Positions 1-48,846 of a DNA stretch of 48,846 nt are shown here, one piece after another; the stretch's first letter is position 1; each line of letters starts with the position of its first letter. Position numbers and translations under genes: made by a program. The stretch comes from a virus. The notes under the pieces were generated by a model. It did not search any database. It was not told the DNA's origin and was given only the letters and a program-made list of their open reading frames with translations. The stretch spans positions 1 through 48,846 of IMG/VR virus record IMGVR_UViG_3300027857_000347; one strand, written 5' to 3'.

Positions 1-1037
1 CACCCAGATCGAAGTATATCCAAGCCTAAGGCGTACGGGTTGAAGCTACCGTCATAGTGCTTCGAGCGCATATTTGGTTGATACACTACGTTGGAGTGAA
101 GGTGCAGCCAAGCAAGCTGAGCATCCGGTGAAATTATTCCGCGCTGCTCCAGAGTGTCCATGATGTGGAAGTGGGTGAAGGTCGCCATGCCTTCATTTAG
201 CGTCTTGTCTTGTCCCTGCGGGTAGAAGTACTGCTGAATCTTGTACACGATGCGCAGGATTTCCTTCTTCCACTGGGGCATGTTTGGGGCGTGCTTGTAG
301 ATGAAGTAGAGAATATTTTCCTCGTCGTTAACCCGGTCCAAGTCTTGATCGGTCTTTTCCTTTTCAGGGGCTACAACCGACGTGGTTTGGATGATGATGT
401 CCATGTCCTTGTGCTTATCATCGGCCTTCTTGGCTTCTTCCTTCAGCTTGTCCTCTTCTGTCTTTTTCTTCTTGTGCTTTCGCTTTTGCTTATCAACAGC
501 GTGCGTCGATAAGGCGTGAGCGGCATCGAGCAGCTGCTCAACCTCGTCCTCACCATATTTTTCCTCGCACTCCTTGATGTAGTTCTTGGCGAAGATCATG
601 TAATCAATGATGGAGCTTGGAGTTGTCCATTCCCTGAACATGAAGTTATTCTTGAAGACGAAATTGTGGCCAATCGCGGCGTGCGCTATAACCAGCGCCT
701 GCGTTATGGCTGGGTTTTCCTCCATGAGATATGAGATGCACGGGTTAGAATTGATGACGATTTCATACGCGAGTCCCATTCGACCCTTCTGGTACTTTGT
801 CCAATTCTTGAGAAACTCTTTGCCGAATGACCAGTGACTGTAGTTTACCGGCATACCAACAGACGCGTACGCGTCGATCATCATTTCAGCTGGAATTATT
901 TCGATCTGGTTGGGGTATATATCCTTGCTTGGATCGATGTCAAGCTCCTCATGAGCTACTTCCTCAATAATCTTGGTGATGTTATTGATTAGTCCTTCGT
1001 TCCAATCGGTGCGCGAGGTAATAAGTGGTTGCGTCAT
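1..1037 (-). CDS. spoVR: SpoVR/YcgB family protein (3' end outside window)
   Basis: The frame runs from an ATG at 1037 off the left edge, so about 345 N-terminal codons are present and the C-terminus is missing. It shows SpoVR hallmarks: NYSHWSFGKEF near residue 65 and ATFTHFHIMDTLEQRG further on. The family is named for a Bacillus spore-cortex gene; in enterobacteria ycgB is co-regulated with yeaG and yeaH, and its biochemical role is unknown. The start overlaps the YeaH stop by one base (TAATG), so the two are translationally coupled. A Lys/Glu-rich insert (about residues 175-215) looks like a flexible linker. Confidence 0.93.
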   Translation of the reverse strand, partial: MTQPLITSRTDWNEGLINNITKIIEEVAHEELDIDPSKDIYPNQIEIIPAEMMIDAYASVGMPVNYSHWSFGKEFLKNWTKYQKGRMGLAYEIVINSNPCISYLMEENPAITQALVIAHAAIGHNFVFKNNFMFREWTTPSSIIDYMIFAKNYIKECEEKYGEDEVEQLLDAAHALSTHAVDKQKRKHKKKKTEEDKLKEEAKKADDKHKDMDIIIQTTSVVAPEKEKTDQDLDRVNDEENILYFIYKHAPNMPQWKKEILRIVYKIQQYFYPQGQDKTLNEGMATFTHFHIMDTLEQRGIISPDAQLAWLHLHSNVVYQPNMRSKHYDGSFNPYALGLDILRSG

Positions 1038-2455
1038 TATTTTTTCTTCTTGAAAATTTTCTGAAACACTGGGTAGCATTCATCCGCCGATTCGATTATC
1101 GACAGGGTCATCTTCTTATCAACTACCCCATCGCGAACCTTATCGTAGGCTACCCACAACCCGGTATCTTCTCTCGTAGTAGTTCCTGATATTCCAGCTC
1201 CAACGTTAAACCAGCCGGTTCCCATCGGTTTACCAACTTCAACGTAGCTGAACAGTTGGATCTTCTTCATGAGGTTGCCCTCACCGATCATTTCATCGAT
1301 GACGACGCTGTTGTCCTCATCCCAATTATCACCATCTGACGCGTGGGATATGTAGATGTTGACTTCATTCGGATCGTAGCGCTCTTTGATTATGGTATTA
1401 ATCATCTTCAGCGCTGGAGATACGGTAGTTCCACCGTTGACCCGCGTGGAGAAGAAATCATTTTCGGACATTTCAAACGCTTCATCGGTGTGAGCGATGA
1501 ACACAAGCTCGGTGTTTGGATAGCGCCGGCGAATGAACGCGTAGAACAGCGCGAACCAACGACGGGCTATCGTCTTCTTTGTTTCATCCATGGAGCCGGA
1601 AATGTCCATGAGCATGAAGAGAACGGCGTCTACCGTCTTGAGAGGTTTAGCTTCCTTCTTGCGGTAGCGAAGATCGGAAGAATCGAACCCATCCAGGAAA
1701 TCAATCTCGTCATCTAGCTCCTTGAGACGGGATAGGATCGAAGCTATTCGTTTACCGACTTCATCCTGCATTAGGTTAATCGTCATGTGGATGTTGAGCA
1801 CCCGGAGTAGTTCTTCAGGAGTGCCATGCTTAGCGCCGGTTAAATTTTCAAATATTGCCGCAAGCTCTTCTAGCAGCTCTTCCTTTTCATCCTCCACCAA
1901 AGCTGCCATCGCGCTTGAGCGTCCGAGAGCTTGCTTGTAGGTGCGGATTACGCTTAGCTGAGCCGGAGAACCAATAGTAGAAAACCCAGCTTGTTGGGTT
2001 TTATTATCAAGCCTCTCAGTCCACTTCTCATTGACTAGATTCGGTAGCTCGCAATCCTCAAAGAAAAGATCCAAAAATTCGTCGCGCGCGACAGAGACTA
2101 TGAAATCGTCTTCACCGGCATCTCCGGGACCACCCCGACTTGAGCTACCTTCATCGGATGGTATTTCTATTTCATCACCGCGATCATACTCTTGATTGCC
2201 AATGATAATTGCTGTATGATTGCCATCCCTAGAATAGTGAAAGTGCGGTTCCTCAAGAGCCGCGCCGGCAACCTTAACAGGGCTGGATCCACCAGCCCCA
2301 GGGGCTGGGTTGTTCTGACCAGAAACCCCGAATTTGCCAATATTTTGCGGGGAAGATGCCTTGATGAAGCCCTTTATTCGCTTAATGAGCTTTTGACGGT
2401 TTGAAGATGATTTTCCCCTACCCGCCTTTCTTCTATCGATGAGGATGAAAGACAT
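1037..2455 (-). CDS. yeaH: YeaH/DUF444 protein with von Willebrand A domain
   Basis: 472 residues, close to the usual length of the UPF0229 (YeaH) family. The N-terminus is basic (DRRKAGRGKSS), followed by a disordered Gly/Ser stretch and a C-terminal VWA-like domain with the metal-site motif FMLMDISGSMDE and an Arg-rich WFALFYAFIRRRYP helix. The family is the usual partner of PrkA and SpoVR in bacteria. The gene sits directly upstream of spoVR and in the same direction as prkA, separated from it by small genes and a homing endonuclease. I infer that the three act together in infected cells; the pathway is not known. Confidence 0.93.
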   Translation of the reverse strand: MSFILIDRRKAGRGKSSSNRQKLIKRIKGFIKASSPQNIGKFGVSGQNNPAPGAGGSSPVKVAGAALEEPHFHYSRDGNHTAIIIGNQEYDRGDEIEIPSDEGSSSRGGPGDAGEDDFIVSVARDEFLDLFFEDCELPNLVNEKWTERLDNKTQQAGFSTIGSPAQLSVIRTYKQALGRSSAMAALVEDEKEELLEELAAIFENLTGAKHGTPEELLRVLNIHMTINLMQDEVGKRIASILSRLKELDDEIDFLDGFDSSDLRYRKKEAKPLKTVDAVLFMLMDISGSMDETKKTIARRWFALFYAFIRRRYPNTELVFIAHTDEAFEMSENDFFSTRVNGGTTVSPALKMINTIIKERYDPNEVNIYISHASDGDNWDEDNSVVIDEMIGEGNLMKKIQLFSYVEVGKPMGTGWFNVGAGISGTTTREDTGLWVAYDKVRDGVVDKKMTLSIIESADECYPVFQKIFKKKK

Positions 2456-2459
2456 GTCT

Positions 2460-2729
2460 TTACTCCTTCGGCATACGATTCATTCGATCGGCAAGAAGTC
2501 GAGCATATTCGATTCGCTGGTCATTATCGCAGAAATCTCCAGTGATGTACAAAGCGACGTCGTGGTGAAAATCATCCGACTGAAGGCATACCTTCAAGGT
2601 ACCTGCCTCAGACTTTCCAACGCTCACGCTCCACGGCCCTGTTTCGGAAATTGTCAAATCGTTTGGTTCAATTTCCTGTGGGTTTGTGTTAAGTTGGTTT
2701 ATATTGATTCGCACTACTTGCGTTTCCAA
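2460..2729 (-). CDS. hypothetical protein, 89 aa
   Basis: Small acidic protein of no family I recognise. It ends just before yeaH (4-nt gap). Two starts are possible: ATG at 2729, overlapping the upstream gene by 16 nt, or a GTG at 2714 that overlaps the upstream TAG as TAGTG, a junction type also seen at 43805. Neither has a strong Shine-Dalgarno sequence. Placement within the prkA-yeaH-spoVR unit suggests co-expression only. Confidence 0.6.
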   Translation of the reverse strand: METQVVRININQLNTNPQEIEPNDLTISETGPWSVSVGKSEAGTLKVCLQSDDFHHDVALYITGDFCDNDQRIEYARLLADRMNRMPKE

Positions 2730-3037
2730 GTCATATGCTCGCTCACGGCTTCAAGGAAAACTCGAAGTGGGCGAGTGCCCTGTCTGCGATTATTCGTCCA
2801 CTGAAGGGCTATAAGATTGTTTTTATTGTCTGTTCCACCCTCTGCAATGGCGATCTTGTGCGCTACTTCCCATGCTGTGTTGCCGGGATTATCTGAATCA
2901 GCCTTACCATATGCTGCCCATTCTATCAAAGCCCCGCACGCATCGATTCCAAATTTGTAATGATCCGCATATGGCGCCAGCGCGGGCTTTGTAGAGGCCC
3001 ACCAAATTTCACTTAATTCTTCATGTGAGTAGCCCAT
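2714..3037 (-). CDS. HNH-like nuclease fold protein, 107 aa
   Basis: The C-terminal half carries a divergent HNH pattern: WEVAHKIAIAEGG, then NNLIALQWTNNRRQG, matching the His..Gly-Gly..Asn-Leu..Asn spacing of small HNH proteins. The zinc cysteines of classical HNH domains are absent. Its start overlaps the stop of the upstream 53-aa gene (TGATG). It could be a small homing-type nuclease or a DNA-processing accessory. It ends with TAG, showing amber is used as a normal stop in some genes. Confidence 0.55.
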   Translation of the reverse strand: MGYSHEELSEIWWASTKPALAPYADHYKFGIDACGALIEWAAYGKADSDNPGNTAWEVAHKIAIAEGGTDNKNNLIALQWTNNRRQGTRPLRVFLEAVSEHMTWKRK

Positions 3038-3198
3038 CAGCGCACCGTTGAATTCTGTTGATCAAGAGCGTCAGCGATTCGTCTTAGAAGATTGTTCTGC
3101 AAAACCTGCTGATTATTTTGTACGGCTAGTTGTTCCGCTACGCGGTTGATGGATGCGGCCAGACCCGCAATCGCTGTTTTAGTTACTTCATTATTCAT
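3037..3198 (-). CDS. small hypothetical protein, 53 aa
   Basis: Too short for most gene finders, but framed by two tight junctions: its ATG (3198) overlaps the TGA of the GIY-YIG gene as ATGA, and its TGA overlaps the next ATG. A GAGGT Shine-Dalgarno lies 6 nt upstream. The product (MNNEVTKTAIAGLAASINRV...) is predicted to be helical, with a Gln/Asn-rich middle suggesting a coiled coil. No family recognised. Confidence 0.65.
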   Translation of the reverse strand: MNNEVTKTAIAGLAASINRVAEQLAVQNNQQVLQNNLLRRIADALDQQNSTVR

Positions 3199-3749
3199 AT
3201 GAACCTCAAACTTGGAGATCGTGCTCCATTTTTACCATGACCTAGTGCTGCCACTAAATCTCTAACAGATGGATAGATATTCTCACCATCTACAGTGCAA
3301 CGCTTTTGAAGCTTCTTGCTCGCTGCGACATTCGGAATACCCTTCATCCTCTGCCCTTGTCTCTTGCGTCTTGCTTCATCGTGTTTTCTACCAGTGAGAT
3401 ATCTAGTTTTAGCTATTGACATCTTCTGGCGAGTTTCTTCTGAGATACCTGTCAAACCTTCTCCACCATCTGTGAGATTGAAAAGTGTACCTCGACCTTG
3501 ATCTTCACGCCCATATTTCCAAATGAACCACATCTCTAAACTGAAAGCCTGTTCCTCATTCTTGCAGTAGATAATTTCGGGTACACAAGAGTATCCTTCC
3601 CTATGTCTCTTCACTAGCATCCTATCAGTGCGAGTGTTAGATGGATAATCTATGTGAGTCCAAACTCTATCATTCACTCCCTTGCCAACGTATCTAGGAA
3701 TCTCGGTTTTGGGATCACGAAATATGTAGCAGTAATATTGCCCTAACAT
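3195..3749 (-). CDS. GIY-YIG homing endonuclease
   Basis: 184 residues. The N-terminal GIY-YIG nuclease core reads YYCYIFRDPKTEIPRYVGKG (residues 5-24), followed by a conserved Glu around residue 72 (SLEMWFIWKYG) and Asn in FNLTDGGEG. A NUMOD3-like basic segment (SEETRQKMSIAKTRYLTGRK) follows. It sits between prkA and the yeaH-spoVR pair, the typical behaviour of free-standing phage homing genes that settle between operon members. Codon use does not stand out by eye. Confidence 0.88.
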   Translation of the reverse strand: MLGQYYCYIFRDPKTEIPRYVGKGVNDRVWTHIDYPSNTRTDRMLVKRHREGYSCVPEIIYCKNEEQAFSLEMWFIWKYGREDQGRGTLFNLTDGGEGLTGISEETRQKMSIAKTRYLTGRKHDEARRKRQGQRMKGIPNVAASKKLQKRCTVDGENIYPSVRDLVAALGHGKNGARSPSLRFI

Positions 3750-3762
3750 CTGTCAACCTGGG

Positions 3763-5721
3763 CTACGAGGCTTTCCGGTTGTTACACCACCAATCTACTA
3801 GCGTGCGAATCTGTCTGTCAGTATATCCTTTGCTTCTCATGCGAGCGACAAAGTCGTTATGCTTCTTCTGCTCTTCAGCTGAACCTTTTGGTGTGAATGA
3901 AACGATTGGCATGATTTCGGTAGTAGCTGAGAACATCTTCTTCTCGATGACGACCTTGATCTTTTCGTACTCATTCCATTTTGGCATCTTGCCTTCATTG
4001 CGCGAGCGGTAGCGAAGAACGTAGTGCACGATGTCGTTGCGAAAATCCTTCGCGTTTGGAATGCCAGCTGCCTTTTCTACTTCTTCAAGCTTAGTGTTGA
4101 GGTGCTCGCGGTTCAAAAGCGTGTGAGTTTCTGGGTCGCGGCAGGTAACGTCATCGCACCATGATTCGGCAAACAAGCAGTAGCGCTCGAACATCGTCTG
4201 ACCAAACTCGCTGTAGGACTCGAGGTACGCCATGCGAAGTTCCTTGTCGATAAACTCGAAGTAGCGCGGCTGCACCCACGACTTGATGAAGTCAAGGTAC
4301 TGTTCCTGAGCTTCGCTTGGCAGGTGCTCGCGCTTTAGCGCTTGTTCCAGAACGTACATGAGGTCGATTGGGTTGGCCTGAATTTCTTCCGGACGTAGGT
4401 TGTAAGTCGCTGAAAGAATCTTGAAGCCAAAGCGGGTAGACAAGCCGGTCATACCTTCATCGATACCACCAGCCTCGCGGTACTCCTCGTAAGGCTTAGC
4501 CATCGGCATGGTATCCTTCACGTTCTGACCGTCATACACCTTCATCTTGGCGTAGATAGTGCTGTTTTCTGGTTCACGCAGGCGCGTGAGGACCATGAAC
4601 TCGGCCAGCGCCTTCAGGGTTTCAGGGGCGCACGCCTCATTCTTCAAGCTTGAACCTCGGAGCATCTTCTCGTAAATTTTCTGCTCCTCGCTAACTCGTA
4701 GACAGTATGGAACGTTGACGATGTAAACGCGGTCTAGGAAGGCCTCATTTGACTTATCGTTTCGGAACTTGAACCATTCTGCCTCGTTTGAGTGGGCGCA
4801 GATGATGCCGATGTACGGCATCGCTGGGATATTTTCGGTACCGTTGTAGTTGTGTTCTTGCGTCGCCATCAAGAGCGGATTTAGCGTCTTAATGTTCGCC
4901 TTGAACATTTCGGCAAAATCCATGAAACCCTGGGTCGTGCGGTTTAAACCACCGGAGTAGCTGTAGCTGTATGAGTGATTTTGCTGATAAGTTTTCAGCT
5001 TGCGAATATCGGTCTTGCCGATAAGAACTGAAACGTCTTGATTATTCTCGTCGCCTGGCTCAACCTTCATGATGCCAATCTGGGAATCCTTGTTTGGATA
5101 AATCTTGACAACGCTGAATTTAGTCCAATCACCACCGAATTCCTGGAGCTTCTGCTGCGCCCAGCCTGAAGAAACCGTGTTGAGATAGCGTGGAGAAATG
5201 CCATACTCTTTTTCCAGCTCTTCACCATGCTCAAGCTTGTTAAAAAGGCCGAGCGGACTTTCGAACAGAGGAGAGAGCTGCAGTTCCGCATTTTTCTCTG
5301 AAGGATCCTTCAAAACATAAATCGGATATGTCTGCATTAGTTCTTTAAGCCGCTCGACCAAAGAACTTTTACCACCACCAACCGGTCCCTTGAGATAAAG
5401 GATCTGCTTTGATTCTTCTAGCCCCTGAGCGAAGGCCGTAAAGTAGGCGACGATGCGCTCAATGGCTTCTTCAGCTCCGTAAAACTCCTTGAACGCCTCG
5501 TAGGTACGTATTTTCTTGTTGCTGAAAATGCGTGATAGGCGAGGGTCGCTTGAAGTGTCGACTACCGTTGGTTCACCGATGGAAGCTAAAATTCGTTCTG
5601 CCGCGTTGGCATACACCATCTTATCGGTTTTACAGAGATCGAGATAATCCAGAATGGGCATCTCGGCGTTGGATGCAAACTTTCTTGCGAAAGATGAAGT
5701 GAAGGTTGAACTCAATTTCAT
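3763..5721 (-). CDS. prkA: PrkA-family serine protein kinase
   Basis: 652 residues, full length for the family (about 640-690). The Walker A motif GPVGGGKSS lies at residues 112-120 in the AAA+-like PrkA domain; the C-terminal PrkA kinase domain follows (MYVLEQALKREHLP, WCDDVTCRDPETHTLLN). PrkA/YeaG is a stress-linked kinase whose gene neighbours YeaH and SpoVR are also present here. An AGGAG motif lies about 10 nt before the ATG, and a late-promoter box at 5757-5763 lies 36 nt upstream. The gene ends with TAG; read-through would add 16 residues. Confidence 0.95.
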   Translation of the reverse strand: MKLSSTFTSSFARKFASNAEMPILDYLDLCKTDKMVYANAAERILASIGEPTVVDTSSDPRLSRIFSNKKIRTYEAFKEFYGAEEAIERIVAYFTAFAQGLEESKQILYLKGPVGGGKSSLVERLKELMQTYPIYVLKDPSEKNAELQLSPLFESPLGLFNKLEHGEELEKEYGISPRYLNTVSSGWAQQKLQEFGGDWTKFSVVKIYPNKDSQIGIMKVEPGDENNQDVSVLIGKTDIRKLKTYQQNHSYSYSYSGGLNRTTQGFMDFAEMFKANIKTLNPLLMATQEHNYNGTENIPAMPYIGIICAHSNEAEWFKFRNDKSNEAFLDRVYIVNVPYCLRVSEEQKIYEKMLRGSSLKNEACAPETLKALAEFMVLTRLREPENSTIYAKMKVYDGQNVKDTMPMAKPYEEYREAGGIDEGMTGLSTRFGFKILSATYNLRPEEIQANPIDLMYVLEQALKREHLPSEAQEQYLDFIKSWVQPRYFEFIDKELRMAYLESYSEFGQTMFERYCLFAESWCDDVTCRDPETHTLLNREHLNTKLEEVEKAAGIPNAKDFRNDIVHYVLRYRSRNEGKMPKWNEYEKIKVVIEKKMFSATTEIMPIVSFTPKGSAEEQKKHNDFVARMRSKGYTDRQIRTLVDWWCNNRKAS

Positions 5722-5756
5722 TCAGATCTCTCCTATCTGTTGAACGGTATCAGCTG

Positions 5757-5764
5757 TATTTATG
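5757..5764 (-). promoter_or_regulatory. T4-like late promoter box (CATAAATA)
   Basis: Minus-strand CATAAATA, 36 nt before the prkA start. It is one of a recurring set of NATAAATA boxes placed just upstream of genes in this window. Confidence 0.55.
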
Positions 5765-5859
5765 CTCATGTACCGTAACGCGGTACGATCAGATCAAAAG
5801 GAAGGACTAGCAGAGCACAATTTTGCGGCAGAAGTATAAATTAAAATTTGAAAGTGAAC

Positions 5860-6438
5860 TTACGGCGGCATCCCAAATTCTCGGACTAGCCGGTCATATC
5901 CTTCTTTATTCGCCTTAGCATCCGAAAGCGCGTGATGTGGAATTTCTTTCGTGCGCGCGAAGTACTCTTGAACACCATACGCGAAGTTATTCTGCAGCCG
6001 GTTATACATCTGCTGCCAATCATGCGGTGAGCCGTTCATAATTTGCTTGTTTGACCAAGCTAGCATCTCGTGAAACACGTTTTGAATGGAGTGAAATTTG
6101 GGATGGGCTTGACCATCCAAGAAGTAGTGCATGATCTGCCAGTCGGTATGATAGTCGACCATCACTATGAAGTGCTTGCACGGTAGCTCATCTAACCAGC
6201 ACCAAAGTCGAGCAGAGAGCTCGGTTTCCTTCATACCGTGCGTGTTCGGGGTGAGCAATGGCCAGATATTAGCCCGCACGAAATCTGATGCTAAGCTCTT
6301 ATCCGCGTCAAGATTTTCAGCGTAGAACTCGGCACCGTTGGAAGCTACAAGTCCGATTGAAATCGGATCAGTGTTGATAAAATCGGAAAACTCAGAATCT
6401 ATAAATATTCGCATTGTAATGTTATCAGAATTAATCAT
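5860..6438 (-). CDS. DEDD-family 3'-5' exoribonuclease
   Basis: 192 residues resembling the compact 3'-5' exonuclease family typified by mycobacterial RNase AS. Motif I is RIFIDSEFSDF (residues 10-20, Asp and Glu), motif II lies around VDYHTDW, and motif III is HHALSDAKAN (His...Asp). These residues bind two metals and remove nucleotides from RNA or DNA 3' ends. A start at residue 9 (ATG 6414) is equally possible, since neither start has a Shine-Dalgarno sequence. A late-type trigger for this gene is not visible in the 89-nt gap upstream. Confidence 0.8.
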   Translation of the reverse strand: MINSDNITMRIFIDSEFSDFINTDPISIGLVASNGAEFYAENLDADKSLASDFVRANIWPLLTPNTHGMKETELSARLWCWLDELPCKHFIVMVDYHTDWQIMHYFLDGQAHPKFHSIQNVFHEMLAWSNKQIMNGSPHDWQQMYNRLQNNFAYGVQEYFARTKEIPHHALSDAKANKEGYDRLVREFGMPP

Positions 6439-6527
6439 GAGAAAAATGGTTATAAGTACTCAACACTTTACAATCGTGCAATTTGCAAGTTTGATTCATT
6501 TTATAAAGGGGTTAGAGTAACAAGAGC

Positions 6528-7055
6528 CTAATTTCGTTCATATTCGTTGATTTGGTATTTGAATCCATTTTCTTCTATCCACTTGGGTTCGTTAAGCTGG
6601 TGATAGAGAATGAAGCTGTTTTTCGGCATGTAGAAGCGGCTGAGAAAGCTATAACCGTCGCTAGGAAAAATTATATCACCTTCTGGCTTAGCAAGTACAA
6701 CTGTTATGAAAAATTTCTTGGGGATAAGCGTCATAGCTTCTTCAAAAATTTTCTGGCCACCGATAACGTATAAATCGTGCTTTTCTTTCTTGAAAGCTTC
6801 TGATACGCTCTCGTAGGTTGTTACCTTGTTTGCCCAACGAAAGCGCTGGCTGCTGGTAATGACCACATTGCGCCGACCAGGAAGAGCTCCACCGATGCTC
6901 TCAAATGTTTTCCGGCCCATCACTACGGTTTTACCCATGGTAACGGCCTTGAAGTTTTCTAGATCTTGCGGAAGATGCCATGGCATCTTGTTGGTGCTCG
7001 AGCTGCCGATGACGCCGTTAAGGGCTACGGCTGCAACTATGTAGATGTCGGTCAT
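6528..7055 (-). CDS. folA: dihydrofolate reductase
   Basis: 175 residues, usual DHFR size. It has the opening strand IYIVAAVALNGVIG, the substrate loop MPWHLPQDLENFK, the NADPH-binding MGRKTFESIG and GRRNVVIT, and YVIGG.KIFEEAM. It makes tetrahydrofolate for thymidylate synthesis during phage DNA replication. The start at 7055 is chosen because it overlaps the upstream stop (TGATG); the longer frame to 7094 has no ribosome-binding site. It ends with TAG. Confidence 0.95.
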   Translation of the reverse strand: MTDIYIVAAVALNGVIGSSSTNKMPWHLPQDLENFKAVTMGKTVVMGRKTFESIGGALPGRRNVVITSSQRFRWANKVTTYESVSEAFKKEKHDLYVIGGQKIFEEAMTLIPKKFFITVVLAKPEGDIIFPSDGYSFLSRFYMPKNSFILYHQLNEPKWIEENGFKYQINEYERN

Positions 7056-7279
7056 CAAAATCCACATCTTATTTTTGCGAGACAGCGCTTGCAATTTACC
7101 TTGCTTCTAATGTAACTGGCGTTCTGAAACTTCAGCGGCCGCCCGGTGCAAATTGGAATAAAGGAATCACCATACTCACCATCAAAAGATGTATCGGCAA
7201 AATGCGTGATGGTAATATTCCTACGTGCCCGCTCTAACGCGTCACAAATTCTAACCCGCTTTACAAATTCGTCTAGCAT
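7055..7279 (-). CDS. small zinc-ribbon-like protein, 74 aa
   Basis: It contains HFADTSF, PICTGRP and a C-terminal CKRCLAKIRCGF, the His/Cys spacing of a family of very small phage zinc-binding proteins. ATG at 7279 is preferred to an upstream TTG at 7288. Its start lies inside the end of the preceding 50-aa gene and its stop overlaps the DHFR start. The function is unknown; a nucleic-acid or protein-binding zinc knuckle is likely. Confidence 0.65.
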   Translation of the reverse strand: MLDEFVKRVRICDALERARRNITITHFADTSFDGEYGDSFIPICTGRPLKFQNASYIRSKVNCKRCLAKIRCGF

Positions 7280-7425
7280 GGAAAACAATCACTGTGGGTG
7301 TCTAGAAAATCTTCAGCAGATTTTGGCTTTGCTACTTCACACTTGCAATACGGGCACACCTTTGGAACTATATCACCAGTTGGTAGAAAATACGCGTTAT
7401 CATCCGTATAGGTGAATTCATCCAT
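7273..7425 (-). CDS. small Cys-rich protein, 50 aa
   Basis: A tiny gene with a strong AGGAGA ribosome-binding site 9 nt before its ATG (7425), which overlaps the upstream TGA. It encodes CPYCKC, then HSDCFPC at the C-terminus, giving a probable single zinc-binding module. The TAG stop overlaps the next gene start (ATGCTAG). It forms a run of four overlapping mini-genes with its neighbours. No family name can be given. Confidence 0.7.
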   Translation of the reverse strand: MDEFTYTDDNAYFLPTGDIVPKVCPYCKCEVAKPKSAEDFLDTHSDCFPC

Positions 7426-7601
7426 CAGCCGGTATCTCCTGCGAATTCGGAAGCGTCTGAACTTACGGTGCGATCAGCCCTGGCAAACCAACCTAAGCGC
7501 TCAACGTTGCAACCCGGAACTGAACACTTGATACCGTGTATAGCTGGATAAGCTTCCTGCCAACTCATTTCAACCCATACGTGATCGTGAGTTTCAGTCA
7601 T
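7425..7601 (-). CDS. small hypothetical zinc-finger-like protein, 58 aa
   Basis: The real start is the ATG at 7601, which overlaps the upstream gene by 8 nt; the longer open frame to 7769 only shadows that gene. The product (MTETHDHVWVEMSWQEAYP...) contains CSVPGCNVERLGWF, a CxxxxC pair with a following aromatic, plus His residues near the N-terminus. It is probably a metal-binding peptide of the same mini-gene cluster. Confidence 0.6.
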   Translation of the reverse strand: MTETHDHVWVEMSWQEAYPAIHGIKCSVPGCNVERLGWFARADRTVSSDASEFAGDTG

Positions 7602-7905
7602 AGACGATACCATTCTGCTCTTCCTTGATGTCCTCGTATGGTGCAGCAACCTTGCGGTAGAATTCCATGTTGGCGCACGCCAGCATACCAACAACGTCGT
7701 TGATGTCGGCATAGCGCCACGTACCTTGAGCACCTGGATCTGGAATACGCTTTGGGCCGTAAACTTCACGAATCAAGCGGGAGATGGTGTAATTCATCTC
7801 ACCATTGCGAGCATGAGTATGGTTGTGATTGTTCTTAATCTTCTCAGCTAGGGAGAGAATTTCAGCGTCTAACTCCCTGCGCTGTTCTTGGGTTATGTAT
7901 GGCAT
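7594..7905 (-). CDS. conserved phage protein, DUF6899-like
   Basis: 103 residues with the pattern MPYITQEQRRELD...GEMNYTISRLI...RYADINDVVGMLACANMEFYRKVAAPYEDIKEEQNG. This matches my recollection of a conserved phage family (DUF6899) of unknown function. Its position downstream of a deoxyribosyltransferase-like gene and upstream of DHFR places it in a nucleotide-metabolism cluster. That link is only contextual. Confidence 0.7.
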   Translation of the reverse strand: MPYITQEQRRELDAEILSLAEKIKNNHNHTHARNGEMNYTISRLIREVYGPKRIPDPGAQGTWRYADINDVVGMLACANMEFYRKVAAPYEDIKEEQNGIVYD

Positions 7906-8655
7906 TTATTTGCTCTGGTTTTGTGGGATCATGTAATCGACCGCGTGATGTGGCTCAGCGCGTTCGAGAGAAGCTTTGAAGAACATATAGCGATCAAAGT
8001 TAGCTTCGTGGGTATACTTTACCGTTTCCACGCACTTCTTGCAGTACGATGGGCGAACCAAGGACACGTAGTGAGTCTTCTTCTTTTCCTCTACATTACC
8101 GCAGAGCGAACAAAGGTAATAGTTGCCGGAGCGGCGGTTTCCATACTCATCGCGCTTGAGGATGCCCTTTGGCAAACCACCAAGATATGAATATAGCTCT
8201 TCAAATTCATTGAAGATGATCGTAGTTTCAGCTTGCATCCAGCCAGGGACTTCGGCGATGTCCTTGTACGTGTTGATGAGATAGACAGGAATGTCCTGCA
8301 TAAACGCTTCATGCACTTCACTGGTTGTTCCAGCTCCCTTACGAACGCTTTCGTCGTACAGAATGATTACCGCGTCGGAATCATTTCGAACAAGCTTGAT
8401 GTCCGCGTCGATGAAGTGCTTTCGAATGTTTGACTTGCGAAGTAGAAGTTCCTCGCTAGACACCAGATTTCGGTAGAGGTGCCCATGAGCGTCAGAATAC
8501 GCGATGTCAAGGGCGGCGATGTCGATTGGATTAAACCCGAGAATTCGAAGTCGCTTTGAGCAAACTTCTCTCCAACCAGCTCCAAGATCTGCGGCAAATT
8601 GCATACCCCCGGAGAGGTAAACATTTCCATTGGGATAATACGGGTGATTGATCAT
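7906..8655 (-). CDS. nucleoside 2-deoxyribosyltransferase-like protein with C-terminal zinc finger
   Basis: The N-terminal domain (about residues 10-160) has the YLSGGMQ opening, DAVIILYDES and GAGTTSEVHEAF, the nucleotide-binding and catalytic-Glu pattern of the N-deoxyribosyltransferase/YtoQ-like fold. Residues about 180-215 form a CxxC...CxxC zinc ribbon (YLCSLCG, YCKKC). The fold cleaves or exchanges N-glycosidic bonds of nucleosides; here it may salvage or modify nucleotides. The exact substrate is not readable from sequence. Confidence 0.75.
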   Translation of the reverse strand: MINHPYYPNGNVYLSGGMQFAADLGAGWREVCSKRLRILGFNPIDIAALDIAYSDAHGHLYRNLVSSEELLLRKSNIRKHFIDADIKLVRNDSDAVIILYDESVRKGAGTTSEVHEAFMQDIPVYLINTYKDIAEVPGWMQAETTIIFNEFEELYSYLGGLPKGILKRDEYGNRRSGNYYLCSLCGNVEEKKKTHYVSLVRPSYCKKCVETVKYTHEANFDRYMFFKASLERAEPHHAVDYMIPQNQSK

Positions 8656-8728
8656 GTTATTTTCTTATCAAGGCAAGAGGGATGAGTTATCTTAACTCAC
8701 CCCCACCTAGAAGTACAATCGAATCAGA

Positions 8729-8914
8729 TTATTCCGGTGTTACGGCTCTATCGATGCACTCACCTGCATTTTGGAGCATGTCTGCCGTGCGCTTGAATGG
8801 TGCCGTGTTGTTCATGGCAGAATCCGGAATAGTCACTACATCCGCAACTAGCATCACTGGCGTTACAGCTACAGACACTGCCGCCTTTGCTAGGTTAGAT
8901 AGCATCTTAAACAT
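8729..8914 (-). CDS. small hydrophobic phage protein, 61 aa
   Basis: The start is set by GGGAGG five nt before the ATG at 8914; an in-frame ATG at 8926 overlaps that site and is rejected. The product (MFKMLSNLAKAAVSVAVTPV...) has one long hydrophobic helix followed by a polar tail, a pattern I have seen in many phage genomes. A perfect late box TATAAATA lies 25 nt upstream. It is likely membrane-associated; function unknown. Confidence 0.75.
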   Translation of the reverse strand: MFKMLSNLAKAAVSVAVTPVMLVADVVTIPDSAMNNTAPFKRTADMLQNAGECIDRAVTPE

Positions 8915-8938
8915 GAAACCTCCCATTTTGAGATTATC

Positions 8939-8946
8939 TATTTATA
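8939..8946 (-). promoter_or_regulatory. late promoter box TATAAATA
   Basis: Perfect T4-type late box on the minus strand, 25 nt before the 61-aa gene. It is divergent from the plus-strand box at 8982. Confidence 0.7.
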
Positions 8947-8981
8947 AGCTAACTCAATATCTGTCATAACCATGATTTTCC

Positions 8982-8989
8982 AATAAATA
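8982..8989 (+). promoter_or_regulatory. late promoter box AATAAATA (plus strand)
   Basis: The same box on the plus strand, 31 nt before the plus-strand endonuclease gene. Its occurrence on the opposite strand, upstream of one of the few plus-strand genes, supports the motif being functional. Confidence 0.55.
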
Positions 8990-9019
8990 ACAGGATATCG
9001 CACAGGAGAAAATGACCAA

Positions 9020-9685
9020 ATGGCATACATTCCCGTTGATCCAGAAATCAAACGAAGAAATTATTCATTGGCTGCGCTCAGAAGAGCGCAAGAAATAGAT
9101 CCAGTTACAGGATTAAGAAAGTCTATTATCGCAGCTCGTAAAGCTGGAAAAACAAAAATATTACGCGGTACTGGAAAACTAGGCGCAGCAAAGGCGAATA
9201 TAACCATGAATGAAGCTGTTGATGGTAAAACACGAAGACAACTGCTTATGGATAAACGAAGAGCCACTATGAGTGTTAAAGATGAAAATGGGTTAACCGG
9301 GTTTCAGAAGAATATGTTGGCCGTTGCTTCATCACGACGATTACCAGATGGCTCTTACAAAGGGATAGCAAAAACAGTTGAAACAAAGAGAAACACGATT
9401 GATGAAAATGGCAATGATCTATTCGTTCGCGCCGCTATCAACACTGCCATTACGCGTTTTGGGGTTTACGCTGGTTTAGAGGGCAAGAGCGATTTTCAAA
9501 AATATCAATATCAAGTAGACAAAGTTACTAATCGACAACCACTACACCTACTAGAAAATTTTGAAAAGAGAGGAGGATACGGATATTCAAATGATCCTTA
9601 TCAGATCGATCATCAATATTCCGTAGTTTACGGATTCCTAAATAGTGTCCCACCTTACATAGTCGGGCATATATATGCAATCTAA
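9020..9685 (+). CDS. HNH homing endonuclease, apparently C-terminally short
   Basis: 221 residues on the plus strand against the operon direction. A basic N-terminal region (NUMOD-like repeats, RRQLLMDKRRATM) leads to YQIDHQYSVVYGFLNSVPPYIVGH, the core of a phage HNH family. Homologues normally continue with an Asn-Leu and a further Asn; here the frame stops six residues later. An AGGAG lies 11 nt before this ATG and 3 nt before a competing out-of-frame ATG at 9012 that would give only 28 aa. It may be a decaying homing gene. Confidence 0.75.
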   Translation: MAYIPVDPEIKRRNYSLAALRRAQEIDPVTGLRKSIIAARKAGKTKILRGTGKLGAAKANITMNEAVDGKTRRQLLMDKRRATMSVKDENGLTGFQKNMLAVASSRRLPDGSYKGIAKTVETKRNTIDENGNDLFVRAAINTAITRFGVYAGLEGKSDFQKYQYQVDKVTNRQPLHLLENFEKRGGYGYSNDPYQIDHQYSVVYGFLNSVPPYIVGHIYAI

Positions 9686-9687
9686 AG

Positions 9688-9734
9688 ATGCTGCCAGCTC
9701 GAGCCAATAATTCTAAAGGCTCGAGCTGCAGCAT
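9688..9734. terminator. long hairpin between convergent genes
   Basis: An inverted repeat of about 17 bp with one bulged base and a 12-nt AT-rich loop, lying between the plus-strand endonuclease stop and the minus-strand Ro60 stop. It probably acts as a two-way terminator, although no clear T-run follows on either strand. Confidence 0.6.
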
Positions 9735-9748
9735 TACGTTAGAGGAAC

Positions 9749-11383
9749 TTATTTCCCGCTGGCAAAGCTCTGTATCAACTGAGGGCAAGAGCTGTCAAAT
9801 CCAACAAGATCAAGTGACCCCGGATCTTTTGGATCAGCGATAGTGAATGGGGTTCCAGTCATACCGCAGACAATCATTTTTGCAGCTGGGTTGTATTTGT
9901 TACGGTAACGAGCCAATGCTTCTACTGGCTGCATTTTGCCGGCCCATGTTTCATTATCGGTGAAAGTAACGAAGGCAGATATGCCACTGTATCCACGATC
10001 AAGCGCGTACAGCATCGGCAGCGAGCAGTCAGTACCACCACCTGACCAGCGGAGATTCTTCATCGCCTCAATAACAGTATCCAGGCGCATCGACGGAGAA
10101 ATCTTCAAAGGCTTCGGAGTCTTGTCGAATCCGAACATCTCATAGTTGTTCTCACGCTTCGCGACGGCAAGAGCCATAACCGCTGATACTTCGGCTGGAT
10201 ACATACCCGGCGCGCCGGATACCTCACCACCGAACATTGAACCGGAGATGTCAAGACCAAACAGGTAACCCTCATTGGTCGTTGGGATGAAGTTGAACGC
10301 CTCGTAGAACGAATCATTCAACGCGTCAACAACCTGCGCCACCGGCTTCCACACCAAGCTACCCTTCAAGCCATGTCCAACAGAATATTGCTTCAGCGCG
10401 ATTAGGAGCTGAAGTGGGTGAACGCGACCACCCTTTAGGGCCTCAGTGTCGGTAAGCTTATTGAGAACGACCGACATGTCCGAAGACAACGGCTTGATGA
10501 CGCCGATGCTGGTCAGCTGACCAAGCTTGCGAATAAGAGCGGTCAGCCCCATGTTTGGGATCATCGCGGCCATGACCTTTGGATCCTTGAGATGCTCGGT
10601 CGAGATCATTTCCCAAGTGATGTCGTCGTTAGACTCGATCAACTTGATCGTTGTTTTCGCGTCGGCGGTCTTGAGCTTCTCGAAGTCAACGAGCAGCTGA
10701 GGAACCTCAGTGTTCGGTTCAAGTCCCTCGGCGCCCTTAACCGCGTAGCGGAACAGGGCAGACTGAACATCATTAGCCGGCTTGACGTGCGCGAGCCGTA
10801 GGACGTCGCGGTGCGCCCAGCCATCGCGAGACTGGTACTTCAAGAGCTGAACTGCCAGCTTGTCGACACCTCGGCCGGTGTACCACGCTGCAACACCGCG
10901 CTTTGCGGCTGCGTTCCACTTGCCAATTTCATCGAGCGCCGCGACGAACTGAAACAGGTGAGTGCCGATTCGGCAAACCTTCGGTAGAGCCGCGTAGGCG
11001 GCCTTAACGGTGTTTTCATCACCATGAATGGCGCAGAGCGCCAAGGCGAACACGGCAGGATCATTCTTCGGAGCGCGACCGCCAAGAGAGATTTCGGTGA
11101 TGCGGTTAACGGTCTTTGTACCATCAAGCTTGATAGCCTTGAGAACGTTCGCACCGTTTTGCTTCGTGAGCGTCTTCGCTGAAGCGTAATACGTTGGTGT
11201 ATCTGATCCGAGGATTAGGAAGCGATCGAGCTGTCCCCAAACGTCAAGTTGGAACGTAACTCCACCCGCGGAGTTTGCAACCATTTCGGCTTCACGACCA
11301 GGCAATGCCTGAGTCTGTGGTGTAACGGTCGTACGTGGATTAGTAGACATCGTGTTGATGTAGATTGAGTTCTTCTTAGCCAT
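9749..11383 (-). CDS. rsr: Ro60/TROVE-domain RNA-binding protein with VWA domain
   Basis: 544 residues from ATG 11383, chosen for AGGAG 9 nt upstream; the longer frame to 11458 has none. The N-terminal two thirds match the TROVE alpha-helical repeat ring (GGVTFQLDVWGQLDRFLILGS, PLQLLIALKQY). The C-terminal third is a VWA domain with the MIDAS motif LFGLDISGSM (about residue 395) and GGTDCSLPM. Ro60 proteins bind Y RNAs and misfolded RNAs and assist RNA decay and maturation. A structured non-coding domain lies directly upstream. Confidence 0.92.
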   Translation of the reverse strand: MAKKNSIYINTMSTNPRTTVTPQTQALPGREAEMVANSAGGVTFQLDVWGQLDRFLILGSDTPTYYASAKTLTKQNGANVLKAIKLDGTKTVNRITEISLGGRAPKNDPAVFALALCAIHGDENTVKAAYAALPKVCRIGTHLFQFVAALDEIGKWNAAAKRGVAAWYTGRGVDKLAVQLLKYQSRDGWAHRDVLRLAHVKPANDVQSALFRYAVKGAEGLEPNTEVPQLLVDFEKLKTADAKTTIKLIESNDDITWEMISTEHLKDPKVMAAMIPNMGLTALIRKLGQLTSIGVIKPLSSDMSVVLNKLTDTEALKGGRVHPLQLLIALKQYSVGHGLKGSLVWKPVAQVVDALNDSFYEAFNFIPTTNEGYLFGLDISGSMFGGEVSGAPGMYPAEVSAVMALAVAKRENNYEMFGFDKTPKPLKISPSMRLDTVIEAMKNLRWSGGGTDCSLPMLYALDRGYSGISAFVTFTDNETWAGKMQPVEALARYRNKYNPAAKMIVCGMTGTPFTIADPKDPGSLDLVGFDSSCPQLIQSFASGK

Positions 11384-11430
11384 GATATGATCTCCTATAG
11401 CGGCTATCGTTGCTAGCGACGGCAAAATTT

Positions 11431-11799
11431 CAACGTGATCAACAAAATTCCCCAACAAATGTTGCAGTTGGGAACTTCGATAGTTTACATGATCCGAAAA
11501 TCATGAGTCTAACCCGAAGGTTTCGAACAAATTACACGATGGGACTATTCCCATTGTGCCTACCTACACCGCTTGATTCGACTATGCGGTAATCTATCTG
11601 GTCATTCTAACCAGCAACTATCTGACGGTCAGTCAGCACTATCTGATTTTCTCTAACCAGCAACCATTCAAGAATTTGGTGGAACAGCCTTGACACCGTT
11701 TGCGCGTGCTGAACCCTGCAGGGGTAACAACACCCATCCACTAACGTACATGATTGTTAACCAAGCTGCTCCGGTGGAGGAACTTTGGTGATCACGTTG
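11431..11799 (-). ncRNA. candidate Y-RNA-like structured RNA upstream of Ro60
   Basis: Arms 11431-11453 and 11777-11799 are inverted repeats that pair over 23 bp with one mismatch and two G-U pairs, closing a domain of about 320 nt. Inside lie consecutive hairpins at 11488-11505 (6 bp), 11511-11522 (TTCG tetraloop) and 11535-11558 (10 bp with one mismatch, ATAG loop), plus the palindrome CCCTGCAGGG at 11714-11723. A promoter ends about 115 nt upstream. Bacterial Y RNAs are usually encoded beside their Ro60 gene and are closed by a terminal helix, so I infer a Ro60 partner RNA. It could instead be a long regulatory leader. Confidence 0.55.
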
Positions 11800-11911
11800 A
11801 GCAAAGAAATTTTAACTGCGAGAATTCAAATGGAGTGAAACAAATGATTGTTAATCGGGTAATGCAAGATAACCAATTAACTCCGGTTCCGTTGAACTCT
11901 TTAACTCGGAA

Positions 11912-11940
11912 ATTGTAACATGCCGTAGGGCAAAAGTACA
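11912..11940 (-). promoter_or_regulatory. sigma70-like promoter for Ro60 leader
   Basis: -35 TGTACT, 17-bp spacer, -10 TACAAT on the minus strand. Transcription would begin near 11905 and run through the structured domain into Ro60. Confidence 0.65.
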
Positions 11941-11955
11941 ATTTATTTTCCGAAA

Positions 11956-12507
11956 TTATGCGGAGGTATTTATCTCAGGAGCAACCTGATAAAGTATTCC
12001 AGGCGCGATGTAGATGCAATCTTCTGGGATTGGTCTCCTCTTGGGCGCGCGAGAAGCGTCGGTGCCATAGTAGTTGAAGCGATAGTTTTTACCATCCTTA
12101 CCGAGTAGCTCAACCCACTCGTAAAATGCTGTTCCATCGAATGAGCCAATCGATTTTTCATCGGTTTTGATAATTTCCGCGGTCGGTATTGACCCACCAA
12201 CGCGCTTGATGATTACGTCAGAGCGCCTGTTGAGAATTTCTTGCGCCTTGTTCGCGTCGGCAAGAAGGGCAGCGTAGTCGCCGCGGTAAAATACAAGCTG
12301 GAAAAATATGGTGACCATGATAATTCCGAGCTTCATCAGAAACCAAGTTAAAATTCCAGCTGCAACCATTGACATAATGGTCCACCCGAGCGTGCTACCG
12401 CATAGATAGACCGATGAAGCTGATGCGACAGCACCTATTACTAGCTTACCGACCGTTTGAAACATCAACATTCGTTCAAGCTTAGGTTCTAGTTTTTTAT
12501 CGCTCAC
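11956..12507 (-). CDS. membrane protein, 183 aa
   Basis: A GTG start at 12507 is chosen because GGAG lies 6 nt before it; it also sits inside the stop region of the upstream zinc-ribbon gene. Two hydrophobic segments (LVIGAVASASSVYLCG and MVAAGILTWFLMKLGIIMV, residues about 20-65) are followed by a soluble domain of about 110 residues with FYEWVELLGKDGKNYRFNYYG. No family recognised. A GATAAATA box lies inside its last codons (11967-11974) and could serve the Ro60 leader. Confidence 0.7.
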   Translation of the reverse strand: MSDKKLEPKLERMLMFQTVGKLVIGAVASASSVYLCGSTLGWTIMSMVAAGILTWFLMKLGIIMVTIFFQLVFYRGDYAALLADANKAQEILNRRSDVIIKRVGGSIPTAEIIKTDEKSIGSFDGTAFYEWVELLGKDGKNYRFNYYGTDASRAPKRRPIPEDCIYIAPGILYQVAPEINTSA

Positions 12508-12670
12508 AATTTTCTCCAAAAAGAGCGGATGTTGATGGACTGCCGTCTAGGTGGTAGAGGATTTCATTTGAGCAATTACCATTCTCGCAGACCCAATAAA
12601 AGGTTACTGGAGCTGGCTCACGGTAAGATTGACTCAACCGCATCTCCACCTTACAATCCGGACAGATCAT
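12497..12670 (-). CDS. small zinc-ribbon protein, 57 aa
   Basis: Not reported by length-limited ORF calling, but clearly framed: ATG 12670 overlaps the HNH stop (ATGA). The product begins MICPDCKVEM and has CENGNCSNEILYH, two cysteine pairs typical of a zinc ribbon of the Ogr/Delta type seen in small phage proteins. Such peptides often bind nucleic acid or RNA polymerase. Role here unknown. Confidence 0.7.
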   Translation of the reverse strand: MICPDCKVEMRLSQSYREPAPVTFYWVCENGNCSNEILYHLDGSPSTSALFGENCER

Positions 12671-13239
12671 TGCTTGGTTAGCTGCGCTCGAAGACGTGAC
12701 TTTTCATCAACGAAGGATAGCAAAAATTCCATTTGATCAGCGAGGATGTTTCGATTCGCGAGAATCAAATGCTCCGCGCGTGATGGAACGTACGGCGTGA
12801 AGAGCAGTTGCATGCCGGCTTCTTGCGGAGTTTTGTTGTCCTTGCGCTGGTTACAGCGCGCGCAGCACGACACAACATTCATCCACGTGTCCTTACCATC
12901 TTGGGCCTTCGGAATGATGTGGTCGCGCGTCAGCTTGGAGTCGCTGAACTGGTTGCCACAGTATCCGCAGAGATGGCGATCGCGCCGGAATAGCTCACGG
13001 TTGTTTAGAGCTGGCGGACGGTGCTTTCGCTTGCCAACGCTGCCCTTGACGGCCATGATTGAGGATGTAACGACTACGGTGCGTTCGCCAGTTTGCGCGC
13101 TGGTTCCACCGCGCACCACCGTTTCTACCTCACCGAGTTCCCAAGCTACCAGATTCTTCGCGTGATAGGTTACGGCCGTTTGCCACGTTATCCACTTGTT
13201 AGGTTGACCGGTGTTGTCAAGCTGCAATATTAGTGCCAT
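12667..13239 (-). CDS. HNH endonuclease
   Basis: 190 residues with a classical HNH domain: CGYCGNQF (zinc pair), LTRDHIIPKAQDG, WMNVVSCCARCNQRKDNKTPQEAGM. This matches the widespread McrA-like HNH family of bacteria and phages. The N-terminal 70 residues form a beta-rich region. AAGGA lies 9 nt before the ATG. It may be a stand-alone nuclease for host DNA or a homing gene; no target site can be read. Confidence 0.9.
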   Translation of the reverse strand: MALILQLDNTGQPNKWITWQTAVTYHAKNLVAWELGEVETVVRGGTSAQTGERTVVVTSSIMAVKGSVGKRKHRPPALNNRELFRRDRHLCGYCGNQFSDSKLTRDHIIPKAQDGKDTWMNVVSCCARCNQRKDNKTPQEAGMQLLFTPYVPSRAEHLILANRNILADQMEFLLSFVDEKSRLRAQLTKQ

Positions 13240-13274
13240 GCCATTATTCCTTATGTCATACCATTCTAATCATC

Positions 13275-13400
13275 TTACCACTGTATCAGTAGTCTTATTA
13301 CCAAGAGATCCACGATGATGGTATTCTCGTGTTCTTCATTAGCGGAAAGATATTCCAAACCCACGCTTATTCCATTAATCAGATCCAGTGTGACCGACAT
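13275..13400 (-). CDS. small conserved phage protein, 41 aa
   Basis: A GAGGAG ribosome-binding site lies 6 nt before ATG 13400, and a strong promoter (13435-13463) lies 35 nt upstream. The peptide (MSVTLDLINGISVGLEYL...) ends in a hydrophobic Leu/Ile-rich helix with Trp (LLVIRLLIQW). The pattern resembles small proteins I recall from T4-like phages. Function unknown. Confidence 0.7.
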   Translation of the reverse strand: MSVTLDLINGISVGLEYLSANEEHENTIIVDLLVIRLLIQW

Positions 13401-13434
13401 TTTCGTCTCCTCGCCAGATCCTGGATCTGGTGTG

Positions 13435-13463
13435 ATTATATCATGCGGACCTGCATAAGTAAA
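13435..13463 (-). promoter_or_regulatory. sigma70-like promoter TTTACT-17-TATAAT
   Basis: Minus strand, perfect -10, 17-bp spacer. Drives the 41-aa gene and probably the HNH gene after it. Confidence 0.75.
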
Positions 13464-13519
13464 CCAATCAGGTCACTAGCTATTTACGATTGCGTCGTTC
13501 ATCTTCAAGAAACTAAAAA

Positions 13520-13541
13520 GGGACTCCAACGTTGGAGTCCC
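13520..13541 (-). terminator. intrinsic terminator
   Basis: A perfect 22-nt palindrome followed on the minus strand by TTTTTAG, just after the 98-aa membrane protein gene. Confidence 0.8.
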
Positions 13542-13565
13542 TTGATTTGATTTGTAAGGGACTCC

Positions 13566-13862
13566 TTACTTAGATGCCTTTGTAACTGGACCAGCTGGAA
13601 TTACCTTGGCCGGTGTTACTACAGCGTCAACTTGATTGGCTACTGGAGTAATTACCTTAACGACATCTGACGCTACGTTGTCTACTTCAGCTATAACTGG
13701 AGCTGCCTTTGGGAACATCTTAACAACTTTTGCTGAGACGAATGCCCAAATCTTTACCCAGAGTGGGGAAAAGACGGCGCCGAGAAATATACCGGCGTAG
13801 GTGTGTGCGTTGAATAGGCTGTCAAACATAAATGAAAGAACTGGTGTAACGAAGTTGAACAT
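13566..13862 (-). CDS. small membrane protein, 98 aa
   Basis: Hydrophobic segments at about residues 5-17 and 25-45 (IFLGAVFSPLWVKIWAFV) precede a Val/Ala/Pro-rich tail with repeats (VITPVANQVDAVVTPAKVIP). An AATAAATA late box lies 24 nt upstream and a clean terminator follows. It could be an envelope-associated lysis or superinfection factor, but nothing identifies it further. Confidence 0.7.
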   Translation of the reverse strand: MFNFVTPVLSFMFDSLFNAHTYAGIFLGAVFSPLWVKIWAFVSAKVVKMFPKAAPVIAEVDNVASDVVKVITPVANQVDAVVTPAKVIPAGPVTKASK

Positions 13863-13885
13863 GTTAATCTCCTTGAAGAATTACT

Positions 13886-13893
13886 TATTTATT
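13886..13893 (-). promoter_or_regulatory. late promoter box AATAAATA
   Basis: 24 nt before the 98-aa membrane protein start. Confidence 0.5.
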
Positions 13894-13903
13894 GAACCCG
13901 TGA

Positions 13904-14578
13904 TTAGGGTCGAGGCGCACCGCGCATATAGTATGGTTCTTTTCGCTCTCTTGATTTCTTCCACACGTCGATCATTCTTTCGATCGCCTGCGCGTAAGTT
14001 TTCACTATTGATTTTACCGGATCACCAACAACCATTCTTGGTTTTGGCGATTTGATAAGCGCGTAATAATGCGCTCCATCTGATGATACTCGAACCTGAC
14101 CATTTGGATAAACTATGTAGTATGAATTTGAAGCTGGGGTGTCGCCGAGGCTTTTGTCGATGGATTTAAATTCTGGGAAATCTAAACCATCGATTCTGGC
14201 AGCATCTACTATCTGTCTAGCTTTAGATTGATCTCCAGCCTTCAAGGCCTTCAAAGCTGCCTTTATGATTGAGTCCTTATCCTTGCTAATGTTTAGCTTT
14301 TTGAGCGGCATCTGCCGAGCAAAGTACAGTGAGCCATTGCGCTCGCGCGTTGGCTTACCCTCGTATTTCAACCCGATGTTTTCAGCTTGCTTGAAAATAT
14401 CAGATTGCTTGATGATTGGTATCGCCTTTTGAACGTCGGCAAGAGTTGCATCACCGAGCGTCAACCAATCACGCGTTGACCCGCGGAGATGGCCTGTCTC
14501 TGGATGATAAATCGGCTTGCTGTTTGCGTTACCGAATGGCTTATCGATCTTTGCTTCGAGAAGCTCGTTAACCTTCAT
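13904..14578 (-). CDS. MKxxELLE protein, paralogue of 21937-22599
   Basis: 224 residues, no known domain. It starts MKVNELLEA, like several unrelated proteins here and like T4 capsid-targeting leaders. It shares three blocks with the 21937 product: a DW..LG...ADVQKA block, a helical DDxxKAR/IVDAARIDGLDFPEFKSIDKS block and a C-terminal GDPVKSIVKTYAQAIERM block. The first two blocks are in opposite order in the two proteins. I infer an internal or injected virion protein, processed after LLE. Confidence 0.75.
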   Translation of the reverse strand: MKVNELLEAKIDKPFGNANSKPIYHPETGHLRGSTRDWLTLGDATLADVQKAIPIIKQSDIFKQAENIGLKYEGKPTRERNGSLYFARQMPLKKLNISKDKDSIIKAALKALKAGDQSKARQIVDAARIDGLDFPEFKSIDKSLGDTPASNSYYIVYPNGQVRVSSDGAHYYALIKSPKPRMVVGDPVKSIVKTYAQAIERMIDVWKKSRERKEPYYMRGAPRP

Positions 14579-14581
14579 GGG

Positions 14582-15307
14582 CTATCCAAAAGTTACATCG
14601 TGCGGTGGCCGATCATTTTCTCCACCCTTAAACTTTTTAGCAAGCTGCACTAGATGATCAACGATTTCTTGCTTGTCGGTGCCGTGGCGATGATACACGG
14701 TAAGAGGTTCACACGTGCTACCTGAACAAGCATGCTCATATTTTTTCCAAACGTCGGCTGGAAGATCCTTCTTGTACTTCGAAACTTCTTCCTCTTCCAT
14801 ACCTATTTGACTGTGTGGATACTCGCCAGCAGATATATTCCAAAGCACCGCAACGTTGCCCCGCACCTTGCCATTTATCTGACTACCTTCCTTAATCGTA
14901 GTTTGGCCCATCTCGCGGGCGTCACCAAGCATGTCGATGATGATGCCGTGGGCTTCACTGTGATCCTTTTTATCAATTCCCTTTTCGGTCAACCACGCCT
15001 TAATCTTGCGGTTAAGCGCGGCATCGCTCATGCGTTCATTTTTCTTGAGCATCGCAGTTACGAAAGGGCGAACCTTTCGTTCAAGAGCGGCATATGCCCT
15101 TGCTTGAGGATCTGATTTACCTTCTACGAGGTCGTCCTCATAGCTCTCATTTTTGATGTCAGCTTTCTTGTTCTTGTCATCCTTCTTGGATGACTTAGCT
15201 ATCTTACCAAATGGATCATTTCCACCCTTGACGATGCGGCGGCGCATTTCAGCTGGGTCTACTTGTCCCTTCATGGAATCCAGGTCCATAAGTTCGTTAA
15301 GCTTCAT
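14582..15307 (-). CDS. MKxxELM protein, 241 aa, unknown
   Basis: It begins MKLNELMDLDSM, then has a Lys/Asp-rich disordered stretch (SSKKDDKNKKADIKNE) and a helical region. The C-terminal part contains YPHSQIGMEEEEVSKYKKDLPADVWKK and Cys/His residues (CSGSTCEPLTVYHRHG). No family recognised. It lies 3 nt upstream of the 224-aa MKxxELLE gene, with a GATAAATA late box 39 nt before the start, consistent with late expression and packaging. Confidence 0.7.
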   Translation of the reverse strand: MKLNELMDLDSMKGQVDPAEMRRRIVKGGNDPFGKIAKSSKKDDKNKKADIKNESYEDDLVEGKSDPQARAYAALERKVRPFVTAMLKKNERMSDAALNRKIKAWLTEKGIDKKDHSEAHGIIIDMLGDAREMGQTTIKEGSQINGKVRGNVAVLWNISAGEYPHSQIGMEEEEVSKYKKDLPADVWKKYEHACSGSTCEPLTVYHRHGTDKQEIVDHLVQLAKKFKGGENDRPPHDVTFG

Positions 15308-15345
15308 TTGATAATCTCCAAACTTGAGAGTACGACTGATTGATC

Positions 15346-15353
15346 TATTTATC
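15346..15353 (-). promoter_or_regulatory. late promoter box GATAAATA
   Basis: 39 nt before the 241-aa MKxxELM gene. Confidence 0.5.
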
Positions 15354-15375
15354 AGATCGCCGATGGAGGTTGAGT

Positions 15376-15921
15376 TTAACCGTGAAGTCGGTTTCGCTCG
15401 GTCACTATGTCGGTGAGCTTAGTGATCGTATTTTCATGATTGGTGTAGTAGTGAAGTAGACCGATGCCAAACCCATCATTTATCCACTGCTGAATGTTGT
15501 CAGATCGATCATCAATCAGAATGTCAGCTGGCTTTGCAAACTTCCACTTGTCGGCGGAGAATGGACCGATGTTGACCTTCACTCTCGGATCAATGTGACG
15601 GGCAACCCAATCTCGCTTATTCTGTTCAGCCTCGGTGATAAACGTGCGGCGCGGAATCGCAGTGAGGATTTCTACGTTGGCGCCGAATGACATTATGTGA
15701 TTCCAAAGCTGGTGGGCGTACGCGGTGGGTTCTAGGTTGAGGTACAGCTGTGGCACTCCCTTGAGGAAATTCCACATTTCAGCATCTTCCTGCGCGAGGT
15801 TTTTAACCTGGTGTTGGAATGTTCTACCAACGTTTTCGAGAACAAACTTATCGAAATCTGCGAGCACGCCGTCCAAATCTACGTAGATCGTGTTTACAGC
15901 TGGATCGAACGTTCTTCTCAT
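15376..15921 (-). CDS. HAD-family 5'(3')-deoxyribonucleotidase
   Basis: 181 residues with the HAD motifs: IYVDLDGVLADFD (residues 12-24, nucleophile Asp), ILTAIPR (motif II Thr) and ILIDDRSDN (motif IV). Size and motifs fit the small deoxyribonucleotidase group that dephosphorylates dNMPs, often paired with phage nucleotide-pool enzymes. Its ATG overlaps the upstream TGA (ATGA). It ends an operon of three genes driven by the promoter at 16258. Confidence 0.88.
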   Translation of the reverse strand: MRRTFDPAVNTIYVDLDGVLADFDKFVLENVGRTFQHQVKNLAQEDAEMWNFLKGVPQLYLNLEPTAYAHQLWNHIMSFGANVEILTAIPRRTFITEAEQNKRDWVARHIDPRVKVNIGPFSADKWKFAKPADILIDDRSDNIQQWINDGFGIGLLHYYTNHENTITKLTDIVTERNRLHG

Positions 15922-16067
15922 TGCTTAGTCCGCGGTATAAGTAGATGGCTGATGTTAACGCGCTTGGTCTGCTGGGTGGGGCGCGCTGCGTGTTTCTTCG
16001 CTTTAGATGAAGAGATTACTTGAGTTGCGAGAAGTCCATCTCGCTTTTTCTTCTGAACTGGATTCAT
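15918..16067 (-). CDS. small basic hypothetical protein, 49 aa
   Basis: Its ATG at 16067 overlaps the upstream TAA (TAATG) and its TGA overlaps the nucleotidase start. The sequence is Lys/Arg-rich at the N-terminus (MNPVQKKKRDG) and carries KAKKHAARPTQQTKR, suggesting nucleic-acid binding. It is supported mainly by the two tight junctions. Confidence 0.55.
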   Translation of the reverse strand: MNPVQKKKRDGLLATQVISSSKAKKHAARPTQQTKRVNISHLLIPRTKQ

Positions 16068-16231
16068 TATCCGACAACTAGGGTTTCACCCTGCGGGGTA
16101 ACTGACTTCGGTTCCTGCTTGGCCTTCCACTGCTTGAAAAGGCGATCAGCTTCCGCCCTAACGCGCTCATCCCGAACTACGGCTTCTTGCCGGCGGTGTT
16201 CGAAAGTTCCCCTACGCTTAGCTTCTCCCAT
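16067..16231 (-). CDS. MGEAKRR-type small protein, 54 aa
   Basis: It begins MGEAKRRGTFEHRR, a start shared by a widespread family of short basic proteins in bacteria and phages. AGAGGA lies 9 nt before ATG 16231 and a near-consensus promoter 27 nt upstream. The product is helical and highly charged. Function unknown; it leads the operon ending in the deoxyribonucleotidase. Confidence 0.7.
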   Translation of the reverse strand: MGEAKRRGTFEHRRQEAVVRDERVRAEADRLFKQWKAKQEPKSVTPQGETLVVG

Positions 16232-16257
16232 CTTAGTTTTCCTCTATGTGATTGAGT

Positions 16258-16286
16258 ATTATATCCTGCTTCAATGCGAAAGTAAA
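16258..16286 (-). promoter_or_regulatory. sigma70-like promoter TTTACT-17-TATAAT
   Basis: Minus strand. Drives the three-gene operon 16231-15376. It overlaps the 3' end of the Nudix gene. Confidence 0.75.
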
Positions 16287-16717
16287 CGACGCGCCGCCTG
16301 AACGATTTTAACCTGTGATTTTCGTCCTTCAGCTTCAAACTGCCGCGCGGTCATCCAATGCGTAGAACCGGTTTCACTACACGGTTCTGAAAAATCTTTC
16401 TTCTTGCGAATTTCACCGATGTAGACCGTCATGACATAGGCCGACTTATTGCCTTCAATCTTACCTTTCCACGCCAGCTTGACTGTACCTGGAATTATGT
16501 TTGAAGATTTCAATCCCAATTCTTCTGATGCTTCCCTAATCGCTGCCGCCTTTACGCTCTCACCGGGATCAACGTGACCCTTAGCGATGGCTGGCTGTGG
16601 ACCACCAAATTTAGAATCTGATGGAACCATGAAATAGAAAAGCGGCTTATCATCTTCGTATATGTAGGGGATAAATCCGGCTTTTTCTAGTGGCATTGCG
16701 ATTTCCAATAGCTTCAT
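16271..16717 (-). CDS. Nudix hydrolase with MKLLE N-terminus
   Basis: 148 residues from ATG 16717, two nt after the upstream TGA. The Nudix box GHVDPGESVKAAAIREASEELGL is intact (GX5EX7REUXEEXGU; residues about 49-71). Nudix enzymes hydrolyse nucleoside diphosphates linked to another group, such as dNTPs, NAD or capped RNA ends. The N-terminus MKLLEIAMPLE resembles the MKxxELLE leaders of neighbouring genes, so it may be packaged in the virion. Substrate unknown. Confidence 0.9.
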   Translation of the reverse strand: MKLLEIAMPLEKAGFIPYIYEDDKPLFYFMVPSDSKFGGPQPAIAKGHVDPGESVKAAAIREASEELGLKSSNIIPGTVKLAWKGKIEGNKSAYVMTVYIGEIRKKKDFSEPCSETGSTHWMTARQFEAEGRKSQVKIVQAARRLLSH

Positions 16718-16718
16718 A

Positions 16719-17036
16719 TCAGGCCGAAAAAGATGAACCACATCCGCACGTTGATTTTGCGGCTGGGTTTCTGAAAACAAATCGTGAGCTGAAATTTTCT
16801 TCGATGTAATCGAATTCAGCGTTATCGAGATACGTCATGGAGATTGGATCTATGTAGATCCGCGTGCCGTCCTTTACGATTACCACATCATCCTCTTCTT
16901 CAAGCGAGAGAGTAAAATCATATTGGAAACCAGAGCATCCACCACCAACTACCGCGATTCTAAATCCATCAGCTATGTCGGGGTTCGCGCTAACGTGCTC
17001 GTTTATTTTCTTAGCTGCTGCTTCTGTAATCTTCAT
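16719..17036 (-). CDS. erpA: A-type iron-sulfur carrier protein (IscA/ErpA-like)
   Basis: 105 residues from ATG 17036 (ATGA overlap with the GNAT gene). It matches HesB/IscA proteins: MKITEAAAKKI, GGGCSGFQYDF with the first cysteine, SMTYLDNAEFDYIEE, and the C-terminal CGCGSSF with the other two. These cysteines hold an Fe-S cluster and deliver it to client enzymes. Phage-borne copies are known but uncommon. The client could be a host or phage Fe-S enzyme; none is visible in this window. Confidence 0.9.
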   Translation of the reverse strand: MKITEAAAKKINEHVSANPDIADGFRIAVVGGGCSGFQYDFTLSLEEEDDVVIVKDGTRIYIDPISMTYLDNAEFDYIEENFSSRFVFRNPAAKSTCGCGSSFSA

Positions 17037-17602
17037 GCTATTTGCCACTCATAATCTTCTTGTATCCAGTTATGACAGCCGGAAAATCTAGGAAAATCGT
17101 TAAAAAAATCATCACCATTTTCCAAAACAAGCTGCCATCCATATTCACTACCATAAAATTTATCTACTGTGGCGGGTGAGAATGGCTCGGTTTTTCCATC
17201 CTTAATCCAGTATTTTTGAAATCTTGATAGCCCAACGCCATTTATCAGCTGATAGGTATCGTCCGAATGAACCTTTCCAAGCAGCAGCTTATCGCGACCT
17301 TCCCGAGATTTAAAGAACCAAAGAAGCTTGGAGAATATTTTTTGCCGGCGATAATCCTTATTCACCCATACGTTGTCGACAATAGATCCATATTTTCCAT
17401 CTTCCAACGACGCACATGCAACCAGCTTGTCACCATCCCAAACAGAGTAAACAAGCTTATCCTTTCTAACTATTAACTGACCGATATCGCCTACGTGTTC
17501 AGCTTTTAGCCATTGCTCTCGGTTTTTATCTGCAAAATCTTGGGCTGATTTTTCAAGGTTGCCAGCGCGTAATGGCATCTCATAGAGATCAGAAAGTTTC
17601 AT
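17033..17602 (-). CDS. GNAT acetyltransferase-like protein with MKLSDLYE N-terminus
   Basis: 189 residues from ATG 17602, overlapping the upstream TGA (TGATG). The core NVWVNKDYRRQKIFSKLLWFF matches the acetyl-CoA-binding V..Y RxxG region of GNAT enzymes, although the usual Gly is replaced. LVACASLEDGKYG supplies the preceding strands. Its leader MKLSDLYEM fits the capsid-targeting-like pattern. It could acetylate a protein, tRNA or antibiotic-like target; unknown. Confidence 0.8.
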   Translation of the reverse strand: MKLSDLYEMPLRAGNLEKSAQDFADKNREQWLKAEHVGDIGQLIVRKDKLVYSVWDGDKLVACASLEDGKYGSIVDNVWVNKDYRRQKIFSKLLWFFKSREGRDKLLLGKVHSDDTYQLINGVGLSRFQKYWIKDGKTEPFSPATVDKFYGSEYGWQLVLENGDDFFNDFPRFSGCHNWIQEDYEWQIA

Positions 17603-17922
17603 CAGCAGTCCTGAAGCTTGTACCACAGCGCTTCGATGATTTTATCGGAAACTTGATCTGGGTGATCTTGACTGTAATCTACACCATCGCGAATGTCGTG
17701 CGTTTCTGGTTGTGAGCGCCAACGGAGTGTTAGCGGGCTGAGGTGCCAGAGAGAATACGTATTTCGGATCCATTGACCAAGAGAGTGGTGGAGAGATCTT
17801 GCTTCACGCAATGTACCATTGGCAATGTAAACCTTATCTTCTGCAGATAGCTTTGTTGTGATGTCAGCAACTATCTCGTCAATGTTGTCAAGTGGCACAA
17901 TGCTTATAGGTTTTTCTATCAT
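17602..17922 (-). CDS. DUF6794-like protein, 106 aa
   Basis: The core LHHSLGQWIRNTYSLWHLSPL and the C-terminal HPDQVSDKIIEALWYKL match my recollection of the DUF6794 family of bacteria and phages, whose function is unknown. It heads the overlapping chain 17922-16271 (DUF6794, GNAT, Fe-S carrier, Nudix). A tRNA-like gene lies immediately upstream. Confidence 0.65.
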   Translation of the reverse strand: MIEKPISIVPLDNIDEIVADITTKLSAEDKVYIANGTLREARSLHHSLGQWIRNTYSLWHLSPLTLRWRSQPETHDIRDGVDYSQDHPDQVSDKIIEALWYKLQDC

Positions 17923-17938
17923 GTTTATTTCCTATACG

Positions 17939-18041
17939 TGGCAGAGATGGAGAGAATCGAACTCCCGTCATCGGTTTTCCTAAAAACTCTCTTTAGGAAA
18001 GTGCTTAGGAGACCGGGGTAATACCATTATACGACATCTCT
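17939..18041 (-). tRNA. tRNA-Arg(CCU)-like with 29-nt hairpin insertion in anticodon loop
   Basis: Acceptor AGAGATG/CATCTCT, D-arm, T-arm with TTCGATT, G73 and encoded CCA are all normal. The anticodon arm pairs (CCGGT with ACCGA, one mismatch) only if about 29 nt after CTCCTAA are removed. That insert is a perfect 9-bp hairpin with a 7-nt loop and can be placed at the 37/38 position. It is far too short for a group I intron. Confidence 0.75.
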
Positions 18042-18049
18042 ATGCGATA

Positions 18050-19591
18050 TTAATCCTCGTGTCCCAAAAGATATTCCACGTCGTTGCCTTTACCGGTGTA
18101 GTTTGTAACTAGGCGGCGGATGTCCTTTGGATCTCCGGTAAACTTCCACTCTGGCCAGCCTCCGCGGCCGCCGGTGTTAAGCTTCTTAGCCGTGCAGTTA
18201 AATTTTTTGGCCCACTTGATGGTGTCCTCATCGGTTCCCATCTTGTGCCCACCACCCTGAACCGCAATGTCCAGGATTACGCTTGAAGGATCTTTCTTTT
18301 CAGCTTTCTTAGCTTCAACGAGATTGAACTCACAGCATAAGCTCTCTTCAGCTTCCTTAACCTTGTACGCCTTCTTGATCGTTGCTAGGGCGGCGGCGGA
18401 TAATCCATCGCCAGTTTCACCGTAGCGCTTCTTTAGGACGGGGTGCTTGGTGTCGATGATGGTGTGGGTAAGATTCTTACCGTAGTATGTACCGCTTGGT
18501 ACCTTCTTGACGTGGATGTCGTAGTCACCATCATTCTTCTTGGCTTCTGAAACAGATTCTTTAACCTTGTCAGCTGGATCCTTACCAACCATCACCCGGA
18601 TTTCCCACATGAAATGCTCAATCTTCAGCGCTAGGCTGGTAGCGAGCGCGATGGTTCCAGCATCAACCACTTCGGTGGCCATGTGAAATATGCGGCGCGC
18701 CAAATCACTAACTATCTCATAGTCAGCTAGAAGCTCCTTCACCATTTCTGGGAACGATGTTACCAGCTTCTCAGCGTCCTTAATTCTTGACTTGCTAGAA
18801 ACGTCGGCTAGCGCGTAGTTGGCCATCGCGTCGATCGACCGAACCCGCTCGGCAACCTCGTATGATTCCTTGTGGAGATAGTCGATGGTGAGATTCAAGA
18901 ATGAGTGAAATTCGTAGAAGCTTTCTTCAACAACGTTGAATGAAAAGCCGCGGGTCTTGATGCAGAGCATGTCCAAGGTCGCCTGCAGAGCTTGCAGGTG
19001 CTCGACTATGTTTTGACCTATTTTTGGGAGTGGCTCATGCTTCTTCGGAGCGGCGGGCATTTGTTCGGCGGCATCTTCCTTAAGCTTCCCACCCTTGCGG
19101 ATAAGGCTGTCAGCCATCGCGTTGTTAAGTTCTTTCTTGTTGAATACGATGTCGAGGTTTACAAAATTCTTACCCTGCATTCCTTGCTCTGAATAACCAA
19201 TGCTCTTAACATACTTCATAGCTGGAACTGAGTGAAGCAGCGCCTTCAGGTGCTTCTCGAATGTTCTATCGGTGTAGATCATTCCGCCGAGGATGGTTGG
19301 ATTTCCTTTCTCATCCTTACCCTTGACACCGCCGGCGTGGTAACCATCTAGGTGAATGTCAATGTTACCCCATTCCGGTTCACCATCATCCATTGGACCA
19401 AGGTGGCCAACAACGCGCTTGATGCGGTAGGATTGAACCTCATGGTGATCACCCCAAAGTCCTCTGCCGTTAGGTCCAAAAGCGGTAATCTTTTTACCGA
19501 CCAGCGCTTTGCTCAAGCGATCGATAACTTCTTTAGGACCGGATGGTGGAGCATCCTCGTTGAGGGCGACAACGGTTTTCAAAATGTTCAT
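18050..19591 (-). CDS. large protein with embedded Dps/ferritin-like domain
   Basis: 513 residues. Residues about 190-345 look like a Dps four-helix bundle: IVEHLQALQATLDMLCIKTRGFSFNV, YEFHSFLNLTIDYLH..SYEVAERVRSI, LLADYEIVSDLARRI and LKIEHFMWEIR. Canonical ferroxidase ligands are only partly kept (HWNV is FSFNV), so iron oxidation is doubtful. The N-terminal domain (about 1-165) has an LNEDA motif after MNILKTVVA; the C-terminus is mixed and Lys-rich. A late box and a sigma70-like promoter both precede it. It may be a packaged DNA-binding or protective protein. Confidence 0.65.
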   Translation of the reverse strand: MNILKTVVALNEDAPPSGPKEVIDRLSKALVGKKITAFGPNGRGLWGDHHEVQSYRIKRVVGHLGPMDDGEPEWGNIDIHLDGYHAGGVKGKDEKGNPTILGGMIYTDRTFEKHLKALLHSVPAMKYVKSIGYSEQGMQGKNFVNLDIVFNKKELNNAMADSLIRKGGKLKEDAAEQMPAAPKKHEPLPKIGQNIVEHLQALQATLDMLCIKTRGFSFNVVEESFYEFHSFLNLTIDYLHKESYEVAERVRSIDAMANYALADVSSKSRIKDAEKLVTSFPEMVKELLADYEIVSDLARRIFHMATEVVDAGTIALATSLALKIEHFMWEIRVMVGKDPADKVKESVSEAKKNDGDYDIHVKKVPSGTYYGKNLTHTIIDTKHPVLKKRYGETGDGLSAAALATIKKAYKVKEAEESLCCEFNLVEAKKAEKKDPSSVILDIAVQGGGHKMGTDEDTIKWAKKFNCTAKKLNTGGRGGWPEWKFTGDPKDIRRLVTNYTGKGNDVEYLLGHED

Positions 19592-19622
19592 GGAGATACC
19601 TTTAGTGGATGGACCTGTACCC

Positions 19623-19630
19623 TATTTATT
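19623..19630 (-). promoter_or_regulatory. late promoter box AATAAATA
   Basis: 32 nt before the Dps-like gene, next to the promoter at 19635. Confidence 0.5.
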
Positions 19631-19634
19631 CCAT

Positions 19635-19663
19635 ATTCTAACATGCATAGGGTTACCAGTACA
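19635..19663 (-). promoter_or_regulatory. sigma70-like promoter TGTACT-17-TAGAAT
   Basis: Minus strand, 44 nt before the Dps-like gene. Confidence 0.6.
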
Positions 19664-19671
19664 ATTTCAGG

Positions 19672-19896
19672 TTAACGATCGTAGTTTGGATATTCTCGAA
19701 GAACGGTCTTCCACGTTTCCAGGCTTTCTAGAAAGGTTTCCTGTCTTTTGCGGAGGTGCGCTATCTGCTCCTTCAGTCCTGGAGACGGTTCCAGCTTGTT
19801 CTTCCTTAGCTCTGCAGCTTCCCGCAGCGCTTGGCTTAAGCTGTCTCCAATCTCCAGCAGCTTATCCTCGATCATTTCAATCTGGTCAAAATGCAT
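19672..19896 (-). CDS. coiled-coil protein, 74 aa
   Basis: The start at 19896 (MHFDQIEMIEDKL) overlaps the last codons of the 44-aa gene. The product is a charged helix with Leu heptads (DKLLEIGDSLSQALREAAEL, HLRKRQETFLESLETW). It is the last gene of the release-factor operon before the Dps-like promoter. No family recognised. Confidence 0.65.
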   Translation of the reverse strand: MHFDQIEMIEDKLLEIGDSLSQALREAAELRKNKLEPSPGLKEQIAHLRKRQETFLESLETWKTVLREYPNYDR

Positions 19897-20020
19897 CCAT
19901 GAATTGATCAAGGAATTTGGACGGCGATAGCCCTTCGGTGTTTGGTATCTCAACTATCTCGACACCATTCCACCGCAGCAGGTTTGTGACTCCAGATATC
20001 CAAAATGGTTCGTATTGCAT
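19886..20020 (-). CDS. small hypothetical protein, 44 aa
   Basis: TGGAGATAAC precedes ATG 20020; the GGAG lies in the last codons of the release-factor gene. The peptide (MQYEPFWISGVTNLLRWNGV...) is acidic and aromatic-rich. It overlaps the coiled-coil gene by 11 nt. Function unknown. Confidence 0.65.
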   Translation of the reverse strand: MQYEPFWISGVTNLLRWNGVEIVEIPNTEGLSPSKFLDQFMDAF

Positions 20021-20021
20021 G

Positions 20022-20684
20022 TTATCTCCAAAGCAGTTGAAAGTTTCCAGCCATCACCTTGTCGGTTTGCGCCTGCTTTCCGGTGTTGTGATCCTTGACG
20101 ATATTGTCTTGGAAGCGGTAGGTGCGGATCTTGTCACCCCGCTCTCCGGAACCCATCTGAGTTTTCCTATCCATTGATAGTGCTTGATGGGCTGCTCCGG
20201 AGAGCTGAGCGTTTAGACGTTCAAGGATATTTACCTTCGCTTCCTTCAAGGAATTTTCTCGGCTCCTACATTGTGCGGTGGCAACCGTCCCAGTTGGGGT
20301 ATGAAATATTCGGCAAGAATTTTGGTGCTTGTTACGGTGTTGTCCACCAGAACCGGTACCAGAGTACCACTCTATCCTGAAGTCACGTTCGTTGAACTCA
20401 ATCAGCTTAGCTTCTTGCGGGTTGATGATGGCGACGGTAACGGTAGAGGTGTGGGTGCGACCAGAACGTTCGGTTGGTGGAACCCGCTGGATTCGATGAC
20501 CACCAGCTTCTTGGTGAAGCGCTGAGAGATCCTGTCCATCAACCTCGATTGTCAGCGAATCGATGCGGCGGTGGAGTCAGCCGACTCGGGTGAGATACTT
20601 TACGTATGCGTTGGCAAGATCTTGCGCGAAGAGCTTGCTATCTGTGCCGCCTTCGGCAGATTTAATTTCTATAATGCGCTTCAT
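20022..20684 (-). CDS. GGQ peptide-chain release-factor-like protein interrupted by in-frame TGA (codon 36)
   Basis: ATG 20684 has AAGGAG 8 nt upstream. The first 35 codons (MKRIIEIKSAEGGTDSK...FAQDLANAYVKYLTRVG) match release-factor domain 2. TGA follows at 20579-20577, and the same frame continues with HQEAGGHRIQRVPPTERSG, HTSTVTVAII and the peptidyl-hydrolysis motif GSGGQHRNK to TAA at 20022. No ATG, GTG or TTG occurs after the TGA until well past the GGQ, so read-through is needed. The stop-recognition PxT/SPF segment is missing, suggesting codon-independent rescue. Context is GGC UGA CUC. It could instead be a nonsense mutant. Confidence 0.82.
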
Positions 20685-20685
20685 C

Positions 20686-21027
20686 TTATGCTCCTTTTCC
20701 TATTCTAACCCTAACATTTTTCAATTTTGCTAAAACAGCCGCCGCATATCTGTGGTGGCCATTATGCAAATAATATACCTTTCCAGGCTTCGGTGGAAAT
20801 GTCTTTTTCCAGCTCTTAGAAGTATCTGCTATCCTAGAAACTTCCAGAGCATGCTTTATTCCAATACCATTTTTGATGTCATCATAAATTCGCGGCACGG
20901 TATTCTTTTCACCATCGACATATGCTAAAAGCCTATCATCAATAGGTACCTGCCAATCTTCTGTCGGTTGTATCTGTGATAGAGGAACCGATGCGTATTT
21001 TGACTCGAATAAATCTTGAAGTTTCAT
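20686..21027 (-). CDS. ParB/Srx-like domain protein with MKLQDLFES N-terminus
   Basis: 113 residues. KVYYLHNGHHRYAAAVLAKLKNVRVRI matches the nucleotide-binding helix-turn of ParB/sulfiredoxin-fold proteins; VPLSQIQPTE at residues 14-23 is the typical first strand. The leader MKLQDLFES fits the packaged-protein pattern. Its ATG overlaps the upstream TGA (ATGA). It may be a small ParB-type NTPase or nuclease; the DNA-binding helix-turn-helix of plasmid ParB is absent. Confidence 0.75.
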   Translation of the reverse strand: MKLQDLFESKYASVPLSQIQPTEDWQVPIDDRLLAYVDGEKNTVPRIYDDIKNGIGIKHALEVSRIADTSKSWKKTFPPKPGKVYYLHNGHHRYAAAVLAKLKNVRVRIGKGA

Positions 21028-21215
21028 TGTATGATAGTTCGCTTGCCAACGATGTCACCGGTGGCGGTGTTTCTTATCACTACCGTCTGCGCTGACGGCT
21101 TTCTACTGAGCGCCTTGCTCAAATCCTTCTTGCTGTACCTGTTAAGGAGCTTAAGTGGTTTGGCGCTCCACACATCCGAAACATAATCGCGTTCAAGTAA
21201 TTCTGCTACTTTCAT
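21024..21215 (-). CDS. MKVAELLER small protein, 63 aa
   Basis: A short basic protein beginning MKVAELLERD, with a C-terminal beta-like segment (TVVIRNTATGDIVGKRTI). A GATAAATA late box lies 35 nt upstream. It belongs to the set with capsid-targeting-like starts. Nothing else is recognisable. Confidence 0.6.
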   Translation of the reverse strand: MKVAELLERDYVSDVWSAKPLKLLNRYSKKDLSKALSRKPSAQTVVIRNTATGDIVGKRTIIQ

Positions 21216-21249
21216 TCAAATCCCACGCAATGAAAATGGTCTAGGATAG

Positions 21250-21257
21250 TATTTATC
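21250..21257 (-). promoter_or_regulatory. late promoter box GATAAATA
   Basis: 35 nt before the 63-aa MKVAELLER gene. Confidence 0.5.
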
Positions 21258-21272
21258 GCTAGACCACGATGT

Positions 21273-21347
21273 TGGTGCTCTCCGTAGGAATCGGACCTAC
21301 CACATCCTGCGTGTCATGCAGGCATTCTACCACTGAATTAGGAGAGC
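21273..21347 (-). tRNA. tRNA-Val(GAC)
   Basis: Full cloverleaf with CCA encoded; anticodon loop ATGACAC in stem CCTGC/GCAGG. Its first 10 nt overlap the end of the deformylase gene, including the TAA. Confidence 0.9.
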
Positions 21348-21760
21348 AGCGTCTTTCCGCTTAGATGATCCATTTCATGCTGAATGCACGCGGCGTGGAG
21401 ACCGGTTGCTTCAACCTCAAATATCTTACCGTCAACCCCAAACGCGTTCACTATAATCTTAGCGCTGCGGGTCATGTCGACGAACGTACCTGGAAGACTG
21501 AGACAGCCTTCGTTGATCGTTTGAGTTTCTGGAGATCTCCACGTGATAACCGGATTGATGAAGATGTAGCTGGCACCGTTGATGCTCATGATGAACAGCT
21601 GCTTGTCAACACCTACCTGAATTGCCGACAGACCGATACCACCAGCTTCGTTCATGGTAATGAACATGTTGTTGATTAGCTCGATAGTGCCGTCATTAAT
21701 CTCTTCGATTGGATGGCTTATCTTGCTAAGAGTTGGATCTGGATGTAGAAGTATTTTCAT
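21338..21760 (-). CDS. def: peptide deformylase
   Basis: 140 residues from ATG 21760 (MKILLHPDPTL). Motif 1 is GGIGLSAIQVG, motif 2 EGCLSLPG, motif 3 HEMDHLSGK with the metal-binding HExxH. The family removes the formyl group from nascent proteins; phage versions are often this short, lacking the bacterial C-terminal helix. The stop codon lies inside the 5' end of tRNA-Val, so tRNA 5' processing would cut this mRNA. A weak late-like AAGTAAATA precedes the start. Confidence 0.93.
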   Translation of the reverse strand: MKILLHPDPTLSKISHPIEEINDGTIELINNMFITMNEAGGIGLSAIQVGVDKQLFIMSINGASYIFINPVITWRSPETQTINEGCLSLPGTFVDMTRSAKIIVNAFGVDGKIFEVEATGLHAACIQHEMDHLSGKTLLS

Positions 21761-21779
21761 AGTACTTTTATTTACTTGT

Positions 21780-21854
21780 TGGTGCCGCAGGAGTGAATCG
21801 AACACTCGTTTTGATCCTTACCAAGGATCTGTATTACCAATATACGACAACGGC
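21780..21854 (-). tRNA. tRNA-Thr(GGU)
   Basis: Loop TTGGTAA in stem GATCC/GGATC, CCA encoded. The acceptor has one U-U mismatch. Confidence 0.88.
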
Positions 21855-21859
21855 TTAAA

Positions 21860-21932
21860 TGGCGCCCTCGAGAGGAATCGAACCTCCACCTACTGGTTTA
21901 GAAGACCTGTGGCCGTATCCACCGGCGAGGGC
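21860..21932 (-). tRNA. tRNA-Arg(UCU)
   Basis: Acceptor GCCCTCG/CGAGGGC, loop CTTCTAA, CCA encoded. Confidence 0.9.
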
Positions 21933-21936
21933 AAAA

Positions 21937-22599
21937 TTATTTTGGCGATCTTGCGCGCTTGAAGTAGGCGAGCATCTTTTCCATCGCCGCCTCGTATGTT
22001 TTGAGCAGCGATTTTACCGGATCACCCGCGATAATAGTTGGTCTAAGCGAAGCTACCAGCTGATGTTTTAGTCGACCATATCCACCATACCCCATTAACG
22101 GCTTCATGTGACGGAGCTGACCGTTGCCATACACTTGATATGAACCCGGTTCGTCTTTAACGCTAAAGTTGAAGGTGCCATTCTTCTTTTGCTGTGGGGT
22201 GGATATATCCGTCATTCCCGCGTGTATGAGATCCAAATACTGCTTCGAACTGCTGATTTCACGGTGCGCGGTGGCGACATCTTTATCGCTGACGCCCATA
22301 AGCTTGTGCCAATCTTTTACTCTACCCTGAAGTGATCTGCTCTTTTCATTGTAGCTTGGTTCATGGGTTGCATTTCCTGCTACGCCTCTACCTATGCTCT
22401 TCTCAACAGAATCAAATTCGGGATAATCTATTCCTTTGTCTCTAGCGAGCGCTACAACCTTTTTAGCATAATCGTAGCGACCATCCTTAACTTTAGTAAG
22501 AATGTGCTTGATGAGTTCATCCTTGTTACCTTTCAACTTGCGCAGCTGATTAGACGGTGAATTAGGATCACTTGCTTCTAGTAACTCGTAAATCTTCAT
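21937..22599 (-). CDS. MKxxELLE protein, paralogue of 13904-14578
   Basis: 220 residues beginning MKIYELLEASD. It shares the GDPVKSLLKTYEAAMEKML C-terminal block with the 13904 product, and two internal blocks in swapped order: here the helical KKVVALARDKGIDYPEFDSVEKS block comes first and the KDWHKLMGVSDKDVATAHREI block second. It lies between tRNA-Arg and tRNA-Trp in the array. It is probably a late virion-associated protein. Confidence 0.75.
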   Translation of the reverse strand: MKIYELLEASDPNSPSNQLRKLKGNKDELIKHILTKVKDGRYDYAKKVVALARDKGIDYPEFDSVEKSIGRGVAGNATHEPSYNEKSRSLQGRVKDWHKLMGVSDKDVATAHREISSSKQYLDLIHAGMTDISTPQQKKNGTFNFSVKDEPGSYQVYGNGQLRHMKPLMGYGGYGRLKHQLVASLRPTIIAGDPVKSLLKTYEAAMEKMLAYFKRARSPK

Positions 22600-22635
22600 A
22601 GCGTACTCCAGGTCGATGAGTTATTTAGAGATATT

Positions 22636-22712
22636 TGGCATGGGTGGAGGGATTCGAACCCCATCGAAGCGTTTGGAGCGCAGCCGGTTAGCCAATTACC
22701 TGACACACCCAT
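22636..22712 (-). tRNA. tRNA-Trp(CCA)
   Basis: Acceptor ATGGGTG/CACCCAT, loop CTCCAAA, CCA encoded. It is a possible near-cognate reader of the UGA in the release-factor gene. Confidence 0.85.
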
Positions 22713-22719
22713 ATTAATT

Positions 22720-22797
22720 TGGCTGGCACTACTGGGATCGAACCAGTCTCGTTCCGCATTAACAGTGCGGCGCACTCACCCTGAACGCTAAGTGCCA
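22720..22797 (-). tRNA. tRNA-Asn(GUU), copy 1
   Basis: Stem CCGCA/TGCGG, loop CTGTTAA, acceptor TGGCACT/AGTGCCA, CCA encoded. Confidence 0.92.
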
Positions 22798-22803
22798 ATA
22801 ATT

Positions 22804-22877
22804 TGGAGTCCCGTGCCGGAATCAAACCAGCGTCTACAAGGTTGCAACTTGTCGTCTTATCATTGGACGAACGGGAC
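22804..22877 (-). tRNA. tRNA-Cys(GCA)
   Basis: Stem ACAAG/CTTGT, loop TTGCAAC, U73, CCA encoded; T-loop TTTGATT. Confidence 0.9.
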
Positions 22878-22878
22878 G

Positions 22879-23391
22879 TTATTCAAAATGTTTGAGACAG
22901 ATTATCTTTGGCGCAAGAGTTTCTTGAATGAAGCTCTCACCATCTGGCTCTTCATCAAATCGCTTGAAATCTTTTGTCGATGGCTTCTTGCCAGACCAAT
23001 ATTGCTCACAGATGTATTTGACATCTGGATTTGAAAGCTCCCTAGAAACTTTCACCGTGTATCCGTGCCCGGATTTATACCCAACCATCATGGGCAATCC
23101 AGTAAGAAGACCTATCCAGCCAATGTAGTGGGAGCTTGTTTTACCAACGGCTTGAACCTTATAGGTATTCCCTCTACCAAATTGCTCAGCACCTTGGCGC
23201 GTATTTGCAAGAAAGAAAGATGTCAATCTGCTTAAAGCTCCAGCTGGACGGAAGTATTCCAGAAGTTTCTCATAATCACCAAAGTGGTGCTTCTGCTTAG
23301 CCTTCCACGCTATCACCTTACCAAGGGGCAGATCGCTTTGGCTGGCGTGCCAGTATATTCTTGTATCCTCGAATAGTTCGTATGCTTTCAT
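22879..23391 (-). CDS. MKxxELFE protein, possible ADP-ribosyltransferase-like fold
   Basis: 170 residues beginning MKAYELFED. The next segment IYWHASQSDLPLGKVI and the later GALSRLTSFFLANTRQGAEQFG resemble the His...Ser and SR..SvFl strands of phage proteins with an ADP-ribosyltransferase-like fold. A catalytic Glu cannot be assigned with confidence. If packaged, it could act like T4 Alt on host proteins early in infection. The fold call is tentative. Confidence 0.55.
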   Translation of the reverse strand: MKAYELFEDTRIYWHASQSDLPLGKVIAWKAKQKHHFGDYEKLLEYFRPAGALSRLTSFFLANTRQGAEQFGRGNTYKVQAVGKTSSHYIGWIGLLTGLPMMVGYKSGHGYTVKVSRELSNPDVKYICEQYWSGKKPSTKDFKRFDEEPDGESFIQETLAPKIICLKHFE

Positions 23392-23410
23392 GCAGCTATT
23401 TACTTGAATG

Positions 23411-23486
23411 TGGCCTCCCTAAGAGGAGTCGAACCTCTGCTTAGGCCTTCGCACGACCTCGTGATATCCAGCTTCACTATAGGGAG
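23411..23486 (-). tRNA. tRNA-Arg(GCG)
   Basis: Stem AGGTC/GGCCT, loop GTGCGAA, CCA encoded. Bacteria normally read CGN with an ACG (inosine) anticodon, so GCG is unusual. Confidence 0.8.
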
Positions 23487-23490
23487 AAAT

Positions 23491-23590
23491 TGGTGCCTCA
23501 GAATGGATTCGAACCATCGTCTTCCACGTTTCCGGGTGGACGCTCTACCGACGTGGATTTATTTTGCGCACCACTCTAAGCTACTTCGGC
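23491..23590 (-). tRNA. atypical tRNA-like gene with 22-nt D-loop insertion
   Basis: Acceptor GCCGAAG/CTGAGGC (two mismatches), normal T-arm (TTCGAAT), A73, CCA. The D-stem GCTT/GAGC encloses an extra hairpin (GTGG/CCAC). The anticodon arm has an 8-nt loop CCGGAAAC with no U33, so no amino acid is assigned. Confidence 0.6.
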
Positions 23591-23597
23591 ATTTTGG

Positions 23598-23673
23598 TGG
23601 TACCCTCGGCAGGACTCGAACCCGCATCTTTCTACGTTCGAAGCGTAGCACCTATCCTTTAGGCTACGAGGGC
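23598..23673 (-). tRNA. tRNA-Arg(UCG)
   Basis: Stem CTACG/CGTAG, loop CTTCGAA, CCA encoded. Confidence 0.92.
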
Positions 23674-23679
23674 ATAATT

Positions 23680-23755
23680 TGGATCACCGACCTGGGATCG
23701 AACCAGGACTCTTTCGTTTCAGAGACGAAGGTTTTGCCAGTTAAACTATCGGTGA
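23680..23755 (-). tRNA. tRNA-Gln(CUG)
   Basis: Stem TTCGT/ACGAA, loop CTCTGAA, CCA encoded. Confidence 0.92.
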
Positions 23756-23762
23756 ATAAACT

Positions 23763-23856
23763 TGGCGCCTCGGGTTGGATTCGAACCAACGACGCGGTGC
23801 TGTTGGGCACCCGCTCTACCGGCGCTGGGTTTTGACCAGCTCTGAGCTACCTCGGC
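23763..23856 (-). tRNA. atypical tRNA-like gene with D-loop hairpin insertion
   Basis: D-stem GCTC/GAGC encloses an extra hairpin GCTGG/CCAGC at the same position as in the 23491 gene. The following arm GGTGC/GCACC has a 6-nt loop CCAACA without U33. The acceptor GCCGAGG/CCGAGGC has the same two central mismatches. T-arm and CCA are normal. Confidence 0.6.
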
Positions 23857-23863
23857 GATAATT

Positions 23864-23938
23864 TGGTTCGGGGACTTGGGTACGATCCAAGATTTCTGAG
23901 TTCAAAGCTCAATGTCCTGCCAGTTAGACGATCCCCGA
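23864..23938 (-). tRNA. tRNA-Gln(UUG)
   Basis: Loop CTTTGAA in stem TTGAG/CTCAG, CCA encoded. The T-loop is ATCGTAC (A54, T58) instead of TTCGAxx. The 5' 15 nt overlap the end of the GIY-YIG gene. Confidence 0.88.
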
Positions 23939-24715
23939 ATAACGTGTTGAATTAGCGCATGCTTTACAACACGATTTGATATTTTTGACAAATTGCATAA
24001 GCGACAAGCTGTTATTACATTTTGGATTTCTGCATTTAGGTTGAATATCATTGTAGAGTTCAGCTTTAGTAATGTGTTTTATTTTTGGAATTTTAATTGT
24101 TCTACCCAACATATATCCACGTTCAAGATATTCATGTATCTGATCTTTTCTAATTTTGACAGCTTTTATTCCATCAGTTATCCAAATTTTTCCAAAATTG
24201 GAATTATTTTCACCTTGTTGATGCTTACGTTTTCTCATCGTAAGTTTTCGTTTATGGTTAGATTTTTTGGATCTGGCCGCTTCAACTGCTGCTGAATTAT
24301 CACTACCTTTTAACGATTTGCTAATATTAGCTTTCCATTCAACACTAAATATTTTACCTGTGTTTCCTTTAGATTTTGCTCGTCTCAATTTTCCTAATCG
24401 AGACCATTCCTCGGCGGTTCGATTTTTATTGATATGATCAAACCCACCGTTTCCTCCGCGTCTTAGGTTATAGACATCGGGTCGAGCTAGAAAATCATCA
24501 TCTACAATTTCTTTCTCTCGCGCATACATAGCTTCTGCATTCTCAAAATACTCAAGTATGACTTTTGTAAAGTTATCTAAGCCGTGCTTTTTAATTGCGT
24601 GCTTGATAATCTTCCCGGATCCCATGTAACCATCATCTATGTTAGAGGTTTTATGATACCCGACGTAGATTTTTCCATTCACGTTATTCGTGATTTTGTA
24701 GAGATAATAGAACAT
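23924..24715 (-). CDS. GIY-YIG homing endonuclease in tRNA array
   Basis: 263 residues. The nuclease core YYLYKITNNVNGKIYVGYHK (residues 3-22) and FENAEAMYAREKEIVDDDF (catalytic Glu) are intact. A NUMOD3-like middle follows (IFSVEWKANISKSLKGSDN) and a C-terminal zinc-finger-like CRNPKCNNS...CCKAC. It interrupts the tRNA array and its last codons run into tRNA-Gln(UUG). The coding strand is AT-richer than neighbouring genes, fitting recent acquisition. Confidence 0.9.
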   Translation of the reverse strand: MFYYLYKITNNVNGKIYVGYHKTSNIDDGYMGSGKIIKHAIKKHGLDNFTKVILEYFENAEAMYAREKEIVDDDFLARPDVYNLRRGGNGGFDHINKNRTAEEWSRLGKLRRAKSKGNTGKIFSVEWKANISKSLKGSDNSAAVEAARSKKSNHKRKLTMRKRKHQQGENNSNFGKIWITDGIKAVKIRKDQIHEYLERGYMLGRTIKIPKIKHITKAELYNDIQPKCRNPKCNNSLSLMQFVKNIKSCCKACANSTRYSGIV

Positions 24716-24755
24716 TTGTCCTCCTTATCTCTACTTATAGAAAATCCACTTTGTG

Positions 24756-24827
24756 TCGTGGCGGCAGGAGTTGAACCTGCTTGGGACGGCTTATGAAACC
24801 GGTGCATGACCGTTCTGCCACGCCACG
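24756..24827 (-). tRNA. tRNA with CAU anticodon (Met or Ile2)
   Basis: Acceptor CGTGGCG/CGCCACG, loop TTCATAA. CCA is not encoded (CAC follows A73). Confidence 0.85.
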
Positions 24828-24834
24828 AATTTGA

Positions 24835-24915
24835 TAGGATACCTAGGAGTCGAACCTAGCGAGCGATGCCTCTTACGAGGTTGCAGCATACCGTGGCAGT
24901 CTCACGCAATATCCT
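24835..24915 (-). tRNA. atypical tRNA-like gene, Thr(CGU)-like
   Basis: Acceptor AGGATAT/GTATCCT and T-arm are normal. The D-loop is long (14 nt). The loop CTCGTAA sits on a stem (GCAAC/GAGGC) with two mismatches. CCA is not encoded. Confidence 0.6.
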
Positions 24916-24921
24916 AAAATT

Positions 24922-24995
24922 TGGTACCACCAGCAGGAATCGGACCCGCGTATTCCGGTAATCGGCCAGACGTTCTACCATTGAACTATGGTGGT
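24922..24995 (-). tRNA. tRNA, anticodon GAU (Ile) with unusual C33
   Basis: Acceptor ACCACCA/TGGTGGT, glycine-like body, stem TCTGG/CCGGA, loop CCGATTA. C33 and U37 are abnormal, so identity is uncertain. Confidence 0.65.
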
Positions 24996-25004
24996 ATAAT
25001 CTAA

Positions 25005-25085
25005 TTGACAACAAAGGCCTTGCGGCATTGCGGTTGAGGATGTTTATCTTGGATGGATAACCCTCGGTCGCGAGTCGGTTGTCAA
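25005..25085 (-). ncRNA. tRNA-sized structured RNA without T-arm
   Basis: An 81-nt element between two tRNAs. Its ends pair over 8 bp (TTGACAAC/GTTGTCAA). Inside are a two-part hairpin (GAGG/CCTC, GTTATC/GATAAAC) with a 7-nt loop CATCCAA, and GCC-GCAA-GGC with a GNRA tetraloop that exists only on the minus strand. No TTCGA T-loop or CCA. It could be a strongly diverged tRNA mimic or a new small RNA. Confidence 0.6.
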
Positions 25086-25091
25086 ATTTGG

Positions 25092-25166
25092 TGGCGCTCC
25101 ATGTGGGTTACGATCCCACCTATCCGCTTTGAGAGAGCGGTAACCTCACCAGAAGTCTAATGGAGC
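25092..25166 (-). tRNA. tRNA-Glu(CUC)
   Basis: Stem CCGCT/AGCGG, loop CTCTCAA, CCA encoded, T-loop ATCGTAA (A54, T58). Confidence 0.85.
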
Positions 25167-25173
25167 ATAAATA
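25166..25173 (+). promoter_or_regulatory. late promoter box CATAAATA (plus strand)
   Basis: 34 nt before the plus-strand tail-fibre-like gene. Confidence 0.5.
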
Positions 25174-25206
25174 AGAATTGTCTTTAAACGAATTTAGGAG
25201 AATAAA

Positions 25207-25872
25207 ATGTTGACAGTAACCGGCACTCTAGATTCTGCTCACGCGGCATCACCAGTCAACCTTGCAGGTACATACGCTAACGGCACTCTTGGTGTTGGAG
25301 CTACCCTAACCTCATCCACGCAAACGGCGCTGGTTGTTGATGGATTCGCGGCAAGCGCGAATGATCGCATTCTCCTAACCAACCAGCTTGATCCTACTCA
25401 AAATGGTGTCTACGTTGTCACCAATCCTGGTTCAGTTTCAGCTAGCTGGGTTCTTACCCGCGCGGTTGACTTTGACAACCATGTTGCAGCTCAAGTTAAG
25501 CTTGGCATCTTTATCTTCGTAGTCAACGGCACCGTTAATGGTAACTCAAGCTGGCTAGTGACGATGGCTGGAACTGGTAGCGGTGGAGCCATTATCATTG
25601 GAACTGATCCAATCGTATTCACAGAATCCAATACCGTTCTCTACACGTTCCTTCCTACCGCCAACGTATTCGTTGTACAAGCTGCCACGTTTGGCGTCGG
25701 TAAGGGAGTCGTAACGTCGGTGTCAATGGCTCAAGCGTCTCCAACCGTAACCACCGTATCATATTTGATTTCTTACTTGAATCCAGCAAGAACTGCCGCT
25801 CAAGTAGATTCAACGATGGTATTTGCTACGCTAGAAGCGGCGCTTGCATTTTACGCGACTGTTGTTTCGTAA
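25207..25872 (+). CDS. tail-fibre-type domain protein
   Basis: 221 residues on the plus strand inside the tRNA array; TTAGGAG lies 7 nt before the ATG. The segment ALVVDGFAASANDRILLTNQ, then PTQNGVYVVTNPG and LTRAVDFDN, is the repeat module common in phage tail fibre proteins (aDRVLLknQtdpaqNGiY). The rest is Thr/Val/Ala-rich beta structure. It is short and alone, so it may be a virion decoration or fibre tip rather than a full fibre. A CATAAATA box precedes it. Confidence 0.75.
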   Translation: MLTVTGTLDSAHAASPVNLAGTYANGTLGVGATLTSSTQTALVVDGFAASANDRILLTNQLDPTQNGVYVVTNPGSVSASWVLTRAVDFDNHVAAQVKLGIFIFVVNGTVNGNSSWLVTMAGTGSGGAIIIGTDPIVFTESNTVLYTFLPTANVFVVQAATFGVGKGVVTSVSMAQASPTVTTVSYLISYLNPARTAAQVDSTMVFATLEAALAFYATVVS

Positions 25873-26027
25873 TGGCTTATTGGGCAGCAAACCGTCGCGC
25901 CCTTGGGTTGGATAAACCGAAGCCACGTGTTAATTGTCAAAACCCCGGCTGCAAGAAGCAGCTTGCGGTTGGACGAGCGTATTGCTGGTTATGCGCGCTG
26001 TTTGGCGGTCAACGTAAGATCCGTTAA
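25872..26027 (+). CDS. small zinc-ribbon protein, 51 aa
   Basis: ATG overlaps the upstream TAA (TAATG). It encodes CQNPGCKKQLAVGRAYCWLC, a CxxxxC...CxxC zinc ribbon, with a basic C-terminus. It forms a two-gene plus-strand cassette with the tail-fibre-like gene. Function unknown. Confidence 0.7.
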   Translation: MAYWAANRRALGLDKPKPRVNCQNPGCKKQLAVGRAYCWLCALFGGQRKIR

Positions 26028-26030
26028 TAG

Positions 26031-26104
26031 TGGCGATCCCTGCGAGACTCGGACTCGCTTTACCGCGTAGACAGCGCAGTGTAATACCCATATACCAAGG
26101 GACC
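26031..26104 (-). tRNA. tRNA-Asp(GUC)
   Basis: Stem CTGCG/CGCGG, loop CTGTCTA, CCA encoded. Confidence 0.9.
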
Positions 26105-26111
26105 GTTGAAT

Positions 26112-26187
26112 TGGCTCCGGGTGAGAGGATCGAACTCCCGACAACCTCGTTAACAGCGAGGGGCTACTACCGCTGAGCTAACCCGGA
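26112..26187 (-). tRNA. tRNA-Asn(GUU), copy 2
   Basis: Stem CCTCG/CGAGG, loop CTGTTAA, CCA encoded. It differs in body from copy 1. Confidence 0.9.
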
Positions 26188-26195
26188 ATAAAATT

Positions 26196-26271
26196 TGGTG
26201 CCGCCTCTCGGTTACGCTCCGAGCTATCGGGCTCTTCAGGCCCACGCTTTCACTAGATTAGCTTAAGCGGC
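26196..26271 (-). tRNA. tRNA-Phe(GAA)
   Basis: Loop CTGAAGA on stem GGGC/GCCC, CCA encoded. The T-loop is AGCGTAA (A54, T58) and the D-loop lacks a clear GG. Confidence 0.85.
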
Positions 26272-26278
26272 ATTTGTT

Positions 26279-26404
26279 TGGTGGTGATTGTTACGATTCG
26301 AACGTAATCTTCGCCTTTATGAGTGGATAACCAATCACTGACGGTTGGGTCACAACAAAATTTGCGATCGATGTTTTCGCGTGCTGCCATTACACTACAT
26401 CACC
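26279..26404 (-). tRNA. oversized tRNA-like element, 126 nt
   Basis: Acceptor GGTGAT/ATCACC, D-arm GTGTAATGGCAGCAC, T-arm TTACG-TTCGAAT-CGTAA and CCA are recognisable. Between D- and T-arms lie about 78 nt with extra hairpins (GCGA/TCGC; AACC/GGTT; TTAT/ATAA). No anticodon can be assigned. Confidence 0.5.
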
Positions 26405-26411
26405 ATTTGTT

Positions 26412-26487
26412 TGGTAGGACCGGAGAATTTCGAAATCTCGACCTTGGCCTTAAAAGGGCCCTGCTCTCGCCTCTGAGCTACGATCCC
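26412..26487 (-). tRNA. tRNA-Lys(UUU)
   Basis: Loop CTTTTAA on stem GGGCC/GGCCA, CCA encoded. Confidence 0.9.
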
Positions 26488-26493
26488 AAAATT

Positions 26494-26564
26494 TGGCTCC
26501 CTGGGAAGGTCTTTCACCTCCACCACGCGTATACGCGCTATTCTAGTAGTTAAACTACCAGGGA
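26494..26564 (-). tRNA. atypical tRNA lacking D-loop GG and T-loop TC
   Basis: Acceptor TCCCTGG/CCAGGGA and CCA are perfect. The D-loop AACTACTA has no GG and the T-loop is TGAAAGA. The anticodon arm contains the palindrome CGCGTATACGCG, so no standard 7-nt loop forms. Confidence 0.6.
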
Positions 26565-26569
26565 ATATT

Positions 26570-26640
26570 TGGCTCCCTGGGAAGGTCTTTCACCTCCATC
26601 TCCGGCCGTAAATGCCGGGCTTTGTTTAAGCTACAAGGGA
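26570..26640 (-). tRNA. atypical tRNA with UUA anticodon (would read UAA)
   Basis: Stem CCGGC/GCCGG is perfect, loop ATTTACG puts UUA at 34-36. The D-loop (AAACA) lacks GG and the T-loop is TGAAAGA, as in the gene before it. CCA encoded. Decoding ability is doubtful. Confidence 0.6.
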
Positions 26641-26644
26641 ATAT

Positions 26645-26719
26645 TGGTGGGTTGTGAGAATTTTGAAATCTCGACCGTCCGGGTAAGAACCGGATGCTCT
26701 GCCTCTGAGCTAACAACCC
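26645..26719 (-). tRNA. tRNA-Lys(CUU)
   Basis: Stem TCCGG/CCGGA, loop TTCTTAC, CCA encoded. Confidence 0.9.
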
Positions 26720-26725
26720 GTAATT

Positions 26726-26813
26726 TGGTCAGGAATGTTGGAATCGAACCAACAACCTCTCGGTGCTTTCGGCAACCGAGTGCTCTCTCGTATCTCCAAT
26801 GAGCTAATTCCTG
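26726..26813 (-). tRNA. atypical tRNA-like gene, Gly(GCC)-like, enlarged loops
   Basis: Acceptor CAGGAAT/ATTCCTG, T-arm and CCA are normal. The D-loop has 15 nt. Between stem halves CTCGG and CCGAG lie 12 nt (TTGCCGA plus AAGCA) instead of 7. Confidence 0.6.
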
Positions 26814-26817
26814 AAAT

Positions 26818-26892
26818 TGGCGAACCGTATGGGGAACGATCCCATCTGGCCAGCTTGAAAGGCTGGTGATCTCACCAGAAATCGAACGGTTC
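26818..26892 (-). tRNA. tRNA-Glu(UUC)
   Basis: Stem CCAGC/GCTGG, loop CTTTCAA, CCA encoded, T-loop ATCGTTC (A54, T58). Confidence 0.88.
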
Positions 26893-26901
26893 AAACGTGA
26901 A

Positions 26902-26997
26902 TTGAGTGGAGAGGGAATCGAACCCTTCGACTTGACCGTCGTCACAGAACCATTCTAAACTTGGAATCGAACCAAGATAAGTCGCCATTACACTCAA
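26902..26997 (-). tRNA. tRNA-like element with two T-arm motifs
   Basis: Ends pair TTGAGTG/CACTCAA. One T-arm (AGGG-TTCGATT-CCCT) is in place. A second, CTTGG-TTCGATT-CCAAG, sits where D/anticodon arms are expected, inside a CGACTT/AAGTCG stem. No CCA and no anticodon loop. Probably a recombined or duplicated tRNA remnant, or a mimic. Confidence 0.5.
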
Positions 26998-27000
26998 ACT

Positions 27001-27074
27001 TGGTGCCCACGCGGTGAATCGAACACCGGCCTACTGCTTACGAAACAGTCAGACTACCACTATCCTAAGCGGGC
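27001..27074 (-). tRNA. tRNA-Thr(CGU)
   Basis: Stem ACTGT/GCAGT, loop TTCGTAA, CCA encoded. Confidence 0.9.
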
Positions 27075-27080
27075 TAAAAT

Positions 27081-27157
27081 TGGGGTGTTTAGAGGGGATC
27101 GAACCCTCACCACAAGGATCACAACCTTGGATGCAAGACCACTACACCATAAACACC
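27081..27157 (-). tRNA. tRNA-His(GUG), copy 1
   Basis: Loop TTGTGAT on CAAGG/CCTTG, G-1 encoded opposite C73, CCA encoded. Confidence 0.92.
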
Positions 27158-27173
27158 ATAGAAAATCCAGAGG

Positions 27174-27244
27174 GGTGACTGACCGGTACTGACCCGGCTT
27201 GGTCACGGTCACAGCGTGAGGCATTACCTTTATGCTACAGCCAC
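27174..27244 (-). tRNA. tRNA-His(GUG), copy 2, divergent
   Basis: Acceptor GTGGCTG/CAGTCAC, stem TCACG/CGTGA, loop CTGTGAC, C73. G-1 and CCA are not encoded and the T-loop is GTCAGTA. Confidence 0.75.
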
Positions 27245-27512
27245 TCCTATGGATTCTCATAATCAGAAGAACGGCGGCGTAGAGCCCAGAAAGGGTTGCG
27301 CCGCGTTCAGTTTTGAGATTCCCGATGGGAATCTCTTTTACCAAATTCTTGCCTTTATCGCACTCCGCTGGCTAAAGACTACTCGCCAGTATCATCGCGG
27401 TCCGACTTGGTTGATCACCCAGCAAGCCTTGAAGCTGGGTTGGAGCCGTCTCCAAAAACGAACTGAGGGAGCTTTTTGGCTCCCTCAGTTTTCGAAACTT
27501 TTGTTTGTACTT
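27245..27512. other. structured non-coding region upstream of tRNA array
   Basis: It holds a series of hairpins: GCGGCG/CGCCGC near 27272-27303, GAGATTCCC/GGGAATCTC at 27318-27338, CTGGC/GCCAG near 27368-27389, CCCAGC/GCTGGG near 27419-27440 and the 12-bp hairpin at 27461-27490. It lies in the leader of the array transcript on the minus strand. No protein gene is supported. Confidence 0.5.
27461..27490. terminator. 12-bp GC-rich hairpin, terminator-like
   Basis: AACTGAGGGAGC pairs with GCTCCCTCAGTT. On the plus strand TTTT follows the stem; on the minus strand CGTTTTTGG follows. It lies just after the 43-aa gene and may attenuate transcription into the tRNA array. Confidence 0.65.
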
Positions 27513-27644
27513 TTACAAACCTTCGTACTCGTCACTGAGGGCAATTTGCGTATTATCATGTTGCTTTCTTTCAAAGCGCACGATGGTACGCTGGCAATTT
27601 TGCCAGGTCTTGACCATAATGTGTTTGAATGAAGAGGTGAACAT
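27513..27644 (-). CDS. small hypothetical protein, 43 aa
   Basis: GAGGAT lies 8 nt before ATG 27644, with a perfect late box TATAAATA 48 nt upstream and a sigma70-like promoter behind it. The peptide (MFTSSFKHIMVKTWQNCQR...) is basic with an acidic tail. It is the first gene of the transcript that continues into the tRNA array. Function unknown. Confidence 0.65.
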   Translation of the reverse strand: MFTSSFKHIMVKTWQNCQRTIVRFERKQHDNTQIALSDEYEGL

Positions 27645-27691
27645 TAAAAATAATCCTCAGTTAGGTTATCGCTGACTGCTCAGCGCGAAAC

Positions 27692-27699
27692 TATTTATA
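27692..27699 (-). promoter_or_regulatory. late promoter box TATAAATA
   Basis: Perfect box upstream of the 43-aa gene and the tRNA array. Confidence 0.65.
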
Positions 27700-27751
27700 C
27701 GGAAACAAAAAACTTTGGAATCAGAACTAACAGTTCTAATCGAGAAAGAAA

Positions 27752-27780
27752 ATAATACCACAAAGCAAATCAAAAGTAAA
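27752..27780 (-). promoter_or_regulatory. sigma70-like promoter TTTACT-17-TATTAT
   Basis: Minus strand; the likely early promoter of the array leader. Confidence 0.65.
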
Positions 27781-27797
27781 CAGTTATTTTTCACAGG

Positions 27798-28898
27798 TTA
27801 GTTGAGGTGAATTTCTTTAGAAAGAAGCTTATGAACGGCCGCCACTCCGTAATCGTCAAATAGTTTACGAAGTTCCTTTGACGCTTCTGGTGATCCATAG
27901 GAATGCATCATGTCAGTGGTCGCAACCGAATCCATAATCAATTCATTGTCTGCATCTTCACCAAGCGCGTCGAGGAGATCATGACCAATAGCGTTCCATG
28001 CCATCATGATACCACGACGAAGCTCCTTCGAAATCATATCCTTGGACAACTTGGACTTGACAGCCTCATCAATTGATTCTTCCTCGTCATCTTCTGGTTT
28101 TTCTGGAGTTGATGTTGGAACTGGAGCTGGTGGCTTCTTGGCACCGATTTTATCGGCAGGTGGATTAAGGTTGTCTACAAGCTGGTGAGGAGTAATCTTT
28201 TTCTTTTTCTTAAGATTCTTGATGAGTGAGGTTGGATCCTCTCCAGTTTCAAACTCAACCATATCTTCGGCGCTCTGTCCCTGCAGCGCGGCTCGCAAGC
28301 TCCACGCTCCGGTCTTTGGGTTGATAACGTATTGAAGCGTAATGTCCATGCCGCCGATTTTCTCGTCTTTGGTAAGAAGTGTTACTGGTCGAGTTGCTCC
28401 AAAAGCAAACATCTCCTTCTTGGATTTCTTGAAACCTTCGGCTTGAGAGACAGAACCGACGTCCTCCTGTGGGGAGGGGGTTGCTTCGGCTGCGTTCTTA
28501 TCAGCCTCAAGCTCATCATCCTTAGCTTCTGGTGCGTCAACGTCGGTCTCATCTGCCTCTTTAAGCTGCTTAAGCTTAGTCATCATCTCATCGTATGTGT
28601 CTACACCTAATTCTGAGAAAATTTCATCAGCGAGATGAGCAAATAAATCTGTGTGCCTACTAGCAAGCTTCGACCAATCCTTCTCGAAATCATCCTTACC
28701 ACCGAGAGCTGCCGCCTTTAGACCATTGCCAATTCGGGTTAGGTATTCTGGATTTATGTCGGTTGGACCAGCTTGACCGAGAGCGTTTGAATTTGCCATC
28801 TTAACCGTCTTGGCTATCGCTTTGACGATAGCATTGTACAGCTTGCGCTGCTCAGCTGAAACCTCTGTTTTAGCCTTATGTATCTCGTGTAGTTTCAT
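27798..28898 (-). CDS. MKLHEIHK protein, 366 aa, unknown
   Basis: It starts MKLHEIHKAK, a looser version of the packaged-protein leader. Helical N-terminal domain, an acidic Ala/Glu/Pro-rich linker (residues about 120-155), a central domain (MFAFGATRPVTLLTKDEKIGGMDITLQY), a Lys/Pro-rich linker and a helical C-terminus. No known domain. Likely structural or internal. An internal LKQLKEADETDV site could be a second prohead-protease-like cut. Confidence 0.65.
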   Translation of the reverse strand: MKLHEIHKAKTEVSAEQRKLYNAIVKAIAKTVKMANSNALGQAGPTDINPEYLTRIGNGLKAAALGGKDDFEKDWSKLASRHTDLFAHLADEIFSELGVDTYDEMMTKLKQLKEADETDVDAPEAKDDELEADKNAAEATPSPQEDVGSVSQAEGFKKSKKEMFAFGATRPVTLLTKDEKIGGMDITLQYVINPKTGAWSLRAALQGQSAEDMVEFETGEDPTSLIKNLKKKKKITPHQLVDNLNPPADKIGAKKPPAPVPTSTPEKPEDDEEESIDEAVKSKLSKDMISKELRRGIMMAWNAIGHDLLDALGEDADNELIMDSVATTDMMHSYGSPEASKELRKLFDDYGVAAVHKLLSKEIHLN

Positions 28899-28899
28899 T

Positions 28900-29154
28900 T
28901 TAGAAGTTCACCATGTCGCAAATTAGTTGGGTTGTTTCACCATGCCTAACGAAGGAATCGGCGAAGGCAAGGCATACCTGAAGGCGGCTCGTAACGTGAT
29001 CGTAGTCGACAGTATTGTCAAAGTTGTTTGGACGGCTAGCAACTATCTTACAGAGACGGCGGATCTCACGGTGAAACCAGTGAATATCCTGGGCACGGTA
29101 AGCCGTGTTCAAATCATCGGTGATCGTCTTGTTGTACGGCTTACAGTTGATCAT
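28900..29154 (-). CDS. hypothetical protein, 84 aa
   Basis: GAGGAAGACGAG precedes ATG 29154, and a GATAAATA late box lies 22 nt upstream. The protein is helical (AQDIHWFHREIRRLCKIV) with no family recognised. Its stop lies 1 nt before the start of the MKLHEIHK gene. Confidence 0.7.
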   Translation of the reverse strand: MINCKPYNKTITDDLNTAYRAQDIHWFHREIRRLCKIVASRPNNFDNTVDYDHVTSRLQVCLAFADSFVRHGETTQLICDMVNF

Positions 29155-29175
29155 CTCGTCTTCCTCGTAAACGAG

Positions 29176-29183
29176 TATTTATC
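29176..29183 (-). promoter_or_regulatory. late promoter box GATAAATA
   Basis: 22 nt before the 84-aa gene, overlapping the MazG stop. Confidence 0.5.
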
Positions 29184-29499
29184 ATCGGTCAGCTAATAAT
29201 CTCTCCCACTTCGAATTCTTGTGATCCAAGCTTCGCGCCAGCTGAAGCACGATCTCTTCATCAAAAATCTCTGGTTTTGTCTTTACCAGTATGGTTATCG
29301 CGCACTGGATTACATCCGCAACCTCGCCGATAAGTTCTTCCTTCATCGTTTTGTGCGGGAGGTATCCCTCAAGGTGGTTAACGGCCTCGGCCAGCTCACC
29401 GACCTCTTCAACAAGCTTCAAGCTGATGTTAGCAAGTGGTTTTCGCTCCTTACGAGCGAGCCGGATAGTTTGAAGCAGGATGTTTGTTTCGTACGTCAT
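29182..29499 (-). CDS. MazG-like nucleotide pyrophosphohydrolase
   Basis: 105 residues with the all-alpha NTP-PPase signature: LVEEVGELAEAV (residues 28-39, metal-binding Glu residues) and ELIGEVADVIQCAI (EVAD). The family hydrolyses (d)NTPs or ppGpp-related nucleotides; phage MazG proteins are thought to adjust host nucleotide pools. ATG overlaps the HAD stop (ATGA). Confidence 0.88.
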   Translation of the reverse strand: MTYETNILLQTIRLARKERKPLANISLKLVEEVGELAEAVNHLEGYLPHKTMKEELIGEVADVIQCAITILVKTKPEIFDEEIVLQLARSLDHKNSKWERLLADR

Positions 29500-29924
29500 A
29501 AGCGTTCCGGATTATTTCTCAAATAATCCGTAATCAGCTGCCAGTCGGTATGCGGATCAAATCCCGCCTTATCATCGAGAAGAACGCTAAAATAGAATTT
29601 CTTCTCGAAGTTGCCGGTGGCCGTGCTTTTAATCTCGGGATTCTCGTTGAAATAGCAGATTCTAATTCCATGTTCAAGCTGGAAGAAGTCAATGATGTCG
29701 GCGTGCTCGTTGGGATGAGCGGATGACCAAAGAATTATCTTTGATTCCGGTCGAAGGCTGATGGCGCGCAAACCATGGATGACGCCGTCATGGATGAACT
29801 CGTAGCTGCCGCGGGCATAGTTGCTTGGAAAGCAGACACCGTGAAGATCGATCGCCCAATACACTGAATCCCATCCGCGCTCCCTGGCGGTCTTATACGC
29901 TCGCTTGATCGCGTCGATTATCAT
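29496..29924 (-). CDS. HAD-like phosphatase
   Basis: 142 residues from ATG 29924, overlapping the ATP-grasp stop (ATGA). Motif I is YWAIDLHGVCF (second Asp replaced by His), motif II ILWSSAHP, motif IV LLDDKAGFDP. This is a phage HAD subgroup of unknown substrate, possibly a nucleotide or RNA-end phosphatase. The altered motif I may mean reduced or different activity. Confidence 0.75.
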   Translation of the reverse strand: MIIDAIKRAYKTARERGWDSVYWAIDLHGVCFPSNYARGSYEFIHDGVIHGLRAISLRPESKIILWSSAHPNEHADIIDFFQLEHGIRICYFNENPEIKSTATGNFEKKFYFSVLLDDKAGFDPHTDWQLITDYLRNNPERL

Positions 29925-30688
29925 ACAGCGTCCTCCAATGCCATCACCAATTTCTGAACATCGCACTTGTAGAAACCGGCGTTGGCGGCGCATCCAAGCT
30001 CTACAATTCCAAGCTCATCTCCAGTAACGTAGGTATCAAGCACGAACGCTCTTGCCGGCGAAAAGATGCCCGCCATTCGATTTGCGAAGTCGACGATGTA
30101 GTCATCAGCTCCCGCCTGCTGATTTGATCGTCCATTCAGCTTGTAGCGGCTGCTTGTCACCACCTTTCCATCTACGATAAAGTGTCGATGTTCCTGGCCC
30201 ACCTTCTTGGGCGTGGTGTAGATGATCTCTGTATCTGGCTTAACTTGCTCGTTGTCACCAACCAAAATACCAGCCTTCCAGATGATAAATTCTTCCATCG
30301 TCATCACCTGTCCATTGAAGGACTTATTGTCCAGCTGTGGTCGAATGAATACATCGGACCATCTTGGATCTGGGAAGGCGTGAGCTGCGGTGCAGAAAAC
30401 AGCGTCGCTGTTTAGGAGGTACGGCTTGAGGTGTGGGAACCAAACGCGATAGTCAAAGTTGTCATTGAGATATCCTCCAGGTTCCCAACCACGCTCTCGC
30501 GCTATCTTGGAGAGCATAACGGAACCGTTGGTGATAATCGGATTAGTCGCGGTAACTTCTGGAATCAGTTCGTGCGAGAATGGAACAATCTTGACCACCT
30601 GAAATGGGATGCCCATCTTTTCCAAGATGTCAAGAAGAACTTCACGTCCGTTTTCCTGAAAGAGATCCTCTTGAATTACCCAATGCAT
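29921..30688 (-). CDS. ATP-grasp domain protein (DUF4343-like)
   Basis: 255 residues: NGSVMLSKIARE, WEPGGYLNDNFDYRVW, VFIRPQLDNKSFNG, EHRHFIVDGKVVTSSRYKL, FVLDTYVTGDELGIVELGCAANAGFY. This matches an ATP-grasp family (DUF4343) seen in phages. ATP-grasp enzymes join a carboxylate to an amine or thiol; the substrate here is unknown. It leads the MazG-HAD operon. Confidence 0.82.
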   Translation of the reverse strand: MHWVIQEDLFQENGREVLLDILEKMGIPFQVVKIVPFSHELIPEVTATNPIITNGSVMLSKIARERGWEPGGYLNDNFDYRVWFPHLKPYLLNSDAVFCTAAHAFPDPRWSDVFIRPQLDNKSFNGQVMTMEEFIIWKAGILVGDNEQVKPDTEIIYTTPKKVGQEHRHFIVDGKVVTSSRYKLNGRSNQQAGADDYIVDFANRMAGIFSPARAFVLDTYVTGDELGIVELGCAANAGFYKCDVQKLVMALEDAV

Positions 30689-30690
30689 GT

Positions 30691-30891
30691 TTAATCCAAG
30701 AACTTGTGTTGACCTTCATACTCAAGGCCGTGATCTTCTGCCAGCTCGATCATGTACTGCCGGCATTCTTCCTCATCGTCAAATTCTCGACGCGAGGCAA
30801 GATCCCAATCGTCAGCTTCATAGTCGCGTACCTGCGCTATGGAAAGCTTACGACGATTTCCGGATGGGTAAATTACTCTCCAGCTAAGCAT
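30691..30891 (-). CDS. hypothetical protein, 66 aa
   Basis: The start at 30891 (MLSWRVIYP) overlaps the upstream TAG by a few bases; the longer frame has no ribosome-binding site. Acidic and helical (DDEEECRQYMIELAEDHG). The last codons supply the Shine-Dalgarno-like TTGGAT of the ATP-grasp gene. No family recognised. Confidence 0.6.
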   Translation of the reverse strand: MLSWRVIYPSGNRRKLSIAQVRDYEADDWDLASRREFDDEEECRQYMIELAEDHGLEYEGQHKFLD

Positions 30892-31189
30892 TACTATCTC
30901 CCACCTGCTTGCGCTCATGATCTTCGATGATATCCGCCATGCGTCGAAGCGCCTTAGCGATTGAATCGAATTTTTCTCGCTTGGAGATACCGTTGAGATC
31001 TTTACCGCTTATGACGTGGTGATAATTACCTGATGACTCTAACCACGCGATAGGATCCGTCCTAATGATTCCGACACCATCTTTCCAGTGGTACGTGGCG
31101 TAGAAGAAATGATCGATTGGATACCATTTCCAGCCGCCAAATTCATCTTCGACTTGTGTCCAGAATTGGTCGTGCTCAACTTCACTCAT
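30884..31189 (-). CDS. hypothetical protein, 101 aa
   Basis: Aromatic-rich N-terminal half (FGGWKWYPIDHFFYATYHW) and a helical C-terminus (FDSIAKALRRMADIIEDHER). It overlaps both neighbours in the operon. It ends with TAG. No family recognised. Confidence 0.65.
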   Translation of the reverse strand: MSEVEHDQFWTQVEDEFGGWKWYPIDHFFYATYHWKDGVGIIRTDPIAWLESSGNYHHVISGKDLNGISKREKFDSIAKALRRMADIIEDHERKQVGDSNA

Positions 31190-31409
31190 CTGATTCTTCC
31201 TCTGGTTCTACTTCGCGCTCGATTACTTCTACACCCAGCATTTCGCAGAGTTCACGGGCAAACGTAACGTGACCATCATGATATCCAGCTTCATAGGTAT
31301 TTTCCTCACCATCTGGTATCAGCGGCGTTTGAGCCATCTCTACGATGGTGTCAAACAGCGACAGCTTTTGAGCGCAGGTGCCAGCCGCGCACGCATCACA
31401 GTTAGTCAT
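31182..31409 (-). CDS. hypothetical protein, 75 aa
   Basis: The start at 31409 (MTNCDACAAGTCAQK) is chosen for GGAG 7 nt upstream and ATGA overlap with the membrane protein. It has a CxxC...C cluster and an acidic tail. It may bind metal. Unknown function. Confidence 0.65.
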   Translation of the reverse strand: MTNCDACAAGTCAQKLSLFDTIVEMAQTPLIPDGEENTYEAGYHDGHVTFARELCEMLGVEVIEREVEPEEESDE

Positions 31410-31696
31410 CGTAAAACTCCATAGTGACCCATGATTTGAGACACAAAGTACAGCGCGATGATTCCAGCGCCTAAGATCTTTTTCCACTTCATCACCACCT
31501 TGAAGTGGGTAAGGGCAAGCTGCTGCGCCTCGCGATCACCAAGTCGCGGGCCAGAATAATCCAATATTACGTCGATGTACTCTCCATGCGGATAATACAT
31601 GCGGCCCTGATGCTCCCACTTTTCGAACAACATCGGATAGAACATCCAGAGGATGGTCAGGGCGCCCTGAATTGTTATGAGAAACCAAAAGTTCAT
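31406..31696 (-). CDS. small membrane protein, 96 aa
   Basis: Start ATG 31696 overlaps the RNA-ligase stop (ATGA). Two transmembrane helices (FLITIQGALTILWMFYPML and ILGAGIIALYFVSQIMG) flank a soluble loop. Unknown role. Confidence 0.7.
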   Translation of the reverse strand: MNFWFLITIQGALTILWMFYPMLFEKWEHQGRMYYPHGEYIDVILDYSGPRLGDREAQQLALTHFKVVMKWKKILGAGIIALYFVSQIMGHYGVLR

Positions 31697-32721
31697 CGTG
31701 CAAGTCCATTTTGAATAAATGATCGCCCAGCTCGCCAGTGCTTCGTTGTCTGGACGTGACCCTTGCGGACAAACTTTGCAACGCTTCTGCGGAATTGAGA
31801 ATATGGAAAGCTGTGAGCGACTCGAACGATGTAACCTTCGTTGTTCTCCCACTTCAGATATCTTTCAAGGTTGCGGATGTTTGCGGTATCCCAAAAATCG
31901 TTGTAAAGCACCGGCATGGGCTCGATACCAAGAAGGTAAAACCATTCTACCGTATCATGCCACGAAAGGCAAACGTTCTTTTCATTCCAGATGCTGAAGC
32001 CGTAGAAATACGATCTAAGATTGTCATAGTGGATGGAATGCTCTGCCCAAAGGTTCTCACCACAGATGCGCCAACCTTCTGGTATCTCATGGGCGATGCG
32101 GGCGTGAAACTGCTTCACCCATGCCCTATCTTCTCCACCTCTGCTGTCGATGCTGCGCGCGTGGATGTGATCGCGGTACATGGTGGTATTCTCACCATCC
32201 ATCTTCTCGGTGACGACAACTATCATGTCCTTGAATGCATCAAGTTCTTCCATAACCTTGTCGTCATCAGTAAATCCAGGAGACCAAGGGAGATGGAGTG
32301 TGCGCGGATACTTGACATAGGGGGTAAAGAGATCAAGAACACCTCCTTCTTTCAAAGCCTTTTGCACCGACTCGTCAAAAAATAGCTCACCCCGACCTCG
32401 GCGACCATCTTCCAAGATGGGGTTACCCCACTTATCGTAGATGTGATCATCGTACAGATGCGGAGGAACCCAGATCTTAGTGATTTTGGCCGCGTGCCTA
32501 ACCTCTTCAACGCTGATGGTTGTTCGCTCGCACTCGAGGTGGTGTTGAGGGCAAACGCTGGCACCGTTCTCCAGATAGTATCCACCGTCTGGCCATAGGC
32601 GACGTTCAAGAATGTGGTGAGCATCTGCCGCGGGCTGTTCGCAGAAGATGCACTTGGATCCATCGCGGCGAAAGACGCTGTCGCGAAATTCTCCCCTGGT
32701 TAGAAGCTTTGGTTTCATCAT
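31693..32721 (-). CDS. HNH nuclease - RNA ligase fusion
   Basis: 342 residues. The N-terminal 75 hold an HNH-type zinc module: CIFCEQPAADAHHILERRL and CPQHHLECE. Residues about 165-330 are a nucleotidyltransferase of the RNA ligase group: VTEKMDGENTTMY with the ligating Lys of KxDG, ICGENLWAEHS (motif III-like), NEGYIVRVA (motif IV) and VAKFVRKGHV (motif V). RNA ligases of this type seal breaks in structured RNA. The fusion of a nuclease-like and a ligase domain suggests cut-and-seal or RNA repair. It overlaps the PilZ gene (ATGATGA). Confidence 0.85.
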   Translation of the reverse strand: MMKPKLLTRGEFRDSVFRRDGSKCIFCEQPAADAHHILERRLWPDGGYYLENGASVCPQHHLECERTTISVEEVRHAAKITKIWVPPHLYDDHIYDKWGNPILEDGRRGRGELFFDESVQKALKEGGVLDLFTPYVKYPRTLHLPWSPGFTDDDKVMEELDAFKDMIVVVTEKMDGENTTMYRDHIHARSIDSRGGEDRAWVKQFHARIAHEIPEGWRICGENLWAEHSIHYDNLRSYFYGFSIWNEKNVCLSWHDTVEWFYLLGIEPMPVLYNDFWDTANIRNLERYLKWENNEGYIVRVAHSFPYSQFRRSVAKFVRKGHVQTTKHWRAGRSFIQNGLAR

Positions 32722-33014
32722 TTACCCGCGAAGGCGTCCATGAAAAATCCGGTAACACCGGAGCGGACGTGAACAACTCGAGCAGTTCGACGGTGAAGCT
32801 TGCTAACGGAGCCGAGGTTGATAGCGAAAACAAGCTGGACTATCTCACCCTTGAGAAGCCCCATGTCATCTGTTTGGATGCCAACGCCCTGAGCTGATAG
32901 GTTAACAGCTCGGCACATCTTGGATTGACCGCTTAATTTTCGAATGCGAACGTCTGTTCGGGCGCGGTGGCGGATGTGTGATCTACGCTCGATTGATGTG
33001 TATTCGGCAAGCAT
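32718..33014 (-). CDS. PilZ-domain protein (c-di-GMP receptor-like)
   Basis: 98 residues. RRSHIRHRA gives the RxxxR motif, AVNLSAQGVGIQ gives (D/N)xSxxG, and RVVHVRSGVTGFFMDAF the closing strand. PilZ domains bind the second messenger c-di-GMP in Gram-negative bacteria. Asn replaces the first Asp of the second motif, which is tolerated in some members. A near-consensus promoter lies 25 nt upstream, so it is likely early. Confidence 0.85.
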   Translation of the reverse strand: MLAEYTSIERRSHIRHRARTDVRIRKLSGQSKMCRAVNLSAQGVGIQTDDMGLLKGEIVQLVFAINLGSVSKLHRRTARVVHVRSGVTGFFMDAFAGK

Positions 33015-33038
33015 TGGGAATACCTCAGGTTGTAAGGT

Positions 33039-33067
33039 ATTATATCATGCTTGATTTCAGAAGTAAA
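33039..33067 (-). promoter_or_regulatory. sigma70-like promoter TTTACT-17-TATAAT
   Basis: Minus strand, 25 nt before the PilZ gene. Confidence 0.75.
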
Positions 33068-33069
33068 TT

Positions 33070-33510
33070 TTACTTCTTAGGCTTGTGTTCCTTGTAATCT
33101 TCGTCAGCCTTCTTCTCGACATCATCGAGTTTCTTTTTCAGAGAATCGTAATCTACCGACTTAGCCGTAGATCTCTTCAGCTGACTGTTAAGCAGCTTGC
33201 GATCATCTGCGGTGTCGGCCAAAACTAGCTTTTCAAGAAAATCGATCTTTGAGTTGATGACGTCGAGTTCCGCTTTTGTTACCGGTCTGGTGTTTGGATC
33301 CAGATCTTGCTTAAACTCGATGAAGCTTCTTACGAGATCGATGCCGGTTTGAACTACCGGCTGCACTACCAGTAGAATCGCGATGAGAACCATAGCCGGA
33401 CTCTCCTTGGTCATCTTCGAGATAGCGGAAACCGGACTCGATACTATCTCACGAGTTTTGTTCCAGATACCCTTATCAGGGATTATAGCGCTTTCGATTT
33501 CATCATCCAT
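33070..33510 (-). CDS. single-pass membrane coiled-coil protein, 146 aa
   Basis: One transmembrane segment (SPAMVLIAILLVVQPVVQTGI, near residues 37-57) is followed by a long Lys/Glu/Asp helix with heptads (LKKKLDDVEKKADEDYKE). It resembles spanin-like or membrane-anchored phage proteins only in layout. No family recognised. Confidence 0.65.
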   Translation of the reverse strand: MDDEIESAIIPDKGIWNKTREIVSSPVSAISKMTKESPAMVLIAILLVVQPVVQTGIDLVRSFIEFKQDLDPNTRPVTKAELDVINSKIDFLEKLVLADTADDRKLLNSQLKRSTAKSVDYDSLKKKLDDVEKKADEDYKEHKPKK

Positions 33511-33546
33511 CAGGTATTTAGGACCGACCTAATTCCGGAGCCTAAA

Positions 33547-33572
33547 AAGGCGGTAGTTTTACCTACCGCCTT
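33547..33572 (-). terminator. intrinsic terminator
   Basis: A 10-bp stem (AAGGCGGTAG/CTACCGCCTT) followed by TTTTTAGG on the minus strand, after the 317-aa gene. Confidence 0.85.
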
Positions 33573-33577
33573 GGTTT

Positions 33578-34531
33578 TTAGACGATGACCAAGCTTGTGC
33601 CGCACTCGACACAAAATTTGCTGCTTGATTTATTCGTACGCCCGCATGAGGTGCACTTTGGTTTTGAAGAAACCGTCACTGGACGGGTTATCTTGTTCTG
33701 ACCAATTTCACCTACCAGGCGGACAACCATCGCGTGCTTTACGCCATCACCGTTGATGTCTGACACGTTGTGGAACTGCTGGTTTGAGATAGATCCAGGT
33801 GCTGTGATTCCAGCTTCATTGACTATCTTTTCTTCAGCTGATGGCACGAACCCGCGGGCGCGAACGGTGCTCTTGGTTAGCGAGGCATCCGGTTTTCTTC
33901 CACCATCAATGCCCTTTCCGTATGACATCGAATCGGATGTTGCCGCAGCTGAGCAATTTATCGATGCTGCCCCAGCAGAATTAGCGGTAAAGCTGCAAGA
34001 TGCCGAGTGCCCATCGTTTAGCGTGTTCATGTTGCTGGTGAAACCAGCTGAACTACCGCCGATTGATCCATACGTGATGTCACCTGGCGAACCGTACCAG
34101 TATGGTTTTGGCCAAACTGGCTTAACCCATGGTGTCGGTTCCCAAACCGGATAGTGCTGCTTGTATGGCGCCAGTTCCTTCTCGAATTCGAACTCAACGC
34201 GAATGATACCGTCTTCAACTTGAGCTCCACCACGGTGCGCTTCGACGCCGGCGGTACGCTCGATAAATTTGAAGCGATTTCCGGCGCGCATATTACCGTT
34301 CTTGAGGAAGCGCTCAATCTCCAACGAGGAATTTGCGTTGATGATGAATGAATCACCATCAGCTATGTCCTTGCCGTCGATCGAAATGCTTACGCGGCAG
34401 CGTACTGAGTTGAGGTTGCGAATTAAGAGGGAATATTCGTATCCGAATGGAACGAATGCGGTGTCCTTGAATTCTCGAAGGACCTTGCCATTTACTTTGA
34501 CTGCTATGGCTAGCTTATCTGAGTACATCAT
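33578..34531 (-). CDS. phage zinc-ribbon protein, 317 aa
   Basis: The N-terminal beta domain (IAVKVNGKVLREFKD...VPFGYEYSLLIRN) is followed by a Pro/Trp-rich hinge (HYPVWEPTPWVKPVWPKPYW), a Ser/Ala low-complexity part and a C-terminal zinc ribbon CTSCGRTNKSSSKFCVECG. I recall similar proteins in large phages, annotated as zinc-ribbon proteins of unknown function. Both a late box and a sigma70-like promoter precede it and a terminator follows, so it is expressed alone. Confidence 0.75.
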   Translation of the reverse strand: MMYSDKLAIAVKVNGKVLREFKDTAFVPFGYEYSLLIRNLNSVRCRVSISIDGKDIADGDSFIINANSSLEIERFLKNGNMRAGNRFKFIERTAGVEAHRGGAQVEDGIIRVEFEFEKELAPYKQHYPVWEPTPWVKPVWPKPYWYGSPGDITYGSIGGSSAGFTSNMNTLNDGHSASCSFTANSAGAASINCSAAATSDSMSYGKGIDGGRKPDASLTKSTVRARGFVPSAEEKIVNEAGITAPGSISNQQFHNVSDINGDGVKHAMVVRLVGEIGQNKITRPVTVSSKPKCTSCGRTNKSSSKFCVECGTSLVIV

Positions 34532-34624
34532 TTTATCTCCTATTTAACGGTGTTGACTAGCACCCAATGGTTTGGTTAAAGTCAGTTTATGTTGTCCTCA
34601 ACATGGTAATTGCTGAGTACGCAA

Positions 34625-34632
34625 TATTTATA
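34625..34632 (-). promoter_or_regulatory. late promoter box TATAAATA
   Basis: Perfect box overlapping the -10 of the promoter at 34627, about 94 nt before the zinc-ribbon gene. Confidence 0.6.
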
Positions 34633-34655
34633 CCCTATGGGAGATCAAAAGTACA
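34627..34655 (-). promoter_or_regulatory. sigma70-like promoter TGTACT-17-TATAAA
   Basis: Minus strand, sharing its -10 with a late box, so it may be used in both phases. Confidence 0.6.
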
Positions 34656-34662
34656 ACCTGAT

Positions 34663-35007
34663 TTAACAGCTGCTTGATTGCCAGCCATTGTCCAACATTT
34701 CATCCTCGGTCATGTAGCCGATATCCGACAGTGAAAACTCGATGTTCGCTTCAGTCGCGATTGCTTGGCACTCTTTGATGATGGTTTTTATCTTTTCTAC
34801 CTTTTCTTGCATGCTCGCCTTAGCTGTCTGCTTTGAGACCCTATCCAGCTCACGAATATGGATGTCAATTTGACGAAGCTCTTCTTGAGCGGCGCTGCGG
34901 CGCAAAGATTCGGCCTGAATGATGCCATTAAGCTCCCTTGCTCGATTTTGCAGAGCCCTCAAATCCCAACCAGACATATTTTGGGTTGTGTGTACTCTAC
35001 TGCTCAT
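34663..35007 (-). CDS. coiled-coil protein, 114 aa
   Basis: The start at 35007 (MSSRVHTTQN) has AAGGAG 7 nt upstream and overlaps the upstream TGA. Long helical region with heptads (RRSAAQEELRQIDIHIRELDRV). Acidic C-terminus. No family recognised. Confidence 0.65.
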   Translation of the reverse strand: MSSRVHTTQNMSGWDLRALQNRARELNGIIQAESLRRSAAQEELRQIDIHIRELDRVSKQTAKASMQEKVEKIKTIIKECQAIATEANIEFSLSDIGYMTEDEMLDNGWQSSSC

Positions 35008-35432
35008 ATCAAACTCCTTGGGATAATTGTTCGCCATTTCAACTTGTGGGCTCGAGCGCTGGTACGCAGCGCAACCCGGGTGTCAACCTCCACCGTTTCA
35101 AGGAGGTGGAGATAAATTCCTAAAAACGTAGGGCCGTGATCTTGTATTCTTGATCCAAACAAGTGCCACGCTATGTGATGTGAAGCTTCATGCAGCGCGA
35201 TAGGCACGTTTAAATAGCGGTCGCGCTGCAGCCCAATGACCATTTTATCCGGAATCGAAAACGGAAGATTTCTATTTTTGTGCAGCTTGATTTCTGGCGC
35301 GCTCACCGAAAAATAGCTGCACGCGAAAATGATTGCATCTTTAGCTTTCTTGAAGCTTGCGTTAGACACATCCCAACCGTTCGACCCTTCCCATCGATAA
35401 AGGTTTTTAAGCTGGGGATCGTTGGCGCTCAT
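35004..35432 (-). CDS. HExxH metallopeptidase-like protein
   Basis: 142 residues from ATG 35432 (TGATG overlap). VPIALHEASHHIAWHLFG contains the zinc HExxH motif, followed by a downstream HGPTFLGIYLHLLE with a third ligand His, as in small SprT/WSS-like metallohydrolases of phages and actinobacteria. Likely a small zinc protease; target unknown. Confidence 0.75.
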   Translation of the reverse strand: MSANDPQLKNLYRWEGSNGWDVSNASFKKAKDAIIFACSYFSVSAPEIKLHKNRNLPFSIPDKMVIGLQRDRYLNVPIALHEASHHIAWHLFGSRIQDHGPTFLGIYLHLLETVEVDTRVALRTSARAHKLKWRTIIPRSLI

Positions 35433-35599
35433 CAGTGGGTGAACGTATACTGCTCGACAGCGACGCATTCTTCTTCAATTTCAGTCCGGATAAGACCGAC
35501 GGTATCAACACCCATTTTGGCGGCGAACAGCTCCAGCTCGGAATCGGTAAGCTTAGCCATCAGCTTGCGAAGATCAGTAGCGACTTGGGTGACGGTCAT
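35432..35599 (-). CDS. small hypothetical protein, 55 aa
   Basis: The start at 35599 (MTVTQVATDLRKLM) is preferred because AGGA lies 8 nt upstream; two further in-frame ATGs precede it. Helical, Leu/Ala-rich. First gene behind the promoter at 35629. Confidence 0.6.
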   Translation of the reverse strand: MTVTQVATDLRKLMAKLTDSELELFAAKMGVDTVGLIRTEIEEECVAVEQYTFTH

Positions 35600-35628
35600 G
35601 ACATTCATCCTGTTTGAACTGATGAAGT

Positions 35629-35657
35629 ATTGTATCATGAAGTCTGTGAAGAATACA
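35629..35657 (-). promoter_or_regulatory. sigma70-like promoter TGTATT-17-TACAAT
   Basis: Minus strand, 30 nt before the 55-aa gene; weaker match to the series. Confidence 0.45.
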
Positions 35658-36851
35658 CTACTTGATAGTGGTGGCCTTCTGCATCAGCTTGATAACCTGT
35701 AAAGCTTTGTCCAAGATCTTTCGATTAGGATCATCTTTTGCGAATTTTCTAGAGAGAGCTAGAAGAGAATCGTGAGCCGCGTTAACGGTATTTGGAGGTG
35801 TCGAATCAGCAGCCGCGGTTACTCCAGCCGTCTCACCGGTCGGTGGTGTTTCCGCTGGTGTCGTCGGGGCTTGCTTGGTTGCGGCGGGCTCGCTTGGATT
35901 TTGATCTGCGGCTGGCTGAGCTGTTGGCGCCACAGTAGTTGCAGATTTATCGAAATCACCATTAGTCATCTTGTTGTGGACATCAGCATGAGCTTTGTTC
36001 CACTCAAGCTTTGCTTGCTTGATGGTTTGGGCAGCGGGGTAATTTACGATGATATCTGGATTGAATGCAACAGCTTCAGCATCAATATCCCCAGCTGCTT
36101 TGTCCATATATTGTGCTATTCTTTGTGCGCGAGAATTGCTGATGGTAGCAGCATAGTACTTGTGATTCATCATCTGCGCAAGAGTTTCTGGTGTTGGATT
36201 TGCCTGGTATGCTTTAGCCAGCTGTTGAGGTACATCAAGCAGAACCGTGTAGTCCTTACCATTGTTGTTGCTGATCAAGTCAGAAAATTTGTATCCAGCT
36301 GGTAGCGCCTTAACGGGAGCGGTGGATTTTGGCTTTGCCGTAGCTTTAGGTTTTGCTTTTGGAGCGGCCTTTGGTTGAGCGGGTTTTGCCGCTGTTGCGG
36401 GAGCGGCCTTCGCTAGATCAGCCTGGGCAGCTTGAACTGAATTAGGATCATTTGGTTCACCGGTAGCTGGATCTTCTAGCAGCGATATGAGGGAATATTT
36501 CGCGCTTTCGGTAACGCCGAGCAGCTGCTTAGCGAGCTGCAGGTGGGTGTTCGCGTCATTCTTGAGATAAAGAGACGTTAGCTCACCGCGATCGAGCTTG
36601 AGAACGAAGCGCGTTTGTCCAGATGTAACCGGTTTTAGAATAGATCCTACCACGTGGCCGAGTGGATCATCCGCTTCTGACGTAGCCGTTGGTCTTGCAA
36701 CATCCGGTGGTTCGGGTTGCGCCGGTTGAGCTTGCTTAGGAGCTGGCTGACCCAAGCCAACCCGCTGCTTGATAGAATCCAACCATCCAGCTTCAGTAAC
36801 TGACTGGTGAAGTGTTGGTTCTAGAACTGCGTACGCCTTAACGATCTTCAT
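35658..36851 (-). CDS. Ala/Pro/Lys-rich protein with MKIVKAYAVLE N-terminus, 397 aa
   Basis: ATG 36851 is chosen: the upstream GTG at 36875 lies where the late box at 36880 should start transcription. It has two low-complexity linkers (QPAPKQAQPAQPEPP; APKAKPKATAKPKSTAP) separating small ordered segments. The N-terminus resembles a cleavable leader (AVLE). Probably an internal head or scaffold-like late protein. No domain recognised. Confidence 0.65.
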   Translation of the reverse strand: MKIVKAYAVLEPTLHQSVTEAGWLDSIKQRVGLGQPAPKQAQPAQPEPPDVARPTATSEADDPLGHVVGSILKPVTSGQTRFVLKLDRGELTSLYLKNDANTHLQLAKQLLGVTESAKYSLISLLEDPATGEPNDPNSVQAAQADLAKAAPATAAKPAQPKAAPKAKPKATAKPKSTAPVKALPAGYKFSDLISNNNGKDYTVLLDVPQQLAKAYQANPTPETLAQMMNHKYYAATISNSRAQRIAQYMDKAAGDIDAEAVAFNPDIIVNYPAAQTIKQAKLEWNKAHADVHNKMTNGDFDKSATTVAPTAQPAADQNPSEPAATKQAPTTPAETPPTGETAGVTAAADSTPPNTVNAAHDSLLALSRKFAKDDPNRKILDKALQVIKLMQKATTIK

Positions 36852-36879
36852 TATTTTACCCAGGTTTGAGATCACCTGG

Positions 36880-36887
36880 TATTTATA
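36880..36887 (-). promoter_or_regulatory. late promoter box TATAAATA
   Basis: Perfect box, 29 nt before the chosen start of the 397-aa gene. Confidence 0.65.
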
Positions 36888-37181
36888 CTACCGGCGACGC
36901 TTACCCTTACGGGAAGCAGTTTCATCGCTGCTGTCGTAGAAGCTTGGATGCTTCTTTGCTACCCACTTAACGAATTTCTGAATGTGCTCGCTTTCAAGCA
37001 GTCGATCTATCGTGTGATAGTAGTGAAGCAGCTCTCTTTCGCTAAACGTAGCGTGAATCTTACGGTGACAGATTTTGTGAAGATCTACCAGTTCCTTTCC
37101 CTTAAAGGCTTTAGGGATAAGGTGATGGGAGTCAACGTTTATCGTTCCAAGCTCGCGAAGGCACAGTGGGCATCTGATCAC
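36888..37181 (-). CDS. HNH endonuclease, 97 aa
   Basis: CPLCLREL, then VDSHHLIPKAFKGKE and LHKICHRKIHATFSERELLHYYHT form a compact HNH domain with zinc cysteine pairs. The basic tail (SRKGKRRR) suggests DNA binding. It overlaps the GNAT gene (ATGA). A homing or host-DNA-degrading role is possible. Confidence 0.85.
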   Translation of the reverse strand: MIRCPLCLRELGTINVDSHHLIPKAFKGKELVDLHKICHRKIHATFSERELLHYYHTIDRLLESEHIQKFVKWVAKKHPSFYDSSDETASRKGKRRR

Positions 37182-37771
37182 TTGATCACCGCAATCAGTC
37201 GAATGTCTTCCTTCTTCTTGCGGCGCTTCATCTTGAGATCGTTGTAGAGCTTCAAGCTACAACTCAGTTCATCATTTTCGATGTAGACAATATCCTTGCG
37301 CGAGAGGTCCATGAGATCCTGTGCCCACACCGTGTAGCTTTCATTCTTAACCAGCTTAATCCAGATGGCTCTGGCGCGTATGTTTTGCAGCTCTCCGGAA
37401 ACCAAAATGATCTTGTCCTTGAGAACCGTGTCGTAGATAAAGCTACTGATGCCTTTGCCGCGTGCATCGGGATTTACGTACAGCATTGACACTTCGTGCG
37501 CTACCCATCTTGGGATCTTTGTAAGTGAACAAAAACCGTAGATAGCTGGATTTGCCTTGAGGGTACGCTTTGGCTTGAATGTTTTTGCGATGATTGGGTT
37601 GATCGCACAGTAGATCCAATCTCGATCATTGCGATCGAAAAATTTGAAAACGTGTAGCGTAGGCGTGATGCATCTAACCAGCTTACACCGTTTTGACAGA
37701 TAGCGCTTGTGCATCTCAGCTTCAAATTTGTGAAGATGCGTGCTGCGCGGCTTGTAGCGATAGAAGAACAT
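37178..37771 (-). CDS. GNAT acetyltransferase
   Basis: 197 residues. VSMLYVNPDARGKGISSFIYDTVL holds the R/QxxGxG-type acetyl-CoA loop, and NIRARAIWIKL the following helix. The Lys/Arg-rich tail (MKRRKKKEDIRL) is unusual. ATG overlaps the TAA of the upstream 30-aa gene (TAATG). Substrate unknown. Confidence 0.82.
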   Translation of the reverse strand: MFFYRYKPRSTHLHKFEAEMHKRYLSKRCKLVRCITPTLHVFKFFDRNDRDWIYCAINPIIAKTFKPKRTLKANPAIYGFCSLTKIPRWVAHEVSMLYVNPDARGKGISSFIYDTVLKDKIILVSGELQNIRARAIWIKLVKNESYTVWAQDLMDLSRKDIVYIENDELSCSLKLYNDLKMKRRKKKEDIRLIAVIK

Positions 37772-37863
37772 TACTTTCGCGTGGTCATTAGCGATATGGC
37801 TGCCGCGCCCAGCATCACAACAACCAGCAGCAATATTACATCCGGCTGTAGTAATATCGACAT
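37771..37863 (-). CDS. 30-aa single-transmembrane peptide
   Basis: Tightly framed by TAATG overlaps at both ends. The peptide MSILLQPDVILLLVVVMLG plus a short basic tail is one hydrophobic helix. It may be a membrane toxin-like or accessory peptide of the operon. Confidence 0.6.
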   Translation of the reverse strand: MSILLQPDVILLLVVVMLGAAAISLMTTRK

Positions 37864-38147
37864 TACTTTTCCTGCTGCTGGAGTCTAAAGAGAAATGATG
37901 GAACTACGGTTGTATGACCTTTAAACCCGGGAGCATTTTCATTCCATATCTTGACCGCTTTTTCAGGGCTAGTTTTCCAAAGACTGTAAACCATGTTCTC
38001 AAGGACCTCGAGCTCCCTGTTACCCTTTTCGACGCGGCGCGCGTCCTCGGAAAATTCATACTTCCAATCGAAAGATTTCAAACGATCTATGATTTGCTGT
38101 TCAGTTACGGCAGGTGTATCATTTCTCAAAATTTCGAAAACTTTCAT
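37863..38147 (-). CDS. MKVFEILRN protein, 94 aa
   Basis: AGGAG lies 7 nt before ATG 38147. It begins MKVFEILRND, related to the packaged-protein leaders but without the LxE cleavage triad. Helical (LEVLENMVYSLWKTSPEKAVKIW). A late box and a sigma70-like promoter lie upstream. No family recognised. Confidence 0.65.
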   Translation of the reverse strand: MKVFEILRNDTPAVTEQQIIDRLKSFDWKYEFSEDARRVEKGNRELEVLENMVYSLWKTSPEKAVKIWNENAPGFKGHTTVVPSFLFRLQQQEK

Positions 38148-38175
38148 CTGTTGCTCCTAGTAGGTTCCGCAGAAC

Positions 38176-38183
38176 TATTTATC
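38176..38183 (-). promoter_or_regulatory. late promoter box GATAAATA
   Basis: 29 nt before the 94-aa MKVFEILRN gene. Confidence 0.5.
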
Positions 38184-38220
38184 TACCTGCCGGCGGTTCA
38201 AACTATCCTATCGTGAAGCA

Positions 38221-38249
38221 ATTATAACATGGCAGCTATCGCGTGTATA
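38221..38249 (-). promoter_or_regulatory. sigma70-like promoter TATACA-17-TATAAT
   Basis: Minus strand, upstream of the 38147-36888 operon. Confidence 0.65.
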
Positions 38250-38266
38250 TGCGTGCGAATCGAAAA

Positions 38267-38551
38267 TCATTCTTGGGAGAGCTTAAGCAGCGCTGATTTA
38301 GCTGATGTGGATAGCGCATCAACTTTTACCAGATTCTGCTGGATGCGCGCTGAACAGTAAGCGATAAAATCGGAAGATGATAGCGTAATTCGCTTTAAAT
38401 CCAAATCATTTTGGAATCGGTGCGCTGCCTGTCTATTCTCCTCTGGTAGAGAATCGATGTAAGAATTGATGATCTTGGTCCGCTCAGCTTCGAATGCAGC
38501 TGGATTTGTAGACAACTTCATCATCTTGTCAAAATCAAAAGTGATGTTCAT
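38267..38551 (-). CDS. DUF3135-like protein, 94 aa
   Basis: The pattern FDFDKMMKLSTNPAAFEAERTKIINSYID followed by RFQNDLDLKRITLSSSDFI fits DUF3135, a small all-helical family in gammaproteobacteria with unknown function. It lies 97 nt after the secreted-protein gene and its terminator. Confidence in the family name is moderate. Confidence 0.6.
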   Translation of the reverse strand: MNITFDFDKMMKLSTNPAAFEAERTKIINSYIDSLPEENRQAAHRFQNDLDLKRITLSSSDFIAYCSARIQQNLVKVDALSTSAKSALLKLSQE

Positions 38552-38565
38552 TTTCTCTCCTCAAA

Positions 38566-38592
38566 AATAATGGGAGTCCATCCTAGACTCCC
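38566..38592 (-). terminator. intrinsic terminator
   Basis: Stem GGGAGTC/GACTCCC followed on the minus strand by ATTATTTTTG, after the 167-aa secreted protein. Confidence 0.8.
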
Positions 38593-38648
38593 AAATGTCG
38601 TAACTTTCTTTAACGGTATTCTCCGCCTTGAAAATGTTGTTACGAATA

Positions 38649-39152
38649 CTATTTACCGTTAACTACCAACGGTGTCGTATCAACAACATAATTTGCGCGG
38701 TGTTTTGCAGGCTGAGATGCGATAATCTGCTTCAGCTGTGAAATTTGCTGCAGTAGAACTCCACGATCGTGTTCAGATGTCGCAAGTTTTTTAACCAGTT
38801 CATCATTGGTAACCTTCATGTCCAGGTAAGCTTCGCGTTCGGTAAAATACTGAAGAAGATCCTTGTACCCCATCTGCACGCAGCGCCCGTAGAGTGCCGC
38901 GTATATCTGCTCTGGACTCTTGTCGCTTGACTCAAACACGTAGCTGAGAATTGACCGAATCGGGTACGTTTGAACGGTTGGAGAAACTATGAAACTTGAA
39001 AATTGCTCTGGCGTATTTGCTACGCCGGTCGCTTTCAGCTGGGCAAAGCTTTTAGCGTTTGTGGCCATCTTGTTGCAATCCACATCAATAGCTGGATCCT
39101 TGGCGACGGCGGCGGATGAAATAAGCAGCATCATGATTGCTAAAGTTTTCAT
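38649..39152 (-). CDS. secreted/periplasmic hypothetical protein, 167 aa
   Basis: ATG 39152 has AGGAG 7 nt upstream. A signal peptide (MKTLAIMMLLISSAAVAKD) is followed by a helical domain with two Cys and a C-terminal coiled coil (LATSEHDRGVLLQQISQLKQI). It is likely exported to the periplasm during infection. Its neighbour is a second exported protein. No family recognised. Confidence 0.75.
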   Translation of the reverse strand: MKTLAIMMLLISSAAVAKDPAIDVDCNKMATNAKSFAQLKATGVANTPEQFSSFIVSPTVQTYPIRSILSYVFESSDKSPEQIYAALYGRCVQMGYKDLLQYFTEREAYLDMKVTNDELVKKLATSEHDRGVLLQQISQLKQIIASQPAKHRANYVVDTTPLVVNGK

Positions 39153-39203
39153 GTTCACTCTCCTGAAGAGATTGGCTGGATCAAGGGCATCCAGCCGATC
39201 ACT

Positions 39204-40295
39204 TTACTTTTGAACCATCTTGGTTGTGATGCGAGTTTCGACTTCACGCAGCTCATCGTGCGTCACCGCATCGGTTGGCAGAGGCGCCGTTGTCACAGCA
39301 GGCGGAGGAAGACATACGGCACCGACCTCGTTAAAGGCTTCCTTGGCACCCGGAATGTTCTTCAGCATGTACGCGCATCCCGCCGGAATGCTGAATTCCG
39401 CTACCAGGTGCGTCCGCTTGATCTTGACGCAATTATCATCCGTCTTGGTTGATCCAAACGTTGCGCCAACCAATGGTAGCTGCAAGCCACCAGAAGCCGA
39501 ACCAAGACACGTGTCCAATCCACTGGTCAGGCCAGCTGAATAGGCGGTACTCACTGGAATTCTTGCCGCGGCGTACGTAGTGTTGATCGCCGTGTTGTTT
39601 GAACCGTTGCCATTGTTGTCACCAGCGTTCGCGCCAGCTCCAGCACCCGCCGTAATGTTACCAACGGAAGACGTAGATGCACCGGTTACAGCTGAAGCAT
39701 TACCAACGTTGGAAAGATTTCCATTGTTGTTTGCGCTCGACGTAGATGCTCCAGTCGACAACGTGTTGGTGTTTCGAACGGCACCGGCCGCGATCGACGC
39801 TGTACCACCAGCTACTGTGTTCTGCACTGCACCAGCGCTGATTGAGGCTGAACCGCCGGTTGCATTGCCGCCAGTAGCTGAACCACCAGCTCCGCCGCTT
39901 GCGGTGTTGTTGACCTTCACAGCGCCGGACGCGATAGAAGCAGAAGAATTTCCACCGGTAACGCTATTCACGTTGGTAGAATTTCCGCTATTGTTTAGCT
40001 GCTGAGACTGCTGTTGATTCGCAGAGCCACCGGTTGCTGACGCATTTCCACCAGCTGCGCTTGAGGACGAGCTCGATGAAGAGCTCGATGAAGAGCTGCT
40101 TGACGTTGGTGTGGGGGTCGGCTTAGGTGGGGGAGTTGGGGTGGGTTTTGGCTTGGGATTTCCATACTGGTCACAAGGTTGACCGTGGTCATCTTTGTAA
40201 CCACCGTGTCCATCCGGATAAACGTAACCATTTGCAATCGCCGTTGCGCTGATCAGCGCAAGGATTGCTGCAGCAAAAATTGACGTAGTCTTCAT
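39204..40295 (-). CDS. secreted Ser/Gly/Asn-rich repetitive protein, 363 aa
   Basis: Signal peptide MKTTSIFAAAILALISATA, a Tyr/Gly/Asp patch, a Pro/Thr/Lys linker, a run of 15 serines (about residues 65-79), then Gly/Asn/Ser/Ala repeats of the type SASISAGAV and NTAGGSA to about residue 240. The C-terminal 110 residues hold four Cys and end in a short helix. It may be an exported adhesin- or envelope-coating-like protein. AGGAG lies 7 nt before the start. Confidence 0.75.
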   Translation of the reverse strand: MKTTSIFAAAILALISATAIANGYVYPDGHGGYKDDHGQPCDQYGNPKPKPTPTPPPKPTPTPTSSSSSSSSSSSSSSSAAGGNASATGGSANQQQSQQLNNSGNSTNVNSVTGGNSSASIASGAVKVNNTASGGAGGSATGGNATGGSASISAGAVQNTVAGGTASIAAGAVRNTNTLSTGASTSSANNNGNLSNVGNASAVTGASTSSVGNITAGAGAGANAGDNNGNGSNNTAINTTYAAARIPVSTAYSAGLTSGLDTCLGSASGGLQLPLVGATFGSTKTDDNCVKIKRTHLVAEFSIPAGCAYMLKNIPGAKEAFNEVGAVCLPPPAVTTAPLPTDAVTHDELREVETRITTKMVQK

Positions 40296-40346
40296 CGAGT
40301 TCTCCTAAGTTACAAAAGATTTCAAATCACTTTTTCAGTGAATGAA

Positions 40347-40375
40347 ATTCTATATCGTATAATCAGAGAAGTACA
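40347..40375 (-). promoter_or_regulatory. sigma70-like promoter TGTACT-17-TAGAAT
   Basis: Minus strand, between the amber-suppressor-like tRNA and the secreted-protein gene. Confidence 0.6.
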
Positions 40376-40382
40376 ATCAGAA

Positions 40383-40460
40383 TGGCGTCTCCGGTGGGCT
40401 TCGAACCCACTCTTAACGATTTTAGAGGTCGCTGCGTTTACCTGACTTCGCCTCGGAGAC
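40383..40460 (-). tRNA. tRNA with CUA anticodon (amber suppressor type), copy 1
   Basis: 78 nt: acceptor GTCTCCG/CGGAGAC, D-arm GCG/CGC with GG, anticodon stem GCGAC/ATCGT (one C-A mismatch), loop CTCTAAA with U33, CUA and A37, T-arm GTGGG-TTCGAAG-CCCAC, G73, CCA encoded. CUA pairs with UAG. It is the last gene of the operon containing two TAG-interrupted genes. The amino acid is not determinable here. Confidence 0.85.
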
Positions 40461-40474
40461 TCTCAATCATTTTA

Positions 40475-40969
40475 TCACGATGCTGCTACAACGTACACAG
40501 GTTTATGCTGTAGTCGAAGATCGCGCTGTCGGCCAGCTTCAACCTTTGAATCTCCTCTCTCAGCGAGAAGATCAGTTGCTCCCTGCTTAGCCATCTTGAG
40601 AGATGATCGAGCAGTCTCCATCTCACCGTGCACCGGACGCAGTGCCTTATATCGACTCATCTCTTCATCAGATGCTAGAATCGGCCAGAATCTTTCACCT
40701 TTGGATTCAATCGAGAACTTACGGTGCGCTAGCTTAAAGGCCTCCTTAGCTTGTCTAATATTGAGAATTTGAGCGGCGTAGCGCGCCTTCCAATCTTCTC
40801 GATATGTCGCGTATTCATCCCGAGTCGTAAATGCAAATTTCACATCAGCATCTTCGCAATAGTGATAAGATATCTGCATTAAGGATGGTGCTTCATAGCT
40901 GCACACCTTGCACCGATAAATTTTCTTCTCCTGCACTGGGCTGCGCTTGAACATTGAGAATGGCCACAT
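40475..40969 (-). CDS. Cys/His zinc-finger-like protein, 164 aa
   Basis: AAGGAG lies 8 nt before ATG 40969. YRCKVCSYEAPSLMQISYHYC looks like a C2H2/C2HC finger (residues 18-38). The rest is a charged coiled coil. It overlaps the HD-domain gene by 77 nt, far more than other junctions in this genome, so the upstream gene may have lost an earlier stop. No family recognised. Confidence 0.7.
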   Translation of the reverse strand: MWPFSMFKRSPVQEKKIYRCKVCSYEAPSLMQISYHYCEDADVKFAFTTRDEYATYREDWKARYAAQILNIRQAKEAFKLAHRKFSIESKGERFWPILASDEEMSRYKALRPVHGEMETARSSLKMAKQGATDLLAERGDSKVEAGRQRDLRLQHKPVYVVAAS

Positions 40970-41549
40970 TGTTGTTCTCCTTATGGTTTAGTAGCTTCTT
41001 TCCAGCTTGAATTAATCTGGATCTTTTAATCTTGTAACTTTCCGACTGTCTTCCGCCAAACATCTCCGCGTTCGCGTTTATCTCAGCCCACGCCGTGAAG
41101 TAAAGAATTGGCGCGAACGGGCTTCGACAGGTTCTAATCAGGTCATCACCGCGCAGGATGTGAAAGTTCATGTCCATGGCGATAAGCTGCTTCGTAAACC
41201 CATCTTCAGGAAAGATGGTCGCATACTGCTTGGCTGAAATTTCCGCGTGGTTGGGAAATTGTCGCTTACCGGTGCACCCATCGATAATCTCGCAGAGATG
41301 TTTTCCGCAGTCATGGTATGTATGATAGCGCTCTAGCACTTCGGGTGCGGGAAGCTTATCCCTATACCGAGCATAAACGTCGCGAAGTTCTTTGTACTGA
41401 GTATCATTCGCGTTGAGCGCTGCGATGAGCTGTGCGTATTGAGAATGAACCATCTCTCCGTGCTGCAACATGTTAAGATTCGGAGCCTGAAAACAAGCTT
41501 GCATCTGTTCGCGAAGGTGATCGAGAGTTATTGACCGGTTCTACGTCAT
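40893..41549 (-). CDS. HD-domain protein with in-frame TAG at codon 3
   Basis: AGGAGAAACACC precedes ATG 41549, which overlaps the upstream TGA as ATGA, like most junctions here. The frame reads ATG ACG TAG AAC CGG, then NRSITLDHLREQM and on without interruption to 40893 (219 codons). The domain has YHTYHDCGKHLC, FPNHAEIS and IAMDMNFHILRGDDL, an HD metal-site pattern of phosphohydrolases. An internal ATG at 41504 exists but has no ribosome-binding site and would delete a helix. I infer amber read-through, possible because the operon encodes a CUA tRNA. Confidence 0.8.
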
Positions 41550-42109
41550 GGTGTTTCTCCTAGAATGTTGATACGATAATTTTCGAGCCAATCTATCGCG
41601 GCTGCCTGCTCAGTCGTCCAGCGGTTGATGTGCGCACGGTGCCAATCTTCGGTTACCTTTATCGGGTTATTTCTCAGATGCGCGACAACGTCTTTAGCGG
41701 TAGTTCTGGTATCGGTGAACGCGTGAATAATTTTGGACGCGCTGTGCTTTCCAAGACCGGGCATGGTGTCGATTCCGATTAACTGTTCAGCGTGACACTT
41801 TGGACACGCGCAGGCAGAACACGTGCAGTCACCGCCATGCACACCTTCGGAAAGCTCGCTAAGATACCAACCGTAAAGTTCGTCAACTCGCGCATCGATA
41901 GGTGTCTTTCCACCTGCATCTTCAGAATAATATTTGGGATCCAGCTCCGACTTAGCAGAGTCAATATCACCATCGCTCAATCGAAAATACGCCATGAAAA
42001 GCCGTTCCTTTAGCTCCTCTACCTTTACCTTGTACCACAGTTCCTTCTTTTCGACTTCGTTAAGCTCAATAGTTGTCGCGAGTGGGTTTTGGGTATAATT
42101 TATTTTCAC
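41546..42109 (-). CDS. Cys-cluster protein, 187 aa, unknown
   Basis: A GTG start at 42109 is preferred: GGAG lies 9 nt upstream and GTGA overlaps the preceding stop. Centre: GDCTCSACACPKCHAEQLIG, two CxxC pairs forming a zinc finger, then a helical part (HSASKIIHAFTDTRTTAKDVVAHLRNN). It lies between the two TAG-interrupted genes and has no internal stop itself. Unknown function. Confidence 0.72.
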   Translation of the reverse strand: MKINYTQNPLATTIELNEVEKKELWYKVKVEELKERLFMAYFRLSDGDIDSAKSELDPKYYSEDAGGKTPIDARVDELYGWYLSELSEGVHGGDCTCSACACPKCHAEQLIGIDTMPGLGKHSASKIIHAFTDTRTTAKDVVAHLRNNPIKVTEDWHRAHINRWTTEQAAAIDWLENYRINILGETP

Positions 42110-42444
42110 GCGTGTGCTCTCCATAGTTGTAAATCAGATAGATGGTGGCGCTGATCCTCGGTAAGAAGACAGGCAAGCGCGGTCATTCCCCATTCCTGGT
42201 ATGGTTCATGAAACTCGGTGGTCGAAATACCTTCAGACGCGAGGCGTGATTTAAGCTCCTCGAGGTGAGGCTTATCACGGATGGTTAGATGAATGTAGGA
42301 GGGGTGATGATCGAGTGGGCGCCCATGCTCGTAAGCATATTCAATGCCAGCATGTGCCGCTTGTACGGCCTGCTGCGCGAGAGGGATGTCGCGACGAGAA
42401 ACGGCGTACAGATACGTCTTGTGGGAAGAAACCTAGGCGTTCAT
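42106..42444 (-). CDS. peptidyl-tRNA hydrolase 2-like protein with in-frame TAG at codon 4
   Basis: GGAG lies 6 nt before ATG 42444. The frame reads ATG AAC GCC TAG GTT, then continues 109 codons: KTYLYAVSRRDIPLAQQAVQAAHAG, PSYIHLTIRDKPHLEELKSR, MTALACLLTEDQRHHL. This fits a short Pth2-like family (basic first strand, Q..HA helix) that releases peptides from peptidyl-tRNA or cleaves related esters. No ATG, GTG or TTG occurs between the TAG and the last third, so the TAG must be read through. Alternatively it is a nonsense mutant. Confidence 0.8.
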
Positions 42445-42548
42445 GATAATCTCCAGTTCGTTGAGCCAATTCACGGAAGGTTGGCTGATGACCTTATTCT
42501 GTAACCCCGTGCAGCTGCACCAGTCAAGGTGCGATCTACTTCATAATG
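42445..42548 (-). promoter_or_regulatory. 104-nt leader of the amber-interrupted operon
   Basis: On the minus strand it holds CACC/GGTG and a 12-bp palindrome GTGCAGCTGCAC (near 42510), between the promoters and the Pth2-like start. Possible leader control; no ORF. Confidence 0.4.
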
Positions 42549-42556
42549 TATTTATA
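42549..42556 (-). promoter_or_regulatory. late promoter box TATAAATA
   Basis: Perfect box overlapping the -10 of the promoter at 42554, for the Pth2-like/HD operon. Confidence 0.65.
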
Positions 42557-42582
42557 CTATCACGCTATTTCAAGAAAGTAAA
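42554..42582 (-). promoter_or_regulatory. sigma70-like promoter TTTACT-17-TAGTAT
   Basis: Minus strand; transcribes the operon 42444-40383. Confidence 0.6.
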
Positions 42583-42584
42583 CA

Positions 42585-42851
42585 TCAACCTGACAAATGT
42601 GGGAAAGAAGATTTCATGAATGAGAAAACGGTGGCGGTGTCAAGGATGTTGTAGTCAACCAGCCATCCCCTCGTCGAATACTTTGAAACGATCTCATCGC
42701 ATAGATTAACGGGAAGTCGCCGATCGTGATAGGTGCTGTTTATCAGTGGTCGGTGAGCGAGATGATGATCTATGTCGGCTCGGAGAGCTCGTAGACCGTA
42801 TTCCGAATCAACCCTATCCTCGTAATCGCGGCGCTTTACATGTGCTGCCAT
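42585..42851 (-). CDS. hypothetical protein, 88 aa
   Basis: GGGGAG lies 7 nt before ATG 42851. Basic and His/Arg-rich (HLAHRPLINSTYHDRRLP). It follows the second CUA tRNA on the same transcript. No family recognised. Confidence 0.7.
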   Translation of the reverse strand: MAAHVKRRDYEDRVDSEYGLRALRADIDHHLAHRPLINSTYHDRRLPVNLCDEIVSKYSTRGWLVDYNILDTATVFSFMKSSFPHLSG

Positions 42852-42869
42852 GTTCACTCCCCAATGTTG

Positions 42870-42943
42870 TGGATCGCCCGATGGGAATCGAACCCACGTA
42901 CCGGAATTTAGAGTTCCTCGCTAAACCACTCAGCTACGGGCGA
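42870..42943 (-). tRNA. tRNA with CUA anticodon (amber suppressor type), copy 2
   Basis: 74 nt, near-perfect cloverleaf: acceptor TCGCCCG/CGGGCGA, D-arm GCTGAGTGGTTTAGC, anticodon stem GGAA/TTCC, loop CTCTAAA (U33, CUA, A37), T-arm TTCGATT, U73, CCA encoded. It begins about 17 nt after a late box, making it the first element of that transcript. Confidence 0.9.
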
Positions 42944-42958
42944 ATTAGAAATGAGGTT

Positions 42959-43171
42959 CTATTTATCTAGCGTTGCGTCTGATTTTACCTGGCCGCGTAC
43001 TATCGTGACCGGCAGTTTGATATCAACTCCGACAAACCGGCCTACTCCCTCTTCAAGCATGAAGTTGATTTCCGATTTAACGCCGAGCGAGTTAGCTAAT
43101 CCAAAGTGTTCACGTAAGATGCTTCCAACTTCATCCGGCGTAAGGTGAAGCGTTGATGAATACGTCTTCAC
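42959..43171 (-). CDS. hypothetical protein, 70 aa
   Basis: GTG start overlapping the upstream TGA (GTGA). Small alpha/beta protein (LTPDEVGSILREHFGLANSLG...VGVDIKLPVTIVRG). No family recognised. Its last codons contain the GATAAATA box. Confidence 0.6.
   Translation of the reverse strand: MKTYSSTLHLTPDEVGSILREHFGLANSLGVKSEINFMLEEGVGRFVGVDIKLPVTIVRGQVKSDATLDK
42960..42967 (-). promoter_or_regulatory. late promoter box GATAAATA
   Basis: Immediately upstream of CUA tRNA copy 2, suggesting late expression of the suppressor. Confidence 0.55.
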
Positions 43172-43425
43172 TTTAGCACCTTAAGCCCTTCAGATGAATG
43201 CGCTAAGATAAAATTTGATACTGAAAGGCTAAGCTTTTCGATTGAAGGTGCTCTCTCAATCATCTGATTTGCCTTTGCTATATTCTCTGGTTTGGTGTGA
43301 GGATGAGCTGTGGTAAATTCTTTTATTTTTTTTCGAATGTAATTTTTTGCAGCAGTTAGATCTGGCTGCTTGAGAACTATCACCGCATCTTTCATGGTAA
43401 AGAAACCGGGATCTGATTTACTCAT
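43168..43425 (-). CDS. hypothetical protein, 85 aa
   Basis: Basic, helical (AAKNYIRKKIKEFTTAHPHTK). ATG 43425 overlaps the upstream stop; an internal Met at residue 11 is possible. No family recognised. Confidence 0.6.
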   Translation of the reverse strand: MSKSDPGFFTMKDAVIVLKQPDLTAAKNYIRKKIKEFTTAHPHTKPENIAKANQMIERAPSIEKLSLSVSNFILAHSSEGLKVLK

Positions 43426-43805
43426 TACTTTGCTCCAAATTTACCATATGCGATATTGTATCCTAGCTTATTTAGGACATAAAGATCATTTTTCTTCTTG
43501 AAATACTTCGTTAAAATGCCTTGACGAAATCCAGTTGCGGTGTGCACGTCGCAAAGATAATCGCACCAGTAGCCGCGATGGCGCCGCCGACGCCCCATCT
43601 TAAGCTGGTTGTTTCTCCAAACGCGTACAACATCAAACGTATCGTAATTGAGACCATTGAGCTCGACTACAAACCGCTGTAGCTGTGAAAATCGGAGACC
43701 CTCTGGATGAAGAGCTGCGAATCGCAAAAGCATCGTTCGCTTGAGTGCAGCTTCTGGTTGGTCGAAGGCGCTGAAGGAACTGGGATAACCAGGATCAATG
43801 AACAC
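43425..43805 (-). CDS. winged-helix-like protein, 126 aa
   Basis: GTG start at 43805 overlaps the upstream TAG (TAGTG). The segment MLLRFAALHPEGLRFSQLQRFVVELNGLN aligns with the start of the upstream 207-aa protein, and the rest (RGYWCDYLCDVH...LYVLN) parallels it as well. It is probably a DNA-binding winged helix and a duplicated relative of its neighbour. Confidence 0.65.
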   Translation of the reverse strand: MFIDPGYPSSFSAFDQPEAALKRTMLLRFAALHPEGLRFSQLQRFVVELNGLNYDTFDVVRVWRNNQLKMGRRRRHRGYWCDYLCDVHTATGFRQGILTKYFKKKNDLYVLNKLGYNIAYGKFGAK

Positions 43806-44428
43806 TACAACCCCAAAGCTTGTCTGAGAACTGTGGCAGCTTCTTTCTCGGCATTCTTAGCGTCGAGAAGTTCCCTGCTAACGCGATGGAATTCTTCGGT
43901 TTTGGCCTTGAGGGCGGCACGAGCTTCACGTAGAACCTTGATGGCTTCAAGCTCTAGCTCTTCAACGCTAAGATTGTCAAGCTCAGAAACAACAGCTTCT
44001 TTCTTCGGAGGAATTGGAATGAGTTCTGTCTCACGTGCTAATTTCGGAACTGGCAGATCATTAATCGTCAGAACGCTTCCATTGGCAGAAATTCGATCTG
44101 TTGCGTAGTCGGTGTTAGTAATGGATGGTCCGCCACCGTAACCGCGGATAATTTCTGGAACAATCCTTGAAATTTCTCGAACGGTTTCTGGGTTTAAGTA
44201 CCATCGCCCGTCCACCCTCACGCAGTGTTTTTCGTAGATACCTGGAACTCGCTGACGAGAACTGCCATAGCCGTAAAGGCTAATGTTCCAAAGCCCTGCT
44301 CGCTTTTTACTGTCCCACGTTTGACTGTTTAGCCCTGTTACGATGAATTTTTCAACATCGCTCGAGGTAACTCCGGGATGTTGACCGATAAATTTCAGGA
44401 TCGCAAATTTTTTAGTGTTGGTGCGCAT
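43805..44428 (-). CDS. winged-helix and coiled-coil protein, 207 aa
   Basis: The start at 44428 (MRTNTKKFAILK) has GGAAAG 6 nt upstream. Residues 5-90 form a winged-helix-like domain (FIGQHPGVTSSDVEKFIV...GRWYLN). The C-terminus is a long Ala/Glu coiled coil (LELEAIKVLREARAALKAKTEEF). It could be a dimeric DNA-binding regulator. TAG stop. Confidence 0.65.
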   Translation of the reverse strand: MRTNTKKFAILKFIGQHPGVTSSDVEKFIVTGLNSQTWDSKKRAGLWNISLYGYGSSRQRVPGIYEKHCVRVDGRWYLNPETVREISRIVPEIIRGYGGGPSITNTDYATDRISANGSVLTINDLPVPKLARETELIPIPPKKEAVVSELDNLSVEELELEAIKVLREARAALKAKTEEFHRVSRELLDAKNAEKEAATVLRQALGL

Positions 44429-44454
44429 CTTTCTTTCCAAGAGTGGTACTATGA

Positions 44455-44483
44455 ATTATACATAGCAGCTCTAAGCATGTACA
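44455..44483 (-). promoter_or_regulatory. sigma70-like promoter TGTACA-17-TATAAT
   Basis: Minus strand, 27 nt before the winged-helix gene. Confidence 0.7.
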
Positions 44484-44505
44484 TTATCGACCTGCCATAC
44501 GGCAG

Positions 44506-44594
44506 TGGTCCCACCTGGAGGAATCGAACCTCGGTAGCGTCCTTCCCTCTATTCTGTGCTACTAGTTTAGGAGACTAGCGAGGGGGCAGGCGGG
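44506..44594 (-). tRNA. tRNA-Arg(CCU)-like gene lacking a normal D-arm
   Basis: Acceptor CCCGCCT/AGGTGGG (one wobble), A73, CCA, T-loop TTCGATT and an anticodon arm CTAGT-CTCCTAA-ACTAG are clear. Only a 9-nt C-rich linker replaces the D-arm. A long variable arm (TAGC/GCTA, 19-nt loop) contains GAGGG complementary to CCCTC in that linker, so a pseudoknot-like contact is possible. Confidence 0.65.
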
Positions 44595-44596
44595 AA

Positions 44597-45511
44597 TTAT
44601 ACTATTCCAGCTTGTTTGAGTATCTTGTGAGAAGCCGTTTTCTTTGTAGCGTGGTAGCGCGGAGGTGGATTACGAATCAAATCCTTCGCTTTGGGACCAT
44701 AGCTGTGAATGTGAACGCCCTTGTTATCGCGGTAGACGCGATTACCGGTAAATAGGTCAACAGCTGTTCCGCCAACAAAGCGCTTGGTGCCATAGCGCGA
44801 CCGTCTGTAATCATCAAGCTGATCCCAAGTCTTCATGACCGGGGTACCATACGATTTGACGTTAAACAGGGTAGCACCTGCTGGGCGCTCGTAGATGTAC
44901 TTGCCTTCAGGAACGTCTGCGAGGGTGAAGTGAAACCACACACCGTCGATGTTATGAAGAACGTTGTCATCATCAATCCAACGGGTAATCTCGAGTTCAG
45001 CTTTGGCCTGCTTTGCGGCTCTACGAGCTTTGCTCGCCTTATCACCACCATACCACTTGTTCTTCTTCATGATGCCATCGCGTGGATCTACGAAGTATTC
45101 AGTGGATGTGGAATTGCGGAGCTTCACATCACCGCGGTTAGAATAGGCACCTGTCTTTACCCACAGCTCACCATCCTCAACGTATACTTCTCGCTCTACG
45201 TATTGAAAAAGATGCTCAAGGATGTGTTGGTTGATTACGGAACGCTTGTCGAAATTTTTACAGAGATCGCTGTAGAAGGTATCCCAGCGCTTACCGATGT
45301 TGGCGCGAATCGCACCGCGAAGAGGGCTGAGATTTTCATTGAAATTTTTGGTTTCATAACCATAGCGGTGCTTGGTGCTCTCAAATGAGGGCATTCCCTC
45401 ACCCTCTTCACCAAAGTTGTTAAATTTTTTGCTGTTGCGAACTTCCTTGTACTTGCTATCGTGGCCGATGCGCTCACGCTCACAAAGAAGCTTGTTGAGA
45501 TCTGGTCTCAT
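44597..45511 (-). CDS. conserved protein of unknown function, 304 aa
   Basis: GGAG lies 6 nt before ATG 45511. It begins MRPDLNKLLCERERIGH and contains FNENLSPLRGAIRANIGKRWDTFYSDLCKNF and HILEHLFQYVE, a pattern I recall from a bacterial family often annotated as hypothetical (MRPDL.KVIVERPR). A basic C-terminal half (KASKARRAAKQAKAELE) suggests nucleic-acid contact. AATAAATA box 27 nt upstream. Confidence 0.7.
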   Translation of the reverse strand: MRPDLNKLLCERERIGHDSKYKEVRNSKKFNNFGEEGEGMPSFESTKHRYGYETKNFNENLSPLRGAIRANIGKRWDTFYSDLCKNFDKRSVINQHILEHLFQYVEREVYVEDGELWVKTGAYSNRGDVKLRNSTSTEYFVDPRDGIMKKNKWYGGDKASKARRAAKQAKAELEITRWIDDDNVLHNIDGVWFHFTLADVPEGKYIYERPAGATLFNVKSYGTPVMKTWDQLDDYRRSRYGTKRFVGGTAVDLFTGNRVYRDNKGVHIHSYGPKAKDLIRNPPPRYHATKKTASHKILKQAGIV

Positions 45512-45536
45512 GTTATCTCCGGTTGGATCTATCCAA

Positions 45537-45773
45537 CTATTTATTCATCTTTCTAAAACGCGTCAAGTAGCCATATCCGCTAATCAAGAAGAAAATGCCA
45601 CCGGCTATATCAGCAGTTGAGTAGATTGATCTTGATGCCAGAACACCAATCGTAAGGCAGAAAATACCGACTTGAAAAAAGACTATCGAATAGAGAAGCG
45701 CGTAGCCTTTGCTATGCACCCTCTTGTTGAGTTCAAGCTGCCTTTTGATCTTCAGCTGCTTCCGCTCGTTCAT
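45537..45773 (-). CDS. small membrane protein, 78 aa
   Basis: Basic N-terminus, then two hydrophobic helices (YALLYSIVFFQVGIFCLTIGV and IAGGIFFLISGYGYL). It starts inside the upstream gene (41-nt overlap) and ends with TAG within an AATAAATA late box. Unknown role. Confidence 0.65.
   Translation of the reverse strand: MNERKQLKIKRQLELNKRVHSKGYALLYSIVFFQVGIFCLTIGVLASRSIYSTADIAGGIFFLISGYGYLTRFRKMNK
45538..45545 (-). promoter_or_regulatory. late promoter box AATAAATA
   Basis: 27 nt before the 304-aa conserved protein. Confidence 0.5.
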
Positions 45774-46002
45774 CAGCTTCTTTTTCCTGACGTTCTCGCT
45801 TCTTGCCGCCCTTCTGCGCCTTCATGTAATCACTGTGGGAATCGTAAAGCTGGAACCAAGCCTTTCTTTTCCCATGCTTAGACTCTGTGCGAGCTGGACC
45901 CTTGTTGCCAGTTGAAATAGGTCCAGTTGGCCCATTATTCTTAGCTCGCCGATTATTTTTTCCTTCGGCGATAAGACGGGCAGATTTTGAATTTCGAGAC
46001 AT
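45733..46002 (-). CDS. basic low-complexity protein, 89 aa
   Basis: AGGAG lies 7 nt before ATG 46002. Rich in Arg, Lys, Asn and Gly (NNRRAKNNGPTGP...KKRERQEKEADER); probably disordered and nucleic-acid binding. A TGTACA-17-TACAAT promoter lies 31 nt upstream. Confidence 0.65.
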   Translation of the reverse strand: MSRNSKSARLIAEGKNNRRAKNNGPTGPISTGNKGPARTESKHGKRKAWFQLYDSHSDYMKAQKGGKKRERQEKEADERAEAAEDQKAA

Positions 46003-46032
46003 TTTTTCTCCTAAGGGAAATCAAGTAGAAAG

Positions 46033-46061
46033 ATTGTAACACAGATTAGGAAGAATGTACA
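46033..46061 (-). promoter_or_regulatory. sigma70-like promoter TGTACA-17-TACAAT
   Basis: Minus strand, 31 nt before the basic 89-aa gene. Confidence 0.65.
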
Positions 46062-46062
46062 C

Positions 46063-47001
46063 TCAGAGAATAACAATCGCCTGAACTTCTTTGAATTCTC
46101 TATCGTTGGCCAACCAAAATTTTCCAGTCTCCGGTTCAGCTATCGTCAAACCACACCATAGCTCGGGGCTGCCATCGTTGTACCGGCTTGGAAGCTTGTA
46201 CGACGCGTAGGCCATTGTATCAAGGTTTGTCTGACCCATAAAGGTTACTGGAGCGCGCATGATGGTGTGACCGGAATAAATGTGCGATAGCGCCGGATTA
46301 AAAACGGCACCAAGCTTCTGCTGCTTAGCCATCGTGCTAAATTTTTTAATCGAGCGCTCATCAAGCTGCTGCTTGTAGAGCGAATAGAAAATATACCGAC
46401 CCCAAGTAATCGTGTCACCATCTTGGGTCTGAATCGTAGCTACCTTTGTAAATGTAGCTGGGTCTGCTAGCATCGCGTCGGTAATAACCTCATCTTGACA
46501 GTCTTCTCGATGCGATGAATCAAACGGTGCGCGCGGCGGAAGCTCAGCGTGGAGCACGTGAAACAAGCTGCCATCTTTCTTTTCAACGGTTATGAGGTAC
46601 GGAAGATCCTCAATCTGCTTGATCGCCTTTCGAACAAATTCGCCCATCGTAGTTTGTTCAGTTTTGTATCTGGTTCCCCATGAACCTCCGTTAGGCTGCC
46701 ACCACTGCCCATAGTAGCCGCCTTTGAAAAATTCGAACATGAGCTGCTCGTGGTTACCCATGCACGCGAAGAACCATGGTTGGTTGATTAAGTCAAGACA
46801 CGCTTCGTTGGATGGGCCGCGGTCAACGAGGTCACCCGCGCAGATTAGACGGTCCTTCGTCTTGTCGAAATTGAGTCCGTTGAGAGCTGCCGTAACGCAT
46901 GAGTAGCTGCCATGGATATCTCCACACACAAAGTCGCGACCAGCAAGATTTGGTGATAGACGCTTAATCTTTAACGTTGGTGTTTCTTTAGGGCGCGGCA
47001 T
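46063..47001 (-). CDS. lambda-type serine/threonine phosphatase
   Basis: 312 residues. Metallophosphatase motifs: FVCGDIHGSY (residues 24-33), ICAGDLVDRGPSN, ACMGNHEQLM and SGHTIM, the order found in lambda PP and PrpA/ApaH-like phosphatases. It removes phosphate from proteins or nucleotides with a dinuclear metal site. With the PrkA kinase in the same genome, the phage could both add and remove protein phosphates. ATG lies 2 nt after the upstream TAA. Confidence 0.9.
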   Translation of the reverse strand: MPRPKETPTLKIKRLSPNLAGRDFVCGDIHGSYSCVTAALNGLNFDKTKDRLICAGDLVDRGPSNEACLDLINQPWFFACMGNHEQLMFEFFKGGYYGQWWQPNGGSWGTRYKTEQTTMGEFVRKAIKQIEDLPYLITVEKKDGSLFHVLHAELPPRAPFDSSHREDCQDEVITDAMLADPATFTKVATIQTQDGDTITWGRYIFYSLYKQQLDERSIKKFSTMAKQQKLGAVFNPALSHIYSGHTIMRAPVTFMGQTNLDTMAYASYKLPSRYNDGSPELWCGLTIAEPETGKFWLANDREFKEVQAIVIL

Positions 47002-47003
47002 GC

Positions 47004-47270
47004 TTACCAGCTCTCATAGTCGGTCAAGTCGAGCTCATGACCACAAGATTTTACCGTGAAGATTGTGCCGATGCTAGTTGGTCTGAATGAATACGTTAGG
47101 TCGCCGCCTACGGCTCCGAAGTAAGGATACGTATATCCTTCTTCATCCTCAAAGTGGAGCGACGCTAGATGTGGATCTTTCCTTTGCTCTTCGAGAATTG
47201 GCGGGTAAACCGTTTCTCGGAGCCACTTGTCTATCTTTGATTCTTCTTCTGGTGTTACTTGAAAGTTCAT
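47004..47270 (-). CDS. hypothetical protein, 88 aa
   Basis: The start at 47270 (MNFQVTPEEESKIDKW) is favoured over the longer frame. Acidic N-terminus and a beta-rich C-terminus (GAVGGDLTYSFRPTSIGTIFTVKSCG). No family recognised. It precedes the phosphatase. Confidence 0.65.
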   Translation of the reverse strand: MNFQVTPEEESKIDKWLRETVYPPILEEQRKDPHLASLHFEDEEGYTYPYFGAVGGDLTYSFRPTSIGTIFTVKSCGHELDLTDYESW

Positions 47271-47352
47271 TTTTATTCTTCTTTGATCGTCCAAAGATCG
47301 CATCCCATCCATCACGATAGGCTTTGGTTGCTGGTTTTGATCTGATAGCCAT
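47149..47352 (-). CDS. possible small basic protein, 67 aa
   Basis: The N-terminal part (KAYRDGWDAIFGRSKKNKNE) looks like a genuine small phage peptide, but the C-terminal 38 residues merely shadow the overlapping 88-aa gene. A late box (47359-47366) sits so close that the ATG would be at the transcript start. Doubtful or truncated. Confidence 0.4.
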   Translation of the reverse strand: MAIRSKPATKAYRDGWDAIFGRSKKNKNELSSNTRRRIKDRQVAPRNGLPANSRRAKERSTSSVAPL

Positions 47353-47358
47353 ATCGGA

Positions 47359-47366
47359 TATTTATA
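47359..47366 (-). promoter_or_regulatory. late promoter box TATAAATA
   Basis: Perfect box upstream of the phosphatase operon. Confidence 0.65.
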
Positions 47367-47401
47367 ATCCTGGCATCACGCGTCTTGAGCGCGTGATTAT
47401 T

Positions 47402-47626
47402 CTACTTACGATTTCTCAGCCGCCAGAAGGCTCCATTGATGAGATTTCGTTGTTGCTTGTCAGTAAGTTCACCATTTCCCTGTCGGTGCGCGTATGACCA
47501 ATCGCAGATGTTTCGAATCAACCTCTGAACGTCTTCAGCTCGCATCGCGATGGCAGCAGAAGAATTGATATCGTGAAGGAGTCCTTCATACATCTCGATC
47601 TTCTGCTTTTGGGTAGGACGTGGCAT
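47402..47626 (-). CDS. conserved small phage protein, 74 aa
   Basis: The start at 47626 overlaps the pilin-like stop (TGATG). It begins MPRPTQKQKIEMYEGLLHDIN and has NICDWSYAHRQGNGE, a pattern I recall from several large phages. Helical, charged. Function unknown. Confidence 0.72.
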   Translation of the reverse strand: MPRPTQKQKIEMYEGLLHDINSSAAIAMRAEDVQRLIRNICDWSYAHRQGNGELTDKQQRNLINGAFWRLRNRK

Positions 47627-47853
47627 CAATTTGCTCGGTAGGTCTGACCGTTAGAACATACGAGCAGTGAGCTATCATCTGGGGCCGGTGCGCACGAAAT
47701 ACCAGGAACTCCCTGAAATTGTTGATTTTGGGTAGCAGCTTGCTTGCCACGCGAGATGACGTCGTTGATAGCTGGAACTGCTATTATCGCTAGGACCGCG
47801 ATGATAGCAATCACGATGAATAGCTCAATGAAGGTAAAACCTTTCTGACGCAT
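47626..47853 (-). CDS. type IV pilin-like peptide with prepilin N-terminus, 75 aa
   Basis: MRQKGFTFIELFIVIAIIAVLA is a textbook prepilin cleavage/methylation signal: Gly before Phe, Glu at position 5 of the mature helix, then a hydrophobic helix. Only about 45 residues follow, with two Cys that could form a disulfide loop (CAPAPDDSSLLVC). It would be processed by host prepilin peptidase. AAGGAG lies 6 nt before the start. It may interfere with or mimic a host pilus component. Confidence 0.82.
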   Translation of the reverse strand: MRQKGFTFIELFIVIAIIAVLAIIAVPAINDVISRGKQAATQNQQFQGVPGISCAPAPDDSSLLVCSNGQTYRAN

Positions 47854-47870
47854 GTAAATCTCCTTGTGAA

Positions 47871-47902
47871 GTGAAGTCCCGAATAATGGTTCGGGACTTC
47901 AC
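47871..47902. terminator. 13-bp hairpin between VWA and pilin-like genes
   Basis: GTGAAGTCCCGAA pairs perfectly with its partner around a 6-nt loop. There is no T-run on the minus strand, so it may be an attenuator or RNA-processing site. Confidence 0.65.
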
Positions 47903-47908
47903 GCAGCT

Positions 47909-48846
47909 TTAGCGAGCGGACGGTCCTTCTTTGTAAGCTTTGCCTACATTCTTCCAGTACAGCACCTGCGTGCCCTTGTCGACCTTACGGTTTACAGAAG
48001 TCGATTGGATGAAAAGATCAAAGTTACCAAGATCATCTGGCGCCAAGCGGATGGTTCCATACGTTGGTAGGCCCATCATCTTACGCGCCGCGGCTCCCTC
48101 GTAGATTGCATTTGAAGTTTTATCGCGGATGATTAGACGCTTGTGATCTTGCACTTCCTTCTCGGTTTTGACAAGCTGGTAAAATGCGGCGCCCTTCAAA
48201 AGAGGGTCACCGTTGAGGCGCTGTTCTACGAAGTCGCGAATCGCGGCACCATCATCCTTTGTTGATACCGGCCACAGCATAACTTCAGATGAAATATCGC
48301 GGAGAGCTACGGCGACGTCCTTGCTTGAAACGCTTGAAAGATCAGCGTAGAACTTCTTGGTAGAAGTTGCACCAGCCGAACGAGCGCTGTAGTAATCCGT
48401 AAATGCCGAGCGGGTGGCAGCAGAAGCTACCTGCACGCCGTGTGATGATTGTTCCCACTCAAGAATGTTGCCATCCGGAATACCTAAGCTTGCAAGCTTA
48501 CGACCATAACCAACGGGAACCCGGAATACGAATGTCCAGCGGTCGGTAGCTTGCAGCTCACGAATCTTAGCTGCAAGGCTGCGCGCGTTGTACTTGCGCG
48601 AGTGCTGTTCCTCACCGTCGGTAACCGCCATGATGAGAAACGAAACATCCGGATTGGATGCATCAGGTACCTTTTCAAACATCTCGATGAGCTCACCGAT
48701 TGAATCAAACAGGGCGGTGCCGCCACCGGTATGATATGAGCTCTCTGCGATTGGCTGTAACGTGGATACGTTTGAGTTCACGATGACGCGCCGAATCGGA
48801 ATGCCGTGGTTTCCACCACACTCAACTACCGAAACGATCGTGTCTT
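47909..48846 (-). CDS. von Willebrand A-domain protein (5' end outside window)
   Basis: The frame is open to the right edge, so the N-terminus is missing; a GTG at 48781 is only an internal codon. TGGGTALFDSIGELIEMFE carries the MIDAS threonine, and SFLIMAVTDGEEQHS the following Asp strand. The C-terminal 150 residues are unfamiliar (GAAFYQLVKTEKEVQDHKRLIIRDK). It is the third VWA protein in the window, after YeaH and Ro60. Role unknown. Confidence 0.8.
   Translation of the reverse strand, partial: DTIVSVVECGGNHGIPIRRVIVNSNVSTLQPIAESSYHTGGGTALFDSIGELIEMFEKVPDASNPDVSFLIMAVTDGEEQHSRKYNARSLAAKIRELQATDRWTFVFRVPVGYGRKLASLGIPDGNILEWEQSSHGVQVASAATRSAFTDYYSARSAGATSTKKFYADLSSVSSKDVAVALRDISSEVMLWPVSTKDDGAAIRDFVEQRLNGDPLLKGAAFYQLVKTEKEVQDHKRLIIRDKTSNAIYEGAAARKMMGLPTYGTIRLAPDDLGNFDLFIQSTSVNRKVDKGTQVLYWKNVGKAYKEGPSAR

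Follow-up and report, generated by a model that had tools for sequence, protein, structure and literature searches.

Early in-frame stop codons in Pth2-like and HD-domain genes of large bacterial viruses: a probable gate opened by phage suppressor tRNAs

The window analysed here is a stretch of 48,846 nucleotides from a virus (IMG/VR record IMGVR_UViG_3300027857_000347). Two genes on its minus strand, coding for a Pth2-like protein and an HD-domain protein, contain a TAG codon shortly after the start codon (Table 1). The initial annotation had described these early stops at codon 4 and codon 3, respectively, together with Shine-Dalgarno sites ahead of both genes (GGAG, AGGAG), open frames after the stop and two flanking CUA tRNAs, one of them 425 bases upstream of the Pth2 ATG, and all of these features were confirmed. 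Both tRNAs were detected by ARAGORN and by Rfam, and the CUA anticodon was assigned by ARAGORN. Past the TAG, the earliest in-frame ATG, GTG or TTG of the Pth2-like frame is found at about codon 83; in the HD frame, codon 16 is an ATG. Upstream of the gated genes lies a TATAAATA box, which we take to be a T4-type late promoter box; it occurs six times on the minus strand and once on the plus strand of the window, and was also identified upstream of Pth2 in the loci L002, L004 and L007. For the 164-aa ORF, a weak zinc-finger-like match was obtained which remained under the cut-off.

Table 1. Features of the locus in the window
Feature	Positions	Strand	Description	Detection
CUA tRNA	42870..42943	minus	loop CTCTAAA, encoded CCA	ARAGORN + Rfam
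TATAAATA box	42549..42556	minus	upstream of gated genes	
Pth2-like gene	42106..42444	minus	ATG AAC GCC TAG, then 108-codon open frame (ATG 42444-42442, TAG 42435-42433, open until 42106)	
TAG gate codon, Pth2-like gene	42433..42435	minus	codon 4, next base G	
192-aa ORF	41546..42124	minus	between gated genes; ATGA overlap with HD start	
HD-domain gene	40893..41549	minus	ATG ACG TAG (41549-41541), then 215-codon open frame	
TAG gate codon, HD gene	41541..41543	minus	codon 3, next base A	
164-aa ORF	40475..40969	minus	between HD gene and distal tRNA	
Second CUA tRNA	40383..40460	minus	loop CTCTAAA, body differs from first	ARAGORN + Rfam

By its fold and by profile matches, the product of the first gated gene is predicted to be a peptidyl-tRNA hydrolase of the Pth2 fold. 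The AlphaFold model of the window protein (pLDDT 92.5) has the Bit1/Pth2 structures 1q7s, 3erj and 2zv3 as its top PDB matches, with a Foldseek probability of 1.00 and an E-value of 2.3e-5 for 1q7s. The PTH2 family profile PF01981 matches 12 of the 17 members of set A2 (E-values of at most 0.1, the lowest being 1.7e-6), and the window's own protein gave no Pfam match, PF01981 included. The second gene matches PHROG 14850 (E 7.9e-52), and its product is a putative HD phosphohydrolase, similar to the HD domain found in tRNA 3'-end enzymes. For its model (pLDDT 87.3), the best PDB match was the tRNA-processing enzyme 3wfo (probability 1.00, E 0.029), and the structure search gave no match at E 0.001. 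A profile match was obtained at E 0.0017, with Pfam HD found in one of 12 members (E 0.016). The residues H30, H79-D80, H101 and D126, presumably the HD metal motif, are invariant among the HD proteins.

Among 61 non-redundant Pth2-like loci from viral contigs, an early in-frame TAG was identified in 36 and an early TGA in one, with a locus being counted as gated only when the interval from the stop to the conserved Pth2 core contained no ATG, GTG or TTG. The early TAG in the same genes of related phages is retained while the flanking sequence changes, which argues against its occurrence by chance. Pseudogenes and sequencing errors as the cause of the early stops were ruled out by the scans and by this conservation. 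The gate is mostly located at codons 2 to 4, reaching up to codon 9, and the base following it (n=41) is A in 28 cases, G in 12, C in one and T in none; +4U lowers readthrough (PMC5289835). Cultured phages with the gate are XacN1, BF, GAP32, CBB, ME3, pT24, Arash and RAS14. An HD-Pth2 fusion with a single gate is present in XacN1, RAS14 and locus L013, and a Pth2-HD fusion, likewise with one gate, in pT24; in ME3 and Arash the HD gene is ungated. In mycobacteriophages, an arrangement of ATG or GTG, TAG and GTG was observed at the gene start; since the spacing between the Shine-Dalgarno site and the GTG behind the TAG is favourable, this case was regarded as ambiguous and left out.

A CUA tRNA was found for 32 of the 36 TAG-gated loci, in 28 cases by ARAGORN inside the locus and in four by model R1 on another part of the contig, the latter being added manually. 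The contigs of the remaining four range from 8 to 84 kb and include a 46-kb contig with zero tRNA model matches (G017) and an 84-kb contig with two weak UCA candidates instead (G016). In LR745206 and LR756504, no CUA tRNA was detected among the pieces inspected. ARAGORN alone missed the CUA tRNAs of three genomes (G005, G006 and G012), which were recovered by a covariance model; further CUA tRNAs were identified by this model in previously unscanned parts of G013 and G014. The loop CTCTAAA is shared by 62 of 79 distinct CUA tRNAs, and their bodies and acceptor stems are highly variable, with no single amino acid indicated by eye. A pyrrolysine system was rejected, since PylS was found in none of six genomes searched, with a control exceeding the cut-off in one of 14, and since the tRNA bodies are diverse.

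The codon and the anticodon were also found to change together. In a 342-kb contig (G011), both the Pth2 and the HD gene are TGA-gated, and ARAGORN detected two UCA tRNAs and no CUA tRNA; this pairing is limited to the one lineage. In K64-1, Pth2 has its own ATG, and the whole genome is without a suppressor tRNA by ARAGORN. Atu_ph07, which carries a UCA suppressor and was sought as a blind test, was absent among the Pth2 and HD matches listed.

A finding against the simple model comes from 22 Pth2-like genes that begin with an ordinary start of their own: in 18 of them a CUA tRNA also follows downstream in the same orientation, within 60 bases in ten of the 18. This implies that the tRNA does not serve solely for opening the gate. 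No HD match was obtained in 20 contigs of this distant group, of which 18 belong to the 22 with an ungated gene and two are gated, in a search that lacked a positive control.

The early stop is very probably a programmed gate which is opened by the phage's own suppressor tRNA, as suggested by sequence conservation and by the covariation of stop and anticodon. Ribosomes would initiate at the normal start codon and reach the UAG, mostly at codon 2 to 4, where translation would halt unless the phage CUA tRNA decodes the codon; in the one TGA lineage, UGA would be decoded by the UCA tRNAs. The amounts of Pth2 and HD protein would then follow the level of stop suppression, and the proteins may act on the peptidyl-tRNA or the tRNA ends arising from it, thereby limiting the suppressor or cleaning up after it. 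For the purpose of the gate, an autogenous sensor of stop suppression is tentatively preferred over a timing switch, because both products resemble tRNA-end enzymes. With more hesitation, we suggest that the system might work as a suppression thermostat, in which the suppressor tRNA opens the Pth2/HD gate to an extent set by UAG readthrough and the proteins strip, repair or recycle the resulting tRNAs and peptidyl-tRNAs. For a separate phage gene, coding for an RF1-like release factor, all assessable copies examined were found to contain an in-frame UGA as well, so that in-frame stops controlling translation-termination genes may be a general phage strategy.

A timing switch with positive feedback, which shares the gate itself and in which the stop delays proteins needed late until the suppressor tRNA has accumulated, appears unlikely. 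It would fit the TATAAATA boxes upstream of the gated genes and the ARAGORN-detected CUA tRNAs, which lie within 4 kb of the gate in 27 of 28 gated loci, and a concentration-based switch has been proposed for recoded phages (PMC10879173). However, a late promoter by itself would already delay expression, and a timing switch gives no reason for gating tRNA-end enzymes alone. The tRNA is also distant in several phages: in XacN1 the CUA tRNAs are located in the terminal repeats and are separated from the gated gene by more than 100 kb, and the distance is about 40 kb in G013 and G014. In GAP32 and BF the tRNA lies 2 to 3 kb downstream, so that its position is not conserved. Of the amber-gated operon initially proposed, the gate, which is conserved, and its match to the phage's own suppressor tRNA are supported; a delay until the tRNA has built up and positive feedback through a tRNA on the same transcript are hypothetical.

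It is very improbable that ATG-to-TAG forms a leader minigene and the protein begins downstream, by reinitiation or at a non-standard start. The ATG at codon 16 of the window HD frame, the ATG directly after the TAG in L224 and the mycobacteriophage GTG in the same position, with its good Shine-Dalgarno spacing, are consistent with such a start. However, the gated loci by the counting rule offer no ATG, GTG or TTG ahead of the Pth2 core, and any stop would serve for a minigene, yet the stops are TAG in 36 loci, TGA in one (with UCA tRNAs) and TAA in none.

Equally hard to maintain is a genome-wide recoding of TAG (code 15), with the two gated genes being two among many recoded ones. CUA tRNAs mark code-15 phages, the gated gene of LR756501 contains a second TAG, and in an ORF coverage test on 66 loci, reading TAG as sense raised the coverage at many of them, for example from 0.68 to 0.83 in L184 (0.73 with TGA as sense); however, the gain with TGA as sense was about equal at most loci, so that this test is not decisive. 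Between two genomes of about 360 kb each (G001 and G002), a gate in both was identified only for Pth2 and HD, corresponding to two of 322 homologous ORFs, in a 5' scan which can miss gated genes, since an ORF is considered only if the other genome contains a homologue and the stop is not closely followed by a start codon. The restriction of the gate to these two genes, as initially claimed, thus holds in this comparison, and recoding was rejected for both genomes; it is possible in single lineages like L184 and LR756501. In all frames of the 61 loci, early-stop ORFs numbered 35 for TAG, seven for TGA and two for TAA, of which 27 TAG and one TGA were Pth2 or HD genes by manual reading, with eight TAG, six TGA and two TAA elsewhere. 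A simple search for internal stops that are conserved was discarded, its output being swamped by antisense shadow frames; the mid-gene TAG in the HD gene of GAP32 and BF was the one clean internal TAG case recognised among the matches listed.

UAG is read by RF1 only. Readthrough governed by RF1 depletion without a phage tRNA would agree with the purine after the stop, which favours readthrough, but is highly improbable given the switch of G011 to TGA with UCA tRNAs and the ordinary start in K64-1, where no suppressor was found.

The programmed gate apparently extends far beyond the window, to many large bacterial viruses, in which, judged from their sequences, the proteins would be made only when the phage tRNA is active. 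It supplies a concrete target for the suppressor tRNA in XacN1 and several other cultured phages. Among the genome papers that report suppressor tRNAs in standard-code phages, those on XacN1 and Summit state that the target was not found, and those on RsoM2USA and Atu_ph07 name none. No prior description of such a gate was found in the open-licence PubMed Central literature searched. The gate also explains genes which were split or missed by annotation in BF, GAP32, CBB, XbC2 and Kaldavass, and would represent a naturally occurring expression switch that is controlled by a tRNA and can be tested through its own codon/anticodon pairing.

Stop-codon recoding (code 15) in phages with suppressor tRNAs was reportedly described by Borges in 2022. 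Phage stop-codon recoding with suppressor tRNAs is also the subject of Peters 2022 and Kienbeck 2024 (PMC10879173). Like the code-15 phages, the gated phages carry a CUA suppressor tRNA; in both, the host uses the standard code, an in-frame UAG or UGA is decoded by a phage suppressor tRNA, and expression may depend on the tRNA level. In contrast to code 15, where stops occur at ordinary positions in many genes, one or two tRNA-enzyme genes are affected here, by a single stop which in most cases lies right at the beginning of the gene, and G001 and G002 revealed no further gated gene. The gated Pth2 belongs to the same family as the jumbo-phage PTH2 proteins, including Pth2 of RaK2, for which a role in freeing peptidyl-tRNA during ribosome rescue is proposed (PMC7824862, PMC3622015); in the main text of PMC7824862 the terms suppressor, stop codon and in-frame are absent. 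A further parallel is bacterial prfB, where an in-frame UGA senses RF2 activity for autoregulation. Here, too, an early stop lies in a translation gene and expression follows its decoding; however, prfB uses +1 frameshifting, whereas the phage gate keeps the frame and has a cognate suppressor tRNA.

For the window, a 48.8-kb virus record, the initial annotation had described early in-frame TAG codons in a Pth2-like and an HD gene, each with a Shine-Dalgarno site, and two flanking tRNAs with a CUA anticodon; all of these were re-read in the sequence. A near-identical locus was identified on G001, a 368-kb phage contig. Four tRNA-like stretches elsewhere in the window (17942-18041, 23494-23590, 23766-23856 and 26199-26271) received Rfam scores, with ARAGORN silent.

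Features of the Pth2-like/HD locus in the window
Feature	Position	Strand	Description
Pth2-like frame		minus	start ATG AAC GCC TAG; Shine-Dalgarno site; frame open past stop
HD frame		minus	start ATG ACG TAG; Shine-Dalgarno site; frame open past stop
tRNA, CUA anticodon	42870-42943		flanks the Pth2-like/HD frames
tRNA, CUA anticodon	40383-40460		flanks the Pth2-like/HD frames on the opposite side

In a first set of 13 Pth2-like loci, which includes the one of G001 and two near-duplicate pairs, the frame of 12 is interrupted by a stop, here called the gate, that comes one to four codons past the start. This stop is TAG in 11 loci and TGA in one, and the residues ahead of it differ (MNA, MK, MQL, MHKL, MKL, M, MKK, MCS, V or MES). 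The 13th locus codes for an HD-Pth2 fusion with TAG at the fusion's own start, and the HD gene starts with ATG ACG TAG or ATG TCG TAG in four of four loci, G001 among them. The early TAG was further shown to be conserved in related phages: a profile search gave 66 Pth2-like loci, and among the 61 kept after removal of five near-duplicates, 36 are TAG-gated and one is TGA-gated, 22 start in the ordinary way and two are unclear. The gate lies at codon 2 to 4 in 35 of 41 gated Pth2 genes (36 from the profile search, five from named phages) and at codon 9 at the latest. A purine after the stop codon favours readthrough. In these 41 genes the gate is followed by a purine 40 times (A 28, G 12) and by C once, although the contexts are not independent events, since the sequences are related. 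A U at position +4 lowers readthrough (PMC5289835).

Among phages in culture, Serratia BF, Cronobacter GAP32, Pectobacterium CBB, Xanthomonas XbC2 and Erwinia Kaldavass combine an early TAG in Pth2 with a further TAG at HD codon 47, and the annotation of all five splits HD into separate ORFs; a CUA tRNA follows HD by 2 to 3 kb in each, and the BF Pth2 is without annotation. Acinetobacter ME3 has the gate in Pth2 only, and Salmonella Arash has ML-TAG in Pth2 and an HD gene without a gate. XacN1 and RAS14 encode an HD-Pth2 fusion starting with MK-TAG, and MK-TAG likewise begins the reverse-order fusion of Tenacibaculum pT24. A CUA tRNA was identified in all ten. For uncultured huge phages, Pth2 is gated in LR756511, LR756500, LR756501 and LR756504, and HD in LR745206; the first three contain a CUA tRNA, and none was found in the pieces of LR756504 and LR745206 inspected. 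In the mycobacteriophages BadAgartude, Myrna, ScoobyDoobyDoo and I3 (L245, L249, L250 and L251), ATG/GTG-TAG-GTG precedes the peptidyl-tRNA hydrolase gene, an ambiguous gate, and a CUA tRNA lies immediately 3' of that gene.

The phage G011 carries TGA in both Pth2 (MES-TGA) and HD (MTWS-TGA), and on its 342-kb contig ARAGORN identified two UCA tRNAs and no CUA tRNA, a pairing resting on this single lineage. For TAG-gated Pth2-like loci, a CUA tRNA was found in 32 of 36 (28 by ARAGORN in the locus, four by covariance model); none was found for the other four, whose contigs measure 8 to 84 kb. The K64-1 Pth2 uses its own ATG, four codons downstream of a TAG, and ARAGORN found no suppressor tRNA in that genome; nor was one found in the inspected parts and matches of Hallingskeid and Aeromonas CC2, both with ungated Pth2. 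Suppressor efficiency is tied to the tRNA loop. The anticodon loop reads CTCTAAA in 62 of 79 distinct CUA tRNAs, in contrast to the widely varying acceptor stems. In phage G012, the 5' half of a CUA tRNA (L281:1501-1628) contains roughly 50 inserted bases, which may represent an intron or an expansion.

That only the Pth2-like and HD genes are gated was supported by comparing G001 with a second contig, G002: among 322 homologous ORFs, only these two have a Shine-Dalgarno start just ahead of a stop in both, in a scan that can overlook genes if they lack a homologue or if a start lies shortly past the stop. In all frames of the 61 loci, early-stop ORFs of at least 85 codons comprised 35 with TAG, seven with TGA and two with TAA. 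By reading, Pth2 and HD genes account for 27 of the TAG cases and one TGA case, the 27 including L224, which has an ATG directly past the TAG and is classed as ungated in the 61-locus tally. The others (eight TAG, six TGA, two TAA) look like background. One 205-codon ORF (L179:9445-10071), which has a Shine-Dalgarno site and begins ATG CAA TAG, was not recognised as Pth2 or HD. As judged from sequence, the data support a stop type matched to the phage's own suppressor tRNA, in Pth2 and HD genes only where scanned.

The simple model, in which the CUA tRNA exists only to open the gate, meets its main counter-evidence in a group of more distant phages (L207-L235). There, 18 of the 22 ordinary-start Pth2 genes are followed on the same strand by a CUA tRNA. 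The gap is at most 60 bases in ten of the 18 (one a 9-base overlap) and 105 to 3833 bases in the others. The tRNA therefore has a role beyond the gate. A search without positive control found no HD gene in 20 contigs of this group (18 of the 22 ungated, two gated). In L210 and L230, the Pth2-like gene contains a single in-frame TAG mid-gene.

The Pth2-like model (pLDDT 92.5) matched Bit1 and archaeal Pth2 structures (Foldseek probability 1.00, best E 2.3e-5), and PF01981 matched 12 of 17 members. For the HD model (pLDDT 87.3), the best match was 3wfo, a tRNA-processing enzyme (probability 1.00, E 0.029, TM 0.56; none at E 0.001), also the top profile match (E 0.0017). Because of these matches, both predicted products point to the tRNA 3' end, HD less firmly. 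Readthrough of the gate would be needed to make either protein, and the product may in turn act on what suppression produces, so that the gate would be a sensor. This reading is favoured over the timer proposed initially, in which expression awaits build-up of the suppressor tRNA, because of which enzymes are gated, because these enzymes occur as fusions, and because Pth2 is linked to the CUA tRNA even in ungated phages.

ARAGORN identified a tmRNA in G001 (90242-90646), G002, G011, XacN1 and the loci L003, L005, L010 and L012, in the last four no more than a few kb from the gated gene. A tmRNA in gated phages is consistent with a relevance of ribosome rescue.

A phage RF1-like release factor gene has PCRF and RF-1 domains, matched on the read-through form and on the part past the stop; among NCBIfam models it comes closest to release factor 1, with a score under that model's cut-off. 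In G001 (L033:9958-10620), an in-frame TGA lies at codon 36. Among the best 80 of 359 loci (L329-L408), 79 have this TGA with the same frame on both sides and the other ends at a contig edge; the preceding codon is glycine in 78 of the 79 assessable loci and serine in one. Synthesis of the protein would seem to need UGA readthrough or bypass. Lying outside the Pth2/HD module, this gene supports the wider idea that phages control termination genes via in-frame stops.

For recoded phages, concentration-dependent suppressor action was reportedly proposed by Borges in 2022. Suppressor action by concentration is likewise proposed for such phages in PMC10879173, and in passages of a 2026 jumbo phage survey suppressor tRNAs appear solely alongside genome-wide recoding (PMC13037316). 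In passages of the respective papers, the XacN1 authors read frames through 18 amber stops and identified no suppressor target (PMC5852040), the purpose of the Summit suppressor tRNA is concluded to be unknown (PMC9022506), and no target is named for the suppressor tRNA of RsoM2USA (PMC8504454) or the UCA suppressor of Atu_ph07 (PMC6102473). PTH2 of jumbo phages has been tied to ribosome rescue (PMC7824862).
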